NCBI GenBank assembly: GCA_007693585.1
Contig: REDH01000147.1
Span: 1 to 64,000, forward strand
Source of the DNA: Deltaproteobacteria bacterium
GTDB taxonomy: Bacteria; Myxococcota_A; Bradymonadia; REDH01
Direction of reading: 5' to 3'
DNA: 64,000 bases
The translations under genes were made by a program, and so were the position numbers. Under the pieces are notes generated by a model. It did not search any database and was not told the origin of the DNA. It was given only the letters and a program-made list of their open reading frames with translations. Below are positions 1 through 64,000 of this stretch, one piece after another (position 1 is the first letter of the stretch; each line of letters begins with the position of its first letter).

Positions 1-81
1 GGTGTGTCCGGCGTCATGGAGGCCTGCGGCGAGGTGCTGACCGAGGAATCAGCTGGCGCCGGTGAGGAGGACGTGGGCCAT
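1..81 (-). pseudogene. NAD-dependent epimerase/dehydratase-type N-terminus, broken by in-frame TGA, runs off left edge
   Basis: Reading leftward from the ATG at 79-81, the peptide is MAHVLLTGAS, then TGA at 49-51, then FLGQHLAAGLHDAGHT up to the window edge. Together this is the first beta-strand and glycine-rich TGxxGxxG loop of extended short-chain dehydrogenases (nucleotide-sugar epimerases, GDP-mannose dehydratases and relatives), which bind NAD(P) there. The stop sits exactly where the loop's middle glycine is expected, so a single base change (GGA to TGA) explains it. No Shine-Dalgarno sequence precedes the ATG; the upstream strand is pyrimidine-rich. The gene is divergent from pilB. 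It is either a recent pseudogene or a base-call error. The family call rests on about 26 residues. Confidence 0.65.
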
Positions 82-336
82 GGAGAGGGGCGGCAGGGGG
101 GGGCGGGGAGGGGAGGTGCCGTGGGGGAGGGAGCCACGGTTGCGCGGGAGGGGCAAGGGGGAACTGGCGCGGCGCTTCGGGAGGGCGGTTGGGAGGGTCG
201 GTTCGGGGGTGCGGGCAGCGTGCGTGGTGGGTCGGCCGGGCGGGGCTGCCGTGGTGCGGGCGGTTGCGTTGACAGGACGGCTCGTGCGCTGGTACCTTCC
301 GGGCTGGATTCGTTCCGCCCGGATGGAGGGTACCGT
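82..336. other. Intergenic region with G-rich tract upstream of pilB
   Basis: This non-coding stretch separates the broken epimerase start from pilB. The plus strand is very G-rich. Between 87 and 113 there are four runs of at least four G (87-90, 96-103, 105-108, 110-113) with loops of 5, 1 and 1 bases, the pattern expected of a G-quadruplex. An open frame crosses the region in phase with pilB, but its translation is a low-complexity Gly/Arg/Glu string with no resemblance to pilus ATPases, so I treat it as non-coding. Confidence 0.55.
269..298 (+). promoter_or_regulatory. Possible vegetative promoter of pilB
   Basis: A perfect TTGACA at 269-274 is followed after 18 bases by TACCTT (293-298). 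The -10 box is weak and the spacer is one base longer than ideal. It would start transcription near 305, about 30 bases before the pilB ATG. Confidence 0.35.
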
Positions 337-2040
<1,704 letters not shown>

Positions 2041-2152
2041 TCGGGCGCGCCGCACCCCACGCCGGGACACACCCGGCCTGCGGCGCCCCTCCCCAGCACC
2101 CGACGGTCCCGGTGGCCACCGCCGGGAGCGCTCTCCCGCCGCCGAGGACGAC

Positions 2153-3232
2153 ATGATCAATCTGCACCAGCTCCTGAAGCTGATGGTGGACAAGGGCGCC
2201 AGCGACCTGCACATCACCGTGGGGTCCCCCCCCCAGTTGCGCATCGACGGACGCCTCGTCGCCGTCAAGGCGCCGCCCATGAACGGCCCCGACTGCCGAC
2301 AGATCTGCTACAGCGTCCTCACCGACGCCCAGAAGCAGAAGTTCGAGGAGACCAACGAGCTCGATCTCTCCTTCGGCGTGAAGGGACTGAGCCGGTTCCG
2401 CGCCAACCTTTTCATCCAGCGCGGCGCCGTCAGCGGTGTGTTCCGACAGATCCCCTTCGTGATCAAGAGCATCACCGAGCTCGGCCTCCCCCCCATCGTC
2501 GGGAACTTCGTCGGGAAGACCAAGGGGCTGATCCTCGTCACCGGACCGACCGGAAGCGGCAAGAGCACCACCCTCGCCGCCATGATCGACAAGCTCAACA
2601 GCGAGAAGCACCACCACATCCTCACCATCGAGGATCCGATCGAGTACCTGCACCCCCACCGCAAGTGCATCGTCAACCAGCGCGAGGTGGGCTCCGACAC
2701 CGCCGGCTTCAAGGCCGCCCTGCGCTACGTGCTGCGCCAGGACCCCGACGTCGTCCTCATCGGCGAGCTCCGGGACCTCGAGACCATGGAGGCCGCCCTC
2801 AGCATCGCCGAGACCGGCCACCTCTGCCTCGCCACGCTCCACACCAACGGCGCCATCCAGACCATCAACCGAATTCTTGACGCGTTTCCTCCGCACCAGC
2901 AGGATCAGGTCCGGGCACAGCTCTCGTTCGTCCTCGAAGGGGTCGTCTCGCAGCAGCTGGTCCCCCGCGAAGGCGGCGGACGATGCCTCGCCCTGGAAAT
3001 CCTCGTCCCGACTCCGGCCATCCGGAACCTCATCCGTGAGGACAAGCTGCACCAGGTATACAGCCAGATGCAGGTCGGGCAGACCAAGTACAGCATGCAG
3101 ACCATGAACCAGTCCCTGATCTCCCTCTACCAACGCGGCCTGATCAGCGCCGAGGAAGCCCTGGGACGGACCACGGACGTCGAGGAAATGCGCAGCATGA
3201 TGCGCGATGCGGCACCGCGCTCCGGCCGCTAG
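2153..3232 (+). CDS. pilT: Type IV pilus retraction ATPase PilT
   Basis: Powers depolymerisation of the pilus and so twitching or social motility. The 359 residues carry the ASDLHI motif near the N-terminus, Walker A GPTGSGKS at about 131-138, the Walker B region DPDVVLIGELRD, a His-box (ATLHTN) and the PilT-specific AIRNLIRE motif in the C-terminal domain. The cysteine pairs of PilB are absent, as expected. GAGG at 2144-2147 precedes the ATG. It lies 112 bases after pilB and runs into pilC, whose ribosome-binding site overlaps the pilT stop codon, so the two are probably translated from one message. Confidence 0.96.
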   Translation: MINLHQLLKLMVDKGASDLHITVGSPPQLRIDGRLVAVKAPPMNGPDCRQICYSVLTDAQKQKFEETNELDLSFGVKGLSRFRANLFIQRGAVSGVFRQIPFVIKSITELGLPPIVGNFVGKTKGLILVTGPTGSGKSTTLAAMIDKLNSEKHHHILTIEDPIEYLHPHRKCIVNQREVGSDTAGFKAALRYVLRQDPDVVLIGELRDLETMEAALSIAETGHLCLATLHTNGAIQTINRILDAFPPHQQDQVRAQLSFVLEGVVSQQLVPREGGGRCLALEILVPTPAIRNLIREDKLHQVYSQMQVGQTKYSMQTMNQSLISLYQRGLISAEEALGRTTDVEEMRSMMRDAAPRSGR

Positions 3233-3244
3233 AGGAGTTGACCG

Positions 3245-4456
<1,212 letters not shown>

Positions 4457-4466
4457 CCCGACCCCC

Positions 4467-6245
4467 ATGGCACGCAGCGCGCTGCGCGCAAGGATCGAGT
4501 GGCTCCTGCTCTTCCGGGTGCTCCTCGCCACCCTGCTGCTCGGCTCGGCGATCGTCGTCAACGTCAACAACGTCGCCTCCTTCTCCGACGGACGATACCT
4601 CGCCCTCAGCGGCCTCATCGTCCTCACCTACGCCCTGTCGGTCATCTTCGGGCTCGTCCTCCGGCGCACCACGCGACTCGAGCCACTCGTGTACGCGCAG
4701 CTCCTCCTGGACGTCGGACTCATCAGCGTCGTCGTCGCCGTCACCGGCGGCATCGAATCGATCTTCGTCTTCCTCTACTTCCTCGCCGTCTTCAACGGCG
4801 CCAACCTCCTCCGGCAACGCGGCGCCTTCTTCGCCGCCACCGCTGCCTCCCTGGGACTCCTCGCCCTCGGGATCATCCAGTTCGCCACCGAGCCCGTCGC
4901 CGCCCTCTCCTGGCTCCAGGTGGCCGGCACCGACGTGCGGCTGCCCATCTACAGCATCACCGTCCACGTCTTCGCGTTCTTCATCGTGGCGTTCCTCTCC
5001 GGATACCTCGCCGAGAAGCTGCGCTCCACCGGTGTCGCCCTCCAGCAGCGCGAACAGGACGTGCGCTCCCTGCGCTCCCTCAACGAGGAGATCGTGCGCT
5101 CCGTGCGCTCCGGAATCCTCACCACCGATGCCCACGGCCGGGTCACCCTCGCCAACCGGGCCGCAGGACAGATCCTCGGGCTGAGGGTCGACGAGCTCGT
5201 CGGGCGGCCGATGGACGACGCCCTGCCCGCCATCGCCCGCGCCATCGCGCAGCCGAGCGCCGACCTGCAGGCCCTGCCGTGGACCACGCCCGAAGGGCAC
5301 CAGCGCGCGCTCCAGCTCTACGCGGTGCCGCTCGCGGATGAGGACGCCACGCCGCAGGACGCCGGACGCCTCGTGTCCTTCCAGGACGTCACCGCCCTGC
5401 GCGCCCTCGAGGCCCAGGTGCGCCGCCAGGCCCAGCTCGCTGCGGTGGGACAGCTCTCCGCCTCCATCGCCCACGAGGTGCGCAACCCCCTCGCCGCGAT
5501 CAGCGGCGCCGTCGAGCTCCTGCAGATGGACGAGTCGGACTCGCCGCGCGAGGCGCGGCTCAAGCGGATCGTGCACCGCGAGGTCACCCGGCTCGACCGC
5601 CTCGTGGAGGACTTCCTCGCCTACGCGCGGCCCCGGGAGCCGGAACGGCGCAACGTGGACCCCGCCGAGCTGGTGGAGTCCGTGATCGAGAGCTTGCGGG
5701 CGCAGGGCTCCGAACTGCCGACCCTGCGCGTGCAGGACGACCGGATCGACGGAAGCCTCCGGACCCTCCAGGTCGACCCGGACCTCATCCGGCAGGTGCT
5801 GTGGAACCTGCTGCGCAACGCGGTACAGGCCGCAGGCTCCGATGGCAGCGTCTCGGTGCGCGTGGCCCGGGGAGAGGCACCCCCCGAAGCCGGCGACCTC
5901 GTGATCGCCGTCGAGGACAGCGGCCCGGGGCTCACGCCCGAAGCGCGTGCGCGGATCTTCGAACCCTTCTTCACGACCCGGGAGGGCGGCACCGGCCTCG
6001 GTCTCGCCACCAGCCTGCGCCTCGTGGCCGCCCACGGCGGCACCCTGCAGGTCACGGAAGGCGCCCTCGGCGGAGCGTGCTTCCGGGTTGTGCTCCCGAC
6101 GTCCGTGCCCCATGCTGACGGGGCAAGGACCTCGACGGCCTGGCCGCCGGAGCCGGACGAGGTGACCGCCGCCCTCGCGGGTCGCTCGGGCAGCCACGCG
6201 CTGGTGCCGACCACCCCGGAGGACCCGGAGCAGGACCATGGGTGA
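4467..6245 (+). CDS. pilS: Sensor histidine kinase PilS
   Basis: Membrane sensor of the two-component pair that controls pilin transcription. The 592 residues begin with about six transmembrane helices (roughly 10-185), followed by a PAS-like region (about 200-310), the phosphoacceptor H336 in SIAHEVRNP, and a HATPase domain with the N-box LLRNAVQA, the G1 motif EDSGPGL and the F/G2 boxes FEPFFTT and GTGLGLA. This is the architecture of PilS. It begins ten bases after pilC, and its last eight bases overlap pilR, which suggests translational coupling of sensor and regulator. In Pseudomonas the kinase senses pilin in the membrane; that role here is inferred. Confidence 0.92.
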   Translation: MARSALRARIEWLLLFRVLLATLLLGSAIVVNVNNVASFSDGRYLALSGLIVLTYALSVIFGLVLRRTTRLEPLVYAQLLLDVGLISVVVAVTGGIESIFVFLYFLAVFNGANLLRQRGAFFAATAASLGLLALGIIQFATEPVAALSWLQVAGTDVRLPIYSITVHVFAFFIVAFLSGYLAEKLRSTGVALQQREQDVRSLRSLNEEIVRSVRSGILTTDAHGRVTLANRAAGQILGLRVDELVGRPMDDALPAIARAIAQPSADLQALPWTTPEGHQRALQLYAVPLADEDATPQDAGRLVSFQDVTALRALEAQVRRQAQLAAVGQLSASIAHEVRNPLAAISGAVELLQMDESDSPREARLKRIVHREVTRLDRLVEDFLAYARPREPERRNVDPAELVESVIESLRAQGSELPTLRVQDDRIDGSLRTLQVDPDLIRQVLWNLLRNAVQAAGSDGSVSVRVARGEAPPEAGDLVIAVEDSGPGLTPEARARIFEPFFTTREGGTGLGLATSLRLVAAHGGTLQVTEGALGGACFRVVLPTSVPHADGARTSTAWPPEPDEVTAALAGRSGSHALVPTTPEDPEQDHG

Positions 6246-7635
6246 GATCCTCATCGTGGACGACGAGCCGAGCCTGCGCGACATGCTCGCGCTCGCGCTC
6301 GAGGAGCGGGGCCACGTGGTGCGCGAGGCCGCCGGCGTGCAGCAGGCGCGCCGGGCTCTTGCCGGAGGCCGAGTGGACCTCGTGCTGACCGACCTCAAGA
6401 TGCCCGACGGTTCCGGACTCGAGGTGCTCGAGTACGCCCGCGGCCGCGACGGCAGCACCCAGGTCATCCTCATGACCGGCTACGCCACCGCCGACACCGC
6501 CGTCGAGGCCATGAAGCGCGGCGCGCTGGACTACCTCACGAAGCCCTTTCCCTCCATGAACGCCCTGCTCGCTCAGGTGGAGAAGGCGCTGGAGGTCAGC
6601 CGGCTCGCCCAGGACAACCTGGCCCTGCGCGAGGCCCTCTCCGAACGCCGCGGGTTCGGGGACCTGGTCGGCCGCAGCGCCACCATGAAGCGCCTGTACG
6701 AGCTCGTGGGCCGCATCGCCCCCACCCGCACCACCGTGCTCATCACCGGCGAGAGCGGCACCGGAAAGGAACTGCTCGCGCGCGCCATCCACCGCACGAG
6801 CGACCGCGCCGCCGCACCCTTCGTCCCCGTGAACTGCGGGGCCATTCCCGAGACCCTCATCGAGAGCGAGCTCTTCGGACACGTGAAGGGGGCGTTCACC
6901 GGGGCCCAGGCCGCCCGCGAGGGCCTCTTCCGCTCCGCCCACGGCGGCACCCTCTTCCTGGACGAGGTCGGCGAGCTCCCGCCGGCGACCCAGGTGAAGC
7001 TGCTGCGCGTGCTCCAGGAGCGGACGGTGAAGCGTGTCGGCGCCGAGCGCGAGGAGGAGGTGGACTGCCGCGTGCTCGCCGCCACCAACCGTGACCTCCG
7101 GGAACAGGTCGAGAGCGGTGCCTTCCGCGAGGACCTCTACTACCGCCTCAACGTGATCGAGCTCCGCGTCCCGCCGCTGCGCGACCGGCGCGAGGACATC
7201 CCCCTGCTCGCCCGCCACTTCGTGCAGCGCTTCGCCGCGGAGATGGGACGCGACATCACGGACATCGCCCCCGACGCCATGGAGGCGCTGCTCGCCCACC
7301 GGTTCCCCGGCAACGTGCGCGAGCTCGAGAACCTCATGGAACGCGCCGTTACCCTCGAGCTCGACCGACGGGTGACCCTCGCCTCGCTCCCACCCACGCT
7401 GCAGGCCCGCGGCGGGGGAAGCGCCCCCACCCCCCTCCTGCTGCCCGACGCCGGCGTGTCGCTTGACGCGGTGCTCGCGGAAGTGGAACAGAACCTGCTT
7501 CGACAGGCCCTCGAGCGCACCGGGGGAAACCGGACCGAGGCGGCCCGACTCCTCGGGATCACCTTCCGGTCCATGCGCTACAGACTCGCCAAGCACGACA
7601 TGGACGACGACGACACGCCCGGACAGGACCCCTGA
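6238..7635 (+). CDS. pilR: Sigma-54-dependent response regulator PilR
   Basis: NtrC-family activator that opens sigma-54 RNA polymerase at pilin promoters. The 465-residue protein has a receiver domain with phosphoacceptor D52 (LTDLKMP), an AAA+ domain with Walker A GESGTGKE (171-178), the sigma-54-contacting GAFTGA loop (218-223) and Walker B FLDEVGELP, and a C-terminal Fis-type helix-turn-helix (about 425-455). All key residues are intact. The ATG lies inside the end of pilS and has a GGAG sequence seven bases upstream. A sigma-54-type promoter sits 0.8 kb downstream, before the main pilin gene. Confidence 0.93.
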   Translation: MGEILIVDDEPSLRDMLALALEERGHVVREAAGVQQARRALAGGRVDLVLTDLKMPDGSGLEVLEYARGRDGSTQVILMTGYATADTAVEAMKRGALDYLTKPFPSMNALLAQVEKALEVSRLAQDNLALREALSERRGFGDLVGRSATMKRLYELVGRIAPTRTTVLITGESGTGKELLARAIHRTSDRAAAPFVPVNCGAIPETLIESELFGHVKGAFTGAQAAREGLFRSAHGGTLFLDEVGELPPATQVKLLRVLQERTVKRVGAEREEEVDCRVLAATNRDLREQVESGAFREDLYYRLNVIELRVPPLRDRREDIPLLARHFVQRFAAEMGRDITDIAPDAMEALLAHRFPGNVRELENLMERAVTLELDRRVTLASLPPTLQARGGGSAPTPLLLPDAGVSLDAVLAEVEQNLLRQALERTGGNRTEAARLLGITFRSMRYRLAKHDMDDDDTPGQDP

Positions 7636-7661
7636 GCCGGCCCCCTCCCAGGAACGCAACG

Positions 7662-8231
7662 ATGCTCGGACGCAGAAACAACCCCGGCTTCACCCTCATC
7701 GAGCTCATGATCGTCGTGGCCGTCATCTCGGTGCTCGCCGCCGTGGCCATCATGAGCTACTCCGTCTACCAGCGCCGCGCCAAGGCCGGAGAGGTGACAG
7801 AGATGCTCTCCGCCGTCTACGCCGCCCAGGAGAGCTTCCGCGGCGTGGCCGGGCGGTTCCAGAACGCCGGCTGGTGCCCGCCGAATGCCCCCGTCGGCGG
7901 CGAGGACCTCCCCTTCGCCGACTGCGCCGAAGCCGACCTGCGCGCCTGGCGCGAGCTCGGCATCACCCTCCCCCGGGAGACCGTCTTCACCTACCGCGTC
8001 TTCGCCTGGGGACCGGGCACCGGCAACACCGAGTGCGGACCCCCCGGCAACCCCGGAGAGCGTGCCTGGGTCCTCGATGACCTCGACCCCTGCGACCTCG
8101 ACGGAAACGACGACAACAGCGGATGGTACGCCCTCGCCCTCGGCGACCAGACCGGAAACGGCACCACCGCACAGTTCGCCACCACCCACGCCCTCCGCGG
8201 TCGGGTCATCCGCCTGCGCGACGCCCAGTGA
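7662..8231 (+). CDS. Type IV pilin-like protein (first of three)
   Basis: A 189-residue prepilin. A short leader ends in Gly, then the mature N-terminus [11 protein letters not shown] carries the conserved Glu5, followed by a hydrophobic helix. It is cleaved and N-methylated by PilD in the known family. The globular part differs from the next two pilins. It has cysteines that could form disulfides (in WCPPN, ADCAE, TECGP and PCDLD) and a more basic residue pattern after the helix (YQRRAK). It lies 26 bases after pilR, so it may be read from the pilSR message rather than from the sigma-54 promoter downstream. It could be a minor pilin or an alternative major pilin. Confidence 0.88.
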   Translation: MLGRRNNPGFTLIELMIVVAVISVLAAVAIMSYSVYQRRAKAGEVTEMLSAVYAAQESFRGVAGRFQNAGWCPPNAPVGGEDLPFADCAEADLRAWRELGITLPRETVFTYRVFAWGPGTGNTECGPPGNPGERAWVLDDLDPCDLDGNDDNSGWYALALGDQTGNGTTAQFATTHALRGRVIRLRDAQ

Positions 8232-8436
8232 CCAATTTTGTCACCCGGCGGGCCACAACCTGCCGTAGCGCGTCACCGGAAGGCGGCCCGGGGGCCCTGC
8301 TCCGCGGATCGCGGGGCCCGCGTCCGCCCCGCTCGCCCCGTGAACCCCGCACCGCCCGGGCCCTGCGCCGGGCACTGCCGGCATCTCGCTCAATTCCACG
8401 CCTTTTTTCGCAACCGCACGCTCTTTTCTGGCGTTC
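8232..8436. other. Intergenic region before the main pilin; weak hairpins only
   Basis: Directly at the stop codon, GTGAC-N7-GTCAC (8228-8244) can form a short stem. A GC-rich imperfect hairpin lies at 8292-8319 (GGGCCC and CGCG arms) but has no T-run, so it is not a convincing terminator. The last part, 8400-8430, is unusually T-rich for this genome and precedes the sigma-54 element. Confidence 0.4.
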
Positions 8437-8452
8437 TGGCACGAACCTTGAT
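8437..8452 (+). promoter_or_regulatory. Sigma-54 (-24/-12) promoter of pilA
   Basis: TGGCACG (8437-8443), four bases, then TTGAT (8448-8452). The -24 half is a perfect match to the sigma-54 consensus and the spacing is exact. The -12 half has TTGA where TTGC is usual. It lies about 75 bases before the pilin ATG and downstream of the genes for the sigma-54 activator PilR, the arrangement known for pilA in Myxococcus and Pseudomonas. Confidence 0.72.
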
Positions 8453-8527
8453 TAGTAGGTGCGCAAGCTGTCGACGGCTGGGCCGCGGCAGGGAGACCCC
8501 CACCTCATCTCACGAGAGGAGAGACAC

Positions 8528-9208
8528 ATGCGCAAGCTGATGAACAACAGCAAGGGCTTCACGCTCATCGAACTCATGATCGTTGTCGCGATCATCGGCG
8601 TCCTCGCCGCCGTCGCCATCCCGGCGTTCCTCAACTACATCAAGCGCTCCAAGACCACGGAAGCGCGCCTGGCCACCCGCCAGATCTTCGACGGCGCCGT
8701 CGCCTACGCCCAGTCGGAGCACACCTCCCTCGACGGCGTCCGCCTGTGGCCGCACATGCCGATGGGCACCGAGTGGACCCCCGTCACCGAGCCCAGTGGG
8801 TCCATCATCGAGGGCTCCGGACCCCAGTTCCGGGACCCGGGCCAAACCGACACCACGGAGCAGACCGTCGCCTCCTGGCAGGCCATCGGCTTCTCCATGG
8901 AAGACGACCACTACTACGTCTACTCCTTCGGGTGCACGGATGGAGACACCGCCCTCACCATCGAGGACGCCGATCTCGCTGCGCCCCTGAACACGGATGA
9001 CGAGGGTCGCTGCATGGAGCGCGAGGACGATCACCGCGGGACGGACCGTCCCGACGCGGACGACGAGGGCTGGTTCGGCGCGTTCGCCATCGGCAACCTC
9101 AACGACGACGACGTCCCGGGCAACTTCGCCACCTTCGCCCGCATCGGGTCCATGCAGAGCAACCCGGCCCAGGTCGGTGGTCTGCGCGTGCGCAACGAGC
9201 TCAACTGA
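8528..9208 (+). CDS. pilA: Major type IV pilin PilA
   Basis: Main structural subunit of the pilus. The start chosen is ATG 8528, with AGGAG at 8517-8521; an in-frame GTG at 8459 would place the sigma-54 promoter's leader inside the protein. From 8528 the 226-residue prepilin has a ten-residue leader ending KG, then [19 protein letters not shown], a classical class-III signal and polymerisation helix with Glu5. The globular domain has two cysteines (FGCTD, GRCME) and an acidic Asp-rich loop. Its own sigma-54 promoter upstream and strong terminator downstream mark it as the highly expressed pilin. Confidence 0.94.
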
Positions 9209-9239
9209 GCCGGCGCCGGACCCTCCCGGTCCGCGCATC

Positions 9240-9273
9240 GAACGGCCCCTCCCCGGGGCCGTTCTCCGTTTTT
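9240..9273 (+). terminator. Rho-independent terminator of pilA
   Basis: GAACGGCCCC (9240-9249), a five-base loop, and the exact complement GGGGCCGTTC (9255-9264), followed by a T-run at 9269-9273. It lies 32 bases after the pilA stop codon. A ten-base perfect stem plus U-tract is one of the clearest terminators in the window. Confidence 0.92.
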
Positions 9274-9435
9274 GCCCCGTGGACGCTGACCCCCCACCGC
9301 CGCGGCCCACAGCGCGCGACTGTTCCCATCCGGCACAGTTCCCCGGACCCAAACGGTGAATGAGCCGGCACGGACTGGCCCTCGGCCCGTCGTCGGCTAT
9401 ACCGACATGGAGAGAACCTGCACCCGACCGGGTCC

Positions 9436-10071
9436 ATGAACCGAGCCGCCTCCCCAGTCCATCCCCGCCGTGTCGCCGGCTTCACGCTCATCGAGCTGAT
9501 GATCGTCGTGGCCATCATCTCGGTGCTCGCCGCCGTCGCCATCCCCGCCTTCCTCAGCTACATGCGCCGGTCCAAGAGCGCGGAGGCACGCCTCGCGGTG
9601 CGCCAGATCTTCGATGGCGCGGTGGCCTACGCCAACGCCGAGCACACCACCTTCGATGGCCGCCGGCTCTCGCCCCACGCGCCCGCCTCGAGCGGGGAGT
9701 GGGTGCCCGACGACGAGCCGGAGGGGCGTCCGAGGAACATCGGCGACTGGAGCGCGCCGGTGTGGCAGAGCCTCGGCTTCTCCATGGCCGAAGAGCACTT
9801 CTACAGCTACGGCTTTGCCTGCGCTCCCGACGAGCGCCTGGACATCACCGCGGATCCGGAGGAGGTGACCATCTCCGGGCGCTGCATCGACATCTCTCAG
9901 GCCGCACCGGAGCAGCCGGAGCGGGAGGACTGGGCGAGCTTCGGGGCCTTCGCCATCGGCAATCTCACCGGCGGCGCAGGCGAGTTCAGCACCTTCGCCC
10001 GCATCGGCACCGTGAACGCCCGAGGCGCAGCCACCCTCGGCGGACTCCGCACCCGCAACGAGCTGCGCTGA
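9436..10071 (+). CDS. Second PilA-type pilin (paralogue)
   Basis: A 211-residue prepilin with the same processing signal ([12 protein letters not shown]) and close similarity to the preceding pilin through the helix, the segment [11 protein letters not shown], the LGFSM..EH.YSYGF.C region and the C-terminal FATFARIG-type end, so it arose by tandem duplication. The Asp-rich insertion of pilA is missing. The ATG has no good Shine-Dalgarno sequence. A partial sigma-54-like element (CGGCACG at 9366-9372, without a proper -12 box) is the only promoter hint. Because a strong terminator separates it from pilA, it is probably expressed independently and at a lower level. Confidence 0.9.
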   Translation: MNRAASPVHPRRVAGFTLIELMIVVAIISVLAAVAIPAFLSYMRRSKSAEARLAVRQIFDGAVAYANAEHTTFDGRRLSPHAPASSGEWVPDDEPEGRPRNIGDWSAPVWQSLGFSMAEEHFYSYGFACAPDERLDITADPEEVTISGRCIDISQAAPEQPEREDWASFGAFAIGNLTGGAGEFSTFARIGTVNARGAATLGGLRTRNELR

Positions 10072-10159
10072 GCATGGCGTCAGGTTCCGGACTCCCAGCC
10101 GACGGTCCATCCCGGACCTCTCGTCCGGGTCCACAGCCCCGTGCGGTGTTGAACTTCCC

Positions 10160-10187
10160 TTGCCACGCCCGCCGGTTCGGGTAGCCT
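10160..10187 (+). promoter_or_regulatory. Probable promoter of the pilGHI-like operon
   Basis: TTGCCA (10160-10165), 16 bases, TAGCCT (10182-10187). It lies 88 bases after the pilin stop codon and about 70 bases before the likely GTG start of the next gene. The same style of -35/-10 pair recurs in the window. Confidence 0.5.
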
Positions 10188-10255
10188 CGCGTCCGCGGGC
10201 CCGTCCCACCGCCCGGGTCCCTTCCGTCGCCCCCGCTCCCGAGTGTCCTCCCGCC

Positions 10256-11122
10256 GTGCGCGCCCTCCTCCTCGGCATCCTCGTCATCCTCCTGCTCGCC
10301 GTCGCGCTGCAGCAGCGGCCCACCCTGCAGGAGCGAGGCCGCGCGATGGTCCCCGAGACCGTGCGGCTCGACTCGCGCATTCCCCGGCCGGCCACCGTGC
10401 GGCTCGCCTCCCTCGGGCACCACGAGGCGGTGGCCGACCTGCTGTGGCTGCACGCGCTCGGCTACTTCGGCGAGCACGTGCAGACCGCCGTGCGCCAGGA
10501 CGAGGTGGACTGGCTCTCGCCGCACATCGACGCCATCGTGGCCGTCGATCCGCGCTTTCGCCTGATCTACGTGTGGGCGGGCACCGTGCCCTTCTACGAT
10601 CACGGCGGGCGCGAGCGCGTGGAGCTCGCCAACCGCTACCTGCGCCAGGGCCTCGAGGTCTTCCCCAACGACTGGCGCCTGCACTTCATGCTCGGCATCA
10701 ACCTCTTCATGGACATGCAGCCGGTGAACGCGCAGGAGCGGCGCGAGTTTCACGCGGAGGCCGGCTATCGGTTCCGGCGCGCCGCCGAGAGCCCCAACGC
10801 CCCGGCCACCGTGGCGCTGCTCTCCACCACGTTCGACCGGCGCTCGGGGGCCGAGGAGGAGCTGAGCGGTCCCATCGTCTCGCGGCTGCTGCGCGCGCCC
10901 CCTGGTCTGGACGCGCGCGGCCTGCGCGGAGAGATCGACCGGCAGTTCGCCCCGGAGCTCGCCGGCCGGGCCGCCGCCCTGCGGCAGATCCGGTTGCGCG
11001 CCGGCTTCGAGCCGGGCCTCCGGGCCCCCACCCACCGCAGCGGTCTCTTCCTGCACCCCGACCCCACCCTCGCCGTTCCTGCCGAGTTCCGCGCTCCGCT
11101 GCCGCTGACCGACAGCTTCTGA
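10256..11122 (+). CDS. PilG-like membrane-anchored protein of the pilus ABC transporter operon
   Basis: About 288 residues from GTG 10256. An in-frame TTG at 10160 coincides with the promoter's -35 box and would add a Pro/Arg-rich tail, so I reject it. The protein begins with a single transmembrane anchor (about residues 3-18) and continues as a mostly helical periplasmic or cytoplasmic domain with TPR-like spacing (HHEAVADLLWLHALGYF, YLRQGLEVFPNDWRLHFMLG). I do not recognise a catalytic motif. It lies directly before an ABC ATPase and permease, downstream of pilA. That is the position of pilG in the M. xanthus pilGHI operon, which is required for pilus assembly. The name is by position; similarity to PilG was not tested. 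Confidence 0.55.
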   Translation: MRALLLGILVILLLAVALQQRPTLQERGRAMVPETVRLDSRIPRPATVRLASLGHHEAVADLLWLHALGYFGEHVQTAVRQDEVDWLSPHIDAIVAVDPRFRLIYVWAGTVPFYDHGGRERVELANRYLRQGLEVFPNDWRLHFMLGINLFMDMQPVNAQERREFHAEAGYRFRRAAESPNAPATVALLSTTFDRRSGAEEELSGPIVSRLLRAPPGLDARGLRGEIDRQFAPELAGRAAALRQIRLRAGFEPGLRAPTHRSGLFLHPDPTLAVPAEFRAPLPLTDSF

Positions 11123-11138
11123 ACCCCCCGACTCATCC

Positions 11139-12113
11139 ATGGCCAACGACGTCGCCATCCACGTGCACCACCTCGCCAAGAGCTTCCGCATCGGGTTCCT
11201 GATGCGGAAGGTCATCGCCGTGCGCGACAGCACCTTCGACGTGCGCCAGGGCGAGATCTTCGGCCTCGTCGGCCCCAACGGGGCCGGAAAGACCACCACG
11301 ATCAAGATGCTCCTCGGGCTCATCGCCCCGGACGCGGGCAGCGGCGCCCTCTTCGGCGTCGACATCCGCGACCGCCGCTCCCGGAAGCGGGTCGGCTTCC
11401 TGCCCGAGAACCCGCACTTCTACGACTACCTCCGCCCGGAGGAACTCCTCCGGTACTTCGGCCATCTCTACGGGCTGCCCCGCAGCTCCGTGGAGGCCCG
11501 CATCCCGGGACTGCTCGAGCGCGTCGGACTCGCCGAGGCCCGCGAGAAGCAGCTGCGCAAGTTCTCCAAGGGCATGCTCCAGCGCATCGGCATCGCCCAG
11601 GCCCTGCTCCCGGACAGCGACCTCGTCATCCTCGACGAGCCCCAGTCCGGCCTCGACCCCATGGGCCGACGAGACGTGCGCGAGATCATCGTCGAGCTGC
11701 GCGAGCGCGGAAAGACCGTGCTCTTCAGCAGCCACATCCTCCCCGACGTCGAGCAGATCTGCGACCGCATCGGCATCATCGTCCGCGGCCGCGTCACCCG
11801 CGTCGGCCCGCTGCACGAGCTCGTCGACCCCGGCGACGGTGCCGCCGACGTCGTCATCCGCCTGCCGGCGGGAGAGTCCACCCTGCCCGACGCGGCGCTC
11901 GCCGTCCCCCACCACCGTCTGCCCGCCGGCGAGTGGCGCCTCGAGGTCGCCGGCGGCACCCCCGTCGAGCCGCTCCTGCGACAGCTCCTCGACGCCGGCG
12001 TGGACATCCGGCACATCGATCGCCACCGCCGCGACCTCGAGTCCATCTTCCTCGAGGAGGCCGCCCGCGCGGACGCCGAGGCCGCCCGCGCCGCCGAGGA
12101 GGACCGCGCATGA
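11139..12113 (+). CDS. pilH: ABC transporter ATP-binding protein (PilH-like)
   Basis: The 324-residue ATPase has Walker A GPNGAGKTT, a Q-loop region, the signature FSKGMLQR, Walker B LVILDEP and the switch histidine in SSHIL. A C-terminal extension of about 80 residues follows the nucleotide-binding domain, ending in an Ala/Glu-rich helix. It is in the ABC-2 export-type family (gliding, Cu-processing and antibiotic export ATPases). The stop codon overlaps the ATG of the permease gene (ATGA). In M. xanthus the equivalent PilH, with PilI, is needed for pilus biogenesis by an unsolved mechanism; the same role is inferred here from the cluster. Confidence 0.78.
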   Translation: MANDVAIHVHHLAKSFRIGFLMRKVIAVRDSTFDVRQGEIFGLVGPNGAGKTTTIKMLLGLIAPDAGSGALFGVDIRDRRSRKRVGFLPENPHFYDYLRPEELLRYFGHLYGLPRSSVEARIPGLLERVGLAEAREKQLRKFSKGMLQRIGIAQALLPDSDLVILDEPQSGLDPMGRRDVREIIVELRERGKTVLFSSHILPDVEQICDRIGIIVRGRVTRVGPLHELVDPGDGAADVVIRLPAGESTLPDAALAVPHHRLPAGEWRLEVAGGTPVEPLLRQLLDAGVDIRHIDRHRRDLESIFLEEAARADAEAARAAEEDRA

Positions 12114-12877
12114 ACCAGCTCGTCGCCATCGCCGTCTACACGTTCCGCGAGGCCATCCGGAACAAGGTCCTCTACTCGATCATCTTCTTCGCGATCGTGC
12201 TGCTCGGTCTCTCGTCCGTGCTCAGCACCGCGTCCCTGCAGCAGGACGCCCGCGTCGTGCAGGACGTCGGGCTCATGGTGCTCTCCGTCTTCAGCGACCT
12301 CATCGCGATCTTCATCGGCGTCACCATGCTCTACATCGAGCTGGAGCGGAAGACCGTCTACAACCTCCTCTCCAAGCCCATCGCCCGCGCCACCTACTTC
12401 CTCGGCAAGTTCCTCGGCATCGCCCTCACCCTGCTCGTCCAGTTCCTCCTCATGGCCGCCGTGCTCTCCCTCGTCGTCCTCGACCGCGGCGGATCCCTCG
12501 ACGTCACCTTCGCCCAGGCCCTCCTCCTCACCTGGGTGCAGTGCATCCTCATCGCTGCCATCGCCCTCTTCTTCTCCTCCTTCTCCACCCCCTGGGTCTC
12601 CGGCTTCCTCACCCTCGGCCTGTGGCTCGTCGGCAACCTCCTCCAGGAGCTCGAACGCTACCTGCCCCAGATCGAGGAGCCCGTCGCCCACACCATCCTG
12701 TCCGGGGTCGTCCGCGGACTCCCCGACCTCAACCTCTTCACCCTCACCACCCAGGTCACCTACGGCATCGAGGTGCCCTGGACGTACGTCGGCCAGGCGC
12801 TGCTGTACGCCGGCGCCTGGGGCGCCGCCTTTCTCCTCACCGGGCTCCTCATCTTCCAGCGCCGGGACTTCATCTGA
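12110..12877 (+). CDS. pilI: ABC-2 type permease (PilI-like)
   Basis: A 255-residue membrane protein with about six hydrophobic helices, including YSIIFFAIVLLGLSSVL, DLIAIFIGVTMLYI, ILIAAIALFFSSF and AAFLLTGLLIF. The early motif TFREAIRNKV followed by a helix is typical of ABC-2 permeases, as is the cytoplasmic ELERKTVYNLLSKPI segment after the second helix pair. It overlaps the ATPase gene by four bases and the next gene by one (TGATG), so ATPase, permease and the following protein are very probably made together. Confidence 0.8.
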   Translation: MNQLVAIAVYTFREAIRNKVLYSIIFFAIVLLGLSSVLSTASLQQDARVVQDVGLMVLSVFSDLIAIFIGVTMLYIELERKTVYNLLSKPIARATYFLGKFLGIALTLLVQFLLMAAVLSLVVLDRGGSLDVTFAQALLLTWVQCILIAAIALFFSSFSTPWVSGFLTLGLWLVGNLLQELERYLPQIEEPVAHTILSGVVRGLPDLNLFTLTTQVTYGIEVPWTYVGQALLYAGAWGAAFLLTGLLIFQRRDFI

Positions 12878-13494
12878 TGCGCCTGCGCGCCCTCCTCGTC
12901 GCCCTCGCCCTCCTCGTGCCCGCGGCCACGCTGCTCGGTGTGCAGGGCGCCTGGTCCTGCCACGAGCTCGAGGCGGGCATCGCCGCCGCCCATGACCAGC
13001 GCCCCGTCGACGCCACCCTCCACCTGCGCCGCGCCATCCAGCGCGTCGCCCCGGGACTCGACTGCGGCCACGACGCCGCCCTCGCCCTCGAGCAGCTCGC
13101 CCTCGCCGCCGAGCAGGCCGGAGATCTCCCCACCGCACGCCTCGCCTGGCAGAGCCTCTCCTGGGCGCTCGAGTCCGTCCACCCCGCCCGACCCGGCCTG
13201 CGCAGCCTCCGCGACGAGGCCCGCGCGCACGCCAACCGGCTGCACTTCGCCGCCACGGACGGTGCACCATGGGTCGATGATGCCATCCGGCAGGCCGAGC
13301 CACCCGATCCGCGGCGCAACCTGCGCAGCCTCTCGGCCTCCGCGCTCTTCCTCGCCTGGCTCGCCGGCGCCTTCGCCCTCGCCCTCACCGGCATCGACCG
13401 CCAGGGACGCCCCAGACCCCGCGTGCTCGTCCCCGGAGCCATCGGCCTCGTCGTGCTGATGACCGGCTGGATCGTCCTCGTCCGCCTCGCCTGA
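12877..13494 (+). CDS. Unknown membrane protein coupled to the PilHI-like transporter
   Basis: The 205-residue product starts with a signal-type helix (LLVALALLVPAATLLG), continues as a helical, Ala/Leu/Arg-rich region of about 110 residues with three cysteines, and ends in two transmembrane helices (SASALFLAWLAGAFALALTG and VLVPGAIGLVVLMTGWIVLV). I do not recognise the family. Its ATG overlaps the stop codon of the permease (TGATG), so it is the last gene of the pilGHI-like operon. The overlap makes it a candidate partner of the transporter. The next gene is convergent, with only four bases between the stop codons. Confidence 0.7.
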   Translation: MRLRALLVALALLVPAATLLGVQGAWSCHELEAGIAAAHDQRPVDATLHLRRAIQRVAPGLDCGHDAALALEQLALAAEQAGDLPTARLAWQSLSWALESVHPARPGLRSLRDEARAHANRLHFAATDGAPWVDDAIRQAEPPDPRRNLRSLSASALFLAWLAGAFALALTGIDRQGRPRPRVLVPGAIGLVVLMTGWIVLVRLA

Positions 13495-13498
13495 GGCG

Positions 13499-14263
13499 TC
13501 ACCGCGCCGACGCGCGCCTCGGCGCCATCGACGCGCGCTCCAGATCCTCCGGCGTGTCCACCTCCGCCCACGCCTCCCCCTCCAGGCGAACGGCCCGCAT
13601 CCGGAGCCGGCCGGCATGGAGCGCGAGCGCCAGCGCCTCCTCGTAGTAGCACCCGGTCCGGCCGCCCTCGACCAGCGCTTCCAGCTCGCCGAGCACCGTC
13701 ACCACGTCCTCCGCGGACAGCGCCGTGACGTTGACCGTCTTCCACAGCCCGGCCGCGCCCGACGCCTCCGCACCGCCCACCCACAGCCGCGACACCCCCC
13801 CGTCCTCCGCCAGGGCGAGCACCGTGCCGTCCATGCGCTCCGGGTCGAACCGGTCCACCGCCAGACGCCCGGGCACCAGCAGCCGCGGCCACAACCCGGC
13901 CGGAAGCCACAGATCCGTCTCCACCACGACCACCCCCGGATCGCGACGCGCAGCGCCGTGCCCCAGCGCGCGCCACAGGCTCACCACGTTGTTGGTGGTC
14001 GCGTGGTCCGCATTGTACACCTCGTGCGCGCGAAGGCCCGCCGGGTGCGCGTCCACCGCGGCCATGACCATCTCCGCGCGATACCCCGTGGACACGACGA
14101 GCTCCCTCACCCCGGCCGCCGCGAGCTGATCGAGCAGCCGGTCCAGCAGCCGCTGGCCCCGAACGGGGACGAGGCACTTCGGCCGGTCATCGGTGAACGG
14201 GCGCAGGCGCGCGCCGCGGCCGGCGGCCAGAAGCACCGCTGTCTGGATGCGGGGTGTGGTCAT
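13499..14263 (-). CDS. Sugar-1-phosphate/choline-phosphate nucleotidyltransferase family protein
   Basis: The 254 residues begin AVLLAAGRGARLRPFTDDRPKC, split here by its motifs: the LAAGRGxRLRPFT nucleotide-binding loop and the DRPKCLVPV active-site Lys. A downstream VVETDLW acidic metal site and a TVNVTALSAED segment follow. The pattern is that of LicC-like cytidylyltransferases or glucose-1-phosphate thymidylyltransferases lacking the C-terminal hexapeptide domain. It would activate a sugar or alcohol phosphate for glycan or lipid modification; the substrate cannot be read. A promoter (TTTACG/TAGCAT) lies just upstream. It may serve the glycosyltransferase-like gene next to it. Confidence 0.8.
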   Translation of the reverse strand: MTTPRIQTAVLLAAGRGARLRPFTDDRPKCLVPVRGQRLLDRLLDQLAAAGVRELVVSTGYRAEMVMAAVDAHPAGLRAHEVYNADHATTNNVVSLWRALGHGAARRDPGVVVVETDLWLPAGLWPRLLVPGRLAVDRFDPERMDGTVLALAEDGGVSRLWVGGAEASGAAGLWKTVNVTALSAEDVVTVLGELEALVEGGRTGCYYEEALALALHAGRLRMRAVRLEGEAWAEVDTPEDLERASMAPRRASAR

Positions 14264-14310
14264 CGGGGAGGAGGGCACACGGGAAGTCGCGGGCGATCCG
14301 CAGCGCGACC

Positions 14311-14339
14311 ATGCTAGGGCAGCCGTGCGGCCCCGTAAA
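14311..14339 (-). promoter_or_regulatory. Promoter of the nucleotidyltransferase gene
   Basis: On the minus strand TTTACG (14334-14339), 17 bases, TAGCAT (14311-14316), with a predicted start near 14304 and a leader of about 40 bases. Each box matches the consensus at four of six positions. Confidence 0.5.
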
Positions 14340-14394
14340 GGCCAGAAACTGGCGGAACGGCCCGTGCGGTGTCGCCGGATGCCACGCCGCCGGC

Positions 14395-16488
14395 TCAGCG
14401 TGTCAGCCGCTCGAGCCTGCGCTCGAACCGCTCCCGCCGCTCCTCGTCGCCGAGCGCCTCCGCGTAGAGCACCCCGTTCCGGAGGGCGAGCCGGCTGTCG
14501 GGGCGCAGGCGCAACGCGTGCTCGAGGATCGCGAGGGCCTCCTCGAGCTCGCCGGCGGTGGCGCGGGCCACGGCCAGCCGCACATGGTGGCCGGCGGCCT
14601 CCGGAAAGGTCTCCACCGCCGCACCGAACCAGGCCGTGGCCGGCTCGAGCTGCCGCGCTTCGAGCCAGGCGGTGCCGATGACCGCGTGCTGCGACGCGAG
14701 GAACTGCCGGTACTCCACGAAGTCCCCTCCGGAAGCCTCCCGCGCGGCCAGGCCCCAGGGGATCTCCGCGCGCCCGTCGCACCAGGTGCGCAGCGACGGC
14801 CCGGCGCACAGTCGCGCGCCGGGGTCGAGGTCGCGTGCGTCGTCCTCGTGCACGATCCGGGCGAGCGGCCACGCGGGCAGGGCGACGACGTCCTCGGGCA
14901 GGTCATGGGCCCCCGGCCGGATCTCCCACCAGAGTGGGCGGACGTCCAGATGGGCCTGCAGCACGGCGAGGTTTCGCACGGCGAAGTGCCCGAGCCCCTC
15001 CTCGCGCCAGCCCTCGAGGGTTCCGGGCTCCACGAGGGCGATCGGCGCGCGCCGCTGGAACCACGCGAGGGCTTCGGGCTGGGTGAGGTCGTTGCGGTTG
15101 AGGAAGACGGCGTCCGGTCGCTGCCCGAGGGTGGTCGTGGCGTAGAGGAAGCCGGCGGTGAGCGAGTCGCTGACCGTGGTGCTGAGCGATCCGGCTTCGG
15201 CGTCCGCGAGGTGGGCGACGAGCAGGTCCTCGAGGCTCGTGTCGTTGCCGATGCCCTCCTGGCCGTGGGGGATCACGGTGAGGAGCACGAGGGCGAGGGC
15301 GACCAGGGTGATCGTGCCGGGGAGGCTGCTCGGCTCGTCTTCGGGAGGAATGTCCTCCGCCGGCGGGAGCGGTGTCTCGTCGTCGGGGGCGTCGACTCGC
15401 GCGCGGAGCTGGAGGCTGGTGACGATGCGGAGCAGGCCGCCGGCCCCGAGGAGGAGGAGCAGGGTGCTGCTGATCTGCAGGTTCTGCAGGTCGCGGTTGC
15501 CCATGGGGTTGATGGCGGCGGCGTAGGCGATGTCCAGACCGGCGAGGACACCGGCCACCACCGCGGCCGCGTGGAGCTGGCGCCGCCACGGGGCGTCCTC
15601 CGGGCGACGCACGAGCAGCACGAGGGCGGCGATGGCGGCGACCGGCCCGAGGAAGACGAACGGACCGATGCCCGCGACGAGCTGCGAGAACACCTCGAGG
15701 GAGTTGAACGCGAGCTGGGTGACGCCGGGGAGCATGGCGTCGTCGAAGGCGGCGCGGACCGTCGCGGCGTGGATGTGGTCCCAGAAGCGGGCGAAGGTGT
15801 CCGGCTGGCCCCAGTTGTGGGCCGGAGCGCCGGCGGCGGCGGCCGGGAGATAGGCCCAGGCCAGCAGACCGACCAGGCCGGGGATGGCGAGCAGGGTGGC
15901 GCGGCGGGGGAGGGCGAGGGAGATGGTGGCGCCCGGCCACAGGGCGGCGAGGGCGAGCACCGGAGCCCACAGCCGGAAGAGCGCGTGATGGGTGACGGAG
16001 AGCCCGAGGAGCAGACCGAGCGCCGCGAGGAGCCGCGCGTCCCCGGACGCCCGGAAGCGCACGAGCAGATGGAGACCGCCGCTGACGAGGAGCAGGTTCG
16101 TGGCGTAGATCTCGGGCACCCGGGCGTGGATGTAGAGGGTCGGGACCGTGAGCTGGCTCACCACGAGAAGCACCCCGATCGCCGCGAGGGGGATCGGGCG
16201 CAGACGCAGCCGGGCGAGCGTCGCCAGCAGCAACCCGCCCGCCGCGGCCATGCAGAGCGCGCTCAGGAGGGCGACCCGTGTGGGGATCGAACCGATCGGG
16301 AGCCACGTCAACGCGTGGCCGCCGAGGGTGGTCGCGGGGAACCCGGTGGGGTGGGGGACACCCAGCGTCGCGGTGGCGGCGACGAAGTCCCCCGCGTCCA
16401 GCCAGGACAGGCCGGGGGCGAGGCTGGTCAGCGCACCGACCAGCATCGCCGAGGCCGTGGCCAGAATGACGATGCCATGGCGGCTCAA
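14395..16488 (-). CDS. DUF2723/TMEM260-like polytopic membrane protein with C-terminal TPR, putative glycosyltransferase
   Basis: About 697 residues. The N-terminal half has many transmembrane helices and the DUF2723 hallmark DAGDFVAATATLGVPHPTGFP, quoted here in parts: an Asp-Xaa-Gly-Asp pair followed by HPTGFP. Human TMEM260, of this family, is an O-mannosyltransferase. A soluble region follows (from about 420), and TPR-like helices lie at the end (AWLEARQLEPATAWFGAA). I start at TTG 16488, which overlaps the stop codon of the TPR gene (TTGA). A GTG at 16542 would overlap it by 58 bases; an ATG about 16 codons inside is also possible. It probably glycosylates exported proteins; that is inference. 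Confidence 0.78.
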   Translation of the reverse strand: MSRHGIVILATASAMLVGALTSLAPGLSWLDAGDFVAATATLGVPHPTGFPATTLGGHALTWLPIGSIPTRVALLSALCMAAAGGLLLATLARLRLRPIPLAAIGVLLVVSQLTVPTLYIHARVPEIYATNLLLVSGGLHLLVRFRASGDARLLAALGLLLGLSVTHHALFRLWAPVLALAALWPGATISLALPRRATLLAIPGLVGLLAWAYLPAAAAGAPAHNWGQPDTFARFWDHIHAATVRAAFDDAMLPGVTQLAFNSLEVFSQLVAGIGPFVFLGPVAAIAALVLLVRRPEDAPWRRQLHAAAVVAGVLAGLDIAYAAAINPMGNRDLQNLQISSTLLLLLGAGGLLRIVTSLQLRARVDAPDDETPLPPAEDIPPEDEPSSLPGTITLVALALVLLTVIPHGQEGIGNDTSLEDLLVAHLADAEAGSLSTTVSDSLTAGFLYATTTLGQRPDAVFLNRNDLTQPEALAWFQRRAPIALVEPGTLEGWREEGLGHFAVRNLAVLQAHLDVRPLWWEIRPGAHDLPEDVVALPAWPLARIVHEDDARDLDPGARLCAGPSLRTWCDGRAEIPWGLAAREASGGDFVEYRQFLASQHAVIGTAWLEARQLEPATAWFGAAVETFPEAAGHHVRLAVARATAGELEEALAILEHALRLRPDSRLALRNGVLYAEALGDEERRERFERRLERLTR

Positions 16489-17852
16489 GAGGAGGGCTCT
16501 GCGCTCGGCGGGGAGAAGAAACGCTCGCGCTCGGCCGTCCACGCCTCGCGCTGCTCGGGATCGAGGGACTCGACGAGGGTGGCGATGCGGTCCTCGTCCC
16601 CGTCGAGGGCTGCCAGCGCCAGGAGCGTCCGGGGGTCGTCCTCGGCCTCCGCTTCGGTCCGGAGATCCGCAGCGAGCGCCGACGCGTCCTCCGACCGCCC
16701 GGCGGCACGAAGCACCGCGATCAGGAGGGTGCCCACGCGGCGATGGCGCCGGCCCTCCAGCACCCCGGACAGGGTGTTGAGGACCTCCTCGGCCCGGTCG
16801 AGATCCGCTCCGCGGCGAAGGCAGATCGCGACCAGCAGCAGCGTGGCCTCGACGTCCGTGCTCAGGGTGCCGCTCCGCGAGTCGTACCGGAATCCGCCGT
16901 GCACCGCCGTGTCGAAGACGGTGAAGGCCTCGTCCAGACGCCCCATCCGCTCGAGGAGCTGGCCCTTGAGCAGCAGCATGCCCCGGTGGCCCGGGTGACG
17001 GGCGAGCACCTCGGAGGCCGCGTCCAGACCGTACGACGGGTCCTCCGCATGGAGCGCCGTGCGGCAGATGGCGACGTGGATGTTGAGATCCTCCGGGTCG
17101 AGGTCATGCGCAGCCTGAAGCACCTCCTCGGCTTCCGGAACGGCGTCGGCTTCGACCGCCGCCTCGGCGTGGGCCAGGAGCACGGGAACCCACTCGGGCG
17201 CCGCAGCGCTCGCGCGCCGCAGGGCGACCAGCGCCTCGTCCACGCGGCCAACGTGCAGCAGGGTGCGCCCGCGCTCGAAATCCACGAGCGCCGGGGCACC
17301 CTCCTCGGGCTGCGCCTCGAAGTACGCCAGGGCCTCCTCCGTCCGCCCCTGCTGAAGCGCCGCCGCCGCCGCACGGAACGCAGGGTCCGCCTCCTCGTAG
17401 GCATCCTGCATCTCCTCCGGGAACGCGGCCGTGAGCGCGATGAGCAGCTCCTCGTCATCGACGTCGTCCGCGTCGTCCTCCTGCAACCCCTCCCGGCGAC
17501 GAGACTCCCGCCGGGCCATGTCCTCGCGCAGCGCGTCGAGCTCTTCCGTGGCCCGCTGACGCGTGTCCTCCTCCTCCGCAAAGGAGACCGCCAGCTCGAG
17601 CCGCTCCAGCGCCGTCGTCGTGTCCCCGATCCGGACGTGACCCGCCGCGGCCTCGAGGTGTCGCTCGGCAAGCTGCTGGCGCACCGACCGCCGCTTCTCG
17701 GCGATGCCGTCGCGGGCCTCCTCCGGCGCGCCCTCCAGTGCGTTCTCCAGCGCGATCAGGGCACCGCCCAGGTCTCCCTGCTCGAGGAGGCGATCCCCCT
17801 TGCCCGCGGACTTCTCCCAGCCGGGACGAAACAGTGACTTCAGGAATCCCAT
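16485..17852 (-). CDS. TPR-repeat protein
   Basis: The 455-residue soluble protein is built almost entirely of helix-turn-helix repeats of TPR type (for example GDLGGALIALENALEGAP, GRVDEALVALRRASAAAP, GRLDEAFTVFDTAVHGG). An acidic Asp/Glu linker lies near 120-140. There is no signal peptide. A GAGGAGAGAC sequence precedes the ATG. Its end overlaps the start of the DUF2723 gene, so the two are coupled and may interact. It is a scaffold type; no enzymatic motif is visible. Confidence 0.82.
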   Translation of the reverse strand: MGFLKSLFRPGWEKSAGKGDRLLEQGDLGGALIALENALEGAPEEARDGIAEKRRSVRQQLAERHLEAAAGHVRIGDTTTALERLELAVSFAEEEDTRQRATEELDALREDMARRESRRREGLQEDDADDVDDEELLIALTAAFPEEMQDAYEEADPAFRAAAAALQQGRTEEALAYFEAQPEEGAPALVDFERGRTLLHVGRVDEALVALRRASAAAPEWVPVLLAHAEAAVEADAVPEAEEVLQAAHDLDPEDLNIHVAICRTALHAEDPSYGLDAASEVLARHPGHRGMLLLKGQLLERMGRLDEAFTVFDTAVHGGFRYDSRSGTLSTDVEATLLLVAICLRRGADLDRAEEVLNTLSGVLEGRRHRRVGTLLIAVLRAAGRSEDASALAADLRTEAEAEDDPRTLLALAALDGDEDRIATLVESLDPEQREAWTAERERFFSPPSAEPSS

Positions 17853-17872
17853 GGTGTCTCTCCTCGAGGAGG

Positions 17873-19363
17873 TCAGCGGTCGTCGTCGTCGCCATCGCCC
17901 GGGTCGAGCAGCGTGGCCACGGGATGGACGCAGTAGCGAAGGCTCAGGATGCCCGCGGGGCGGTGGTTGCCCGAACCGCGGACACCCCCGAAGGGCATCG
18001 CCGAGCTGGCGCCGGCCGTGGCACGGTTCCAGTGGACCAGACCGGCCCTGAGGGCGGGACGCAGCGCGTCGAATCGCTCGCGCGAACGGCTGAAGACCGA
18101 GATCGCAAGCCCGTAGTCGGCGTCGTTGGCGGCCTCGACCGCCGCAGCCTCATCGTCGACCTCCAGCACGAGCAGCTCCGGGCCGAAGAGCTCGTCCCGC
18201 CACCGCCCGGGACGCGCCGAGCCCACCACCCGGTGAACCGCGGGCCGGACCCACCACCCGTCGGCGGTCGGGCCCGCAGCGCCTCCGCCGGAGAGGATGG
18301 TGTCCAGACCGGACACCGACTCCGCCTGCGCCGCCCGGAAGCGCGACCACGCCGCCTCCGTCGCCAGGGGGCCGAGCAGCGTGTCCTCGTCCAGCGGAGC
18401 GCCGGGGGTCCAGTCCCGCGTCGCGGACAGGAGCTCGTCCAGAAACGCCGTGGCGATGTCCCGATGCACGATGACCCGACTCGTCGCAGTGCAACGCTGC
18501 CCGGTGGTGCCCCAGGCGCCCGAGGCGACGCGCTGCGCCGCCAGAGCAGGATCCGCATCCGCCAGGACGATCGCCGCGTTCTTCCCCCCCATCTCGAGGG
18601 CGGGTAGCACCCAGGGACGATCGGCGAGCACCGCGAGGATCCGACGCCCGACCGCGAGGCTCCCCGTGAAGGCGACGATATCCACCCGCTCGTGCGCCAC
18701 GAGACGGGCACCCGTCTCCCCGTCGCCCTGCACCAGGGACAGCAGCGCCGGCGCCGTGCCCGTGTCCGCCGCCGCCTCCGCCCACGCCTCCACATAGATC
18801 TCCGCACAGCGCGGCGCGCTCTCGGAAGGCTTCAGCACCACCGCGTTTCCCGCCACGAGCGCCGGGAGGATGTGACCGTTGGACAGGTGCACCGGGAAGT
18901 TGAACGGGCCGAGCACCGCCATCACCCCGAGCGGACGCCAGTCCCAGAACCCCGGCACCCCCTCCGGATGCACCGGCGCCAGTTCCGCCCGGGCACAGGC
19001 GCGCGTGAGCACCCACTTGCGGCCGAGCGCCCGCGCCTCCCCCCGCGCCTCCCGCAGCGGCTTGCCCATCTCGCGGCTGATCGTCCTCGCCAGGACATCC
19101 TCCCGCGCCTCGAGCGCTCGCGCGAACGCGTCCAGCACCGCGATCCGGTGGGAGAGCGGCTTCAGCGCCCAGTCCCGGGCAGCCTCCGCCGCGCACCGCA
19201 CGGCGGCGTCGACCTCGCCGGCGGTGCCCGCCCGCCACGTGCCCAGCGACACGCTCGGCCGGCTCGGGTCCACGCTCCGGAACGTCGGACCCTCGCCAGG
19301 GACCCACTGGCCGTCGATGAAGTGCCCTCGCACGGGCGGACTGTGTGGCTCGGATGGCGGCAT
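17873..19363 (-). CDS. astD: Succinylglutamate-semialdehyde dehydrogenase AstD
   Basis: Oxidises N-succinylglutamate semialdehyde to N-succinylglutamate with NAD, the fourth step of the arginine succinyltransferase (AST) pathway. The 496 residues show the aldehyde dehydrogenase fold: GPFNFPVHLSNGHILPAL, the active-site Glu in ALEMGGKN and the catalytic Cys in GQRCTATSR. The C-terminal stretch GLVHWNRATAGASSAMPFGG followed by SGNHRP is characteristic of AstD rather than general aldehyde dehydrogenases. It lies 47 bases after astA on the same strand, supporting the assignment. astB, astC and astE are not in the window. Confidence 0.85.
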   Translation of the reverse strand: MPPSEPHSPPVRGHFIDGQWVPGEGPTFRSVDPSRPSVSLGTWRAGTAGEVDAAVRCAAEAARDWALKPLSHRIAVLDAFARALEAREDVLARTISREMGKPLREARGEARALGRKWVLTRACARAELAPVHPEGVPGFWDWRPLGVMAVLGPFNFPVHLSNGHILPALVAGNAVVLKPSESAPRCAEIYVEAWAEAAADTGTAPALLSLVQGDGETGARLVAHERVDIVAFTGSLAVGRRILAVLADRPWVLPALEMGGKNAAIVLADADPALAAQRVASGAWGTTGQRCTATSRVIVHRDIATAFLDELLSATRDWTPGAPLDEDTLLGPLATEAAWSRFRAAQAESVSGLDTILSGGGAAGPTADGWWVRPAVHRVVGSARPGRWRDELFGPELLVLEVDDEAAAVEAANDADYGLAISVFSRSRERFDALRPALRAGLVHWNRATAGASSAMPFGGVRGSGNHRPAGILSLRYCVHPVATLLDPGDGDDDDR

Positions 19364-19410
19364 GGACTGTGCAGGGGCTGTGCGGGGCAGTGCGCGATCA
19401 GGCGCGGGAT

Positions 19411-20460
19411 TCAGGGGGGCAGGGGCATCGCGTCCAGGGGGGCGGCCTCGTCCTCCACCCCCCGCCACTCCGCGGGGGCAGAGCCGGCTGCAGCGCGCGG
19501 AACCACCAGCAGCTCGTCCCGCGCGACGACGGCCTCCCGAACCGTCGCCTCGAACCGGCCGGGCGCCCGGGGCATGTGCACGAGACAGGGACCCGTGCTC
19601 ACCCCGGCCGGGGCCTCCAGGACCGACCCGCACCGAACGACCGAGCCGAGCAGGGGGACCTCCGCCTGCCGGGCTTCGTAATGGGGACCACCATCGAACG
19701 GGTCAATGTGCCGGTTCCAGACGAACCCCAGCGAAGTCAGGAGCCGCTCCACACCCAGGGTGTCCGGATGGACGGCACCGATGACGGCCCGGACCTCCGG
19801 CGGAAGGAGCGCCGTGTAGATCGGCACCCGCGGAAAGAGGGCCGGGATGAACTCGCGGTTGGCCCGCGACAGCCGATCGGCCTCGGGATAGTCCAGGCCG
19901 GTGAACCGCCGCCCGAGCCACTCCCACAGGCGGCTGCTGCCGTCGGCCTCGAAGGGCGGAAGAAGCTCGGCCTGCAGCCGATCGTGGAACCGCCGGGGGT
20001 GCAGCGCGATGTACAGGAACCGCACCAGCGAGAGCAGGCGCCCCAACCGCTGAGGGTGCCCCCGCCACGACGGATCGAGCATCAGGCCGCCCAGCTCCGT
20101 ATGAGGGGTGTACGACTGCCGGAACGTGAGCGTCTCGTGCCGAAACACCTTGCCCAGGGTGGGGCTGAACCGCTCGTCCGCGTCGATGCGGAAGAAGTTG
20201 TGCGGATCCTCCGGCGTGCCATGGCTCGCGATGATCATGGACGAACCGAGCACCGTCCCGTCCGCGTCGTCGACCAGCGCGAAGAGGTACAGCCCATCCC
20301 CCGGAGTGTCCTCCGGTCCGGCGAACGAGCGCGCGGAGCGGTCGATCAGCTCGGCCAGCACCGCGCGGTCCGCCGGCAGGTTCACCGTATCGAACTGCTC
20401 CGCCAGTGCCAGCAGGCCGCCGAGATCCTCGGGTCGAATGTCTCGCAGCAGCAGGGCCAT
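19411..20460 (-). CDS. astA: Arginine N-succinyltransferase AstA
   Basis: Transfers succinyl from succinyl-CoA to the alpha-amino group of arginine, the first step of the ammonia-producing AST pathway. The 349-residue sequence has the family's N-terminal IRPEDLGGLLALAE, the HNFFRIDADERF-type substrate loop, the conserved YTPHTELGGLMLDP region and the C-terminal domain ending at about family length. No Shine-Dalgarno sequence is visible before the ATG. It follows gltD by 47 bases, so it is probably co-transcribed with glutamate synthase. Glutamate is a final product of the AST route, which makes the pairing metabolically sensible. Confidence 0.9.
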   Translation of the reverse strand: MALLLRDIRPEDLGGLLALAEQFDTVNLPADRAVLAELIDRSARSFAGPEDTPGDGLYLFALVDDADGTVLGSSMIIASHGTPEDPHNFFRIDADERFSPTLGKVFRHETLTFRQSYTPHTELGGLMLDPSWRGHPQRLGRLLSLVRFLYIALHPRRFHDRLQAELLPPFEADGSSRLWEWLGRRFTGLDYPEADRLSRANREFIPALFPRVPIYTALLPPEVRAVIGAVHPDTLGVERLLTSLGFVWNRHIDPFDGGPHYEARQAEVPLLGSVVRCGSVLEAPAGVSTGPCLVHMPRAPGRFEATVREAVVARDELLVVPRAAAGSAPAEWRGVEDEAAPLDAMPLPP

Positions 20461-20507
20461 GGGCGCGCGTCACGGGAGGGACTTCGCGTCGGCGCTCGCG
20501 GGGGACG

Positions 20508-21969
20508 TCATGCAGGGCGTGGATGGGCGTGACGCTCGCGGCCGGCGCGCTGTCCATCGAGGTACCGGAGGATCCCGTCGGCGGCAACCCGCCCGTCCCG
20601 GATGGCCCAGACCACGAGGGACGCGCCGCGCATGCAGTCGCCCGCCGCGAAGACGCCGGGGCGGCTGGTCTGCCCGTCCGCATCGACCTGAATCGTCCCC
20701 ACGTCGGTCGCCTGCAGCCCGAACTGCTTCATGAGCGTGTCGGCCGGGCCCACGAATCCCACCGCCAGCAGGACGAGATCCGCATCCCACCGCCGTTCGC
20801 TGCCCGGAACCTCCCGCCCCACTCGCCGGCCGTTCGCGTCCGGCGGACCCCAGTCCAGGTCGACGGTCTCCACCGCGATCACCCGACCCGACTCCGCGTC
20901 CCCGAGGAACCGCTTCGTCCGCACGCTCCACACCCGCTCGCACCCCTCCTCCTGGCTCTCCGACGTCTCGAGCCGGAACGGAACCTCCGGCCACGGGGTC
21001 GTGGGATCCGGCGTGCTCGGCGGCGTCGCCTTGCGTCCGAACTGCACGATCTGTCGCGCTCCCTGGCGGTTCGCCGTGCCGATGCAGTCGGACCCGGTGT
21101 CACCGTCTCCGATCACGATCACCCGCTGGTCCGCCGCCTCGATGGAACGCGGCTCCTCGATCCAGTCCCCCTGTACCCGGCGGTTCTGCTGCGTGAGGTA
21201 GTCCATCGCCTGGTGGATGCCGAGCAGATGCCGGCCGGGCACCGGAAGGTCCCGCGGACGCGGCGCCCCCACCGCGATGAGCACCGCGTCAAACTCCCCG
21301 AGCAGGTCGTTCGCGTTCACCCCCTCCCCGATGTCCACCCCCGTGCGGAACACCACCCCTTCCGCCTCCATCTGCTCGCGACGCATCGTCAGCAATCGCT
21401 TGTCGAGCTTGAAGTCCGGAATCCCGTACATCATCAGCCCGCCGATCCGGTCGTCCCGCTCGAACACCGTCACCTGCACCCCCGCCCGCGCAAGCTGCTG
21501 GGCCGCCGTCAGACCGGCCGGGCCGCTGCCGATGATCGCCACCGACTCCTCCCGGCGCTGCCGCGATGGCCGCGGCCGGATCCAGCCCTCCTCGATCGCC
21601 CGGTCGGCGATGTTCCGCTCGATCAGCTTGATCGCCACCGGCTGACGGTCGATGCTCAGCACGCACGCCGACTCGCAGGGCGCCGGGCACACCCGCCCGG
21701 TGATCTCCGGGAAGTTGTTCGTCGCGTCGAGCCGCTCGAACGCCTCGTCCCAGCGCTCGCGCCGCACCAGATCGTTCCACTCGGGGATCAGGTTGTGGAT
21801 CGGACAGCCCGTGTGGCAGAACGGCACCCCGCAATCCATGCAGCGAGACGCCTGACGATGCATCCGGTCCGGTGGCGTCGGCAGCACGAACTCGTCGTAC
21901 GAGTCCACCCGCTCCCGCGGGTCGCGCTTGAGCTCGCCTTCGCGGCCGTACTTCAGGAATCCACTCGGA

Positions 21970-21977
<8 letters not shown>
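20508..21977 (-). CDS. gltD: Glutamate synthase (NADPH) small subunit GltD
   Basis: FAD- and NADPH-binding subunit that passes electrons to GltB through iron-sulphur clusters. The 489 residues start with a ferredoxin-like domain whose cysteines are visible (CMDCGVPFCHTGCP and CPAPCESAC). The FAD-binding loop GSGPAGLTAA follows, then the NADPH-binding IGDGDTGSDC loop and the C-terminal FAD motif FAAGDCMRG. The ATG lies within the end of gltB (ATGGCTGA, eight-base overlap) and has a near-perfect ribosome-binding site AGGAGGTGA. Confidence 0.96.
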
Positions 21978-26523
<4,546 letters not shown>

Positions 26524-26736
26524 GAACCTCTCCAGAACTCGAGTACACTCCTGGCGACGGCGAGACCCCGGAAGGGCTCCGGCGGGAAACCCCGGCTCCG
26601 GTCGAATGCTCCCCGGAGCACCCGGACGCGCGCCACTCGGTGCAGGCAACGACCTCGCAGGGCGTGAGACCATGCACCATCACGGCCACCCCGGGCGTCG
26701 CTCCGGAACGGACAACTGCCCTCGTGGCCAGCGCAC
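26524..26736 (-). other. Long untranslated leader of gltB
   Basis: Between the predicted gltB promoter and its ATG lie about 207 bases. I see a small stem (TGCTC and GAGCA arms around 26607-26620) and GC-rich complementary segments, but no riboswitch class I can name and no U-rich terminator. The other part of this 393-base gene-free stretch (26743-26916) precedes the divergent membrane protein and shows no clear promoter of its own. Confidence 0.35.
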
Positions 26737-26765
26737 AGTGTAGGATCGATCGCCGCCGACGAAAA
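26737..26765 (-). promoter_or_regulatory. Probable gltB promoter
   Basis: On the minus strand TTTTCG (26760-26765), 17 bases, TACACT (26737-26742). A GATCGATC palindrome lies in the spacer at 26744-26751. The -35 box is poor (three of six), the -10 box fair. Confidence 0.42.
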
Positions 26766-26916
26766 GGCCGAATGGCGCGCCGCAGCAATTTCCGCTGCCT
26801 CGGTCCACCGGATACGCCAACCCGTGAATGCCCACCGCCTCCCCCCGTCTCCCTTGTCGTCCGGCACCGGACGCACCACAACTGCGACCGGCTCCAGCGC
26901 CCCCGCCCACCCATCC

Positions 26917-28704
26917 ATGACCGACTCCCCCCCATCGCACGCCGACACCGACGAGCACGACGACGCAACGCCCACCGCGTGGCGCCCCGCCCGTCTCGGC
27001 CGAGCCCTCGCCCTCTCGCTCCTTCTCTCGGCCATCCTCCACGTCGCACTCGTCACCTCCTCCCTCGTCTGGACCCTCCTCAACCCCACCGTGCGCGCCA
27101 GCTTCCAGACCAGCCTCGGCGTCGCCCTCATGGAGCACCTCGGCGAACTCCCCACACCGACCGTGTCCATCGCGCCCGAAGTCGAACTCCCGCCCGAAGA
27201 ACCACCACCCGCAGAGCCCGACGACAGCGACGAAAGCGAAGCCGCCCCCGACGAGGACACCGCCCCCGACGAGGACACCGAACCCGACGAGGACACCGAA
27301 CCCGAGCCGACCGACGAGGCCGTCGCCGAAGCCAGCCCCGAGCCGTCGGCGGAAGAACGCGAAGCCGCACGACTCGCCGCGCAGGAAGAGGCCAGAGCGC
27401 GACGGGAGCGCCGAGCGCGCCGAGCCGCAAGAGCCGAGGAGGAGGCACGACGGCAGGCGGAGCGGGAGGCGGAGCGGGAGGAGGAAGTGGCCACCGCGCG
27501 CACTCCCGTCGACGACACGCCGGGCCCGGACGCCGCGGACCTGCCTCCTGCCGAGCGATACCCGGAGGGCACCCGGCATCCCGTGGCCACCGACCTGTCC
27601 ATGTGGGGCCCGGAAGGGGCGGTGGTGGTGGTCATCCTGCGCAACGACCGCCTGCGCCGGTCCCCCCACCGCAGCAGCGTCGAGACGCTCCTCGGCGCAC
27701 TGCCCGACTGGAGGACCCTGGTGGGGGGCTCCAATGTCGATCCGATCGACGACGTCGACGCCATGCTGATCGCGTCCGCCGACCCGCGCTTCATCAACCA
27801 GACGTTCATCGCGGCGGTTCATCGTCTCCCTCCGGGCGCCGTCACCCGAATGCTCGCCGCCGGGGTTCCCGGTGGGGTCGACTGGGAAGAAGTGAGCGGA
27901 AGGCTGCACGGGACGCCGGTGGAGGGACGACAGCGGCGAGACCCGCGCGTGTTCGTGCTGCCGCGCGACGACCTCTTCCTCTTCACGCGGCCCGAGTTCA
28001 TGGAACCGCTCCTCGCCGGGGCTCCCCGGCCCCGTGGTCTCGACGGCGCCCTCGACTGGTTGCGGGAGCCCGAGGAGAACGAGCAGGCCGAGCATGGCGA
28101 GGAAGAGGGGGATCCGCCGCCCGCACCCGACGGGGACGAGGGCGAAGGCGCACCTTTCGCCGCGCCTTCCCGGCTGGAGCGCTTCGGTGACGCCGCTGCA
28201 GGCTCGCTCGGTGGCGCCACCGTGGACCTCTCCGGGGAGTCCCGCCGCAGGACCCGAACCGTGCGGGCCACCGACACTCCCCCCGTGCGCGCGGAGGGCT
28301 GGATCGACGGCATCCTCCAGGTGGCCCACTTCGGCGGAGAGGGCCCCGACGGGCCCGCCATCATGGCCACGTTGACCGGGTTCGCGACCCTCGACATCGC
28401 CGGCCTCGGCAACGCGTCTCCCCCCTCCGAGGTGCACCTCAGCCTCGGTGCCCAGCGCAATCCCGAGTTCGGCGCACGTCTCGTCTTCTCCTCCCCCGCC
28501 GACGCACGCACCTTCGAGCAGCGCTGGCCCCGCATCCTCGCCTCCAACCGGGTCCAGCTCGGGGTGCTCGGGCTCTACCGCGTGTTCGCCGAGATCGAGC
28601 CCCGCCGTGACCACAACGAGATCCTGCTGGACACGGTCCTGCCGGCCAGTCTCGTGCGCAACCTCGCCGGAACCGTGTCCGTCATGATGGGGGGACGACG
28701 CTGA
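26917..28704 (+). CDS. TonB-like membrane-anchored protein of unknown function
   Basis: About 595 residues from ATG 26917; an in-frame ATG at 26824 would add a Pro/Ser-rich tail. Near 20-45 there is one transmembrane helix (ALALSLLLSAILHVALVTS), then a Pro/Glu/Asp-rich linker with three perfect PDEDT repeats, a charged Arg/Glu/Ala coiled-coil-like stretch (about 125-190) and a globular domain of about 380 residues. The anchor-plus-acidic-proline spacer resembles TonB/TolA-type periplasm-spanning proteins, but the C-terminal domain is not a TonB box domain I know. A second acidic linker (EEGDPPPAPDGDEG) lies near 395-415. It is divergent from gltB. Function unknown. Confidence 0.7.
   Translation: MTDSPPSHADTDEHDDATPTAWRPARLGRALALSLLLSAILHVALVTSSLVWTLLNPTVRASFQTSLGVALMEHLGELPTPTVSIAPEVELPPEEPPPAEPDDSDESEAAPDEDTAPDEDTEPDEDTEPEPTDEAVAEASPEPSAEEREAARLAAQEEARARRERRARRAARAEEEARRQAEREAEREEEVATARTPVDDTPGPDAADLPPAERYPEGTRHPVATDLSMWGPEGAVVVVILRNDRLRRSPHRSSVETLLGALPDWRTLVGGSNVDPIDDVDAMLIASADPRFINQTFIAAVHRLPPGAVTRMLAAGVPGGVDWEEVSGRLHGTPVEGRQRRDPRVFVLPRDDLFLFTRPEFMEPLLAGAPRPRGLDGALDWLREPEENEQAEHGEEEGDPPPAPDGDEGEGAPFAAPSRLERFGDAAAGSLGGATVDLSGESRRRTRTVRATDTPPVRAEGWIDGILQVAHFGGEGPDGPAIMATLTGFATLDIAGLGNASPPSEVHLSLGAQRNPEFGARLVFSSPADARTFEQRWPRILASNRVQLGVLGLYRVFAEIEPRRDHNEILLDTVLPASLVRNLAGTVSVMMGGRR
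27247..27300 (+). repeat. 18-base tandem repeat coding PDEDT(A/E)
   Basis: Three consecutive copies (27247-27264, 27265-27282, 27283-27300) of CCCGACGAGGACACCG plus CC or AA. It encodes the acidic spacer of the TonB-like protein and is likely to vary in copy number between strains. Confidence 0.9.
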
Positions 28705-28725
28705 TTCCGGCACCCGCATGGCGGG

Positions 28726-28754
28726 TTGACCGATGGCCACGCTGTGCTAAGAAT
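28726..28754 (+). promoter_or_regulatory. Promoter of the RHH-like/serA operon
   Basis: TTGACC (28726-28731) and the -10 region TAAGAAT (28748-28754), spacing 16-17. It lies about 55 bases before the first gene and matches the window's general promoter style. Confidence 0.58.
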
Positions 28755-28812
28755 CGTGCCTTCACGGTTCGGTCCCGCCGACCGGACCGACCGATCCCGA
28801 CAGCGAGGAACA

Positions 28813-29223
28813 ATGGCCGCGGACAAGAAGCCGGTGTGGGTGGACGAGGATGCCCACAGGATCCTGAAGGCATGGGCAAAGATCCTCAAGCGGCCCATGG
28901 TGGAGGTCGCCAGCGAGCTCGTGCTGAGCAGGCTCGACTCCCTCGACCCCAGCGCAGGTCTCGCCGAACCGGCTGACGAGGCCCCCCCCGCCCCCACGAT
29001 CGAGGACAAGGCCGAGGACAGCGCCCGCGAGATCGCCGGTGAGACCGACTCCGATCCCCGGAAGAACGCCGAGGCCGCCGAGCGGGACACCGCAACCGCC
29101 GACGCCCCCGCAGTCGTGGAGACCGCAAGCGTCGACCACGACATGACCCACGGCGTCGAGCCCATCCCCGTCAAGGCGGACAGCAAGCTGCGCTACTTCG
29201 GTGGCGTCCACCTCGTACGCTGA
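28813..29223 (+). CDS. Small ribbon-helix-helix-like protein with long acidic tail
   Basis: The 136 residues from ATG 28813 (AGGA at 28806-28809) begin KKPVWVDEDAHRILKAWAKI, a short strand followed by two helices (the second in RPMVEVASELVLSRL). This is the layout of ribbon-helix-helix DNA-binding or antitoxin-type proteins. The next small gene encodes a clearly related N-terminal domain. Residues 45-115 are Asp/Glu/Ala-rich and probably disordered, and the end (SKLRYFGGVHLVR) is ordered-looking. No partner toxin is adjacent. It may be an autoregulator of the serA-type gene two positions downstream; that is inference. Confidence 0.72.
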   Translation: MAADKKPVWVDEDAHRILKAWAKILKRPMVEVASELVLSRLDSLDPSAGLAEPADEAPPAPTIEDKAEDSAREIAGETDSDPRKNAEAAERDTATADAPAVVETASVDHDMTHGVEPIPVKADSKLRYFGGVHLVR

Positions 29224-29271
29224 TCGAAGCACAGCGACGCGTGCGCCGCGCGCGCCCCCACAGGATCCCAC

Positions 29272-29445
29272 ATGGCCAACGAATCGAAGAAGCCCGTCTG
29301 GATCAGTGTCCAGGCGCATGACACCCTCCGCGAATACTGCGAACGCACCGGCCGGACCCAGGTCGACGTCGTCAGCGAACTCCTCTACCGGTACGCCAAG
29401 CCCGAGGTAGAGGCCCATCAAGCCGAAGGCGGCAAGGCATCATGA
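29272..29445 (+). CDS. 57-residue ribbon-helix-helix-like protein, coupled to serA
   Basis: A very short gene from ATG 29272 to TGA 29443-29445. The peptide starts MANESKKPVWISVQAHDTLR and continues with GRTQVDVVSELLYRYAK, matching the preceding protein at KKPVW, at AH-x-x-L and at the V-x-V-x-SEL segment. It looks like a bare RHH domain. Its stop codon overlaps the serA-type ATG (ATGA), so both are translated together. Codon use matches its neighbours. The paralogue upstream and the coupling support it as a real gene. Confidence 0.75.
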   Translation: MANESKKPVWISVQAHDTLREYCERTGRTQVDVVSELLYRYAKPEVEAHQAEGGKAS

Positions 29446-30773
29446 ACCAGCAGAACGCGCGTGTCGGTGTGGGCCCTTTCCGCAGGGCCCTCGTGCTCGA
29501 GAACCCCGACCCACTGCTCGATGCCCACCTCGCCGCCATCGGGATCGCCTGCCACCGCCCCGAGGTCACGCCCACCGACGAGGCCGGACTCGTCCGGCTC
29601 CTCGAGAGTGACCCCTACGACCTGCTCTACAAGAGATCCCGCGTCCAGGTCACCGAGCGCGTGCTCGACGCCGCGCCGGGACTCTTCGGCGTGATGCTGT
29701 GCTGCATCGGTGACGACTCCGTCGACAAGGGCGCCTGCGCAAGCCGCGGGGTCCTCGTCACCAACGACCCCGTCTCCAACGGACGCTCCGTCGCCGAACT
29801 CGTCATCGGCGAGATCCTCTGCCTCTCCCGGCGCGTCTTCCAGGCCGCCCGCGAGCTCGATCGGCACGAGTTCCGAAAGTCCCAGAAGCAGCGCTTCGAA
29901 GTGCAGGGAAAGACCCTCGGCATCCTCGGGCTCGGAAACATCGGAAAGCAGGTCGCGCGCCTCGGACAGGCCCTCGGCATGCGTGTCGCCTTCCACGACA
30001 ACCGCGATGTCGCCCGCGAAGTCGGGATCACCATGGGCTGGGAATATTGCCCCACCCTCCACTCCCTCTTCGCCTCCGCCGACATCGTCACCTGTCACGT
30101 CGGCGCACATGACTTCAACGGACGCTCCAACGACGGATTGCTCCAGCCCGAGCACTTCGCCGCCATGAGCGAAAAGGAACACGACAGCCCCCGCGTCTTC
30201 CTCAACCTCGCCCGCGGTTCCATCCACTCGGCCGAACACCTCGTCGCCGCCGTGGACGAGTACCACGTGGAAGTCGCCATGGTCGACGTGTTCCCCGAGG
30301 AACCCGCCAACGCCGAGGACGAGTGGCGAAACCCCTACGCGGCTCACCCGCGCATCTTCGCCACACCCCATATCGGAGCCTCCACCCTCGAAGCACAGCC
30401 CCGCATCGCCCGACATGTGGCCGCCACCACCCAGCGCCTGAGCCAGATGGGAACCCTCCGCAACTGCGTGTTCGGTCCGAACGTGGAGGTCGGACTCGAG
30501 GCCTCCGATGGCGTCGACCACGTCCTCACTGTCGTGCACTCCAATCGACGCGGAACCAAGAAGGCCGTGGACGACGCCGTCTACCACGCCGGTGCGAGCA
30601 ATCTCATGAGCGTTCACCGGGACTTCCACGACTACGGAATCGCCTACGAAGTCGTCGCCATCGACCGCCAGCTCGACGACGACGGGCTGCATCGACTCAT
30701 CGAGGACGCCGCCTCCCTGACCGGCGACCCCAGCGCGATCCGCGCCGTGCGACGAATCGACCTCAACCGCTGA
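29442..30773 (+). CDS. serA: D-3-phosphoglycerate dehydrogenase-type 2-hydroxyacid dehydrogenase
   Basis: Probably catalyses the first step of serine synthesis. The 443 residues contain the D-isomer dehydrogenase catalytic domain, the NAD loop GLGNIGKQ, and the catalytic Arg (NLARGS), Glu (FPEEPA) and His (TPHIGAST) in the order typical of SerA. The SVAELVIGE..CLSR segment before the NAD loop resembles E. coli SerA. About 100 residues follow the core, ending in an ACT-like alpha/beta region (YEVVAIDRQLDDDGLHRLIEDA), consistent with serine feedback. It is coupled to the small RHH-like gene upstream. Other 2-hydroxyacid dehydrogenases remain possible, but the length and tail favour SerA. Confidence 0.85.
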   Translation: MNQQNARVGVGPFRRALVLENPDPLLDAHLAAIGIACHRPEVTPTDEAGLVRLLESDPYDLLYKRSRVQVTERVLDAAPGLFGVMLCCIGDDSVDKGACASRGVLVTNDPVSNGRSVAELVIGEILCLSRRVFQAARELDRHEFRKSQKQRFEVQGKTLGILGLGNIGKQVARLGQALGMRVAFHDNRDVAREVGITMGWEYCPTLHSLFASADIVTCHVGAHDFNGRSNDGLLQPEHFAAMSEKEHDSPRVFLNLARGSIHSAEHLVAAVDEYHVEVAMVDVFPEEPANAEDEWRNPYAAHPRIFATPHIGASTLEAQPRIARHVAATTQRLSQMGTLRNCVFGPNVEVGLEASDGVDHVLTVVHSNRRGTKKAVDDAVYHAGASNLMSVHRDFHDYGIAYEVVAIDRQLDDDGLHRLIEDAASLTGDPSAIRAVRRIDLNR

Positions 30774-30784
30774 CGACCCGGGGC

Positions 30785-30804
30785 GGCCGGTCGCTGGACC
30801 GGCC
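30785..30804 (+). terminator. Perfect hairpin after serA, no U-tract
   Basis: GGCCGGTC, four-base loop, GACCGGCC, 11 bases after the serA stop codon. The eight-base perfect stem could end or protect the transcript, but there is no T-run, so intrinsic termination is uncertain. Confidence 0.35.
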
Positions 30805-30982
30805 ATGCCGTGCCCCGGTCGGAGGCGACGACGGGCCACTCGACCCGGCGTTGTCCGCCGAAAGTCGGGCCGGGGGTGCCCCAGGCCTTCGTCCACGCTC
30901 CCGCGCCCCAGTCGCGGGCTGGGACAGGGCGGGGAGATGCGCGCCTCGCGCTCGCCCGGTCGTGCGCGTGCACCAGGAGCCG

Positions 30983-31600
30983 TCAGAGTGTACTGCGCCG
31001 CAACTGCTCGATGACGTCGGAGTAGGACGTGTTTCGCACCATATTCGTCAACAGGTCCGTGTACTTCGCTACCAGATCCGTTCGGCCCTCGGCACGATAG
31101 TGCTCCAGGGCACGGACCATCTGGATGTAGGCCTTCTCGGAGTTCACGAAGTACTCGACGGCAGCCAGCACGCTCTCCATGCTCGATTGCGCCACGGATG
31201 GGGTGATCGCGCCGAACTCGAAGGTGTGCCCGTACGAGTTGGTCACGGTGATGGTCGCATCGGCCTTCGCATCCGAACCGCTGCCGTTGCTGCTGTCCCC
31301 CATGAGTCCGGTCACCTGGAACCCGGTGAAGCGAAGGGTGCCCAGCGAGGGGTGGGCGTCGGCATACCGGGTACACAGTCCGCTGAAGAACGCATCGATC
31401 AGGCCCACGCCGGTGGCCTCCACGGAGATGGACTGGCCAGCAGGCTCCTCGCGGACAGAGCAGGCGATCGAGCACTCGTCCCGGTCGAAGTGTTCCTCGA
31501 ACCGGACACCGGAGACCCGCAGGGAGAGCAGGTCGTCCTGGAGCACCTCGCGCATTCGCGACAGTGCTTCTTCCTGCTGGTGGGACAACGGCTTGCGCAT
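30983..31600 (-). CDS. Free-standing LeuA/CimA-type regulatory (R-region) domain protein
   Basis: The 205 residues resemble only the C-terminal allosteric domain of 2-isopropylmalate/citramalate synthases. Two halves each read as a strand set followed by the signature EATGVGLIDAFFSGL (compare the usual EATGNGPVDAAF) and ITPSVAQSSMESVLAAVEYF (compare SPNIVEASWQALVDAVEY). The TIM-barrel catalytic domain is absent, and the upstream sequence does not contain it. GGAG lies six bases before the ATG. It could be a regulatory subunit binding leucine or isoleucine for a synthase coded elsewhere. It is convergent with the serA-type gene. The family assignment is by motif only. Confidence 0.65.
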   Translation of the reverse strand: MRKPLSHQQEEALSRMREVLQDDLLSLRVSGVRFEEHFDRDECSIACSVREEPAGQSISVEATGVGLIDAFFSGLCTRYADAHPSLGTLRFTGFQVTGLMGDSSNGSGSDAKADATITVTNSYGHTFEFGAITPSVAQSSMESVLAAVEYFVNSEKAYIQMVRALEHYRAEGRTDLVAKYTDLLTNMVRNTSYSDVIEQLRRSTL

Positions 31601-31709
31601 GGTGAACTCCACGTCTCCGGGAGGCGAATCGATTCTGCCCCGCACAGCGTAAGATGGCCCGGCCGTCGACGCCACCGGCGTTGGGCATCCCCATGGCTCT
31701 CCCTGAACG

Positions 31710-31744
31710 AAAACGCCCGCGTCCCGGGGAGGGGACGCGGGCGT
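31710..31744 (-). terminator. Rho-independent terminator of the large metalloprotease gene
   Basis: Reading leftward: ACGCCCGCGTCCC (31744-31732), six-base loop, the exact complement (31725-31713), then a T-run at 31713-31710. The 13-base perfect stem lies 24 bases past the stop codon at 31768. Confidence 0.93.
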
Positions 31745-31767
31745 CGCGAGGGGCACGACCCGCTCGT

Positions 31768-34700
31768 TCAGAAGTTCCGACCGAACTCCTGGTAGAGGGA
31801 CCGCATCATGTTCAGGTCCTGCACGCGATCCTGGATCTCGAACTCCAGGTTGCGCGTGGGGTTGCGCTCGTACTGCATGGCGCTGATGCGGGCGCGCTGG
31901 ATGAGTCGCGCGGCGCCGGCCCGGGGAGGCTGGCCCTCCGGGTTCAGCGCGGCATAGCACTGGCCTCCGCCGAGCGGTGTGGGGTCGCAGAAGGAGATGA
32001 CCTCGAATCCCGGGCCGGGGTCGATCGACTCTCCGCTGCCGAGACGGAAGACCTTGTTCTGATCCGGGAAGTTCAGGCTGTAATTGCTGGTGAAGAAGGC
32101 CATGCCGTACAGCGCGGGGTAGACGCGCTCGGTGAAGCCGATGCGCGGATCCACGACCGTACCCGGGAGCTGATTCTCGCTCAGGGGCTGGGCGATCATC
32201 ATGCTCGGCTGGATGGGCAGCCCGTTCTCCGGGTTGATCAGGTCGTTCCCCGCGGACAGCGACACGAGGGTCCGCGGGCGGATTCCCGGGTTGCTCCCGA
32301 ATTCGTAGACCGGTCCCACGGTGGCCACGTCGTTGAGGAAGAGGCCGTTGAAGAGCTCGGTGAGCTCGTCCTGGAAGACGAGGTAGGGGGGAATGGAGTA
32401 GGTCGTGTCGAGCGACCCGACCTCGACGCCCCGAACCTGGACGGCATTGCTGACGATGGCGAGGACCGCACCGATGTAGGCCCACTGGTGGCCGGCCATG
32501 ACGGGGTACAGGTAGTAGTAGTAGCCCTCGTCGGCGTCATACATGGAGAACCGACGGCGACCTTCGCCGAGGGGCACGTAGATCTCCGCGTTGGTGGTGC
32601 GATCGAACGACGACAGCACGTACCGCGTGACCGGGTCGATCGGCTCGCCGGTTTCGGGGTCGAACTGCTCGACGGAGCGACGGACGTAGGAGCCGTTGCT
32701 GGGGGTGGTGAGCACCTCACCGAGCAGGTTCAGCCCTGCGTAGGCGGCGAAGGTCCAGCCGTTGTCCAGGATGGGGTCGGGGCGGTTCGAGTTGATCGCC
32801 ACGGCGAGCAGCCAGCGCTGGTAGGTGTCGACCAGCTCGAAGAAGTAGCGGCCCGCGTATCGGTTCAGCACCGACGACGGGTTCCACGCGATGCGGTCCC
32901 GGCGGAAGTTCTCGAGGAAGTAGAAGCTCCGGTAGCGCTGGATGTAGTCGAGCGTCTGCTCGAGGGGGTCGGCGCCGCGGTCCCAGGTCCGGCACTGCTG
33001 CCGGCTGCTGCGGTACTCGTCCGAGCAGAAGAGGTACGGAACCTCCAGGGGACGCTCCTCGCCACGCTCCCGCAGACGCTCCAGCTCGCTCAGGCGCATG
33101 AGGCGACGGTCGGCGATGCGGTCGACGCCGGCCTGAATGTCACCACCGCCGAGAGCCTCCACGAGGGTCGTGTAGTGGAAGAGTTCGAGGTGGTTGTAGT
33201 AGCCGATGCTGCGACGCTCCTCCAGGGCACCGAGGGTGTTCCACGCCTCCTCGGGAACGTCGTCCCAGACCTCGACGAACCCGGACTGCTGGGTGTTGAA
33301 CCGGCTGCTGCTCGGACGCGTCTGGTGGGCATCGGCTCCCTTCGAGTACGCGTAGAGGATCGCCGCCTCGTCGTAGCGGCCGATGCCCTGGATGTCGGTG
33401 TGGAAGCCCGACGAGTAGTCCATGATGCTGGAGTACTGGTACTCGCGCATCCTCATGTCGATCTGCTCGTCCGTCAGCGCGGCGACACCGTAGATCTCGG
33501 CGACGTTGTTCGGGCGGCGGAAGGGAATGGTCTCGCCGGTGGCGCCGACCATGCCGGTGCGCCGGGCGGTCCAGTAGCCGTCGAAGTAGTTCAGGACGTC
33601 CGCACTGCCCGAGAAGTTGTGGCGGAGGCCGATGGTGTGGCCGATCTCGTGCTCCTGGACGGACTTGTAGATGAGGCCACGGATCTCCTGCCAGATCTGG
33701 TCGTAGTCCCGACGCCCCTCGTAGTGCTGGGCGATCCCGTAGAGCGAGTCGTCCATGTCCTCCACGTGGATCATGCAGTGACCGGTGCGCAGGCGGCTGT
33801 TGCGGTGCCGGTGACGGGTCTCGAGATCCTGAAGCACCCGGCCGGGGCGCAGCGCTTCGAAGGCGTTGTCGGCGAGCTCCCGGTGGTCCATGCCGAAGCC
33901 GTTGAGCCACTCGTCGTCCATGAGCATGGTGTCGAACCCGCTGTCCATCAGGCGCTGGTGCGCCTGGCGGTGCCGCTCGGTGTAGCGCGGAAGCACGGAG
34001 TGATCGTCGTTCGCGAGCCGCTCGCGGAGGAAGTTCACGCGCTCGAGGGCGCCCCCCGCCATCAGCTCCGTCACGTCGGTGGGGATGGCGACATCCAGGT
34101 GCGACAGGTCCATCGAGAGGTCCGAGCCGATGTCGACGAAGGACTTCGGACCACCTCGGGGATCGATGCGCCCGTCCCGGCCGGCGCGGATCTGCTCCCG
34201 CAGGTACTCGGCGTCCATCAGGTCGCTCTCCGTCAGGTCACCGTTCACGAACCGCAGGATGTCGACCGCGTAGCTGGCGTACGTGTCCACGCTCGCCCCG
34301 TACATGTAGGCGGTTCCGCTGATGATCTCGCCGGTCACCGGGTCGGCCGCGGAGGGACCATAGCCGAGAGGGCCCATCGCCTGCGGGTTGTGGACCCAGT
34401 ACTTCACGTTGTAGCGGAGGTCACCCATCAGCACCCGGTCCCCTTCTTCCCCGCACCAGTGGCTGTACGCCGGATCCGGCGGCCACACCGGGAGCTCCTG
34501 CACCGGGTTGTGGCAAAGCACGAACATGTGCGGTGTGTTGTTCTCCCAGTCGCTGACGTCCCCGTTGTTCCGGGCCGCGGCCACCGTGCGACGGAACGCG
34601 CGGTCCCAGCCCAGCACCGTCTCCACGGCGATGGAGGTGTCCGTCAGGCCCGGCATCGGCTCGAGCATTTCCTGCGGGAAGCCCAGCGACAGGTGGTACA

Positions 34701-35769
34701 CGATCGGGCGGGGCGTCCGCTCGGCGAACGGCCGGGCGATCGGCTTCCCGTCCGTGTCGCGAACGAGGTTGCCCTCGGCGTCCCGCTGCCACGTGTCCTG
34801 CCAGAGGTTGTGGCGGTTCGCGAGCTGGATCTGTCCTTCCTGGGTCGCGCCGCGCTCCCGGTTGTACGTCGTGCGCTCCGTCCGGAAGTACCCGAACCGG
34901 TCCATGTCGCGGTCCGTGTACGTCACCGGCTCGTAATCCGACTCCGCGGCGACCCGCATCACGCTCGTGCGGATGCGTACCCGCTGGGATGCACAGTCCG
35001 TGGGGCCGTACAGGTAGCAGTCGTACACGCTCGGGAAGAGATAGTGATCGGTCACGAAGTCGAAGTACTCGAGCTCCCCTTCCTCATCGCGCACGAACCG
35101 GATCGACAGGTCGTTGTTGTACTCCTCTCCCATCGTGCTGACCGACTGCGCCCCCACGCGCTGGCCAGCGTACTGGAAGGAGTCCACCATGTTGGCGGCC
35201 CAGTTCACCCGCATGAAGTCCCGCTCGTACCAGTGCCGGTCGGAGGCATCCTCCACGAGGACGTTCGTCTGCTCGCCCGTGCTCGGGTTGTATGACCGAA
35301 TCACGTCGAAGTGCTGGCGGATCTGAAACGCCGCGACCACCTGCTCCATGAACCCGTCATCGCCGATGCCCTCCGTGTCCAGCTGACGCGTGTCCACGGG
35401 CCGGCCGTCCGCGTCCAGCGCGCTGTCCCACGTCATCCCCGGGACCACCGAGTACGAGCGATGCGCCTCGAGCCGATCCTCGGTGATCCGCCACCGCACA
35501 CGCTCCGTGTCCAGCGTGAATCCCTCGAACATCGGCAGACGACGGAACGCCTGCTCGATCGACATCGCCGGCTCCTGCGAACCGATGTGGGCCGGCGGCA
35601 CCTCGATCACCGTCTGGCGGATGTACCACTCGCCCTCGAAGTCCGCCTTGCGAAGCGCGTTCGGCTGGGTGCGATCGATATCGCCCACCTGCTCCGCACA
35701 CGCTCCAAGGAACAGCGTGGCCACAAGAAGCCACCCCGCTCGCCTCACGCACTGGTTCACATCCATCAT
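31768..35769 (-). CDS. Large zinc metalloprotease lipoprotein (metzincin, DUF5117/DUF4953-type)
   Basis: A 1333-residue exported lipoprotein. The signal peptide ends in the lipobox LGAC (Cys near 24). At 707-717 HEIGHTIGLRH is a full metzincin zinc site (HExxHxxGxxH, ligands H707, H711, H717, catalytic E708), followed by FSGS and, about 80 residues later, the Met-turn SIMDYSSG. The layout resembles the DUF5117/DUF4953 family of large secreted zinc proteases. An N-terminal domain of about 600 residues and a C-terminal domain of about 550 flank the site. There are multiple cysteines (FCSDEYRSSRQQC, SFCDPTP). AGAGGA precedes the ATG pair at 35769/35766. It has its own promoter and terminator. 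Substrate unknown. Confidence 0.85.
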   Translation of the reverse strand: MMDVNQCVRRAGWLLVATLFLGACAEQVGDIDRTQPNALRKADFEGEWYIRQTVIEVPPAHIGSQEPAMSIEQAFRRLPMFEGFTLDTERVRWRITEDRLEAHRSYSVVPGMTWDSALDADGRPVDTRQLDTEGIGDDGFMEQVVAAFQIRQHFDVIRSYNPSTGEQTNVLVEDASDRHWYERDFMRVNWAANMVDSFQYAGQRVGAQSVSTMGEEYNNDLSIRFVRDEEGELEYFDFVTDHYLFPSVYDCYLYGPTDCASQRVRIRTSVMRVAAESDYEPVTYTDRDMDRFGYFRTERTTYNRERGATQEGQIQLANRHNLWQDTWQRDAEGNLVRDTDGKPIARPFAERTPRPIVYHLSLGFPQEMLEPMPGLTDTSIAVETVLGWDRAFRRTVAAARNNGDVSDWENNTPHMFVLCHNPVQELPVWPPDPAYSHWCGEEGDRVLMGDLRYNVKYWVHNPQAMGPLGYGPSAADPVTGEIISGTAYMYGASVDTYASYAVDILRFVNGDLTESDLMDAEYLREQIRAGRDGRIDPRGGPKSFVDIGSDLSMDLSHLDVAIPTDVTELMAGGALERVNFLRERLANDDHSVLPRYTERHRQAHQRLMDSGFDTMLMDDEWLNGFGMDHRELADNAFEALRPGRVLQDLETRHRHRNSRLRTGHCMIHVEDMDDSLYGIAQHYEGRRDYDQIWQEIRGLIYKSVQEHEIGHTIGLRHNFSGSADVLNYFDGYWTARRTGMVGATGETIPFRRPNNVAEIYGVAALTDEQIDMRMREYQYSSIMDYSSGFHTDIQGIGRYDEAAILYAYSKGADAHQTRPSSSRFNTQQSGFVEVWDDVPEEAWNTLGALEERRSIGYYNHLELFHYTTLVEALGGGDIQAGVDRIADRRLMRLSELERLRERGEERPLEVPYLFCSDEYRSSRQQCRTWDRGADPLEQTLDYIQRYRSFYFLENFRRDRIAWNPSSVLNRYAGRYFFELVDTYQRWLLAVAINSNRPDPILDNGWTFAAYAGLNLLGEVLTTPSNGSYVRRSVEQFDPETGEPIDPVTRYVLSSFDRTTNAEIYVPLGEGRRRFSMYDADEGYYYYLYPVMAGHQWAYIGAVLAIVSNAVQVRGVEVGSLDTTYSIPPYLVFQDELTELFNGLFLNDVATVGPVYEFGSNPGIRPRTLVSLSAGNDLINPENGLPIQPSMMIAQPLSENQLPGTVVDPRIGFTERVYPALYGMAFFTSNYSLNFPDQNKVFRLGSGESIDPGPGFEVISFCDPTPLGGGQCYAALNPEGQPPRAGAARLIQRARISAMQYERNPTRNLEFEIQDRVQDLNMMRSLYQEFGRNF

Positions 35770-35903
35770 GTCGCTGTCCTCTCGCTGGGTCCTGCGGAAC
35801 ACACTCCGCCGCTCAAGGACCCGGCTGGCGGACTCCGTCACGGCGCGTGGGGGGAGGAAGACGGGGCCGTGCATTTTCGAACGGCACCCGCAATCCACGC
35901 CGA

Positions 35904-35932
35904 AGTGTAGCAAAACGCGTTCCAGTTGAACA
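35904..35932 (-). promoter_or_regulatory. Probable promoter of the metalloprotease gene
   Basis: On the minus strand TGTTCA (35927-35932), 17 bases, TACACT (35904-35909); an overlapping TTCAAC gives spacing 15. The local sequence is AT-rich compared with its surroundings. The leader would be about 130 bases. Confidence 0.45.
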
Positions 35933-36207
35933 CAGGGAAGTGACGTCGCATCGGGTGCTTCTCCCGCCTTCGCCCCGGAAACACCCCTCGCGCTTCGGTG
36001 AGCACTCCCCCCACAGCGACCACGATCCCCCCCGGGCCGTCTCCACCACGGCGCGCCCCGGAGAACCCTCCCCCGGCTCGGCGATTGCCGGCGCTCCCTC
36101 GTGGAGCCCGCCCCCCTCGACCTCCGCGCGGCACGGCGCGCCGGACGCGAGCACCCGCCGATCGGAGGCCGGACCGGTCCGCAGGGGCAGGACTCCCCGC
36201 GGTGTCG
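35933..36207. other. Gene-free stretch between htrA end and protease promoter
   Basis: GC-rich with no conserved-looking frame. It contains the 12-base perfect palindrome CGGACCGGTCCG at 36170-36181, without loop or T-run. I see no terminator for htrA and no RNA gene. Confidence 0.4.
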
Positions 36208-37749
36208 TCAGGGAATCACCGCAAAGAGCGCGGCCCCACCCCGCACCACCCGAACGAGCACCTGTCCCCGCGCATCCCCCACGGCCGCGTGAAACGCGTC
36301 CACCCCCCGCACGGGACGACGGTTGGCCTCGATCACCACGTCACCGGGCCGCAGACCCGCCCGCGCCGCCCGGCTGCCCGGGAGCACCTCCACCACCACC
36401 GCCCCCGCCTCGACCCGGGGCGTGATGCGAAACCGCTCGCGGTGCTGCGACGTCAACGACTCCACGCGAAGCCCCAGGGCATCGGCGACCGGCTCCACCG
36501 CCGCCGATGCCGGATCCTCACGCTCGCCCAGCGTGACCGGGACGGTCTGCTCGCGTCCGTCCCGGATCAGGGTCAGCTCCACCACCGTACCGGCCGGCGC
36601 CAGGGCGATCTGGTTGCGAAACGGTGACGCACCCGACACCGGCTGGCCGTCCATCGCGATGACCACATCCCCCTCCCGAAGGCCCGCAGCCTGCGCCGGC
36701 GTGTCCGGCTCCACTCCCGCGATCACCACACCCTGTCGCGCATCCACGTCCAGGGCCCGCGCCAGGGCCTCATCCAGATCCTGAATCGCTACGCCCAGAT
36801 AGCCACGCACCACGCGGCCATGGTCGACCAGGCTCTGCATCAGCGACTGCGCCATCCGCGACGGGATCGCGAACCCGATCCCCTGATAGCCTCCGGAACG
36901 GGACAGGATCGCCGTGTTGATCCCCACCAGCTCCCCCCGCATGTTGATCAGCGCGCCCCCCGAGTTCCCCGGGTTGATCGACGCGTCCGTCTGAATGAAA
37001 TCCTCGTAGTCCACGATGCCCACGTTCGACCGACCCTTCGCCGAAACGATGCCCATCGTCACCGTGCCGTCCAGCCCGAACGGGTTGCCCACCGCGAGCA
37101 CCACCTCGCCCAGCCGCAGGCGGTCCGAGTCCCCGAACACCATCCAGGGAAGCTCCTCGAACTCCCCCTGAAGGCGAAGCACCGCCAGATCGCTCGGGGG
37201 GTCCGTGCCCACCACCTCCGCCGTCAGCGGCGTGCCGTCCGACAGCGTCACCCGGATCTCCTCCGCGTCCTGCACCACGTGGTTGTTCGTCAGCACCAGC
37301 CCGTCCGCGCTCACGATCACCCCGGAGCCCAGGCTCCGCTCCCGGCGCTCCGGCATCGGACGACCGAAGAAGTGGTCGAACAGCGGATCGTTCCCGAACG
37401 GCCCGCGGGCCTGAGGCTGACGCGCCCGCACCAGACGGTTCGTGGAGATGTTCACCACACGCTCCACCGCCTCCTCCGCCACATCGCTCAGCGAAGACCC
37501 CTCGGGAAGATCCAGCGACTGCGCCCACGCCGGCGTCGCGAGCAGCGACGACGCCCGCATCACCCGCTCCGCCGAGGAGGCACCCGCCGCGCGCGTGCTC
37601 TCCTCGGCCGGAACCGATCGGTCCGCCGAGCAACCGGCCACCAGCCCCGACATCGCGACCGCCAGCACGGTGACTCCCAACCCCCGTCGCCAGCACCACG
37701 GCCCGCACCCCATCGGTGCGCGGGCCACTCCCTGCCTGCATCCGACCAT
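36208..37749 (-). CDS. HtrA/DegP-type serine protease, predicted lipoprotein
   Basis: Periplasmic quality-control protease/chaperone. The 513 residues show the catalytic triad H157 (TNNHVV), D187 (SDLAVL) and S263 (NPGNSGGAL) and two PDZ domains (GYLGVAIQ near 320; VEVLPGSRAARAGLRPGD near 460). The signal region ends in VAGC, a lipobox, so it may be lipid-anchored rather than soluble. I start at ATG 37749 because GGAGG lies seven bases before it; ATGs at 37764 and 37797 are alternatives. The region upstream has a CCTGAA...CGCCATG arrangement loosely like a heat-shock promoter, too weak to call. Confidence 0.9.
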   Translation of the reverse strand: MVGCRQGVARAPMGCGPWCWRRGLGVTVLAVAMSGLVAGCSADRSVPAEESTRAAGASSAERVMRASSLLATPAWAQSLDLPEGSSLSDVAEEAVERVVNISTNRLVRARQPQARGPFGNDPLFDHFFGRPMPERRERSLGSGVIVSADGLVLTNNHVVQDAEEIRVTLSDGTPLTAEVVGTDPPSDLAVLRLQGEFEELPWMVFGDSDRLRLGEVVLAVGNPFGLDGTVTMGIVSAKGRSNVGIVDYEDFIQTDASINPGNSGGALINMRGELVGINTAILSRSGGYQGIGFAIPSRMAQSLMQSLVDHGRVVRGYLGVAIQDLDEALARALDVDARQGVVIAGVEPDTPAQAAGLREGDVVIAMDGQPVSGASPFRNQIALAPAGTVVELTLIRDGREQTVPVTLGEREDPASAAVEPVADALGLRVESLTSQHRERFRITPRVEAGAVVVEVLPGSRAARAGLRPGDVVIEANRRPVRGVDAFHAAVGDARGQVLVRVVRGGAALFAVIP

Positions 37750-37962
37750 GCCTGACCTCCGCATGAAGCTGCCATGACACCGTCCCGCAGCCGGCATGGC
37801 GCGGGCACTTCTGCCCCTTCAGGTCGTGAACGGCAGCCCGTATTCCGCGCGCGCCGCCCCGCACCATCGCGCCCGTGGGCGCCCATCGACCGCCCCCCGC
37901 CCGGGCCGTCATCCCGGGCCGACCACCCGCCGCCGAAAGGGCCCGTCCGCCCCGCGCCTGCG

Positions 37963-39057
37963 CTACACGTTGAACAGGAAGTGCATGATGTCGCCGTCCT
38001 GAACCACGTAGTCCTTGCCCTCGATCCGGAGCTTCCCCGCCGCCTTGATCGCCGACTCCGAGCCGTACTCCCGGAGCGCCGCCAGGTCGTACACCTGCGC
38101 CCGGATGAACCCCCGCTCGAAGTCCGTGTGGATCACCCCGGCGGCCTGTGGCGCGGTGGCGCCCACCCGGACCGTCCACGCCCGGATCTCCTTCTCGCCG
38201 GCCGTGAAGTAGCTCTGCAGACCGAGCAGCCGATAGCAGCCCCGCACGAGGTGGTGCAGCGCCGGCTCCGACAGGCCATACGCCTCCAGCAGCTCTCCGC
38301 GCTCGTCCTCCTCCAGGGTCGAGAGCTCCTCCTCGATCTTGCCGCAGACCACCACCACCCCGGCGCCCTCCGCCTCCGCCCGCTCCCGCACGCGCTCGCT
38401 CCACGCGTTGCCATCCGGGAGGTCCTCCTCCGCCACGTTGCAGCAGTAGAGGATGGGCTTGCGGCTCAGGAGGTGCAGGTTCCGAAGCAGCGCATCCTCG
38501 TCCTCCGACAGCTCGAGCGCACGCGCGTTGCGCCCCTCCTCCAGATGCGCCTGCACCTTCGCGAGCACGTCCAGCTCCGCTCGGGCCTCCTTGTTGCCCG
38601 TCTTCGCGGCGCCCTGGGTCTTCCGCACCCGCTTCTCCACCGCCTCCAGGTCCGCGTAGATCAGCTCGAGCTCGATCACCTCGATGTCCCGGATCGGATC
38701 CACGCTCCCGTCCACATGCACGATGTTCGCGTCATCGAAGCAGCGGACGACCATCAGGATCGCGTCGGTCTCGCGAATGTTCGCCAGGAACTTGTTGCCC
38801 AGTCCCTCGCCCTTGCTCGCTCCCTTCACGAGCCCAGCGATGTCGACGATCTCCACCGCCGCCGGGATCACCTTCTGCGTCTGGATGAAGGACTCGATCT
38901 CCTTGAGGCGCGGGTCGGGTACCGCCACGATCCCCACGTTCGGGTCGATGGTGCAGAACGGATAGTTGGCACTCTGTGCCCCCGCCGCGGTCAGGGCGTT
39001 GAACAGGGTGCTCTTTCCGACATTGGGGAGGCCGACGATGCCGACGGATAGACTCAT
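37963..39057 (-). CDS. ychF: Ribosome-binding ATPase YchF
   Basis: Obg-family P-loop protein that binds ribosomes and prefers ATP. The 364 residues match family length: the P-loop GLPNVGKST near residue 8, switch [18 protein letters not shown], a coiled-coil region (about 130-200), the NVAEE element in place of the usual NKxD guanine-specificity motif, and a C-terminal TGS domain ending MHFLFNV. It is a single gene with 5' and 3' spacers of about 200 bases and no clear promoter or terminator by eye. Confidence 0.96.
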
Positions 39058-39255
39058 GACGGACCACGGTGGGGAGGGACCCGACGGGCGGGCGAAGCGG
39101 GGATGCGGGCAGCCGGACGGTCGGCTGACCCGGGCGCCCCTAGCACCGTCCCCCGTCACAGACCAGCCCCAGCGCGCGCGTCGGCGCGGAACGCCCGGAG
39201 AAGGACGGGCCTCCCTGTCCTCCGCCGGCACCGGCCGACCTCCCGCCGCGCCGGC

Positions 39256-40200
39256 TCAGGACCGCGGGCTCGCCCACTCACGCGGTGACCGCAGCACATC
39301 GAGCAGCGCAGCCTCCCGCGTGCCCTGGGCAGGGCGGTGGTCGTAGCGCCACGACGCGAGCCCCGGAAGGCTCATGAGGATCGATTCGATCCGGCCCCCC
39401 GTGCGAAGCCCGAACTGGGTTCCCCGGTCCCACACGAGGTTGAACTCCACGTAGCGCCCGCGCCGCAGGAGCTGCCACTGGCGCTCCTCGTCCGTGTACG
39501 GCCGATCGAGGTGCCGGGTCGCGATGGGCAGCCACGCGTCGAGAAAGGCGTTGCCCGCGTCATGGACGAACGCGAGGCACTCCTCCGGACGTTCGCGGAG
39601 GTAATCGAAGAAGATGCCGCCGACCCCGCGCGCTTCCCCGCGGTGCGGGAGGTGGAAGTAGCGGTCGCACTCCTGCTTGAAGGTCGCGTAGTCGGCGACG
39701 GCGGGGTGGGCCTCGCACACCGCGCGGTGCACGTCGTGGAAGTGGGTGGCGTCCTGCTCGTCGAGGTAGATGGGCGTCAGGTCGGCCCCCCCGCCGAACC
39801 AGCCGGTGTCCCCGCGCGAGAGGCGGCGGTAGTTCATGTGCACGATCGGGACGTGGGGGTTGCGGGGGTGGAGCACGAGCGAGACGCCGCTGGCGCGGAA
39901 CTCGCGTCCGTTGCCCGGCAGCCGCTCGGCGAACTCGGGGGTGAAGCGGCCGTGCACGCAGGAGAGGTTGACCCCTGCCTTTTCCAGGACGCGGCCGCCC
40001 TCGAGGACGCGGGTGCGGCCCCATCCGCCGAGGACCGGGCTGTCGTCGCGTCTCTCCTCGTCGTCGCGGGTCCAGTCGTCGCGGAGGAAGGTGGCCTCGC
40101 CGTCGAGGGCCTCGAGGGCCTCGACGATGCGGTCCTGGATCCGGGCAAAGCGGTCGACGCAGCGGTCGAAGAAGGCGTCCGCCGGGGGAGGTGTGGCCAT
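39256..40200 (-). CDS. hemF: Oxygen-dependent coproporphyrinogen III oxidase HemF
   Basis: Decarboxylates coproporphyrinogen III to protoporphyrinogen IX with O2, in the cytosol. The 314 residues include GVNLSCVHG, HMNYRR, the substrate-site segment GWFGGGADLTPIYLDEQDA, the HLPHRGEARGVGGIFFD loop and the C-terminal RGRYVEFNLVWDRGT region. All are hallmark segments of the family. AGGAG is found about ten bases before the ATG. Its presence indicates heme synthesis under oxic conditions. It ends a probable transcript with the FHA regulator upstream (24 bases between the genes). Confidence 0.96.
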   Translation of the reverse strand: MATPPPADAFFDRCVDRFARIQDRIVEALEALDGEATFLRDDWTRDDEERRDDSPVLGGWGRTRVLEGGRVLEKAGVNLSCVHGRFTPEFAERLPGNGREFRASGVSLVLHPRNPHVPIVHMNYRRLSRGDTGWFGGGADLTPIYLDEQDATHFHDVHRAVCEAHPAVADYATFKQECDRYFHLPHRGEARGVGGIFFDYLRERPEECLAFVHDAGNAFLDAWLPIATRHLDRPYTDEERQWQLLRRGRYVEFNLVWDRGTQFGLRTGGRIESILMSLPGLASWRYDHRPAQGTREAALLDVLRSPREWASPRS

Positions 40201-40223
40201 GGTCTCGGGCTCCTGGGGGGCGC

Positions 40224-41537
40224 TCAGGTCGAGTCGTCCGGGCCCGCGCGTGACGCGGCGGCGTCCCGGGGCGACAGGGAGCTGCGCAGCTTGCGGATGG
40301 AGATGCCCTCGTTGCGCAGCAGACGGTAGAAGTAGGCGCGGGAGTAGCCGAAGTGGGCGGCCACCTCGGAGACGTTTCCGTCGTGTTCGCGGAGGGCGTC
40401 CAGCACCGCCTCCTCGTCGACCCGGAGGACGGAGTTGTCGTTCTCGACCTGCACGCGTCCGCCTCGCATGGGTTCGGGGAGCAGGGACGAGTGCAGCGGG
40501 TCGCCGCGGCGGATGAGGCCGCTCATCCACAGCGCGTTGCGCTTGAGCTCGGCGAGCTCGCCGGGCCACCCGTAGCACAGCATGTGCTCGGCGAAGTCGA
40601 CGGTGAGGGTCGAGCGCGCGAGGTGGGCCTCGTCGGCGCGCAGCCGGGACAGGAGGGCCGGCAGGATGTCGGCGCGGCGTTCGGCGAGCGGGGGAATGCG
40701 GAGCTCGAACTGGGCGATGTGCGCGAGCGTCTGCTCGATGATCGGCGGCGGTTCGGCGCGCAGCTCGAGCGGGATCGAGAGGAGCGTGAGGCTGCGCACG
40801 GGGCCCTCGACGCGGTCGCGGAGCCTGCGGCCGAGGTCGATGATGCGCTGAGGCGAGGCGAAGTCGAGGCGTTCGAGCAGCACGACCTCGCGGGCCCCGG
40901 CGGTCTCGACCCGGGGCAGGGCGTCCTCGTCGGCGGCTTCGATGGTGCGGAGCGGTTCCTCGCGGCACTCGGCGAGCCACTCGGCGGCGAGCTGGGCCTC
41001 CGTGGGGCCGGGGGTCCACAGGATGATGCAGCGGCACTCGGGGGGGATCAGCGAGGCGTCGATCTGCAGCAGCTGGCCGGCGCTGCTCCCGAAGACGCAC
41101 AGCCGCTCCAGGAGGCCGGTGAGGCGCCCGGTGTCGAAGCTGCTCATGCTCCCGAGCAGCCGCGGGGGCGGCTCGCGGTCGTAGACGAGGAGGCTGTTGC
41201 CGACGCGGACGATGTCGTTCTCCTGCAGCAGGTGCCGGCGCACCAGCCGTCCGTTGACCCGCACCGGGTTGCGGGACCCGGTGTCCTGCAGCTCGAAGCC
41301 GGGCGCGTCCGCGAGCCGGCGCAGGGTCACGCAGTCCTGGGAGACGGCCTGATCGTCGAGCGCGATGCTGTTGGGCCGTCCATCCCGCTCGCGCTGCAGG
41401 GTGATCACCGGATCGCTCAGGCGCAGCGCACGGGTCCGCGTCCCGCGGGAGGGCGAGAACACGACGGAGAGGGACCAGCCATCGGCGAAGTCCCCGTCGT
41501 TGCGCAGCTCCGTATTGCGTTGCCTCATCCGTCCCAT
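40224..41537 (-). CDS. FHA-domain regulator with degenerate sigma-54 activator (AAA+) domain and Fis-type HTH
   Basis: The 437-residue protein has three parts. Residues 20-125 form an FHA phosphothreonine-binding domain (TLQRERDGRPNSIALDD, TGSRNPVRVNG). Residues about 150-370 align in order with an NtrC-type AAA+ domain, but Walker A is replaced by TPGPTEAQ (no Lys), Walker B by LLERLDF, and GAFTGA is absent, while the later RIPPLAERRADI segment is kept. The end is a Fis-like helix-turn-helix (DGNVSEVAAHFGYSRAYFYRLL). It should bind DNA but not hydrolyse ATP or contact sigma-54. The start is ATG 41537 or 41528. Confidence 0.82.
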   Translation of the reverse strand: MGRMRQRNTELRNDGDFADGWSLSVVFSPSRGTRTRALRLSDPVITLQRERDGRPNSIALDDQAVSQDCVTLRRLADAPGFELQDTGSRNPVRVNGRLVRRHLLQENDIVRVGNSLLVYDREPPPRLLGSMSSFDTGRLTGLLERLCVFGSSAGQLLQIDASLIPPECRCIILWTPGPTEAQLAAEWLAECREEPLRTIEAADEDALPRVETAGAREVVLLERLDFASPQRIIDLGRRLRDRVEGPVRSLTLLSIPLELRAEPPPIIEQTLAHIAQFELRIPPLAERRADILPALLSRLRADEAHLARSTLTVDFAEHMLCYGWPGELAELKRNALWMSGLIRRGDPLHSSLLPEPMRGGRVQVENDNSVLRVDEEAVLDALREHDGNVSEVAAHFGYSRAYFYRLLRNEGISIRKLRSSLSPRDAAASRAGPDDST

Positions 41538-41722
41538 CCCCAGGAAGGCCGTTCACCCCGGCAGGCGATGCCGCGGTGTCCATGGCGCGAGGGTGCCACA
41601 GGGGCCCCCCACGCTCAACCACCTCGATCATCGGTGATGGGCGGGACCGGGCGGGCCGGGTGCCGCCCGCGGGGGGGCAGCCGAGAGGGACGGTGGCCGG
41701 GCGCCTGGCATTCAACGGACAC

Positions 41723-43066
41723 TCAGATGCCGAGGACCACCGAGGCGATCGAGAAGTAGATGAACAGGCCGGAGGCGTCGGCGATGGTCGTGATCAGGGG
41801 GGCGGACGCGGTGGCCGGGTCGAGCCTGAGCTTCGTCAGGATGAACGGCAGGATCGTGCCGACCAGGTTCGCGAACAGCACCACCGAGACCATGGTGAGC
41901 CCCACCACCACCCCGATCATCCAGTCTCCGCGGAAGATGCCGAGCAGGGCGGAGAGGGCGCCGAGGGTCACGCCGAGCAGCAGGCCGACGCCGAACTCCT
42001 TGAACAGCACGCGGGCCCACTGGTTGAGCTTCACGTCGTCGGTGACGAGGGCGCGGATCATCAGTGTGGCGGACTGGGAGCCCACGTTGCCGCTCGAGTC
42101 GATCAGCAGCGGCATGAACAGGGCGAGGGCGATGTGGGCCTCGAGGGTCTCCTCGAAGATGGCGATGACCCCCGAGGACGCCAGGGCCATGATCACCAGC
42201 AACGTGAGCCAGCCGATCCGCTTGCCGTAGAGGAGGGTGATCGGCGCACGGTCATAGCTCATCCGCAGGGGCGCGACCGAGGCACCCTTGTGGATGTCCT
42301 CGGTGGCCTCCTCCTCCGCGACGTCGAGCACGTCGTCGAACGTGACCATGCCGAGCAGGACGCCCTCGGAGTCGACGACGGGCAGCGCGGAGATGTCGTA
42401 CTTCCGCATGAGCCGGACGGCGACCTCGCGGTCGTCGAACGCGGAGAGGCTGATCACGGACCGGTCCATGAGCTCGGACACGGTGGCGTCGGCCGGGGCG
42501 AGCACGATCTGTCGGAGCCGCAGCTCGTCGAGGAGCCGCCCGTGGGCGTCCCGGACGTAGACGATGTTGATGGACTCGCGGTCGTGGCCGTACTTGCGGA
42601 TGTGGTCGAGGGCCCGCGCCACGGTCCAGTGCGCGCGGATGGCCACATAGTCGGGGGTCATCAGGCGACCGGCGCTCTCGTCCGGGTAGCCGAGGAGCTG
42701 CTTCGCCTCCCGCAGGTCCTCCGGATCGAGCATGTTGAGCAGCCGCACCGTCACCTCGGCGGGCAGCTCCTCGAAGAGCGCGGTCCGGTCGTCCGGGGTC
42801 ATCGTGGCGAGGACGTGGCGGGTCTCCTGATCGGTGAACTGGCGGATCAGCTCGTCCTGCTCCTCGACGTCGAGGTGGGAGAAGACCTCGGAGCCGAGGT
42901 CACGGGGCAGGCAGCGGAAGACGAGCAGGCGCTCGGCGGCGCTGATCTCGAGCATGAGATCGGCGATGTCGGCGGCGGTGTACTCCTCCAGCAGCTCGCG
43001 CAGCGCCGGCCAGGACTGCTGCTGGATGAGCGCGTGGATCTCCGGGGTCAGGGCGAGGCGGTCCAT
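41723..43066 (-). CDS. mgtE: Magnesium transporter MgtE
   Basis: Gated Mg2+ channel of the inner membrane. The 447 residues show the cytosolic N domain (superhelical, 1-130), paired CBS domains (about 135-260; MTPDYVAIRAHWTV and LPVVDSEGVLLGMVTFDD), the plug helix, and five transmembrane helices with the pore-lining LLIDSSGNVGSQSAT segment. Its length and order are typical. AGGA lies seven bases before the ATG. It is 22 bases downstream of thiE, so it may be read through from the lipA-thiE message. Confidence 0.95.
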   Translation of the reverse strand: MDRLALTPEIHALIQQQSWPALRELLEEYTAADIADLMLEISAAERLLVFRCLPRDLGSEVFSHLDVEEQDELIRQFTDQETRHVLATMTPDDRTALFEELPAEVTVRLLNMLDPEDLREAKQLLGYPDESAGRLMTPDYVAIRAHWTVARALDHIRKYGHDRESINIVYVRDAHGRLLDELRLRQIVLAPADATVSELMDRSVISLSAFDDREVAVRLMRKYDISALPVVDSEGVLLGMVTFDDVLDVAEEEATEDIHKGASVAPLRMSYDRAPITLLYGKRIGWLTLLVIMALASSGVIAIFEETLEAHIALALFMPLLIDSSGNVGSQSATLMIRALVTDDVKLNQWARVLFKEFGVGLLLGVTLGALSALLGIFRGDWMIGVVVGLTMVSVVLFANLVGTILPFILTKLRLDPATASAPLITTIADASGLFIYFSIASVVLGI

Positions 43067-43088
43067 GGGGGATCCTGGCGATGGGGGG

Positions 43089-43745
43089 TTACGGAAGGGC
43101 GAGGGCTCGATGGAAGGCGAGCACGGCCCCGGGGACATCGGCGGCGCCGAGGAGGCCGCGGATCGCGGCGACGCCATCGGCGCCGGCGTTCAGACAGTCG
43201 CGGGTGTTTTCGGGGCTCACGCCGCCGATGGCGACGATCGGAATCCCGGGCACGGCGCGGCGCACGGCTGCGATGCCCTCCGGTCCGCGCGGTGGGCTGG
43301 CGTCGTTCTTGGTGGGGCGGGCCTCGAAGACGGCGCCGACGCCGAGGTAGTCCGCGCCGTCCGCCACGGCTGCGCGCGCGCGCTCCGGTGTGCCCGCGCT
43401 GGCTCCCACGATTCGGTCCGGGCCGACGATCGCCCGGGCCGCGGAGACGGGGAGGTCGGCGGGGCCCACGTGGACCCCGTCCGCTCCGGCGTCCACGGCG
43501 AGCGCCGGGTCATCGTTGACGATGAACAGCGTGCCGTGGCTGCGGCACAGCTCGGCGAGGGCCCGGGCGAGGTGCAGTCGCTCGGCCCGTGGGCGGTCCG
43601 CCTTGTCGCGGAGCTGAAGGGTGGGGATGCCCGCCGCCAGGCCCGTCCGCGCGGCCGCGAGGAGCGCCTCGGCGTCCGCGAGGGACGGAGGGGTGATCGC
43701 GACGAGGCGCAACCGGTCGGCGAGGGATGGCTCCCCGGGGCTCAC
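43089..43745 (-). CDS. thiE: Thiamine-phosphate synthase ThiE
   Basis: Joins hydroxymethylpyrimidine diphosphate and thiazole phosphate. A 218-residue TIM barrel with QLRDKADRPRAER (substrate loop), FIVNDDPALAVDAGADGVHVG, the VGASAGTPERARAAVADGADY segment and PTKNDASPPRGPEG (phosphate loop), and AIGGVSPEN near the end. I start at GTG 43745 because it overlaps the lipA stop codon (GTGA). The pairing of thiamine and lipoate genes is unusual, but both cofactors serve 2-oxoacid dehydrogenases. Confidence 0.93.
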   Translation of the reverse strand: MSPGEPSLADRLRLVAITPPSLADAEALLAAARTGLAAGIPTLQLRDKADRPRAERLHLARALAELCRSHGTLFIVNDDPALAVDAGADGVHVGPADLPVSAARAIVGPDRIVGASAGTPERARAAVADGADYLGVGAVFEARPTKNDASPPRGPEGIAAVRRAVPGIPIVAIGGVSPENTRDCLNAGADGVAAIRGLLGAADVPGAVLAFHRALALP

Positions 43746-44710
43746 GCGTGTCCCGTCTCGCGCCGCCGCTCCGCGGCCATGCGGGCCTGCTTGTCGGCGC
43801 GGTAGGAGGAGCGGACGAGCGGGCCGGACTCCACGTGGACGAAGCCCATCTCCATGCCGGCGCGGCGCAGGGCATCGAACGCCTCCGGCCGCACCCATCG
43901 GGTCACGGGGAGGTGGTTGATGGACGGGCGCATGTACTGGCCGATGTTCACGATCTCGACGCCGGCGTCCGCGAGGTCGCGCAGGGTCTCGAGCACCTCG
44001 TCGTCGGTCTCGCCAAGGCCGAGCATGATGCCGCTCTTGGTCACGGCGCCGAGCTCCCGGGCCCGCCGGAGCACCGCGAGTGTGCGCTCGTAGCGCGCCT
44101 GCGGGCGCACCACCCGGTGCAGGCGGTCCACGGTCTCGATGTTGTGTGCGAAGACGTCGGGGCCTGCGTGGACGACGGTATCGACGTGTTCGAGCTCGCC
44201 CTTGAAGTCCGGCGTCAGCACCTCGATCTGCAGGCCGGGACAGGCCTTGCGGATCTGCCGGATGGTCTCCGCCCAGATGAACGCGCCGCCATCCGGCAGG
44301 TCGTCCCGGTCCACGCTGGTGATGACCGTGTAGTTCAGGTCGAGGGTCGAGAGCGCCTCGGCCACGCGCCGGGGCTCGTCGAGGTCCACCGAGCCGGGCC
44401 GGCCGGTCTGCACGTCGCAGAAGCCGCAGGACCGGGTGCAGACGTTGCCGAGAATCATGAAGGTGAGCGACCGGTTGCTCCAGCACTCCCCGATGTTCGG
44501 GCAGGACGCGCTCTCGCACACGGTGTTCAGGCCGCTCTCGTGGACGAGGCTGCGCAGGTCGAAGAAGTCCCGGTTCAGCGACAGCCGGACCTTGAGCCAC
44601 TCCGGACGCTTCCCGGCGGCGTCCGCTTCCCGGGTCGGGCGCGCCATCCCGGAGCGGCGCTGCGCGGCCGGGGTCGCGTCGGGCAGGACGGGCAGGGGAA
44701 TACGGGCCAT
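43742..44710 (-). CDS. lipA: Lipoyl synthase LipA
   Basis: Radical-SAM enzyme that inserts two sulphurs into protein-bound octanoate. The 322 residues contain both cluster motifs: the auxiliary-cluster CESASCPNIGEC and the radical-SAM CTRSCGFC. The GLGETDDEV, IGQYMRPS and HVESGPLVRSSY segments and the conserved final serine region follow. The stop codon overlaps the start of thiE by four bases. The opposite strand upstream carries the divergent efflux operon. Confidence 0.97.
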   Translation of the reverse strand: MARIPLPVLPDATPAAQRRSGMARPTREADAAGKRPEWLKVRLSLNRDFFDLRSLVHESGLNTVCESASCPNIGECWSNRSLTFMILGNVCTRSCGFCDVQTGRPGSVDLDEPRRVAEALSTLDLNYTVITSVDRDDLPDGGAFIWAETIRQIRKACPGLQIEVLTPDFKGELEHVDTVVHAGPDVFAHNIETVDRLHRVVRPQARYERTLAVLRRARELGAVTKSGIMLGLGETDDEVLETLRDLADAGVEIVNIGQYMRPSINHLPVTRWVRPEAFDALRRAGMEMGFVHVESGPLVRSSYRADKQARMAAERRRETGHA

Positions 44711-44977
44711 GGTCGATGCGCTCCTGTCGCAGGGGGCCGTGCGCCGGACGCGTGCGCGCCGGCCGCCCCGGGTCTAAGCGGTGCGCCCGGGGGTGTCAAC
44801 GCGACCCGGCGCTCCGCTGGAACAGCCCGTACCACACGTTGGACCTTGCACCAGCCGGGCATCCGCGCCACGTTCCCCGCCGCCCGCCCGGCCCCGGCCG
44901 GTCTTCCGTCTCCCCCGTGCCCCCGGCCGCCGTTGATCGTGTTCTCCCACTCCCCCGGTCGTTCTCCGCACGCGCCG

Positions 44978-46222
44978 ATGGTTGCGGTCGTCACCATGGC
45001 GATCGCCTTCCTGGCCTTTCCGCCCGGCGCGGCGGTGGCCCTCGACCTCGAGGAAGCCATGGAGCGCGCAGCGACCAACACCGAGGCAGCCGAGATCCTG
45101 CGCCTGCGGATCGACGCCGCCGACGGCCGGCGGCGTGCCGCCCTGGGGGCGCTGCTCCCCACCCTCGATGCCTCCGTCGGCATCACCCGAAACGACCGCC
45201 AGGTCGAGCTGGGCGACCGGACCTTCACCAGCCTCTGGGACACCTCGGCCCAGATCCAGGCCCGCGTCGACCTCTTCCGCGGGCCGGCGATCCCCCAGTG
45301 GCTCGCGGCCCGGACCGGGGTGGACGTGGCCACCGAGACCGCGCGCTGGGAGCGCGCCCGACTGCGCATGATGGCCGCCGACGCCTGGGTGACCATCCTC
45401 ACCGCCGTGGCCAACGTCGATGTCGCCTCCGACAACCTCGACCTCGCCACCGAGAGCCTCGCGCAGACCCGGGCCAGGCTCGAGACCGGCTTCGGCCTCA
45501 ACGCCGACGTCGCGCTCGCGCGCACCGCCGTGCTCGACGCCGAGGCGGAACTGCTCGCCGCACGCCGCGTCCTCGAGGATGCCCTCGACACCCTCGCCTT
45601 CCTCGTGCGCGAGGATGCCCTCGCCCTCGAACAGCTCGCGCAGACCGGTCCCTCCCTCGCCGACGCGGCGGGGGTGGACGGGCCCACCGCGGACATCGCG
45701 GCCCTCGAGCTGGAGGAGGAGGCGGCCCGGCGCCAGGTCCAGGCCGAGCACTTCAACTTCCTGCCCACCCTCTCCCTCGCCGGCACCTACCACTTCGGGC
45801 CGTCCAGCGTGCGCGCCCCCGACGGCCGCTACTGGACCGTCACGCTCGCCGCCACCTGGCGCGTCTTCGACTTCGCCCGCTACGGCCGCCTGCAGGAGGC
45901 CCGTGCCGAGCGGGACATCGCCGGGCTGCGGACCGAACAGGCGGAGCGGGAGCGCGACCGGGACCTCCGCGCCGCCGACCGCCGCATCGCGGAGACCGCC
46001 GCCCGCCTCGAGCTGCGGGAGGAAGCGCTGCTGGCGGCCATGGAGAGCCGGGAGCTCGTGGCCTCCCGTTTCGAGCTCGGCGAGGCCACCGCCCTCGAAC
46101 TCACCCAGGCCGACAGCGCACTTTTTGCGGCCCGAACGCGTCTCAACCTCGCCGTGCTCGAGCGGGCGCGGGCCGAGCTCGAGGCCGCCTGGCTGCGCGG
46201 CGCGCTCCAGGACGAGGACTGA
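44978..46222 (+). CDS. TolC-family outer-membrane efflux protein
   Basis: Trimeric channel component of the efflux pump coded by the next two genes. About 414 residues from ATG 44978, with a signal peptide ending GAAVA. The two repeated OEP halves carry the periplasmic coiled-coil helices (RLRIDAADGRRRAALGALLP; TRARLETGFGLNADVALAR) and the second-half RFELGEATALELTQADSAL motif. An in-frame GTG at 44939 would give a signal peptide with positive charges and may be the true start. The stop codon is seven bases before the adaptor ATG. Confidence 0.9.
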   Translation: MVAVVTMAIAFLAFPPGAAVALDLEEAMERAATNTEAAEILRLRIDAADGRRRAALGALLPTLDASVGITRNDRQVELGDRTFTSLWDTSAQIQARVDLFRGPAIPQWLAARTGVDVATETARWERARLRMMAADAWVTILTAVANVDVASDNLDLATESLAQTRARLETGFGLNADVALARTAVLDAEAELLAARRVLEDALDTLAFLVREDALALEQLAQTGPSLADAAGVDGPTADIAALELEEEAARRQVQAEHFNFLPTLSLAGTYHFGPSSVRAPDGRYWTVTLAATWRVFDFARYGRLQEARAERDIAGLRTEQAERERDRDLRAADRRIAETAARLELREEALLAAMESRELVASRFELGEATALELTQADSALFAARTRLNLAVLERARAELEAAWLRGALQDED

Positions 46223-46229
46223 TTTCGCC

Positions 46230-47465
46230 ATGACCGACCCCGCCCCCATCCGGCCCCTCCGTTCGACCGCAGCCCACGCCATGACCATGCTGCTGGCGCT
46301 CGCGATGGCACTCGCGACCGCGACGGGCTGCCGCGGCGCCTCCGACGCCACGGCCCAGGGGCCGCCTCCCCAGGCGGGCGCCGGCGCTGGCGAAGGACCG
46401 GCGCCCACCGTGGAGGTCGTGCCCGCACGCCGCGGCGCGCTCTCCCGGACCCTCGCCTTCACCGGCGAGGTGCTTGCGGACCGCCGCGTTGACGTCGTCC
46501 CGCTCGAGAGCGGGCTGCTCGTCGCGCTCGAGGTCGATGAGGGCGATGCCGTCACCCGGGGCGACGTCCTCGCCCGCCTCGACGAGGACCTGCAGGACCG
46601 GCGGCGCCGCGAGGCAGACGCCGCACGCCGCTCCGCCCGCGCCGCCGTGGCCCAGGCCCGGGCGGAGCGCGATCGCCAGGAGCGCGAGCTCGAGCGACGA
46701 CGCCGGCTCCAGGAGCGCGATGCCCTGCCCCGGGCCGAAGTGGAAGCCCTCGAGGACCAGCTCGCCGTCCTCGACGCCGCGCTGGTGGCCGCCGAAGCAC
46801 GCGGCGTGGAGAGTGACACGGCGCTGGCCAGCCGGCGAGCCGAGGTCGAGCGCCGGGTCGTCCGCGCCCCGTTCGATGGCGTCGTGGTCCGGCGACTCCA
46901 GGACCCCGGCGCCGCCGTATCGCCCCAGCAACCGCTCCTGACGCTCCTCGATCGCGAGAGCCTCGAGTTCGTGGCGCGTCTGCCCGAGCGCCGCCTCGGC
47001 GAGCTCGAACCCGGCGCTCGCGCCACCATCACCCTCGATGCGGCCCCCGACCGTCCGCTGGAGGCCGAGCTCCGCCGGCTCGGAGAGGACATCGAGCGCG
47101 GGAGCCGCACCATCGAGGCCCGGTTCCGCATCGAGAGCGGTGACCTGCGGATCCGGCACGGCATGTTCGGTCGGGGTCGCATGACCCTCGAACAGCGCGA
47201 GGCCCTCGTGCACGTGCCCGAGGACGCCGTGCACCGGGAGGCGGACGAGGAAGACGCGACCGAGTCGGTCCACGTCTGGATCGTCCGCGATGGACAGGCC
47301 TCGCGGGCCACCGTCGAGGTGCTCTACCGGCTCGAGGGCCGCGCCGCCCTCCGCGGGATCGACGAGGGAGCCCTCGTGATCGTGTCCCCCGTGGCACGGC
47401 TCGAGGATGGGCAGCGCGTCCGGATCCTCGACCAGCCGCAGGCGCGTCCCGGAGCGCGACGATGA
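46230..47465 (+). CDS. RND efflux periplasmic adaptor (membrane fusion protein)
   Basis: Links pump and TolC-type channel. The 411 residues start with a signal peptide ending in a lipobox-like ATGC (Cys near 34). A lipoyl half-domain (VVPLESGLLVALEVDEGDAV), a long Arg/Glu/Ala coiled-coil hairpin (about 115-200), the second lipoyl half (VVRAPFDGVVVRRLQDPG) and beta-barrel and membrane-proximal domains follow. The order is that of HlyD/AcrA-type adaptors. The stop codon overlaps the pump ATG (ATGA). Confidence 0.92.
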   Translation: MTDPAPIRPLRSTAAHAMTMLLALAMALATATGCRGASDATAQGPPPQAGAGAGEGPAPTVEVVPARRGALSRTLAFTGEVLADRRVDVVPLESGLLVALEVDEGDAVTRGDVLARLDEDLQDRRRREADAARRSARAAVAQARAERDRQERELERRRRLQERDALPRAEVEALEDQLAVLDAALVAAEARGVESDTALASRRAEVERRVVRAPFDGVVVRRLQDPGAAVSPQQPLLTLLDRESLEFVARLPERRLGELEPGARATITLDAAPDRPLEAELRRLGEDIERGSRTIEARFRIESGDLRIRHGMFGRGRMTLEQREALVHVPEDAVHREADEEDATESVHVWIVRDGQASRATVEVLYRLEGRAALRGIDEGALVIVSPVARLEDGQRVRILDQPQARPGARR

Positions 47466-50400
47466 GCCTGAGCCGCACCGCCGTCCGGCGACCCGTCGCC
47501 ACCGCCATGGTCTTCGTCGCCCTCACCGTCCTCGGCGCCTTCGCGTTCATGCGGCTTCAGGTCGACCTCTTCCCCAGCGTCGACTTCCCCACCATCAACG
47601 TCATCACCAGCTACGCCGGCGTCGCGCCCGAGGAGATCGAGACGCTGATCACCCGGCCCATCGAGGGAGCGGTCGCCCGGGTCGAGGGAGTCGACCGCCT
47701 GGAATCGACCTCCCTGGAGGGTCGCTCCCGTGTGGCGCTGCGGTTCGACTGGGGGAAGGATCTCGAGACCGCCACCAACGATGTCCGCGCGGCCGTCGAC
47801 CGGGTCCGGGACGCCCTCCCGGACGACGCCGGCGCCCCGATCATCTTCAAGTTCGACATCGCGAACTTCCCGATCATGAACCTCGCGCTCGCCGCGGACG
47901 GCATGGACGAGGGCCGCATCCGGCGCTTCGCCGAGGACGTCGTCCGGCCGCGGCTCGAGCGCATCGTCGGGGTCGCCGACGTCGAGGTGAGGGGAGCCCG
48001 GGAGCGCGAGATCCGCATCGAGGTCGACCCCGAGCGCCTGGCCGGACTCGGCCTCACCCTGCAGGACGTCACCGCCGGCCTGCGGGCGGAGAACCTGACC
48101 GTGCCGGCCGGCGTGGTCCGGCAGCCGCGGGAGAACATCCTCATCCGCGCCATGGGCGAGATCGAGTCCCTCGAGGAGCTCACCCAGGTCGTGCTCACGC
48201 GCCGCGACGGCGTCCCCATCCGGGTGGCCGACATCGGCATCCTCGTGGACGGGTTCTCCGAGGTCGAGAACATCGTCCGCATCAACGGCACCCAGGGCGT
48301 CCAGCTCGTCATCCGCAAGAGCCCCGACGCGAACACCGTCGAGGTAGCAGACCTCCTCTACGACGCCATCGATCGCTTCAACCGCGACTTCGAGGACCAG
48401 GCGCGGATATCGATCATCGTCGACAGCTCCACCTTCATCCGCGACTCCATCGATGGCGTGCTCTTCGCCATCTCCATCGGCGGCTTCCTCGCCATCCTCG
48501 TGCTGCTCTTCTTCCTGCAGAGCGTGCGCGCGACCATCGTCGTCGGGGTCACGATCCCCATCGCCGCCATCTCGACGTTCCTGCTGATGCAGCAGTTCGA
48601 CCTGACGCTGAACCTCATCAGCTTCGGCGGGCTCGCCGTGGGGCTCGGGATGCTCGTCGACAACGCCATCGTCATCCTCGAGAACATCTACCGGCACCGG
48701 GAGGCGGGCGAGGACCCGGAGGAGGCCGCCATCGTGGGGGCCGAAGAGGTGGCCTCCGCCATCACCGCCTCCACCATGACGACGCTCGCCGTCTTCGTGC
48801 CCGTGCTCTTCCTCGGGGGCTTCGCGGCGGTGTTCTTCAGTCAGATGGCCCTCGTGGTCACCGCAGCCCTGCTGTGCAGCCTGTTCGCCGCCCTGACCCT
48901 CGTGCCCGTGCTCTCCAGCGTGCTGCTGCGCCGGGTCGGAAGGGAGGAGGACGAGTCCCGCAACGCGATACGACGCGCGCTCGACCACCTCGACCGGCTC
49001 TACTCCGGCTTCGTCCACACCTGCCTGCGCTTTCCCCTCGTGGTCATCGGCGTCAGCGTCGCCCTGCTCGCGGGCGCCATCCACCTCTTCGCCGACGTGG
49101 GCCGCGAGCTGCTCCCGGAGTCCGACGAGGGCGAGGTGCGCATCATGGCGGAGTACCCGTCGGGCACCCGCGTGGAGGTCACCGAGGCAGCGGTGCTGCG
49201 CATCGAGGCGTTGATCGCCGAGCACGTGCCCGAGGCCGCGGACGTTCTCTCCACCCTCGGCACACCCGGTTTCTGGTCCTCCAGCGGCGAGGAGTCCGCG
49301 AGCATCCGGCTCAACCTCGTGCCCCACGGGGAGCGCACCCGCAGCTCGGAGGAGGTGGCCGCCGCACTGCGCCCCATCCTCGCCCGCGAGCTGCCGGGAA
49401 TGCGCGTCTTCGCCCGCCCCGGCACCGGCCTGTGGATCTTCAACTTCATCCGGGGTGGCGACGAGCGCGTGCGCGTGGAGATCCGCGGGTTCGACATGGA
49501 CACCGCCGAGCTGCTGATGGGCGAGGTGCGCGGTCTGCTCGGCGAGGTGGACGGGGTGACCGACGTCCGCTCCAGTCGGCGCGCAGGCGGTCGCGAGGTG
49601 CGCATGTTCGTGGACCGCGAAGCGGCGGCGGACCTCGGGCTGACGACCCGGCAGGTGGTCGAGGGGATCAGCATGCTCGTGGGCGGCGGTCGCGCCGGCG
49701 TCTTCCGCGAGGGCGGCGACGAGTTCGAGATCCGGGTGCGACTGCGCGGGGCCGAGCTGCACTCCCCCGAGCGGTTGCTCGAGGTTCCGTTTCGCCTGCC
49801 GGATGGCGGCGTGGTGGCCCTGGGCGATCTGGTCCGCACGGAGGACGGCGAGACCCCGCGGGCCATCGAGCGCCTCGGACAGGAGCGCATCGTGTGGGTG
49901 GGCGCCAGCCTGGACGGAACGAGGACCCTCGGGGAGATCAACGATGACGTCCGCGATCGGCTTCGCGAGCTGGACATCCCCGATGACTTCAGCGTGCTGG
50001 TGGCCGGTGAGGGCGACGAGCAGCAGCGCACGTTCGGGGCACTCGGGCTCGGCCTGCTCCTGGCGATGCTGCTCGTCTACATGATCATGGCCGGGCAGTT
50101 CGAGTCGTTCCTGCACCCGGTGATCATCATGTCGAGCATTCCGTTCGCCTTCATCGGTGCGGTGGCCTCGCTGCTCTTCTTCGGGGCGACCCTCAACATC
50201 AACAGCTTCATGGGGGTGATCGTGCTTGTGGGGGTGGTCGCGAACAACGCGATCGTGCTGGTGGACTACATCAACCTGATGCGGCGCAAGTTCGGGTACG
50301 CGCTGCGAGAGGCGGTGGTCGAGTCGGCGCGCAGGCGCCTTCGCCCGATCCTGATGACCACCCTGACGACCACACTGGCCCTGTCACCGATCGCCCTGGC

Positions 50401-50563
50401 GACCGGGGCGGGCAGCGAGAATCAGGGACCGCTGGCCCAGGTGGTCATCGGGGGGCTGCTGTCCTCGACGGCGATCAGTCTCATGCTCGTCCCCGTGCTG
50501 TACTACAACGCGGAGCGCCTGCGGGGATGGCTGGCCGGAAGACTGAAGCTCAGGGCGTCGTGA
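47462..50563 (+). CDS. RND-family efflux pump (HAE1 type)
   Basis: Proton-driven inner-membrane pump. The 1033 residues have 12 predicted helices, two large periplasmic loops (after TM1 and TM7) and the family start SLSRTAVRRPVATAMVF. In TM4 the segment GMLVDNAIVILENI has Asp-Asn where AcrB has Asp-Asp; in TM10 GVVANNAIVLVDY replaces the usual lysine-bearing motif. Such pairs occur in one branch of HAE1 pumps. The substrate cannot be inferred. Its end overlaps by 14 bases with the convergent PEGA gene. Confidence 0.95.
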   Translation: MSLSRTAVRRPVATAMVFVALTVLGAFAFMRLQVDLFPSVDFPTINVITSYAGVAPEEIETLITRPIEGAVARVEGVDRLESTSLEGRSRVALRFDWGKDLETATNDVRAAVDRVRDALPDDAGAPIIFKFDIANFPIMNLALAADGMDEGRIRRFAEDVVRPRLERIVGVADVEVRGAREREIRIEVDPERLAGLGLTLQDVTAGLRAENLTVPAGVVRQPRENILIRAMGEIESLEELTQVVLTRRDGVPIRVADIGILVDGFSEVENIVRINGTQGVQLVIRKSPDANTVEVADLLYDAIDRFNRDFEDQARISIIVDSSTFIRDSIDGVLFAISIGGFLAILVLLFFLQSVRATIVVGVTIPIAAISTFLLMQQFDLTLNLISFGGLAVGLGMLVDNAIVILENIYRHREAGEDPEEAAIVGAEEVASAITASTMTTLAVFVPVLFLGGFAAVFFSQMALVVTAALLCSLFAALTLVPVLSSVLLRRVGREEDESRNAIRRALDHLDRLYSGFVHTCLRFPLVVIGVSVALLAGAIHLFADVGRELLPESDEGEVRIMAEYPSGTRVEVTEAAVLRIEALIAEHVPEAADVLSTLGTPGFWSSSGEESASIRLNLVPHGERTRSSEEVAAALRPILARELPGMRVFARPGTGLWIFNFIRGGDERVRVEIRGFDMDTAELLMGEVRGLLGEVDGVTDVRSSRRAGGREVRMFVDREAAADLGLTTRQVVEGISMLVGGGRAGVFREGGDEFEIRVRLRGAELHSPERLLEVPFRLPDGGVVALGDLVRTEDGETPRAIERLGQERIVWVGASLDGTRTLGEINDDVRDRLRELDIPDDFSVLVAGEGDEQQRTFGALGLGLLLAMLLVYMIMAGQFESFLHPVIIMSSIPFAFIGAVASLLFFGATLNINSFMGVIVLVGVVANNAIVLVDYINLMRRKFGYALREAVVESARRRLRPILMTTLTTTLALSPIALATGAGSENQGPLAQVVIGGLLSSTAISLMLVPVLYYNAERLRGWLAGRLKLRAS

Positions 50564-51791
50564 GCCGGAGCGCGAGGGAGGCGGTCCAGCCGCCATCGGG
50601 CAGCGGTGCAGCGACCGGACCGAGGCGGAGCGCCTCGGTGCGTCGCTGCCGCTGGGCGCGGCGGACCACGAGGCCGGTGGTTCCGGCGCTGGCCAGCACG
50701 AGCCCGGAGCCCACGGTGGAGGCGGTGCCGGTGCTGTCGAGGTCGGCGAGCGCCCCCGCGATGGCGATGGCCGACCCGCTGATGAGGAGGCCGGTGGAGG
50801 CGATCAGGGGAGCCACGGGGAGCGGAGGGGGCTCGGGTGCCCGCCACGGGTCCCCGTAGGCCCGTGCGGAGGGGGTGTCGCCCTTGGCCGGGGGGGTGCG
50901 GGTGGTGGCGTCGTCCGGGGGGGGCGGTGCAGGTTCGTCCTCGAGATCGCCGTCCGGGTCCTCGCTCTCGGGTGCGGGCGGCGCCGGGTCCTCGGTGGAG
51001 TCATCGTCGTGCTGCCGAGGGGTCGGTGTGGCCTGCGGAGGTCTGGAGGCGGCCGAGCCGGGTTCGAGTGGCACGTAGAGCCTGAAGACGCTGCCGGAGG
51101 GGAGCTGGACGCGTTCGCGGTAGGGGACGTGGTCTCGGGTGCGCACGTCGAGGATGACCAGTCCGTGGGGGACATCGAGGTCGAGGGGGGTGCGTCCGAC
51201 GAGCTCGTCGTCGATCCGGACCTCGGCGCGGTCGGGCCGGGAGGAGATGACGACGCGCGCGGGCCGGTTGGCGAGTTCCTCGGTGAGGGAGCGGTGGATG
51301 TTGTCGACGCGCTGGATGCCTCGTCGGGCCTGTCTCCGGGTGGCGTCCTCGGTGCTGTGGGTGACGGCGCGTTCGAACCACTCGCGGGCTTCGCGAAGCT
51401 GTCCGGCGTTCTCCCAGGCGAGTGCGGCGTTGAGGGCGAGGGTTCCGCTGGGGACGTGGTCGAAGGCGCGGGCGAAGGAGTCGGCGGCGTGGAGGTACTC
51501 GCCGCCGGCGAACTGGAGCTCGGCGATCTGGAAGAGTCGCTCGGCCTCGGCGCGGGGCGAGGTGTCGCGGGGCGTGCTCTCGGCGCCGGCGGTGGCGGGC
51601 AGGAAGAGGAGCAGCGCGGTGATGCGGAGCAGGCGTCGGAGGGTCTCAGCGCTGGTCGAGGACGGGGAAGTCGGTGCTCTCCTCGTCCTCGTCTCCGGTC
51701 GGTGCGGGGTCGCTGCTGCCGGCGAACGGATCGCGCCGCGCGGCTCCGCTTCGGGAGCCCGGGCGTCGTCTCGGGGGTGCAGGGGCGGCAT
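50550..51791 (-). CDS. TPR-PEGA domain exported protein, start uncertain
   Basis: The chain has a hydrophobic signal (RITALLLFLPATAGA), TPR-like helices (FQIAELQFAGGEYLHAADSF), a PEGA domain (VVISSRPDRAEVRIDDELVG), an acidic Pro-rich linker and two C-terminal membrane helices. No ATG, GTG or TTG lies in frame between the kinase stop codon and the signal. The coordinates given use ATG 51791, which overlaps the kinase gene by 146 bases. A CTG at 51632, 14 bases past the kinase stop codon, would give a normal signal peptide. It is the PEGA partner of the adjacent kinase. Confidence 0.68.
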   Translation of the reverse strand: MPPLHPRDDARAPEAEPRGAIRSPAAATPHRPETRTRRAPTSPSSTSAETLRRLLRITALLLFLPATAGAESTPRDTSPRAEAERLFQIAELQFAGGEYLHAADSFARAFDHVPSGTLALNAALAWENAGQLREAREWFERAVTHSTEDATRRQARRGIQRVDNIHRSLTEELANRPARVVISSRPDRAEVRIDDELVGRTPLDLDVPHGLVILDVRTRDHVPYRERVQLPSGSVFRLYVPLEPGSAASRPPQATPTPRQHDDDSTEDPAPPAPESEDPDGDLEDEPAPPPPDDATTRTPPAKGDTPSARAYGDPWRAPEPPPLPVAPLIASTGLLISGSAIAIAGALADLDSTGTASTVGSGLVLASAGTTGLVVRRAQRQRRTEALRLGPVAAPLPDGGWTASLALRLTTP

Positions 51792-53550
51792 GGGCCTCGT
51801 CATCGTCCTCGTCGAGGCGAGGGGAGAGGGTGACGGTGACCGGGGTGGGTTGTTCCGCGGTCTGTTCGACGAGGACGCTACGCGATTCGTGTCCGGAAAG
51901 CGAGATTTCGACAGTCCAGGGGCCGGAGTCGGTGGCGAAGGCATGCTCGCAGGGGGTGGTGCAGAAGGGGGTGCTGCGGTCGGCGAGCCGGACTTCGGCG
52001 CCGGGTGGGTCGGAGACGAAGCGGACGACGTGGAGCTGGCGGTTGAGGGCGATCTCGAGGGTCTCGGGGGTCTGGCCCGGGGCGAGCTCCGGCAGGACGA
52101 CGGTGCGGGCGACGTGGCCGTCGAGGGTGACCTCGAGGAGGACCGCTCGGGAGGCCGGCCTCTCGACGAAGAGGGGCGTGACGCCGACGCGCTCTCCGTC
52201 GAGGAGGACGGTGGCGCCGGGGGGAGCGGAGAGCACGGGGACGCGGGCGGTGTCGGGGGGCAGGGGGTCGGCCGGCGGGGCGGGGAGGGAGGCGCGATCG
52301 AAGCGCGGTTCGTCTGTGGGGCCGGCGTCCTCGCAGGAGCGCAGGGCGAGGGTCGTGGTGAGGGCGGCCAGGGCGGCGAGGGCGACGAGGGGGATCAGGC
52401 GCTTTCGGTCGAGGGCGGGGCGGGCGGTGGGCCGCGGCGTGGAGGGAAGGTCCTGGATGCTGATGGTGGCGCTGGGGATGCCGTCGATGGCCCCCGGCGG
52501 TTCGGCGAGGTCATCGGCCACGATGATGGAGGAGGGGCGCTCACTGTCGTCGTCGTCGTCCTGGAGCGAGCGGTGCAGGGTGGGCGCGTCGCGTTCGATC
52601 CGCGGGCGAACGGCGGGGATGGTGACGGTCTCGGAGTGCGGGTCGCCCGTGTCCGGGTCGTCGAGGTGCTCGAACTCGGCGATGGCGAGGTCGATGAGGG
52701 TGAGGAGGCTGGCGGCGTCGTGGGGCCGGTCGTCCGCGTTCTTGGAGAGCAGTCGGACGCAGAGATCGCTGACGTGGCGGGGGATCTCGGGGGGGAGGGC
52801 GGGGACGGGGTCGTTCTGGTGCGCGAGGAGCACGGCGAGGGGGGTTGAGCCCTCGAAGGGGAGGGAGCCGCCGAGCATCTCGTAGAGGAGGACGCCGAGG
52901 GCGTAGAGGTCGGCGCGGCCGTCGATCTCCTCGCCGCGGGCCTGCTCGGGGGCCATGTACTCGGGCGTGCCGCAGACGTAGCCGGCGACGGTGATGCGGG
53001 TGGTGGTGTCCTCGTCGAGGACGCGTGCGATGCCGAAGTCGAGGACCTTGACGAAGTCGTCGTTGTCGCCGACGCGGCTGAGCAGGATGTTGTCGGGCTT
53101 GAGGTCCCGGTGGACGATCTGTCGCCGGTGCGCTTCGTCGAGGCTGTCGGCGATCTGACGGAGGATGGCGAGTGCGCGGCGCGGGGAGATCCGGCCGAGT
53201 CTGTGGATCTCCTCGTGGAGGGGGATGCCCTCGACGAACTCCATGGCGATGAAGAAGCGCCCGGCGCTGAGTTCCCCGACGTCGTAGACCCGGACGGTGT
53301 TGGGGTGGTGGAGCCTGCTGACGGCGAGGGCTTCCTGGGCGAAGCGTCGCTTTCCGGTCTGGTCGTCGACGAGCTCGCGCCGCATGATCTTGAGGGCGAC
53401 GGTGCGGTCGAGCGGCCGCTGCACGGCGCGGTAGACGTGTCCCATGCCGCCGCGCGCGATGTAGCTGCGGATCTCGAAGCGACCACCGACGACGGTTCCG
53501 GCGGGGAGTCGCTCGCGGGCCTCGCGCTTGGATTCGTTGCTGTCGCTCAA
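51646..53550 (-). CDS. Transmembrane Ser/Thr protein kinase with PEGA domains
   Basis: The 634 residues begin with an active-looking Hanks-type kinase domain: glycine loop [17 protein letters not shown] Lys, HRDLKPDN catalytic loop, DFG and APE motifs. A juxtamembrane linker of about 110 residues, one transmembrane helix ([15 protein letters not shown], near 385) and two PEGA domains ([35 protein letters not shown]) outside follow, with a charged tail. The start is TTG 53550; a stop codon lies 12 bases upstream in frame, and no other start fits. PEGA domains may sense surface glycans. The FHA protein at 40.2 kb is a possible reader of its phosphorylation. Confidence 0.9.
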
Positions 53551-53641
53551 GGGCGCCGGTCAGGGGGTGGGGAAAGCGCACACCAGCGCAGAGCCTATGC
53601 GGGCGTGGCGTCCTTGTCCAACCCCGGCGATGGCGCAGGGC

Positions 53642-53672
53642 AAAAAGCACGGCGCCCGCCGGAGGCGGGCGC
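53642..53672 (-). terminator. Rho-independent terminator of rpmB
   Basis: Reading leftward: GCGCCCGCC, three-base loop, GGCGGGCGC (53672-53652), then a five-T run at 53646-53642. It lies 20 bases after the rpmB stop codon. Confidence 0.9.
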
Positions 53673-53692
53673 GGGGCGGGAGCGGTCGTCGC

Positions 53693-53932
53693 TCACGTGA
53701 TGTCGCGGAGGGTCTTTCCGTTCTCGCGAAGCCACGCATCGAGACCGACGCGGGTCACGGAGCGCAGGGCGCGGGTGGAGAGGCGCACGCGGACCCACCG
53801 GCCCTCGCTCTCGAGGAAGAGCCGCTTGGTCTGAATGTTCGGCAGCTGCACCTTCTTCGTGCGGACGTGAGAGTGCGAGATCTGCATCTTGACGTTGCGG
53901 CGCTTGCCGGTCAGCGAGCATGTACGGGCCAT
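53693..53932 (-). CDS. rpmB: 50S ribosomal protein L28
   Basis: 79 residues, the usual bL28 length. The N-terminal [22 protein letters not shown], read here in two halves (CSLTGKR and SHSHVRTKK), followed by the basic [10 protein letters not shown] and [10 protein letters not shown] segments, is diagnostic. There is one Cys rather than the zinc-binding CXXC set, so it is the zinc-independent form. It is monocistronic, with its own promoter, a leader of about 108 bases and a terminator. Confidence 0.97.
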
Positions 53933-54046
53933 GGGATCCTCCTGCGGGCGGCAGGTCCGGCGGGCCGGCCTGTCGAGCGAATCGGGAGCGGACTCGGGAG
54001 GGTGGGCGGCCGTGCCGGGGTGCCGGGCCCACCGAATGGAGCGCGG

Positions 54047-54075
54047 AGCCTAGTCGTCCGGTCCCCGGAATGCAA
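54047..54075 (-). promoter_or_regulatory. rpmB promoter
   Basis: On the minus strand TTGCAT (54070-54075), 17 bases, TAGGCT (54047-54052). The predicted start is near 54040, leaving a leader of about 108 bases before the ATG. Confidence 0.6.
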
Positions 54076-54090
54076 GGTCTTTGTCCGGGG
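54063..54090. repeat. Inverted repeat between the divergent rpmB and rpsR promoters
   Basis: CCCCGGA (54063-54069), 14 bases, TCCGGGG (54084-54090). It spans the -35 box of the rpmB promoter and could be an operator or a stem in antisense RNA; no known factor is implied. Confidence 0.5.
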
Positions 54091-54119
54091 TTCAATCGGT
54101 GCGCGAGGTGACGTAGCAC

Positions 54120-54148
54120 TTGCCTGCCGGCGCGGGAGCTGCTATCCC
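54120..54148 (+). promoter_or_regulatory. rpsR promoter
   Basis: TTGCCT (54120-54125), 17 bases, TATCCC (54143-54148). It would start transcription near 54155, about 105 bases before the rpsR ATG. Confidence 0.58.
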
Positions 54149-54259
54149 CCGCCCTCCCGCGACGCCCCCCTGGCCGGAGGCGACGTGTTCCGGACTCGGC
54201 CAACCCACGGCGCTGCCTCCGCGCGGCGTGCCCGGCTCCACCCATCGAAGGAGAATCCC

Positions 54260-54502
54260 ATGGCCCGCAAGCCCCGCCCCATCCCTGGCGTCCGGCGCAA
54301 GAAGACCTGCCCGTTCCTCGCCGAGCCGTCCCTGCGCATCGACTACAAGGACGTGGCCCTGCTCAAGAAGTTCGTCTCGCCCCGCGGGAAGATCCTCCCG
54401 AGCCGCATCACCGGCGTCTCCGCCAAGTACCAGCGGCAGCTCGCCACCGCGATCAAGCGCGCACGCCAGCTCGCGCTGCTGCCCTACGAGGCCAAGGAGT
54501 GA
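54260..54502 (+). CDS. rpsR: 30S ribosomal protein S18
   Basis: 80 residues. KKTCPFLAE followed by [14 protein letters not shown] and [10 protein letters not shown], then [20 protein letters not shown], is the bS18 consensus. The strong AAGGAG lies six bases before the ATG. The gene stands apart from rpsF/rplI, its usual operon partners. Its stop codon overlaps the GTG of a lipoprotein gene (GTGA). Confidence 0.97.
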
Positions 54503-55572
54503 GCCGCGGCGGCCGGCTCCCCGCCGCCGCCGTCCTCCTCACCCTCGGGGCGCTCGCGATGGCCGCCTGCGGCCGCACGCAGGCGCCCCTCTGGACCCCA
54601 CCGGGGCCCACACCGGCCCTCTTCTGGGAGGCGGACGGAGCGCTCCCCGCGTTCGATTGGCCCCTCCCGGCCGACGCGCGGATCACCGAGCCCGCCGCAA
54701 GCCTGGCCACCGTCGAACGGGCGCTGATCGAGCGCCTGACCGGCTTCGTCCGCCAACCGCGCGTCGCCGAGCGGGTCATCCAGGCCCGGCCTGACGACCC
54801 CTTCGCCGTCGCATGGATCTCCGCCCACGAGGGCCGGGGCGCGCGCGGCACCCTGCACCACGACATCGTCGTGCTCGTCGGGAGACCCACCGCCGACGAC
54901 ATCCCCCGGCTGCTCGACCTCTCCCGCACCATCCATCAGCAGGACCACGGCGACGATCCGCGCCGCGTTCACCTCTTCGCCGCAGGACCCGTGCCCGAAC
55001 GGGTCGTGTACCTCTTCCGTGACCACTGGAGCGCCGACCTCGAGCGCTGTCTCGCAGCGGTCCCGAACGCATCCGAAGACCTTGTGGCGATCGAGACCTG
55101 CCTCGATCGAGTGGGCTTCTCCCCGCGCGATCCCGAGACCGGACGCCTCGACCCCCACCGCTTCGACCTGCTCTGGCGCGCCCTTCCGGGGCGTCCGCCC
55201 GCTCCGGTGCTCGACCCGCCGGAGAACGACAGAACCACCCCCGAGCGGGAACGACCCCCGGTCGCGACCTGCCAACCGCGCCGCGGTGACCCCTGCACCA
55301 GCGCGGAATACGCATGGGAGTTCGGACCGTTCATGACATTGCGCGCGCTCGGCATCATGCTCACTGCGTGGGCGGTGGAGCGGTGGCCGCGGCTCGAGGA
55401 GACGCCCGTCGACGACGCCCTCGCCGTGCACGGCGCACTGCAGGACCCCGTCCGAGAACAGGTGATCCGGCCAGCGGACTTTCCGCATCAGGCCTGGCGG
55501 GCCGGACTGGCCGCCCCCTTCGCCGCCTGGATCGACGTCGTGTCGGCCCGGCTCGACCCACCCCCCGGTTGA
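54499..55572 (+). CDS. Lipoprotein of unknown function, coupled to rpsR
   Basis: The 357-residue product from GTG 54499 has a signal peptide ending AMAAC, a lipobox (Cys near 24). The mature part is a mixed, acidic, Trp- and Pro-rich domain with three later cysteines ([16 protein letters not shown], and the pair in [10 protein letters not shown]). I do not recognise it. The GTGA overlap with rpsR means it is translated with a ribosomal protein; GAGG upstream, inside rpsR, can serve as ribosome-binding site. The start could lie later, but the signal peptide begins right here. Confidence 0.8.
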
Positions 55573-55591
55573 TCACGCACCCGTGGCTCCC

Positions 55592-56344
55592 ATGTCCGCC
55601 CTCCGACGATACCACCGGGTCTCCCGGGAATTCGGCAACAGCCTCATCCTGACGGCGCCGATCTTCGTGCTCTACCAGATCGGCATCCTGTTCACCGACG
55701 GATGGCGCAACGGTGTCGACCTGTTCTCCGGCCCCGTGATGCGCCTGCTCGGCGGAAGCCTCCTCGGGTACACGGTGCTCAACCTGCTGATCCTCGGCGT
55801 CTTCGTGGGGCTCTACCTCAAGCGCCGCGAAGAGCGAACCCTCGACGGACGCACCTGGGCCCTCCTCATCGTCGAGAGCACCGCGTGGGCCGTCGTCATG
55901 GGACTGTTCGCAGGAAACCTGCTCTTCCAGCTCGGATTCCGCCCCCCCCTCGCCGCCGGTCTCGAGGCCATCCCCGCGGCCACCGGGCTGCCGGCCATGG
56001 GCGTGTTCGACGCCTTCGTCCTCAGCCTCGGCGCAGGCGCGTGGGAAGAGCTCTTCTTCCGGCTCATCCTCCTCGGCGGCATGCTCTGGGGATTCAGGCG
56101 CCTCGGATGGCGCCCCTGGGTGGCCCTCGCGACCGCCCTCGTGCTCAGCAGCGTCATCTTCTCCGCCTTCCACTACGTGCCCATCGGCATGGAGTCCTGG
56201 CAGGTGTGGAGCTTCATGTTCCGATTCGTCCTCGGCATCTTCCTCGGCGTCCTCTATCTCTGGAGAGGCTTCGCCGTGGCCGTCTACGCCCACGCCATCT
56301 ACGACATCCTCATCCTCGTCCCCCGCGCCATCGTCGGAGGATGA
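55592..56344 (+). CDS. CPBP-family intramembrane metalloprotease (CAAX/Abi type)
   Basis: A 250-residue protein with about six to seven transmembrane helices and the catalytic motifs of the family: WEELFFR (EExxxR), FSAFHY (FxxxH) and the last-helix HAIYD (HxxxD/N type). Such proteases process prenylated or membrane-bound substrates or bacteriocin-type peptides; the target is not known. I use ATG 55592; GTG 55583 is in frame nine bases earlier. The stop codon overlaps the next ATG (ATGA). Confidence 0.9.
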   Translation: MSALRRYHRVSREFGNSLILTAPIFVLYQIGILFTDGWRNGVDLFSGPVMRLLGGSLLGYTVLNLLILGVFVGLYLKRREERTLDGRTWALLIVESTAWAVVMGLFAGNLLFQLGFRPPLAAGLEAIPAATGLPAMGVFDAFVLSLGAGAWEELFFRLILLGGMLWGFRRLGWRPWVALATALVLSSVIFSAFHYVPIGMESWQVWSFMFRFVLGIFLGVLYLWRGFAVAVYAHAIYDILILVPRAIVGG

Positions 56345-56493
56345 ACCCGCCCAGGACCCCAGCCATGGCCTACCTCACCCTCGACGAGTGGCTGTTCACC
56401 CTCCTGCTCATCGGCATCGTCTTCGGGGTCGGGCTCATGCCGAAGCTCGCCTCGGCCGTGATCCGCGCTACCCACGACGATCCGCAGCAGTAG
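56341..56493 (+). CDS. TatA-like small membrane protein
   Basis: 50 residues from ATG 56341 (overlapping the protease stop codon) or 42 from ATG 56365. A short polar start (LTLDEWLFT) leads to one hydrophobic helix (LLLIGIVFGVGLM), then PKLASAVIRAT and a polar tail. The order helix, Phe-Gly, Met/Leu-Pro, amphipathic helix is that of TatA/Hcf106 (FG..LP.L). The tail is much shorter than in TatA, so it may be a TatE-like or unrelated micro-protein. The coupling to the CPBP protease suggests a substrate or cofactor. Confidence 0.62.
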   Translation: MNPPRTPAMAYLTLDEWLFTLLLIGIVFGVGLMPKLASAVIRATHDDPQQ

Positions 56494-56548
56494 GCCGGAC
56501 CGGGCCCGCCCCCGGGCGCCGGATGGCCCGGGTCCCGTCCGGCCCGGA

Positions 56549-57373
56549 TCAGGGGGAAGGCGGCCGTCGCCCCGTGTCCTCGCGCCAGGGCAGGGCCGGT
56601 CCCGTGCGCCCCTCCCGGGCCTCGAGCCACCAGCAGGCCGCCTGGCGAACGGCCGGGTGAACGTCGTTGGCGTTCATCAGCCGGTGCTGCAGCGGCGCCG
56701 AGAGCGTGGGCAGGATGCGCAGGGCGAGACCTGTTGGACCAAACGGATTGCTCGCCATCGCGAACCGGATGTCCATGCTCCGGAACCAGCGCGGCTCCCG
56801 AGCCACGGTGCGCAGCACCTGCGCGCGGGTCGGGCGCCGCGTGACCACCGTCATGATGTGCTGCGGCAGAATCCGAGGATTGGCGCACAGCCGCTCCACG
56901 ACGAGCGGATGCTCGTCGTGGAGAAGCCGTTCCAGATACTGGGGATGCCAGCCGGACGCCCGCGCCCGCCGAACCCCGAGCGGCTCCCGCATCTGCTCCC
57001 GTGTCGCCGTCACCCGATCCCCCGGCTGCCGCGCCGGCGGCGGGTCCAGCAGAAACCACCCCACCCCGTGCAGCCCATGCCGACGGGCATGCAGGTTCAT
57101 GGCCTCCACCCGCAGGCCGAGCACCCCGTCCTCGTCCGCCCGATCCACCGCCTCCGCCAGCGAGAGCGCGAACTCCGACGCATCCGGATCACCGAGCACC
57201 GCACGATGAAGCAGCGCATCGACATGGAGCGCCGCCACGTCCGCCTCCACCAGCCGGAGGTGTCGATCCACCTGCGTCCGCCGCAGCGGGGCGTCGGCCA
57301 CGCTCAGCACCCGCAGGAGCCAGGTCTCCGCCTCGTGCGGATCCTGGCGGCTGTCCTCTCCCGAGTCGCTCAT
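56549..57373 (-). CDS. Unknown helical-repeat protein
   Basis: The 274-residue soluble protein has no signal peptide. Several stretches look like degenerate HEAT-type or leucine-rich-variant repeats (HPLVVERLCANPRILPQHI, VLRTVAREPRWFRSMDIRFAMASNP, HRLMNANDVHPAVRQAA). Here the asparagine-proline pair after each helix is typical of such variants. I do not know a function. It stands alone between convergent and divergent neighbours. The start ATG 57373 lacks a good ribosome-binding site. Confidence 0.7.
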   Translation of the reverse strand: MSDSGEDSRQDPHEAETWLLRVLSVADAPLRRTQVDRHLRLVEADVAALHVDALLHRAVLGDPDASEFALSLAEAVDRADEDGVLGLRVEAMNLHARRHGLHGVGWFLLDPPPARQPGDRVTATREQMREPLGVRRARASGWHPQYLERLLHDEHPLVVERLCANPRILPQHIMTVVTRRPTRAQVLRTVAREPRWFRSMDIRFAMASNPFGPTGLALRILPTLSAPLQHRLMNANDVHPAVRQAACWWLEAREGRTGPALPWREDTGRRPPSP

Positions 57374-57482
57374 CGTCCGGATGCTCGTGGTTCGGGCTCC
57401 CCGGCCCCCACAGCAAGATGGGCAGCCCCGACCGCCGAAGCAAGGTCCGCGCCGACGGTCGGACGCGTTGCGTCAAGCCCGC

Positions 57483-57511
57483 TTGACCAGCGCCTTCAAC
57501 ACGCGTAGTCA
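57483..57511 (+). promoter_or_regulatory. phaR promoter
   Basis: TTGACC (57483-57488), exactly 17 bases, TAGTCA (57506-57511). The predicted start is near 57518, with a leader of about 78 bases. Confidence 0.65.
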
Positions 57512-57595
57512 CGAACCTGGCACATCATGGTCGGCGAAGGTCCTCACGGGGTAGGAGGACCGGCCCCCACCCAGCATTTCCCGCACGGTCTCCAC

Positions 57596-58219
57596 ATGAA
57601 GCTCATCAAGCGCTACACCAATCGCAAGCTCTACGACACCGAGCGAAGCTGTTACGTGACGCTGGAGGAGATTGCCGTCATGGTGCGCGACGGTGAGGAC
57701 ATCCAGATCATCGACAACCGCAGCGGAGAGGATCTCACCTCCGTCACCCTCGCCCAGATCGTTCTCGAGGAAGAGAAGAAGACCCGACGGTCGTTCCCGC
57801 TCCAGACCCTCCAGATGATGATCCGCTCCCCGTCGGACCTCATCGCCCGGCTCAGTCGCCCCGTGAACGATTTCCGCGAGGATGCGCAGCGCCAGGTCGA
57901 TCGGATCCGTCGACGCGGAGAGGCCCTCGGCGAGGAGAACCGCTCCCCCCTCAGAGACTTCGTCGACAATGCCCAGCGGACCATCGACGAGATGCAGGCC
58001 GGTTTCGATGACCGCCTCCGGACCGCCGTCGACTCCCTCACTCACGTCCCCCACCTCTACGAGATGCTGCACCGACTCGATGGAAAGGTGGAGCGCCTCG
58101 AGCGCGAGAACCGCAGGCTGCGGCGCGAGCTCGAGTGGACCCACCGGATCCTGCAGCGCAACGGCTACGCCAGCGTGCCGCGCCCCGGAGACCACTCCCC
58201 GCTGCCGGGCGACGAGTAG
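57596..58219 (+). CDS. phaR: Polyhydroxyalkanoate synthesis regulator-type DNA-binding protein (PhaR family)
   Basis: The 207 residues start with the PHB_acc_N domain KLIKRYTNRKLYDTERSCYV (compare IKRYPNRKLYDT), followed by LEEIAVMVRDGEDIQIID. In known members this domain binds DNA and represses phasin genes. The rest is amphipathic helix and coiled coil (about 90-195), ending RPGDHSPLPGDE. I start at ATG 57596, where the domain begins; the in-frame ATG at 57527 adds 23 atypical residues. No PHA synthase is in the window, so the target is uncertain. Confidence 0.88.
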   Translation: MKLIKRYTNRKLYDTERSCYVTLEEIAVMVRDGEDIQIIDNRSGEDLTSVTLAQIVLEEEKKTRRSFPLQTLQMMIRSPSDLIARLSRPVNDFREDAQRQVDRIRRRGEALGEENRSPLRDFVDNAQRTIDEMQAGFDDRLRTAVDSLTHVPHLYEMLHRLDGKVERLERENRRLRRELEWTHRILQRNGYASVPRPGDHSPLPGDE

Positions 58220-58303
58220 AACGCGCTCGCCGAAGGCTCCGCACAGGGGACACCCGCGTCCCGCGGACCTCGCTGCGCTGCCGGGCGACGAGTGGAACGC
58301 GCT
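58201..58303. repeat. Duplicated 3' end of phaR
   Basis: A 27-base segment (58201-58227) with the phaR stop codon recurs at 58277-58303 with one mismatch, which turns TAG into TGG. Period 76. The copy lies outside any gene. Confidence 0.85.
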
Positions 58304-58333
58304 TCCGGTCGTGCGTTCTCCACGTCGCGGCTG

Positions 58334-58440
58334 GCGCGGGTGGGTTCAGCACTCCGCGCCGAGGGAGACCTCGCACAGGACGTCCCCGTCCCACGCGGCA
58401 TCCGGGGCGCGGGTGGGTTCAGAACTCCGCGCCGAGGGAG
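58334..58440. repeat. Duplicated 3' end of the barrel gene
   Basis: A 34-base segment covering the end of the barrel gene (58407-58440) has a copy at 58334-58367 with one mismatch. Read leftward, the copy codes SLGAEC-stop against SLGAEF-stop. It is a decayed duplicate of a gene terminus, period 73. Confidence 0.85.
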
Positions 58441-59327
58441 AGCGTGTAGGATTGCACGTCGCTGTCGCCGAGCATCGCCTCGAAGGAGAGGGTGGCGACG
58501 GTGAACTGGAAGTGCAGGCCCAGGGTGGCGCGGTGCACGAGCTCGGTGTCGGTGCCGAAGACGAACTCGGAGAAGTAGCTGCTGGCGCCGGCGTCGGTCT
58601 GGGGTCGTCGCACCTCGGGGTCCGCGTCGAGCATGCGGGTGGAGGAGACGACGGCGGCGAGGCTGTAGCCGGCCCAGGGGCTGATGGTCATCACGTGGCC
58701 GACGCCGACGCGGGTGCCCAGGAGGACATCGGCGCCGATGGTGGTGACGTTCATCGTGGGCACGCCGAGGAGGGTCCCGACGGAGCCACGGAAGGACAGG
58801 TCGGGCGCCGGCCAGTAGATGTCCTCGAGGGGCGACCACTTGATGCCGGTGCCGACGGTCATCATCTCGCTTCCCCAGAGGTGGCCGACGGAGCCCTCGA
58901 TCTCGAAGCCGAAGGGCAGGCCCTTGCGGACGTGGAAGTGCGAGGTGTGGAGCAGGTCGTCGTCGGAGGGGGTGACGCGGCCGAGCTGCCACCCTTCGGA
59001 CTGGGCGTCGATGGTGTGGAAGCTGTGGTCGATGCGGAACGCGAAGCCGGCGGTGCCGAGGGTGCCGGCCGGTGCAGCGTTGCGCGGCTGGGTGAGCAGC
59101 CCGAGGTCGCGGCTGAGCTGGCGATAGGCTTCCTCGTTCACGATGACGCCGAAGCACCGGCTGTTCGCGGTGACGTTGCACTCGCCGAACCGGCCGAGGG
59201 TGATGTCGTTGGTTCCGGCAGCAGCGCTGCCGGGCAGGCTGACGAGGGCCAGCGCGGCCACGGCGAGCACCCGGAGGGTGCGCCGGACGAGCGAGCGGGC
59301 ATGGGCTGAATGGGGAGGGTTGTGCAT
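58419..59327 (-). CDS. Outer-membrane beta-barrel protein of unknown function
   Basis: 302 residues from ATG 59327 with a signal peptide ending GSAAA. The mature chain alternates short strands (FAFRIDHSFHTI, FGFEIEGSVGHLWG, LGLHFQFTVATLSFE) and ends in Phe (SYTLSLGAEF), the C-terminal signal read by the BAM machinery. One cysteine pair (ECNV, RCFG) lies near the N-terminus. GTGs at 59330 and 59345 are alternative starts. Function unknown. The 3' end is duplicated just downstream. Confidence 0.82.
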   Translation of the reverse strand: MHNPPHSAHARSLVRRTLRVLAVAALALVSLPGSAAAGTNDITLGRFGECNVTANSRCFGVIVNEEAYRQLSRDLGLLTQPRNAAPAGTLGTAGFAFRIDHSFHTIDAQSEGWQLGRVTPSDDDLLHTSHFHVRKGLPFGFEIEGSVGHLWGSEMMTVGTGIKWSPLEDIYWPAPDLSFRGSVGTLLGVPTMNVTTIGADVLLGTRVGVGHVMTISPWAGYSLAAVVSSTRMLDADPEVRRPQTDAGASSYFSEFVFGTDTELVHRATLGLHFQFTVATLSFEAMLGDSDVQSYTLSLGAEF

Positions 59328-59440
59328 CACGCGGCAATCCTTCACGTCGGGCCTCTCGGGGGTGACCCGAGCGGGCGTTTCGCCGGTGCGGGCCAGGGCA
59401 CGGTCGGCGTCCTTCGCTTGCGCGGGGACCGCCAGCGAGC

Positions 59441-59468
59441 GCTATCAGAGGGGCGGAGGCAGCGTCAA
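59441..59468 (-). promoter_or_regulatory. Possible promoter of the barrel gene
   Basis: On the minus strand TTGACG (59463-59468), 16 bases, GATAGC (59441-59446). The -35 box is good and the -10 box weak. The leader is about 107 bases. Confidence 0.4.
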
Positions 59469-59515
59469 GATTGTGCATCCGCCGCGTGTTCGGTCGTGGC
59501 CTCTCCCCGGGGTCC

Positions 59516-59532
59516 CGGCCGGAGCCCGGCCG
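59516..59532 (-). terminator. Perfect hairpin after acs, no U-tract
   Basis: CGGCCGG, three-base loop, CCGGCCG, 17 bases past the acs stop codon. Stable, but followed by GC-rich sequence, so intrinsic termination is doubtful. Confidence 0.3.
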
Positions 59533-59549
59533 TCCGGTGGGCACGCGAC

Positions 59550-61511
59550 CTACCGCTCGTCCCACTTCTTGCGCAGCCGGTCGAGGACGGTGGCGTCCTC
59601 CAGGGTGGTGGTGTCTCCGCGGGTGTCCCGATTGGCGGCGATGTCCTGCAGGAGCCTGCGCATGATCTTGCCCGAGCGTGTCTTGGGCAGCGCGTCGGTG
59701 AATCGGACTTCCTCGGGTCGGGCGAGGGCCCCGATCTCCGCGGCCACGTGCGCGCGCAGGGTCTCGCCGAGGGCTGGCGATGGATCGCTGTCGCCGGTCA
59801 GGGAGACGAAGGCCACGATGGCCTGACCCTTGAGGTCGTCCGGCCGGCCTACCACGGCGGCTTCCGCCACGGCCGGGTGCGACACGAGGGCGCTCTCGAT
59901 CTCCATCGTGCCCAGGCGGTGGCCGGACACGTTGATGACGTCGTCGATCCGCCCCATGATCCAGAAGTTGCCCTCGGCGTCCTGGCGGACCCCGTCTCCG
60001 GCGAAGTACGTCCCCGGCACCTGCGAGAAGTATGTCTTCTCGAATCGCTCGGGATCCCCCCAAACCCCGCGGATCATGGACGGCCACGGCTTGCGGATCA
60101 CCAGATAGCCGCCCTGATCCCCGTCGACGGGCTGGCCGTCCCCGTCCACCACGTCGGCGATGACCCCCGGCAGGGGGCGCGTGGCCGAGCCCGGCACGAG
60201 TGGGGTCGCCCCGGGCAGGGGCGAGATCATGATCGCCCCCGTCTCCGTCTGCCACCAGGTGTCCACGATCGGGCACCTCGCCTTCCCGATCACCCGGTGA
60301 TACCAGATCCACGCCTCCGGGTTGATCGGTTCGCCCACCGTTCCGAGCAGCCGCAGGCTCGACAGGTCGTGCTTCAGCGGCCACCGGTCTCCCCACCGGA
60401 TGAATGCCCGGATCGCCGTCGGCGCCGTGTAGAAGATGTTCACCCGATGGCGCTCGATGATGTCCCAGAACCGGTCGGGCTCCGGCCAGTTGGGCGCTCC
60501 CTCGTACATCACCGTCGTCGCGCCGTTCGCCAGCGGGCCGTACACGATGTACGAATGCCCCGTGATCCACCCGATGTCCGCGGTGCACCAGTAGGTGTCC
60601 TCCTCGCGCAGGTCGAAGACCATCCGGCTCGTCCACGCGGTCCCCAGCAGGTACCCCCCCGTCGAGTGCACCACGCCCTTCGGCTTCCCCGTCGTCCCCG
60701 AAGTGTACAGGATGAACAGCGGATGCTCGCTGTCCACACTCACCGGCGGACACGTGGCGTCCACCGTCTCCATCAGCTCGTGCCACCAGATGTCTCGCCC
60801 GGGCTCCATCGCCACCTTCTGCCCCGTCCGGCGCAGCACGATCACCCCCTCCACGCTCGGGCACGCGTCCCCCTCCAGCGCAGCGTCCACACTGTCCTTG
60901 AGCGGAACGATCCCCCCGCGGCGCCACCCGCCGTCCGCCGTCACCACCACCTTCGCACCCGCGTCGTTCACCCGGTCCCGGATCGCCGACGCGCTGAACC
61001 CCCCGAACACGATGCTGTGGGTCACGCCCAGCCGCGCACAGGCCAGCATCGCCACCGCGAGCTCCGGCACCATCGGCATGTACAGCACCACCCGATCCCC
61101 CGCCTCGCACCCCGCCTTGCGCAGCACGTTCGCAAACCGGCACACCTCCCGCCAGAGCTGCAGATACGTGAGCGTCCGCACCTCACCGGGTTCTCCCTCC
61201 CAGATGATCGCCGCCTTGTTCCGGCGCCACGTCGCCACGTGCCGGTCCAGGCAGTTCACCGAGGCGTTCAGCCGCCCCCCCACGAACCACCGCGCCCGCG
61301 GCGGCTGCCAGTCCAGCACCTGCTCCCAGGGCTGATCCCACGTCAGCAGCTCCTGCGCACGCTCCGCCCAGAAGCCTTCGGGGTCCTCCTCCGCACGCCG
61401 GTACAGCGCCTCGTACTCCTCCATGCTCCGCACCCGGGCGCGCCCCGAGAACTCCGCCGGCGGCGGAAAACGGCGCTCCTCCTTCAACGTCGACGTGATG
61501 TCTTCGGCCAT
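59550..61511 (-). CDS. acs: Acetyl-CoA synthetase
   Basis: Activates acetate through acetyl-AMP. The 653 residues carry the P-loop-like [15 protein letters not shown], the [10 protein letters not shown] motif, the hinge and [15 protein letters not shown] segment, and the C-terminal SGKIMRR with the catalytic lysine (about K615), the site of regulatory acetylation in the family. Length and order match Acs. I start at ATG 61511 (GGAGAGC upstream); an in-frame ATG at 61553 would add 14 residues. It is divergent from the thioredoxin-like ferredoxin gene. Confidence 0.96.
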
Positions 61512-61647
61512 GCTCTCCTGCTCCTCCGGAACCGCCACGCGCCGTCCCGTCATCGGTCTTCAAGTCACCGCGCCAGGGACCTCCGCGGGCACTCCCGGCC
61601 TCCCCCCACGACTACGTCGACTCCCACGCCCCACGCAACTCCCCCTC

Positions 61648-61666
61648 CGTGACAGGTTGCGTCACG
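61648..61666. promoter_or_regulatory. Palindrome over the -35 box, candidate operator
   Basis: CGTGAC, seven bases, GTCACG. It covers the -35 box of the ferredoxin-type gene's promoter and lies about 140 bases before acs. No known regulator is assigned. GTGAC-N7-GTCAC also occurs at 8228-8244. Confidence 0.45.
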
Positions 61667-61685
61667 TCCCCCGCCGCCGTATCCC
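61657..61685 (+). promoter_or_regulatory. Promoter of the thioredoxin-like ferredoxin gene
   Basis: TTGCGT (61657-61662), 17 bases, TATCCC (61680-61685), the same -10 box as the rpsR promoter. The leader is about 42 bases. Confidence 0.5.
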
Positions 61686-61733
61686 GCGTCGCACGCCTCC
61701 GGGCCACCTCCCCCCACCTCCTCCCGGAACGCC

Positions 61734-62045
61734 ATGGAGACCCTCGACTACCGGCCCCGACTCCATGTCCTCGTGTGCACCAACGAGCGCCCGCCCGACG
61801 ACCTGCCCTCCTGCGCTCCCAACGGCGCGCGCGAGGTCCTCGACGCCCTGCGCGCCGCCGCCCGCCGCCGCGGCCTCCGCGTCGAAGTCCAGATCACACC
61901 CACCGGCTGCCTCGGCTGGTGCCACGCCGAAGGCACCACCGTCGCCGCGTGGCCCGCCGGACGCTTCCACCGCCACGTGCGACCCACCGACGCCGAGGCC
62001 CTCCTCGACCACCTCCTCGCCGAACGCCCCGCTCGGCCCACCTGA
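61734..62045 (+). CDS. Thioredoxin-like [2Fe-2S] ferredoxin
   Basis: 103 residues. VCTNERPPDDLPSC and TGCLGWCHAEG provide the four cysteines with the spacing of thioredoxin-fold 2Fe-2S ferredoxins (shethna-type and NuoE-like domain). A VAAWPAGRFHRHV strand follows. Likely a small electron carrier; the partner is unknown. The gene ends in a tandem repeat region. Confidence 0.87.
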   Translation: METLDYRPRLHVLVCTNERPPDDLPSCAPNGAREVLDALRAAARRRGLRVEVQITPTGCLGWCHAEGTTVAAWPAGRFHRHVRPTDAEALLDHLLAERPARPT

Positions 62046-62150
62046 GCGGCCACTCCGTCCGCTCCGCCATGCCCCGCGCGGTGCACCCGAGCGGCCCCAC
62101 GCCATCCGCTCCGCCTTGCCCCGCTCGGCGCACCCGAGCGGTCCCGAGCC
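62026..62150. repeat. Degenerate 45-47-base tandem repeat after the ferredoxin gene
   Basis: Copies at 62044-62088 and 62089-62135, with partial copies at 62026-62043 (inside the gene's end) and 62136-62150. The shared core is GAGCGGCC, then TCCGCTCCGCC and TGCCCCGC. Together with the rest of 62046-62198 this is gene-free. Confidence 0.8.
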
Positions 62151-62198
62151 GTCCCCTCGGCCACACGGCAGCAGCCCGCCGGCGCGCCTCCGCCGCGA

Positions 62199-63305
62199 TC
62201 ACAGCGATTGCAGATCGACCACCGGGAGCGGGCGCCCCGCCGCATCCACCGCCGGCGCAGGTCCCGTCGATGCCGTGGGGTCGCCGCCCTCTTCCGGCGG
62301 GTCATCGCCATCCTCCGGCTCAACGCCCGCCGCCGCAGCTCCGCTCCCGGCGCGCGCCTCCTCGGTCGATCCGGCCCCCCGATCCGCGCCGGCATCCCCG
62401 GCGTCCACCGCCGCCTCCGAAGACGGCTCCTCGCCGAGCTCCAGTGCCCCCGCGGCCTCCCCCCACAGCACCCGGTCATGACCCTCCAGGTCGCGCAGCA
62501 CCCCCACCTCGGCGAAGTGCGGGGCGGCGAGGCTCCGGACGGCGTCGCCCTGTCCGGTGCCCATCTCCATCAGGAACCAGCCTCCCGGAGCGAGCATCGC
62601 CGCCGCCTGCGGCACGAGGCGCCGGATGATGTCGAGGCCGTCGTCCCCGCCGTACAGCGCGCCATGGGGCTCGTGTCCGTGCACGTCCGCTTCCACGCGG
62701 GGGTCCCCGGCCGCGATGTACGGCGGGTTGCTCACGATCAGGTGCGGGCGCCGCGGGTGTTCGCGCAGGGGCGCGAGCAGATCCCCGCGCACGAAGCGGA
62801 TGCGATCCGGGTCGGGCACGAGGTGCGCGTTCGCCCTCGCCACGGCCAGCGCGTCCTCGTCCAGGTCGATGCCGAGCACGCGGGCATGGGGCAGCTCCGC
62901 GGCCAGCGCGAGGGCGAGCGCGCCGGACCCGGTCCCCACGTCCACGATCCGCCAGGCCGCCGCGCGCCGCTCCCCCACCCGCCGCAGGGCCTCCTCCACG
63001 AGCTGCTCGGTCTCGGGCCGGGGGATGAGCACGCGCTCGTCCACGGCCAGATCCAGGGTCCAGAACCCGCGGGTCCCCGTCAGGTACGCCACCGGAACGC
63101 CCTCCGCCCGCTGGCGCACCAGCGCCCGGTACCGGTCCACCTCCGCGTCGTCGAGCGGGCGGTCGTGCGCCGTGTACAGCCCCATCCGCGGCAGGGCGAG
63201 CACGTGGGCGAGCAGCACCTCGGCGTCCACGCGGGGCGAGGGGCAGCCGCGTTCGCCCAGCCAGCGGGTGGTGAGGCGCAGGAGCTCGAGGACGGTGCGG
63301 GACAT
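62199..63305 (-). CDS. prmC: Peptide chain release factor glutamine methyltransferase PrmC, with extended C-terminus
   Basis: Methylates the GGQ glutamine of release factors. The first 280 residues have the N-terminal helical domain, PRPETEQLVEEAL, the SAM loop VDVGTGSGALALALA and the NPPY catalytic motif (VSNPPYIAA). About 85 more residues follow, Ala/Gly/Glu/Asp/Pro-rich and probably disordered, ending VVDLQSL. Normal PrmC proteins stop near 280-290. The tail is in the same open frame with matching codon use. Its function is unknown. Confidence 0.92.
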   Translation of the reverse strand: MSRTVLELLRLTTRWLGERGCPSPRVDAEVLLAHVLALPRMGLYTAHDRPLDDAEVDRYRALVRQRAEGVPVAYLTGTRGFWTLDLAVDERVLIPRPETEQLVEEALRRVGERRAAAWRIVDVGTGSGALALALAAELPHARVLGIDLDEDALAVARANAHLVPDPDRIRFVRGDLLAPLREHPRRPHLIVSNPPYIAAGDPRVEADVHGHEPHGALYGGDDGLDIIRRLVPQAAAMLAPGGWFLMEMGTGQGDAVRSLAAPHFAEVGVLRDLEGHDRVLWGEAAGALELGEEPSSEAAVDAGDAGADRGAGSTEEARAGSGAAAAGVEPEDGDDPPEEGGDPTASTGPAPAVDAAGRPLPVVDLQSL

Positions 63306-63470
63306 GGATCGCCTGGCGTGCGAGAATCCGGTCAACCCGGGCCGCTGGGCGTCTTGACGTCGAACGGTGGCGATGGCAACCCGGTGGAGCAGGCACACGA
63401 CGCCCGCGCGTGCGGACCGGCGGTCCCGGACCCGACCTTCCCCTGCGGAGTCGTCCCCCCACGGAGCAGC

Positions 63471-63797
63471 ATGACGATGATGGACAAGACCTGCGCCAAG
63501 TGCGGCGCTCTCCTGCCCGACGAGGACGAGGGCCTCTGCCCGAGCTGCGGGACGCCGTTCGGCAAGCAGACCGTCGCGCTCAGCGTGACCAGCGAGATGC
63601 TCGCGCACGCCGCGAAGCAGAACGCCGCCGAGGCGGCGCGCAAGAGTGCCACGACTCAGCAGTCCCCGCCACAGCCGCCCCTGAACGCCCCGGTCAGGTC
63701 CGGGGCCGGCCCCGGCGGTCTGCCGATGATCGCCATCGTGGGCGGGCTCGCGGTGATCATCATCCTCATGGCCGTGTTGCTGGCGCTGATCCTCTGA
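63471..63797 (+). CDS. Small zinc-ribbon membrane protein
   Basis: 108 residues from ATG 63471 (GGAG five bases upstream). The N-terminal CAKCGALL and CPSCGTPFG form a four-cysteine zinc ribbon. A polar Ala/Gln/Pro linker follows, and the protein ends in one transmembrane helix (IAIVGGLAVIIILMAVLLALIL, given here as a hydrophobic end of about 22 residues). Soluble ribbon plus tail anchor suggests a cytosolic zinc-ribbon held at the membrane. ATGs at 63477 and 63480 are alternative starts. The upstream region has only a lone TTGACG (63354-63359). Function unknown. Confidence 0.78.
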   Translation: MTMMDKTCAKCGALLPDEDEGLCPSCGTPFGKQTVALSVTSEMLAHAAKQNAAEAARKSATTQQSPPQPPLNAPVRSGAGPGGLPMIAIVGGLAVIIILMAVLLALIL

Positions 63798-63827
63798 CCG
63801 ACCACCGGATCCGGGGCGGGGCCCGGC

Positions 63828-64000
63828 TCAGGCCCGGCCGTGCGGGGCGTCGAGGTCGAGCGCCGGCCCGACGGGCACGATCCGGGTCGGGTTGATGAAC
63901 GGGTGGCTGCGGAAGTAGTGCTCCTTGATGTGCGCGATGCTGCACGTCGCGGCCACCCCCGGCGTCTGGTAGATGTCGCGCAGGTACCCGGAGAGGTGGG
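63828..64000 (-). CDS. Glutathionyl-hydroquinone reductase (YqjG type), C-terminus only
   Basis: The last 57 codons of a gene entering from the right edge. The peptide HLSGYLRDIYQTPGVAAT, then HIKEHYFRSHPFINPTRI, then VPVGPALDL, matches the C-terminus of the YqjG/ECM4 family of Omega/Xi-class glutathione transferases, which reduce glutathionyl-hydroquinones. The catalytic N-terminal cysteine lies outside the window. It is convergent with the zinc-ribbon gene, 30 bases between the stop codons. Confidence 0.85.
   Translation of the reverse strand, partial: HLSGYLRDIYQTPGVAATCSIAHIKEHYFRSHPFINPTRIVPVGPALDLDAPHGRA

Follow-up and report, generated by a model that had tools for sequence, protein, structure and literature searches.

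A CPBP/Rce1-like intramembrane protease and a microprotein of the TatA family, designated T3, are encoded side by side in the window, the 64,000-nucleotide stretch of contig REDH01000147.1 analyzed here, and conservation of this pairing across the class (Bradymonadia) suggests that a helix from a protein-export family has been reused as a protease partner. The first-pass annotation had described a CPBP protease and a TatA-like microprotein coupled to it. Both genes are found where it placed them, and the TatA-likeness and the coupling are borne out by homology, phylogeny and conserved gene order. Our preferred reading, given a probability of roughly 0.4, is that T3 would be an accessory subunit with a single membrane span, acting on a partner with several spans, which here is the protease, and that at least in the window's own family it would no longer build pores.

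The protease gene (55592..56344, plus strand) encodes 250 amino acids, with an alternative GTG start at 55583. In a Pfam scan its product scores 48.1 bits (E 1.4e-12) against PF02517 (Rce1-like, CPBP), exceeding the curated cut-off of 22.4 bits. The motif set of CPBP/Rce1-like proteases, EExxxR, FxxxH and HxxxD/N, is complete. EExxxR (E152-R157, 56045..56062, plus strand) is invariant among 16 aligned orthologs, as are the F and H of FxxxH (F190-H194, 56159..56173, plus strand) and the H and D of HxxxD (H234-D238, 56291..56305, plus strand). Because these catalytic motifs are kept, the protease is probably active. An AlphaFold model is all-helical, with a mean pLDDT of 87; comparison with the PDB gave no match, either by Foldseek with the model or by profile search with the CPBP alignment. 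The protein resembles myxosortase MrtX (NF040593) in being a CPBP-type protease of the Myxococcota, but identity with MrtX is not supported, as an NCBIfam scan found no NF040593 match for it and the nearest MrtX-like gene of the genome lies on contig 139. That gene (G000:C139:4869-5828), another of CPBP type, gives the best match to the MrtX model in the genome, below the cut-off, and matches like it occur in 54 of the 58 genomes searched.

Upstream of the protease, genes resembling those for ribosomal proteins L28 (53693-53932, minus strand) and S18 (54257-54502, plus strand) are divergently arranged. Between the S18-like gene and the protease lies a lipoprotein-like gene (54499-55572) whose first bases overlap the former, so these genes on the plus strand may form one transcript. 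A minus-strand gene at 56549-57373 has a sub-threshold HEAT-repeat match. Its order relative to the protease and T3 is kept in the sister genus, and a gene for a regulator of PHB accumulation follows it.

The small frame, whose stop ends at 56493, can be read as 50 residues from 56341 or as 42 residues from 56365. The 42-residue form (56365..56493, plus strand) is more likely, because T3 in four same-family relatives starts within two residues of the position of the second ATG, because a putative Shine-Dalgarno-like AGGA (56353..56356, plus strand) lies 8 nt before that ATG, and because this start yields the numbering E8 and F20-G21, the latter pair in agreement with E. coli TatA. Within the family, the T3 N-termini compare as MLNLYLTLDEW versus MAYLTLDEW. 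The longer form would add eight residues, MNPPRTPA (56341..56364, plus strand), an open extension that is absent in relatives and is present only with the start that overlaps the protease gene as ATGA. The range of 42-50 residues given in the first-pass annotation therefore narrows toward its lower end, and the ATGA overlap, which needs the upstream ATG, is unsupported by relatives. With the 42-residue start, 20 bp separate the two genes.

Conservation, together with leave-out profiles set against shuffled sequences, rules out T3 as a chance open reading frame. Against TatA-family profiles built without any row from the window's family, the 42-residue protein scores 16.0 bits with the T3 profile and 19.2 bits with that of housekeeping TatA, ranking first in both among 777 window ORFs; none of 10,000 shuffles (5,000 full and 5,000 region-wise) reached its score. 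In the sister genus, sampled by four genomes, pN of the frame (0-0.12) is lower than pS (0.12-0.30). The protein presents, in order, E8, a membrane helix (about residues 9-20), F20-G21, M25-P26 and a short second helix, and the E and the G are invariant across the T3 alignment. Of the TatA-like order first proposed, helix, FG and MP are thus present, while the second helix is short and only weakly amphipathic. Pfam and NCBIfam scans of the microprotein itself gave no Tat match. T3 forms of 36-53 residues can escape family profiles, as the window's own does, and at that length can probably be missed by gene calling as well.

Full-length T3 proteins of 64-94 residues occur in many relatives, and most match the Pfam model TatA_B_E. 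Among 16 aligned T3 sequences, 12 match TatA_B_E (best 1.9e-10) and 12 match the NCBIfam model tatAE (best 6.4e-12). When solved structures were searched with the T3 profile, the best matches were TatA proteins.

A sample of 57 genomes, Lujinxingia and Bradymonadales included, represents the class. An ortholog of the CPBP protease occurs, one each, in 22 of them. A search for small ORFs next to these genes, as had been recommended, finds a TatA-like gene adjoining the ortholog in 21 of the 22, so that the pairing is a conserved one and the refuting outcome named in the first-pass annotation, lack of conservation, did not occur. The small gene is downstream on the same strand in 20 genomes, directly in 19 and after a 0.6-kb insert in G052; in G047 it lies divergently upstream. 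The insert (L056, ~1355-1950) contains what seem to be repeated GC-rich pieces. In the twenty-second genome, G010, T3 lies far from the protease and adjoins a gene for a four-helix protein; the class assemblies are incomplete, so single gene absences carry little weight. With the small protein as tblastn query against 58 genomes, matches appear directly behind the CPBP gene in four same-family genomes, and weak matches appear at the same CPBP-adjoining place in several others. The link is kept in families f1 (the window's), f4, f5 and f7, which otherwise have different neighbors. Families f1, f4 and f7 show the protease with T3.

Family f5, which includes Lujinxingia vulgaris (Bradymonadales), adds a four-helix membrane protein of 147-174 residues to the protease and T3. 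Its gene, represented by L067:6985-7446 in Lujinxingia vulgaris with family members in 20 other genomes, occurs in all 21 f5 genomes but nowhere else in the class, and it usually adjoins T3. The AlphaFold model of this protein has a pLDDT of 80, and no match was found for it in Pfam, NCBIfam or, by Foldseek, the PDB. In six f5 genomes (G030, G032, G040, G049, G050 and G051) T3 and the four-helix gene are present but the protease is missing, and in G046 the four-helix gene is seen alone. T3 therefore occurs in three settings: with the protease alone, with the protease and the four-helix protein, and with the four-helix protein alone.

A profile search of genome contigs with the CPBP alignment returned 80 loci. 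Fifteen belong to the class and all of these have T3, although many come from the same genomes and are not independent evidence. No TatA-like frame adjoins the CPBP gene at any of the 65 loci outside the class, which come from other Myxococcota, Planctomycetota, Armatimonadota and further groups; three of these loci end within 160 bases of the gene. The relatives from other Myxococcota and Planctomycetota (L069-L135) belong to the same protease subfamily, 28-43% identical to the window's protein, but have other neighbors and no adjoining TatA-like gene. These results rule out the pairing as a general trait of the CPBP subfamily. In anammox planctomycetes (L105, L112, L117-L119, L123, L125-L129), genes resembling UbiX and the signal peptide peptidase SppA, and often one resembling MazG, lie downstream of the CPBP relative.

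The observation that no other tat gene is present holds for the window, but not for the genome, where contig 92 carries the housekeeping TatA and contig 217 carries TatB next to TatC. T3 as the housekeeping TatA of this genome is ruled out accordingly. TatA-family and TatC genes are located elsewhere in 30 of 30 well-assembled relatives as well, and T3 was not found beside tatC. A maximum-likelihood tree was built from 68 proteins (29 T3, 9 TatB and 30 TatA). All 29 T3 rows fall on one side of a branch with support 98/92, the 9 TatB rows group together at 98/93 and the 30 TatA rows at 80/86, the small number of alignment columns limiting resolution inside each group. With 40 core columns only, T3 stays together at 98/99 and TatB at 100/99, ruling out a clade made by the C-terminal tail; its unity across families likewise rules out a recent duplicate of TatA. 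The very short T3 rows (the window's family, G038 and G052) were first chosen by their place beside the protease, and the tree and the leave-out profiles provide an independent check on them. Because the T3 proteins group in a clade of their own, separate from the housekeeping TatA and TatB proteins, T3 is a third, old paralog of the TatA family. It has shrunk in the window's family. Orthologs, leave-out profiles and tree together place the window protein in the TatA family (PF02416) by descent, as a variant in a new setting; the absence of the FK motif is why we do not class it as a functional TatA.

T3 resembles TatA/TatE (PF02416, TIGR01411) in its short N-terminal membrane helix, polar residue 8, F20-G21 and helix after the hinge, as well as in the family-model matches of most full-length members. 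It differs in forming a separate clade and in having a CPBP protease gene, not tatC, as its linked neighbor; in the window's family it differs further by a truncated second helix and the lack of the FK motif. Where E. coli TatA has F39/K40, the window protein has D39-P40. FK-like pairs are seen in 25 of 30 housekeeping TatA proteins versus 10 of 29 T3 proteins. In G038 and G052 only 16-20 residues follow FG, and the amphipathic helix is nearly all gone. The TatA amphipathic helix and FK motif are reported to be essential for transport (PMC13186574). A pore-forming role thus seems unlikely for T3 of the window's family, in which the FK motif and a large part of the second helix are missing, and for the truncated proteins of G038 and G052, although in these lineages the gene remains next to the protease.

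In the mechanism we propose, the short membrane helix of T3, with its conserved E8, would dock on a partner with several membrane spans (the protease in this case), much as TatB and TatA do on TatC. The helices of both are described as docking on TatC with position 8, polar in E. coli TatA (Q8) and TatB (E8), meeting a TatC polar cluster (PMC5201420). Docked T3 might stabilize the protease or control the access of membrane substrates to it. The helix could also serve, or have been taken over by, the adjoining four-helix protein in the Lujinxingia family; the three settings of T3 suit a helix that works with multi-span partners. The six genomes that keep T3 and the four-helix protein without the protease count against the accessory-subunit reading, and because of them T3 is not strictly a protease subunit. 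Adjoining genes can also share regulation without contact between their products. We hold more tentatively a stronger form, in which a helix of TatA type has parted from the Tat translocase and T3 has become a dedicated regulatory or substrate-presenting subunit of the CPBP protease, joined in one family by the four-helix protein as third partner. T3 would then represent a protease subunit derived from a protein translocase.

Proteins of TatA type are usually regarded as Tat components, and T3 could be a specialized one, an additional TatA or a counterpart of TatE in E. coli. It would then work in the TatABC translocase and be transcribed together with the protease, and might couple folded-protein export to membrane processing. 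Its descent, with the TatA_B_E matches and the solved-structure result, agrees with this, as does an acidic residue at position 8, where the polar cluster of TatC is met (PMC5201420). Extra TatA paralogs that have separate roles are known (PMC5777986, PMC4148689), and in some relatives full-length T3 retains an FK-like pair, so that it could still function together with TatC. We nevertheless consider the explanation rather unlikely, given the separation of T3 from tatC, the loss in the window's family, G038 and G052 of parts reported as essential (PMC13186574), and neighbors that are a protease and an uncharacterized membrane protein.

A somewhat less probable explanation makes T3 the substrate of the protease, which would activate, inactivate or remove it. 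Proteases and single-span substrates are often encoded together, which favors this explanation. There is also a direct precedent for an intramembrane protease acting on TatA: the rhomboid AarA activates TatA of Providencia stuartii by removing eight N-terminal residues (PMC3712462), and the 50-residue form of T3 would carry an extension of exactly eight. That extension is absent from relatives, however, and so is probably not translated; six genomes retain T3 without the protease, and no conserved motif resembling a cleavage site was recognized. The two systems share the association of an intramembrane protease with a TatA-family protein, but AarA, a serine protease, belongs to another family and cleaves the housekeeping TatA, whereas the pair in the window joins a CPBP-type protease to an extra paralog without a conserved N-terminal extension.

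It is improbable that the two genes are adjoining and co-transcribed yet work apart, in an order merely inherited. All cases do come from one class, where shared descent explains much, the genes are far apart in G010, and the protease is gone in six genomes. Yet the link survives in f1, f4, f5 and f7 among otherwise different neighbors, and it survives both the 0.6-kb insertion in G052 and the inversion of one gene in G047. Among the roles first offered for the pair, partner fits best; a toxin/immunity system, in which small amphipathic T3 would damage membranes and the CPBP protein protect the cell, is very improbable even though some CPBP proteins are bacteriocin self-immunity proteins, because T3 is a TatA homolog, persists in six genomes that lack the protease and has the stable distribution of a resident gene.

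No paper on the pairing of a CPBP or CAAX protease with TatA was found in the literature searched, which covered few subscription papers. T3 tracks an intramembrane protease and not TatC, with much of its amphipathic helix lost in some lineages, and if the preferred accessory-subunit reading is true, this would reveal uses of the TatA membrane helix outside export. It would also provide a candidate cofactor or substrate for an uncharacterized CPBP protease, and a full-length version is present in named Lujinxingia species.
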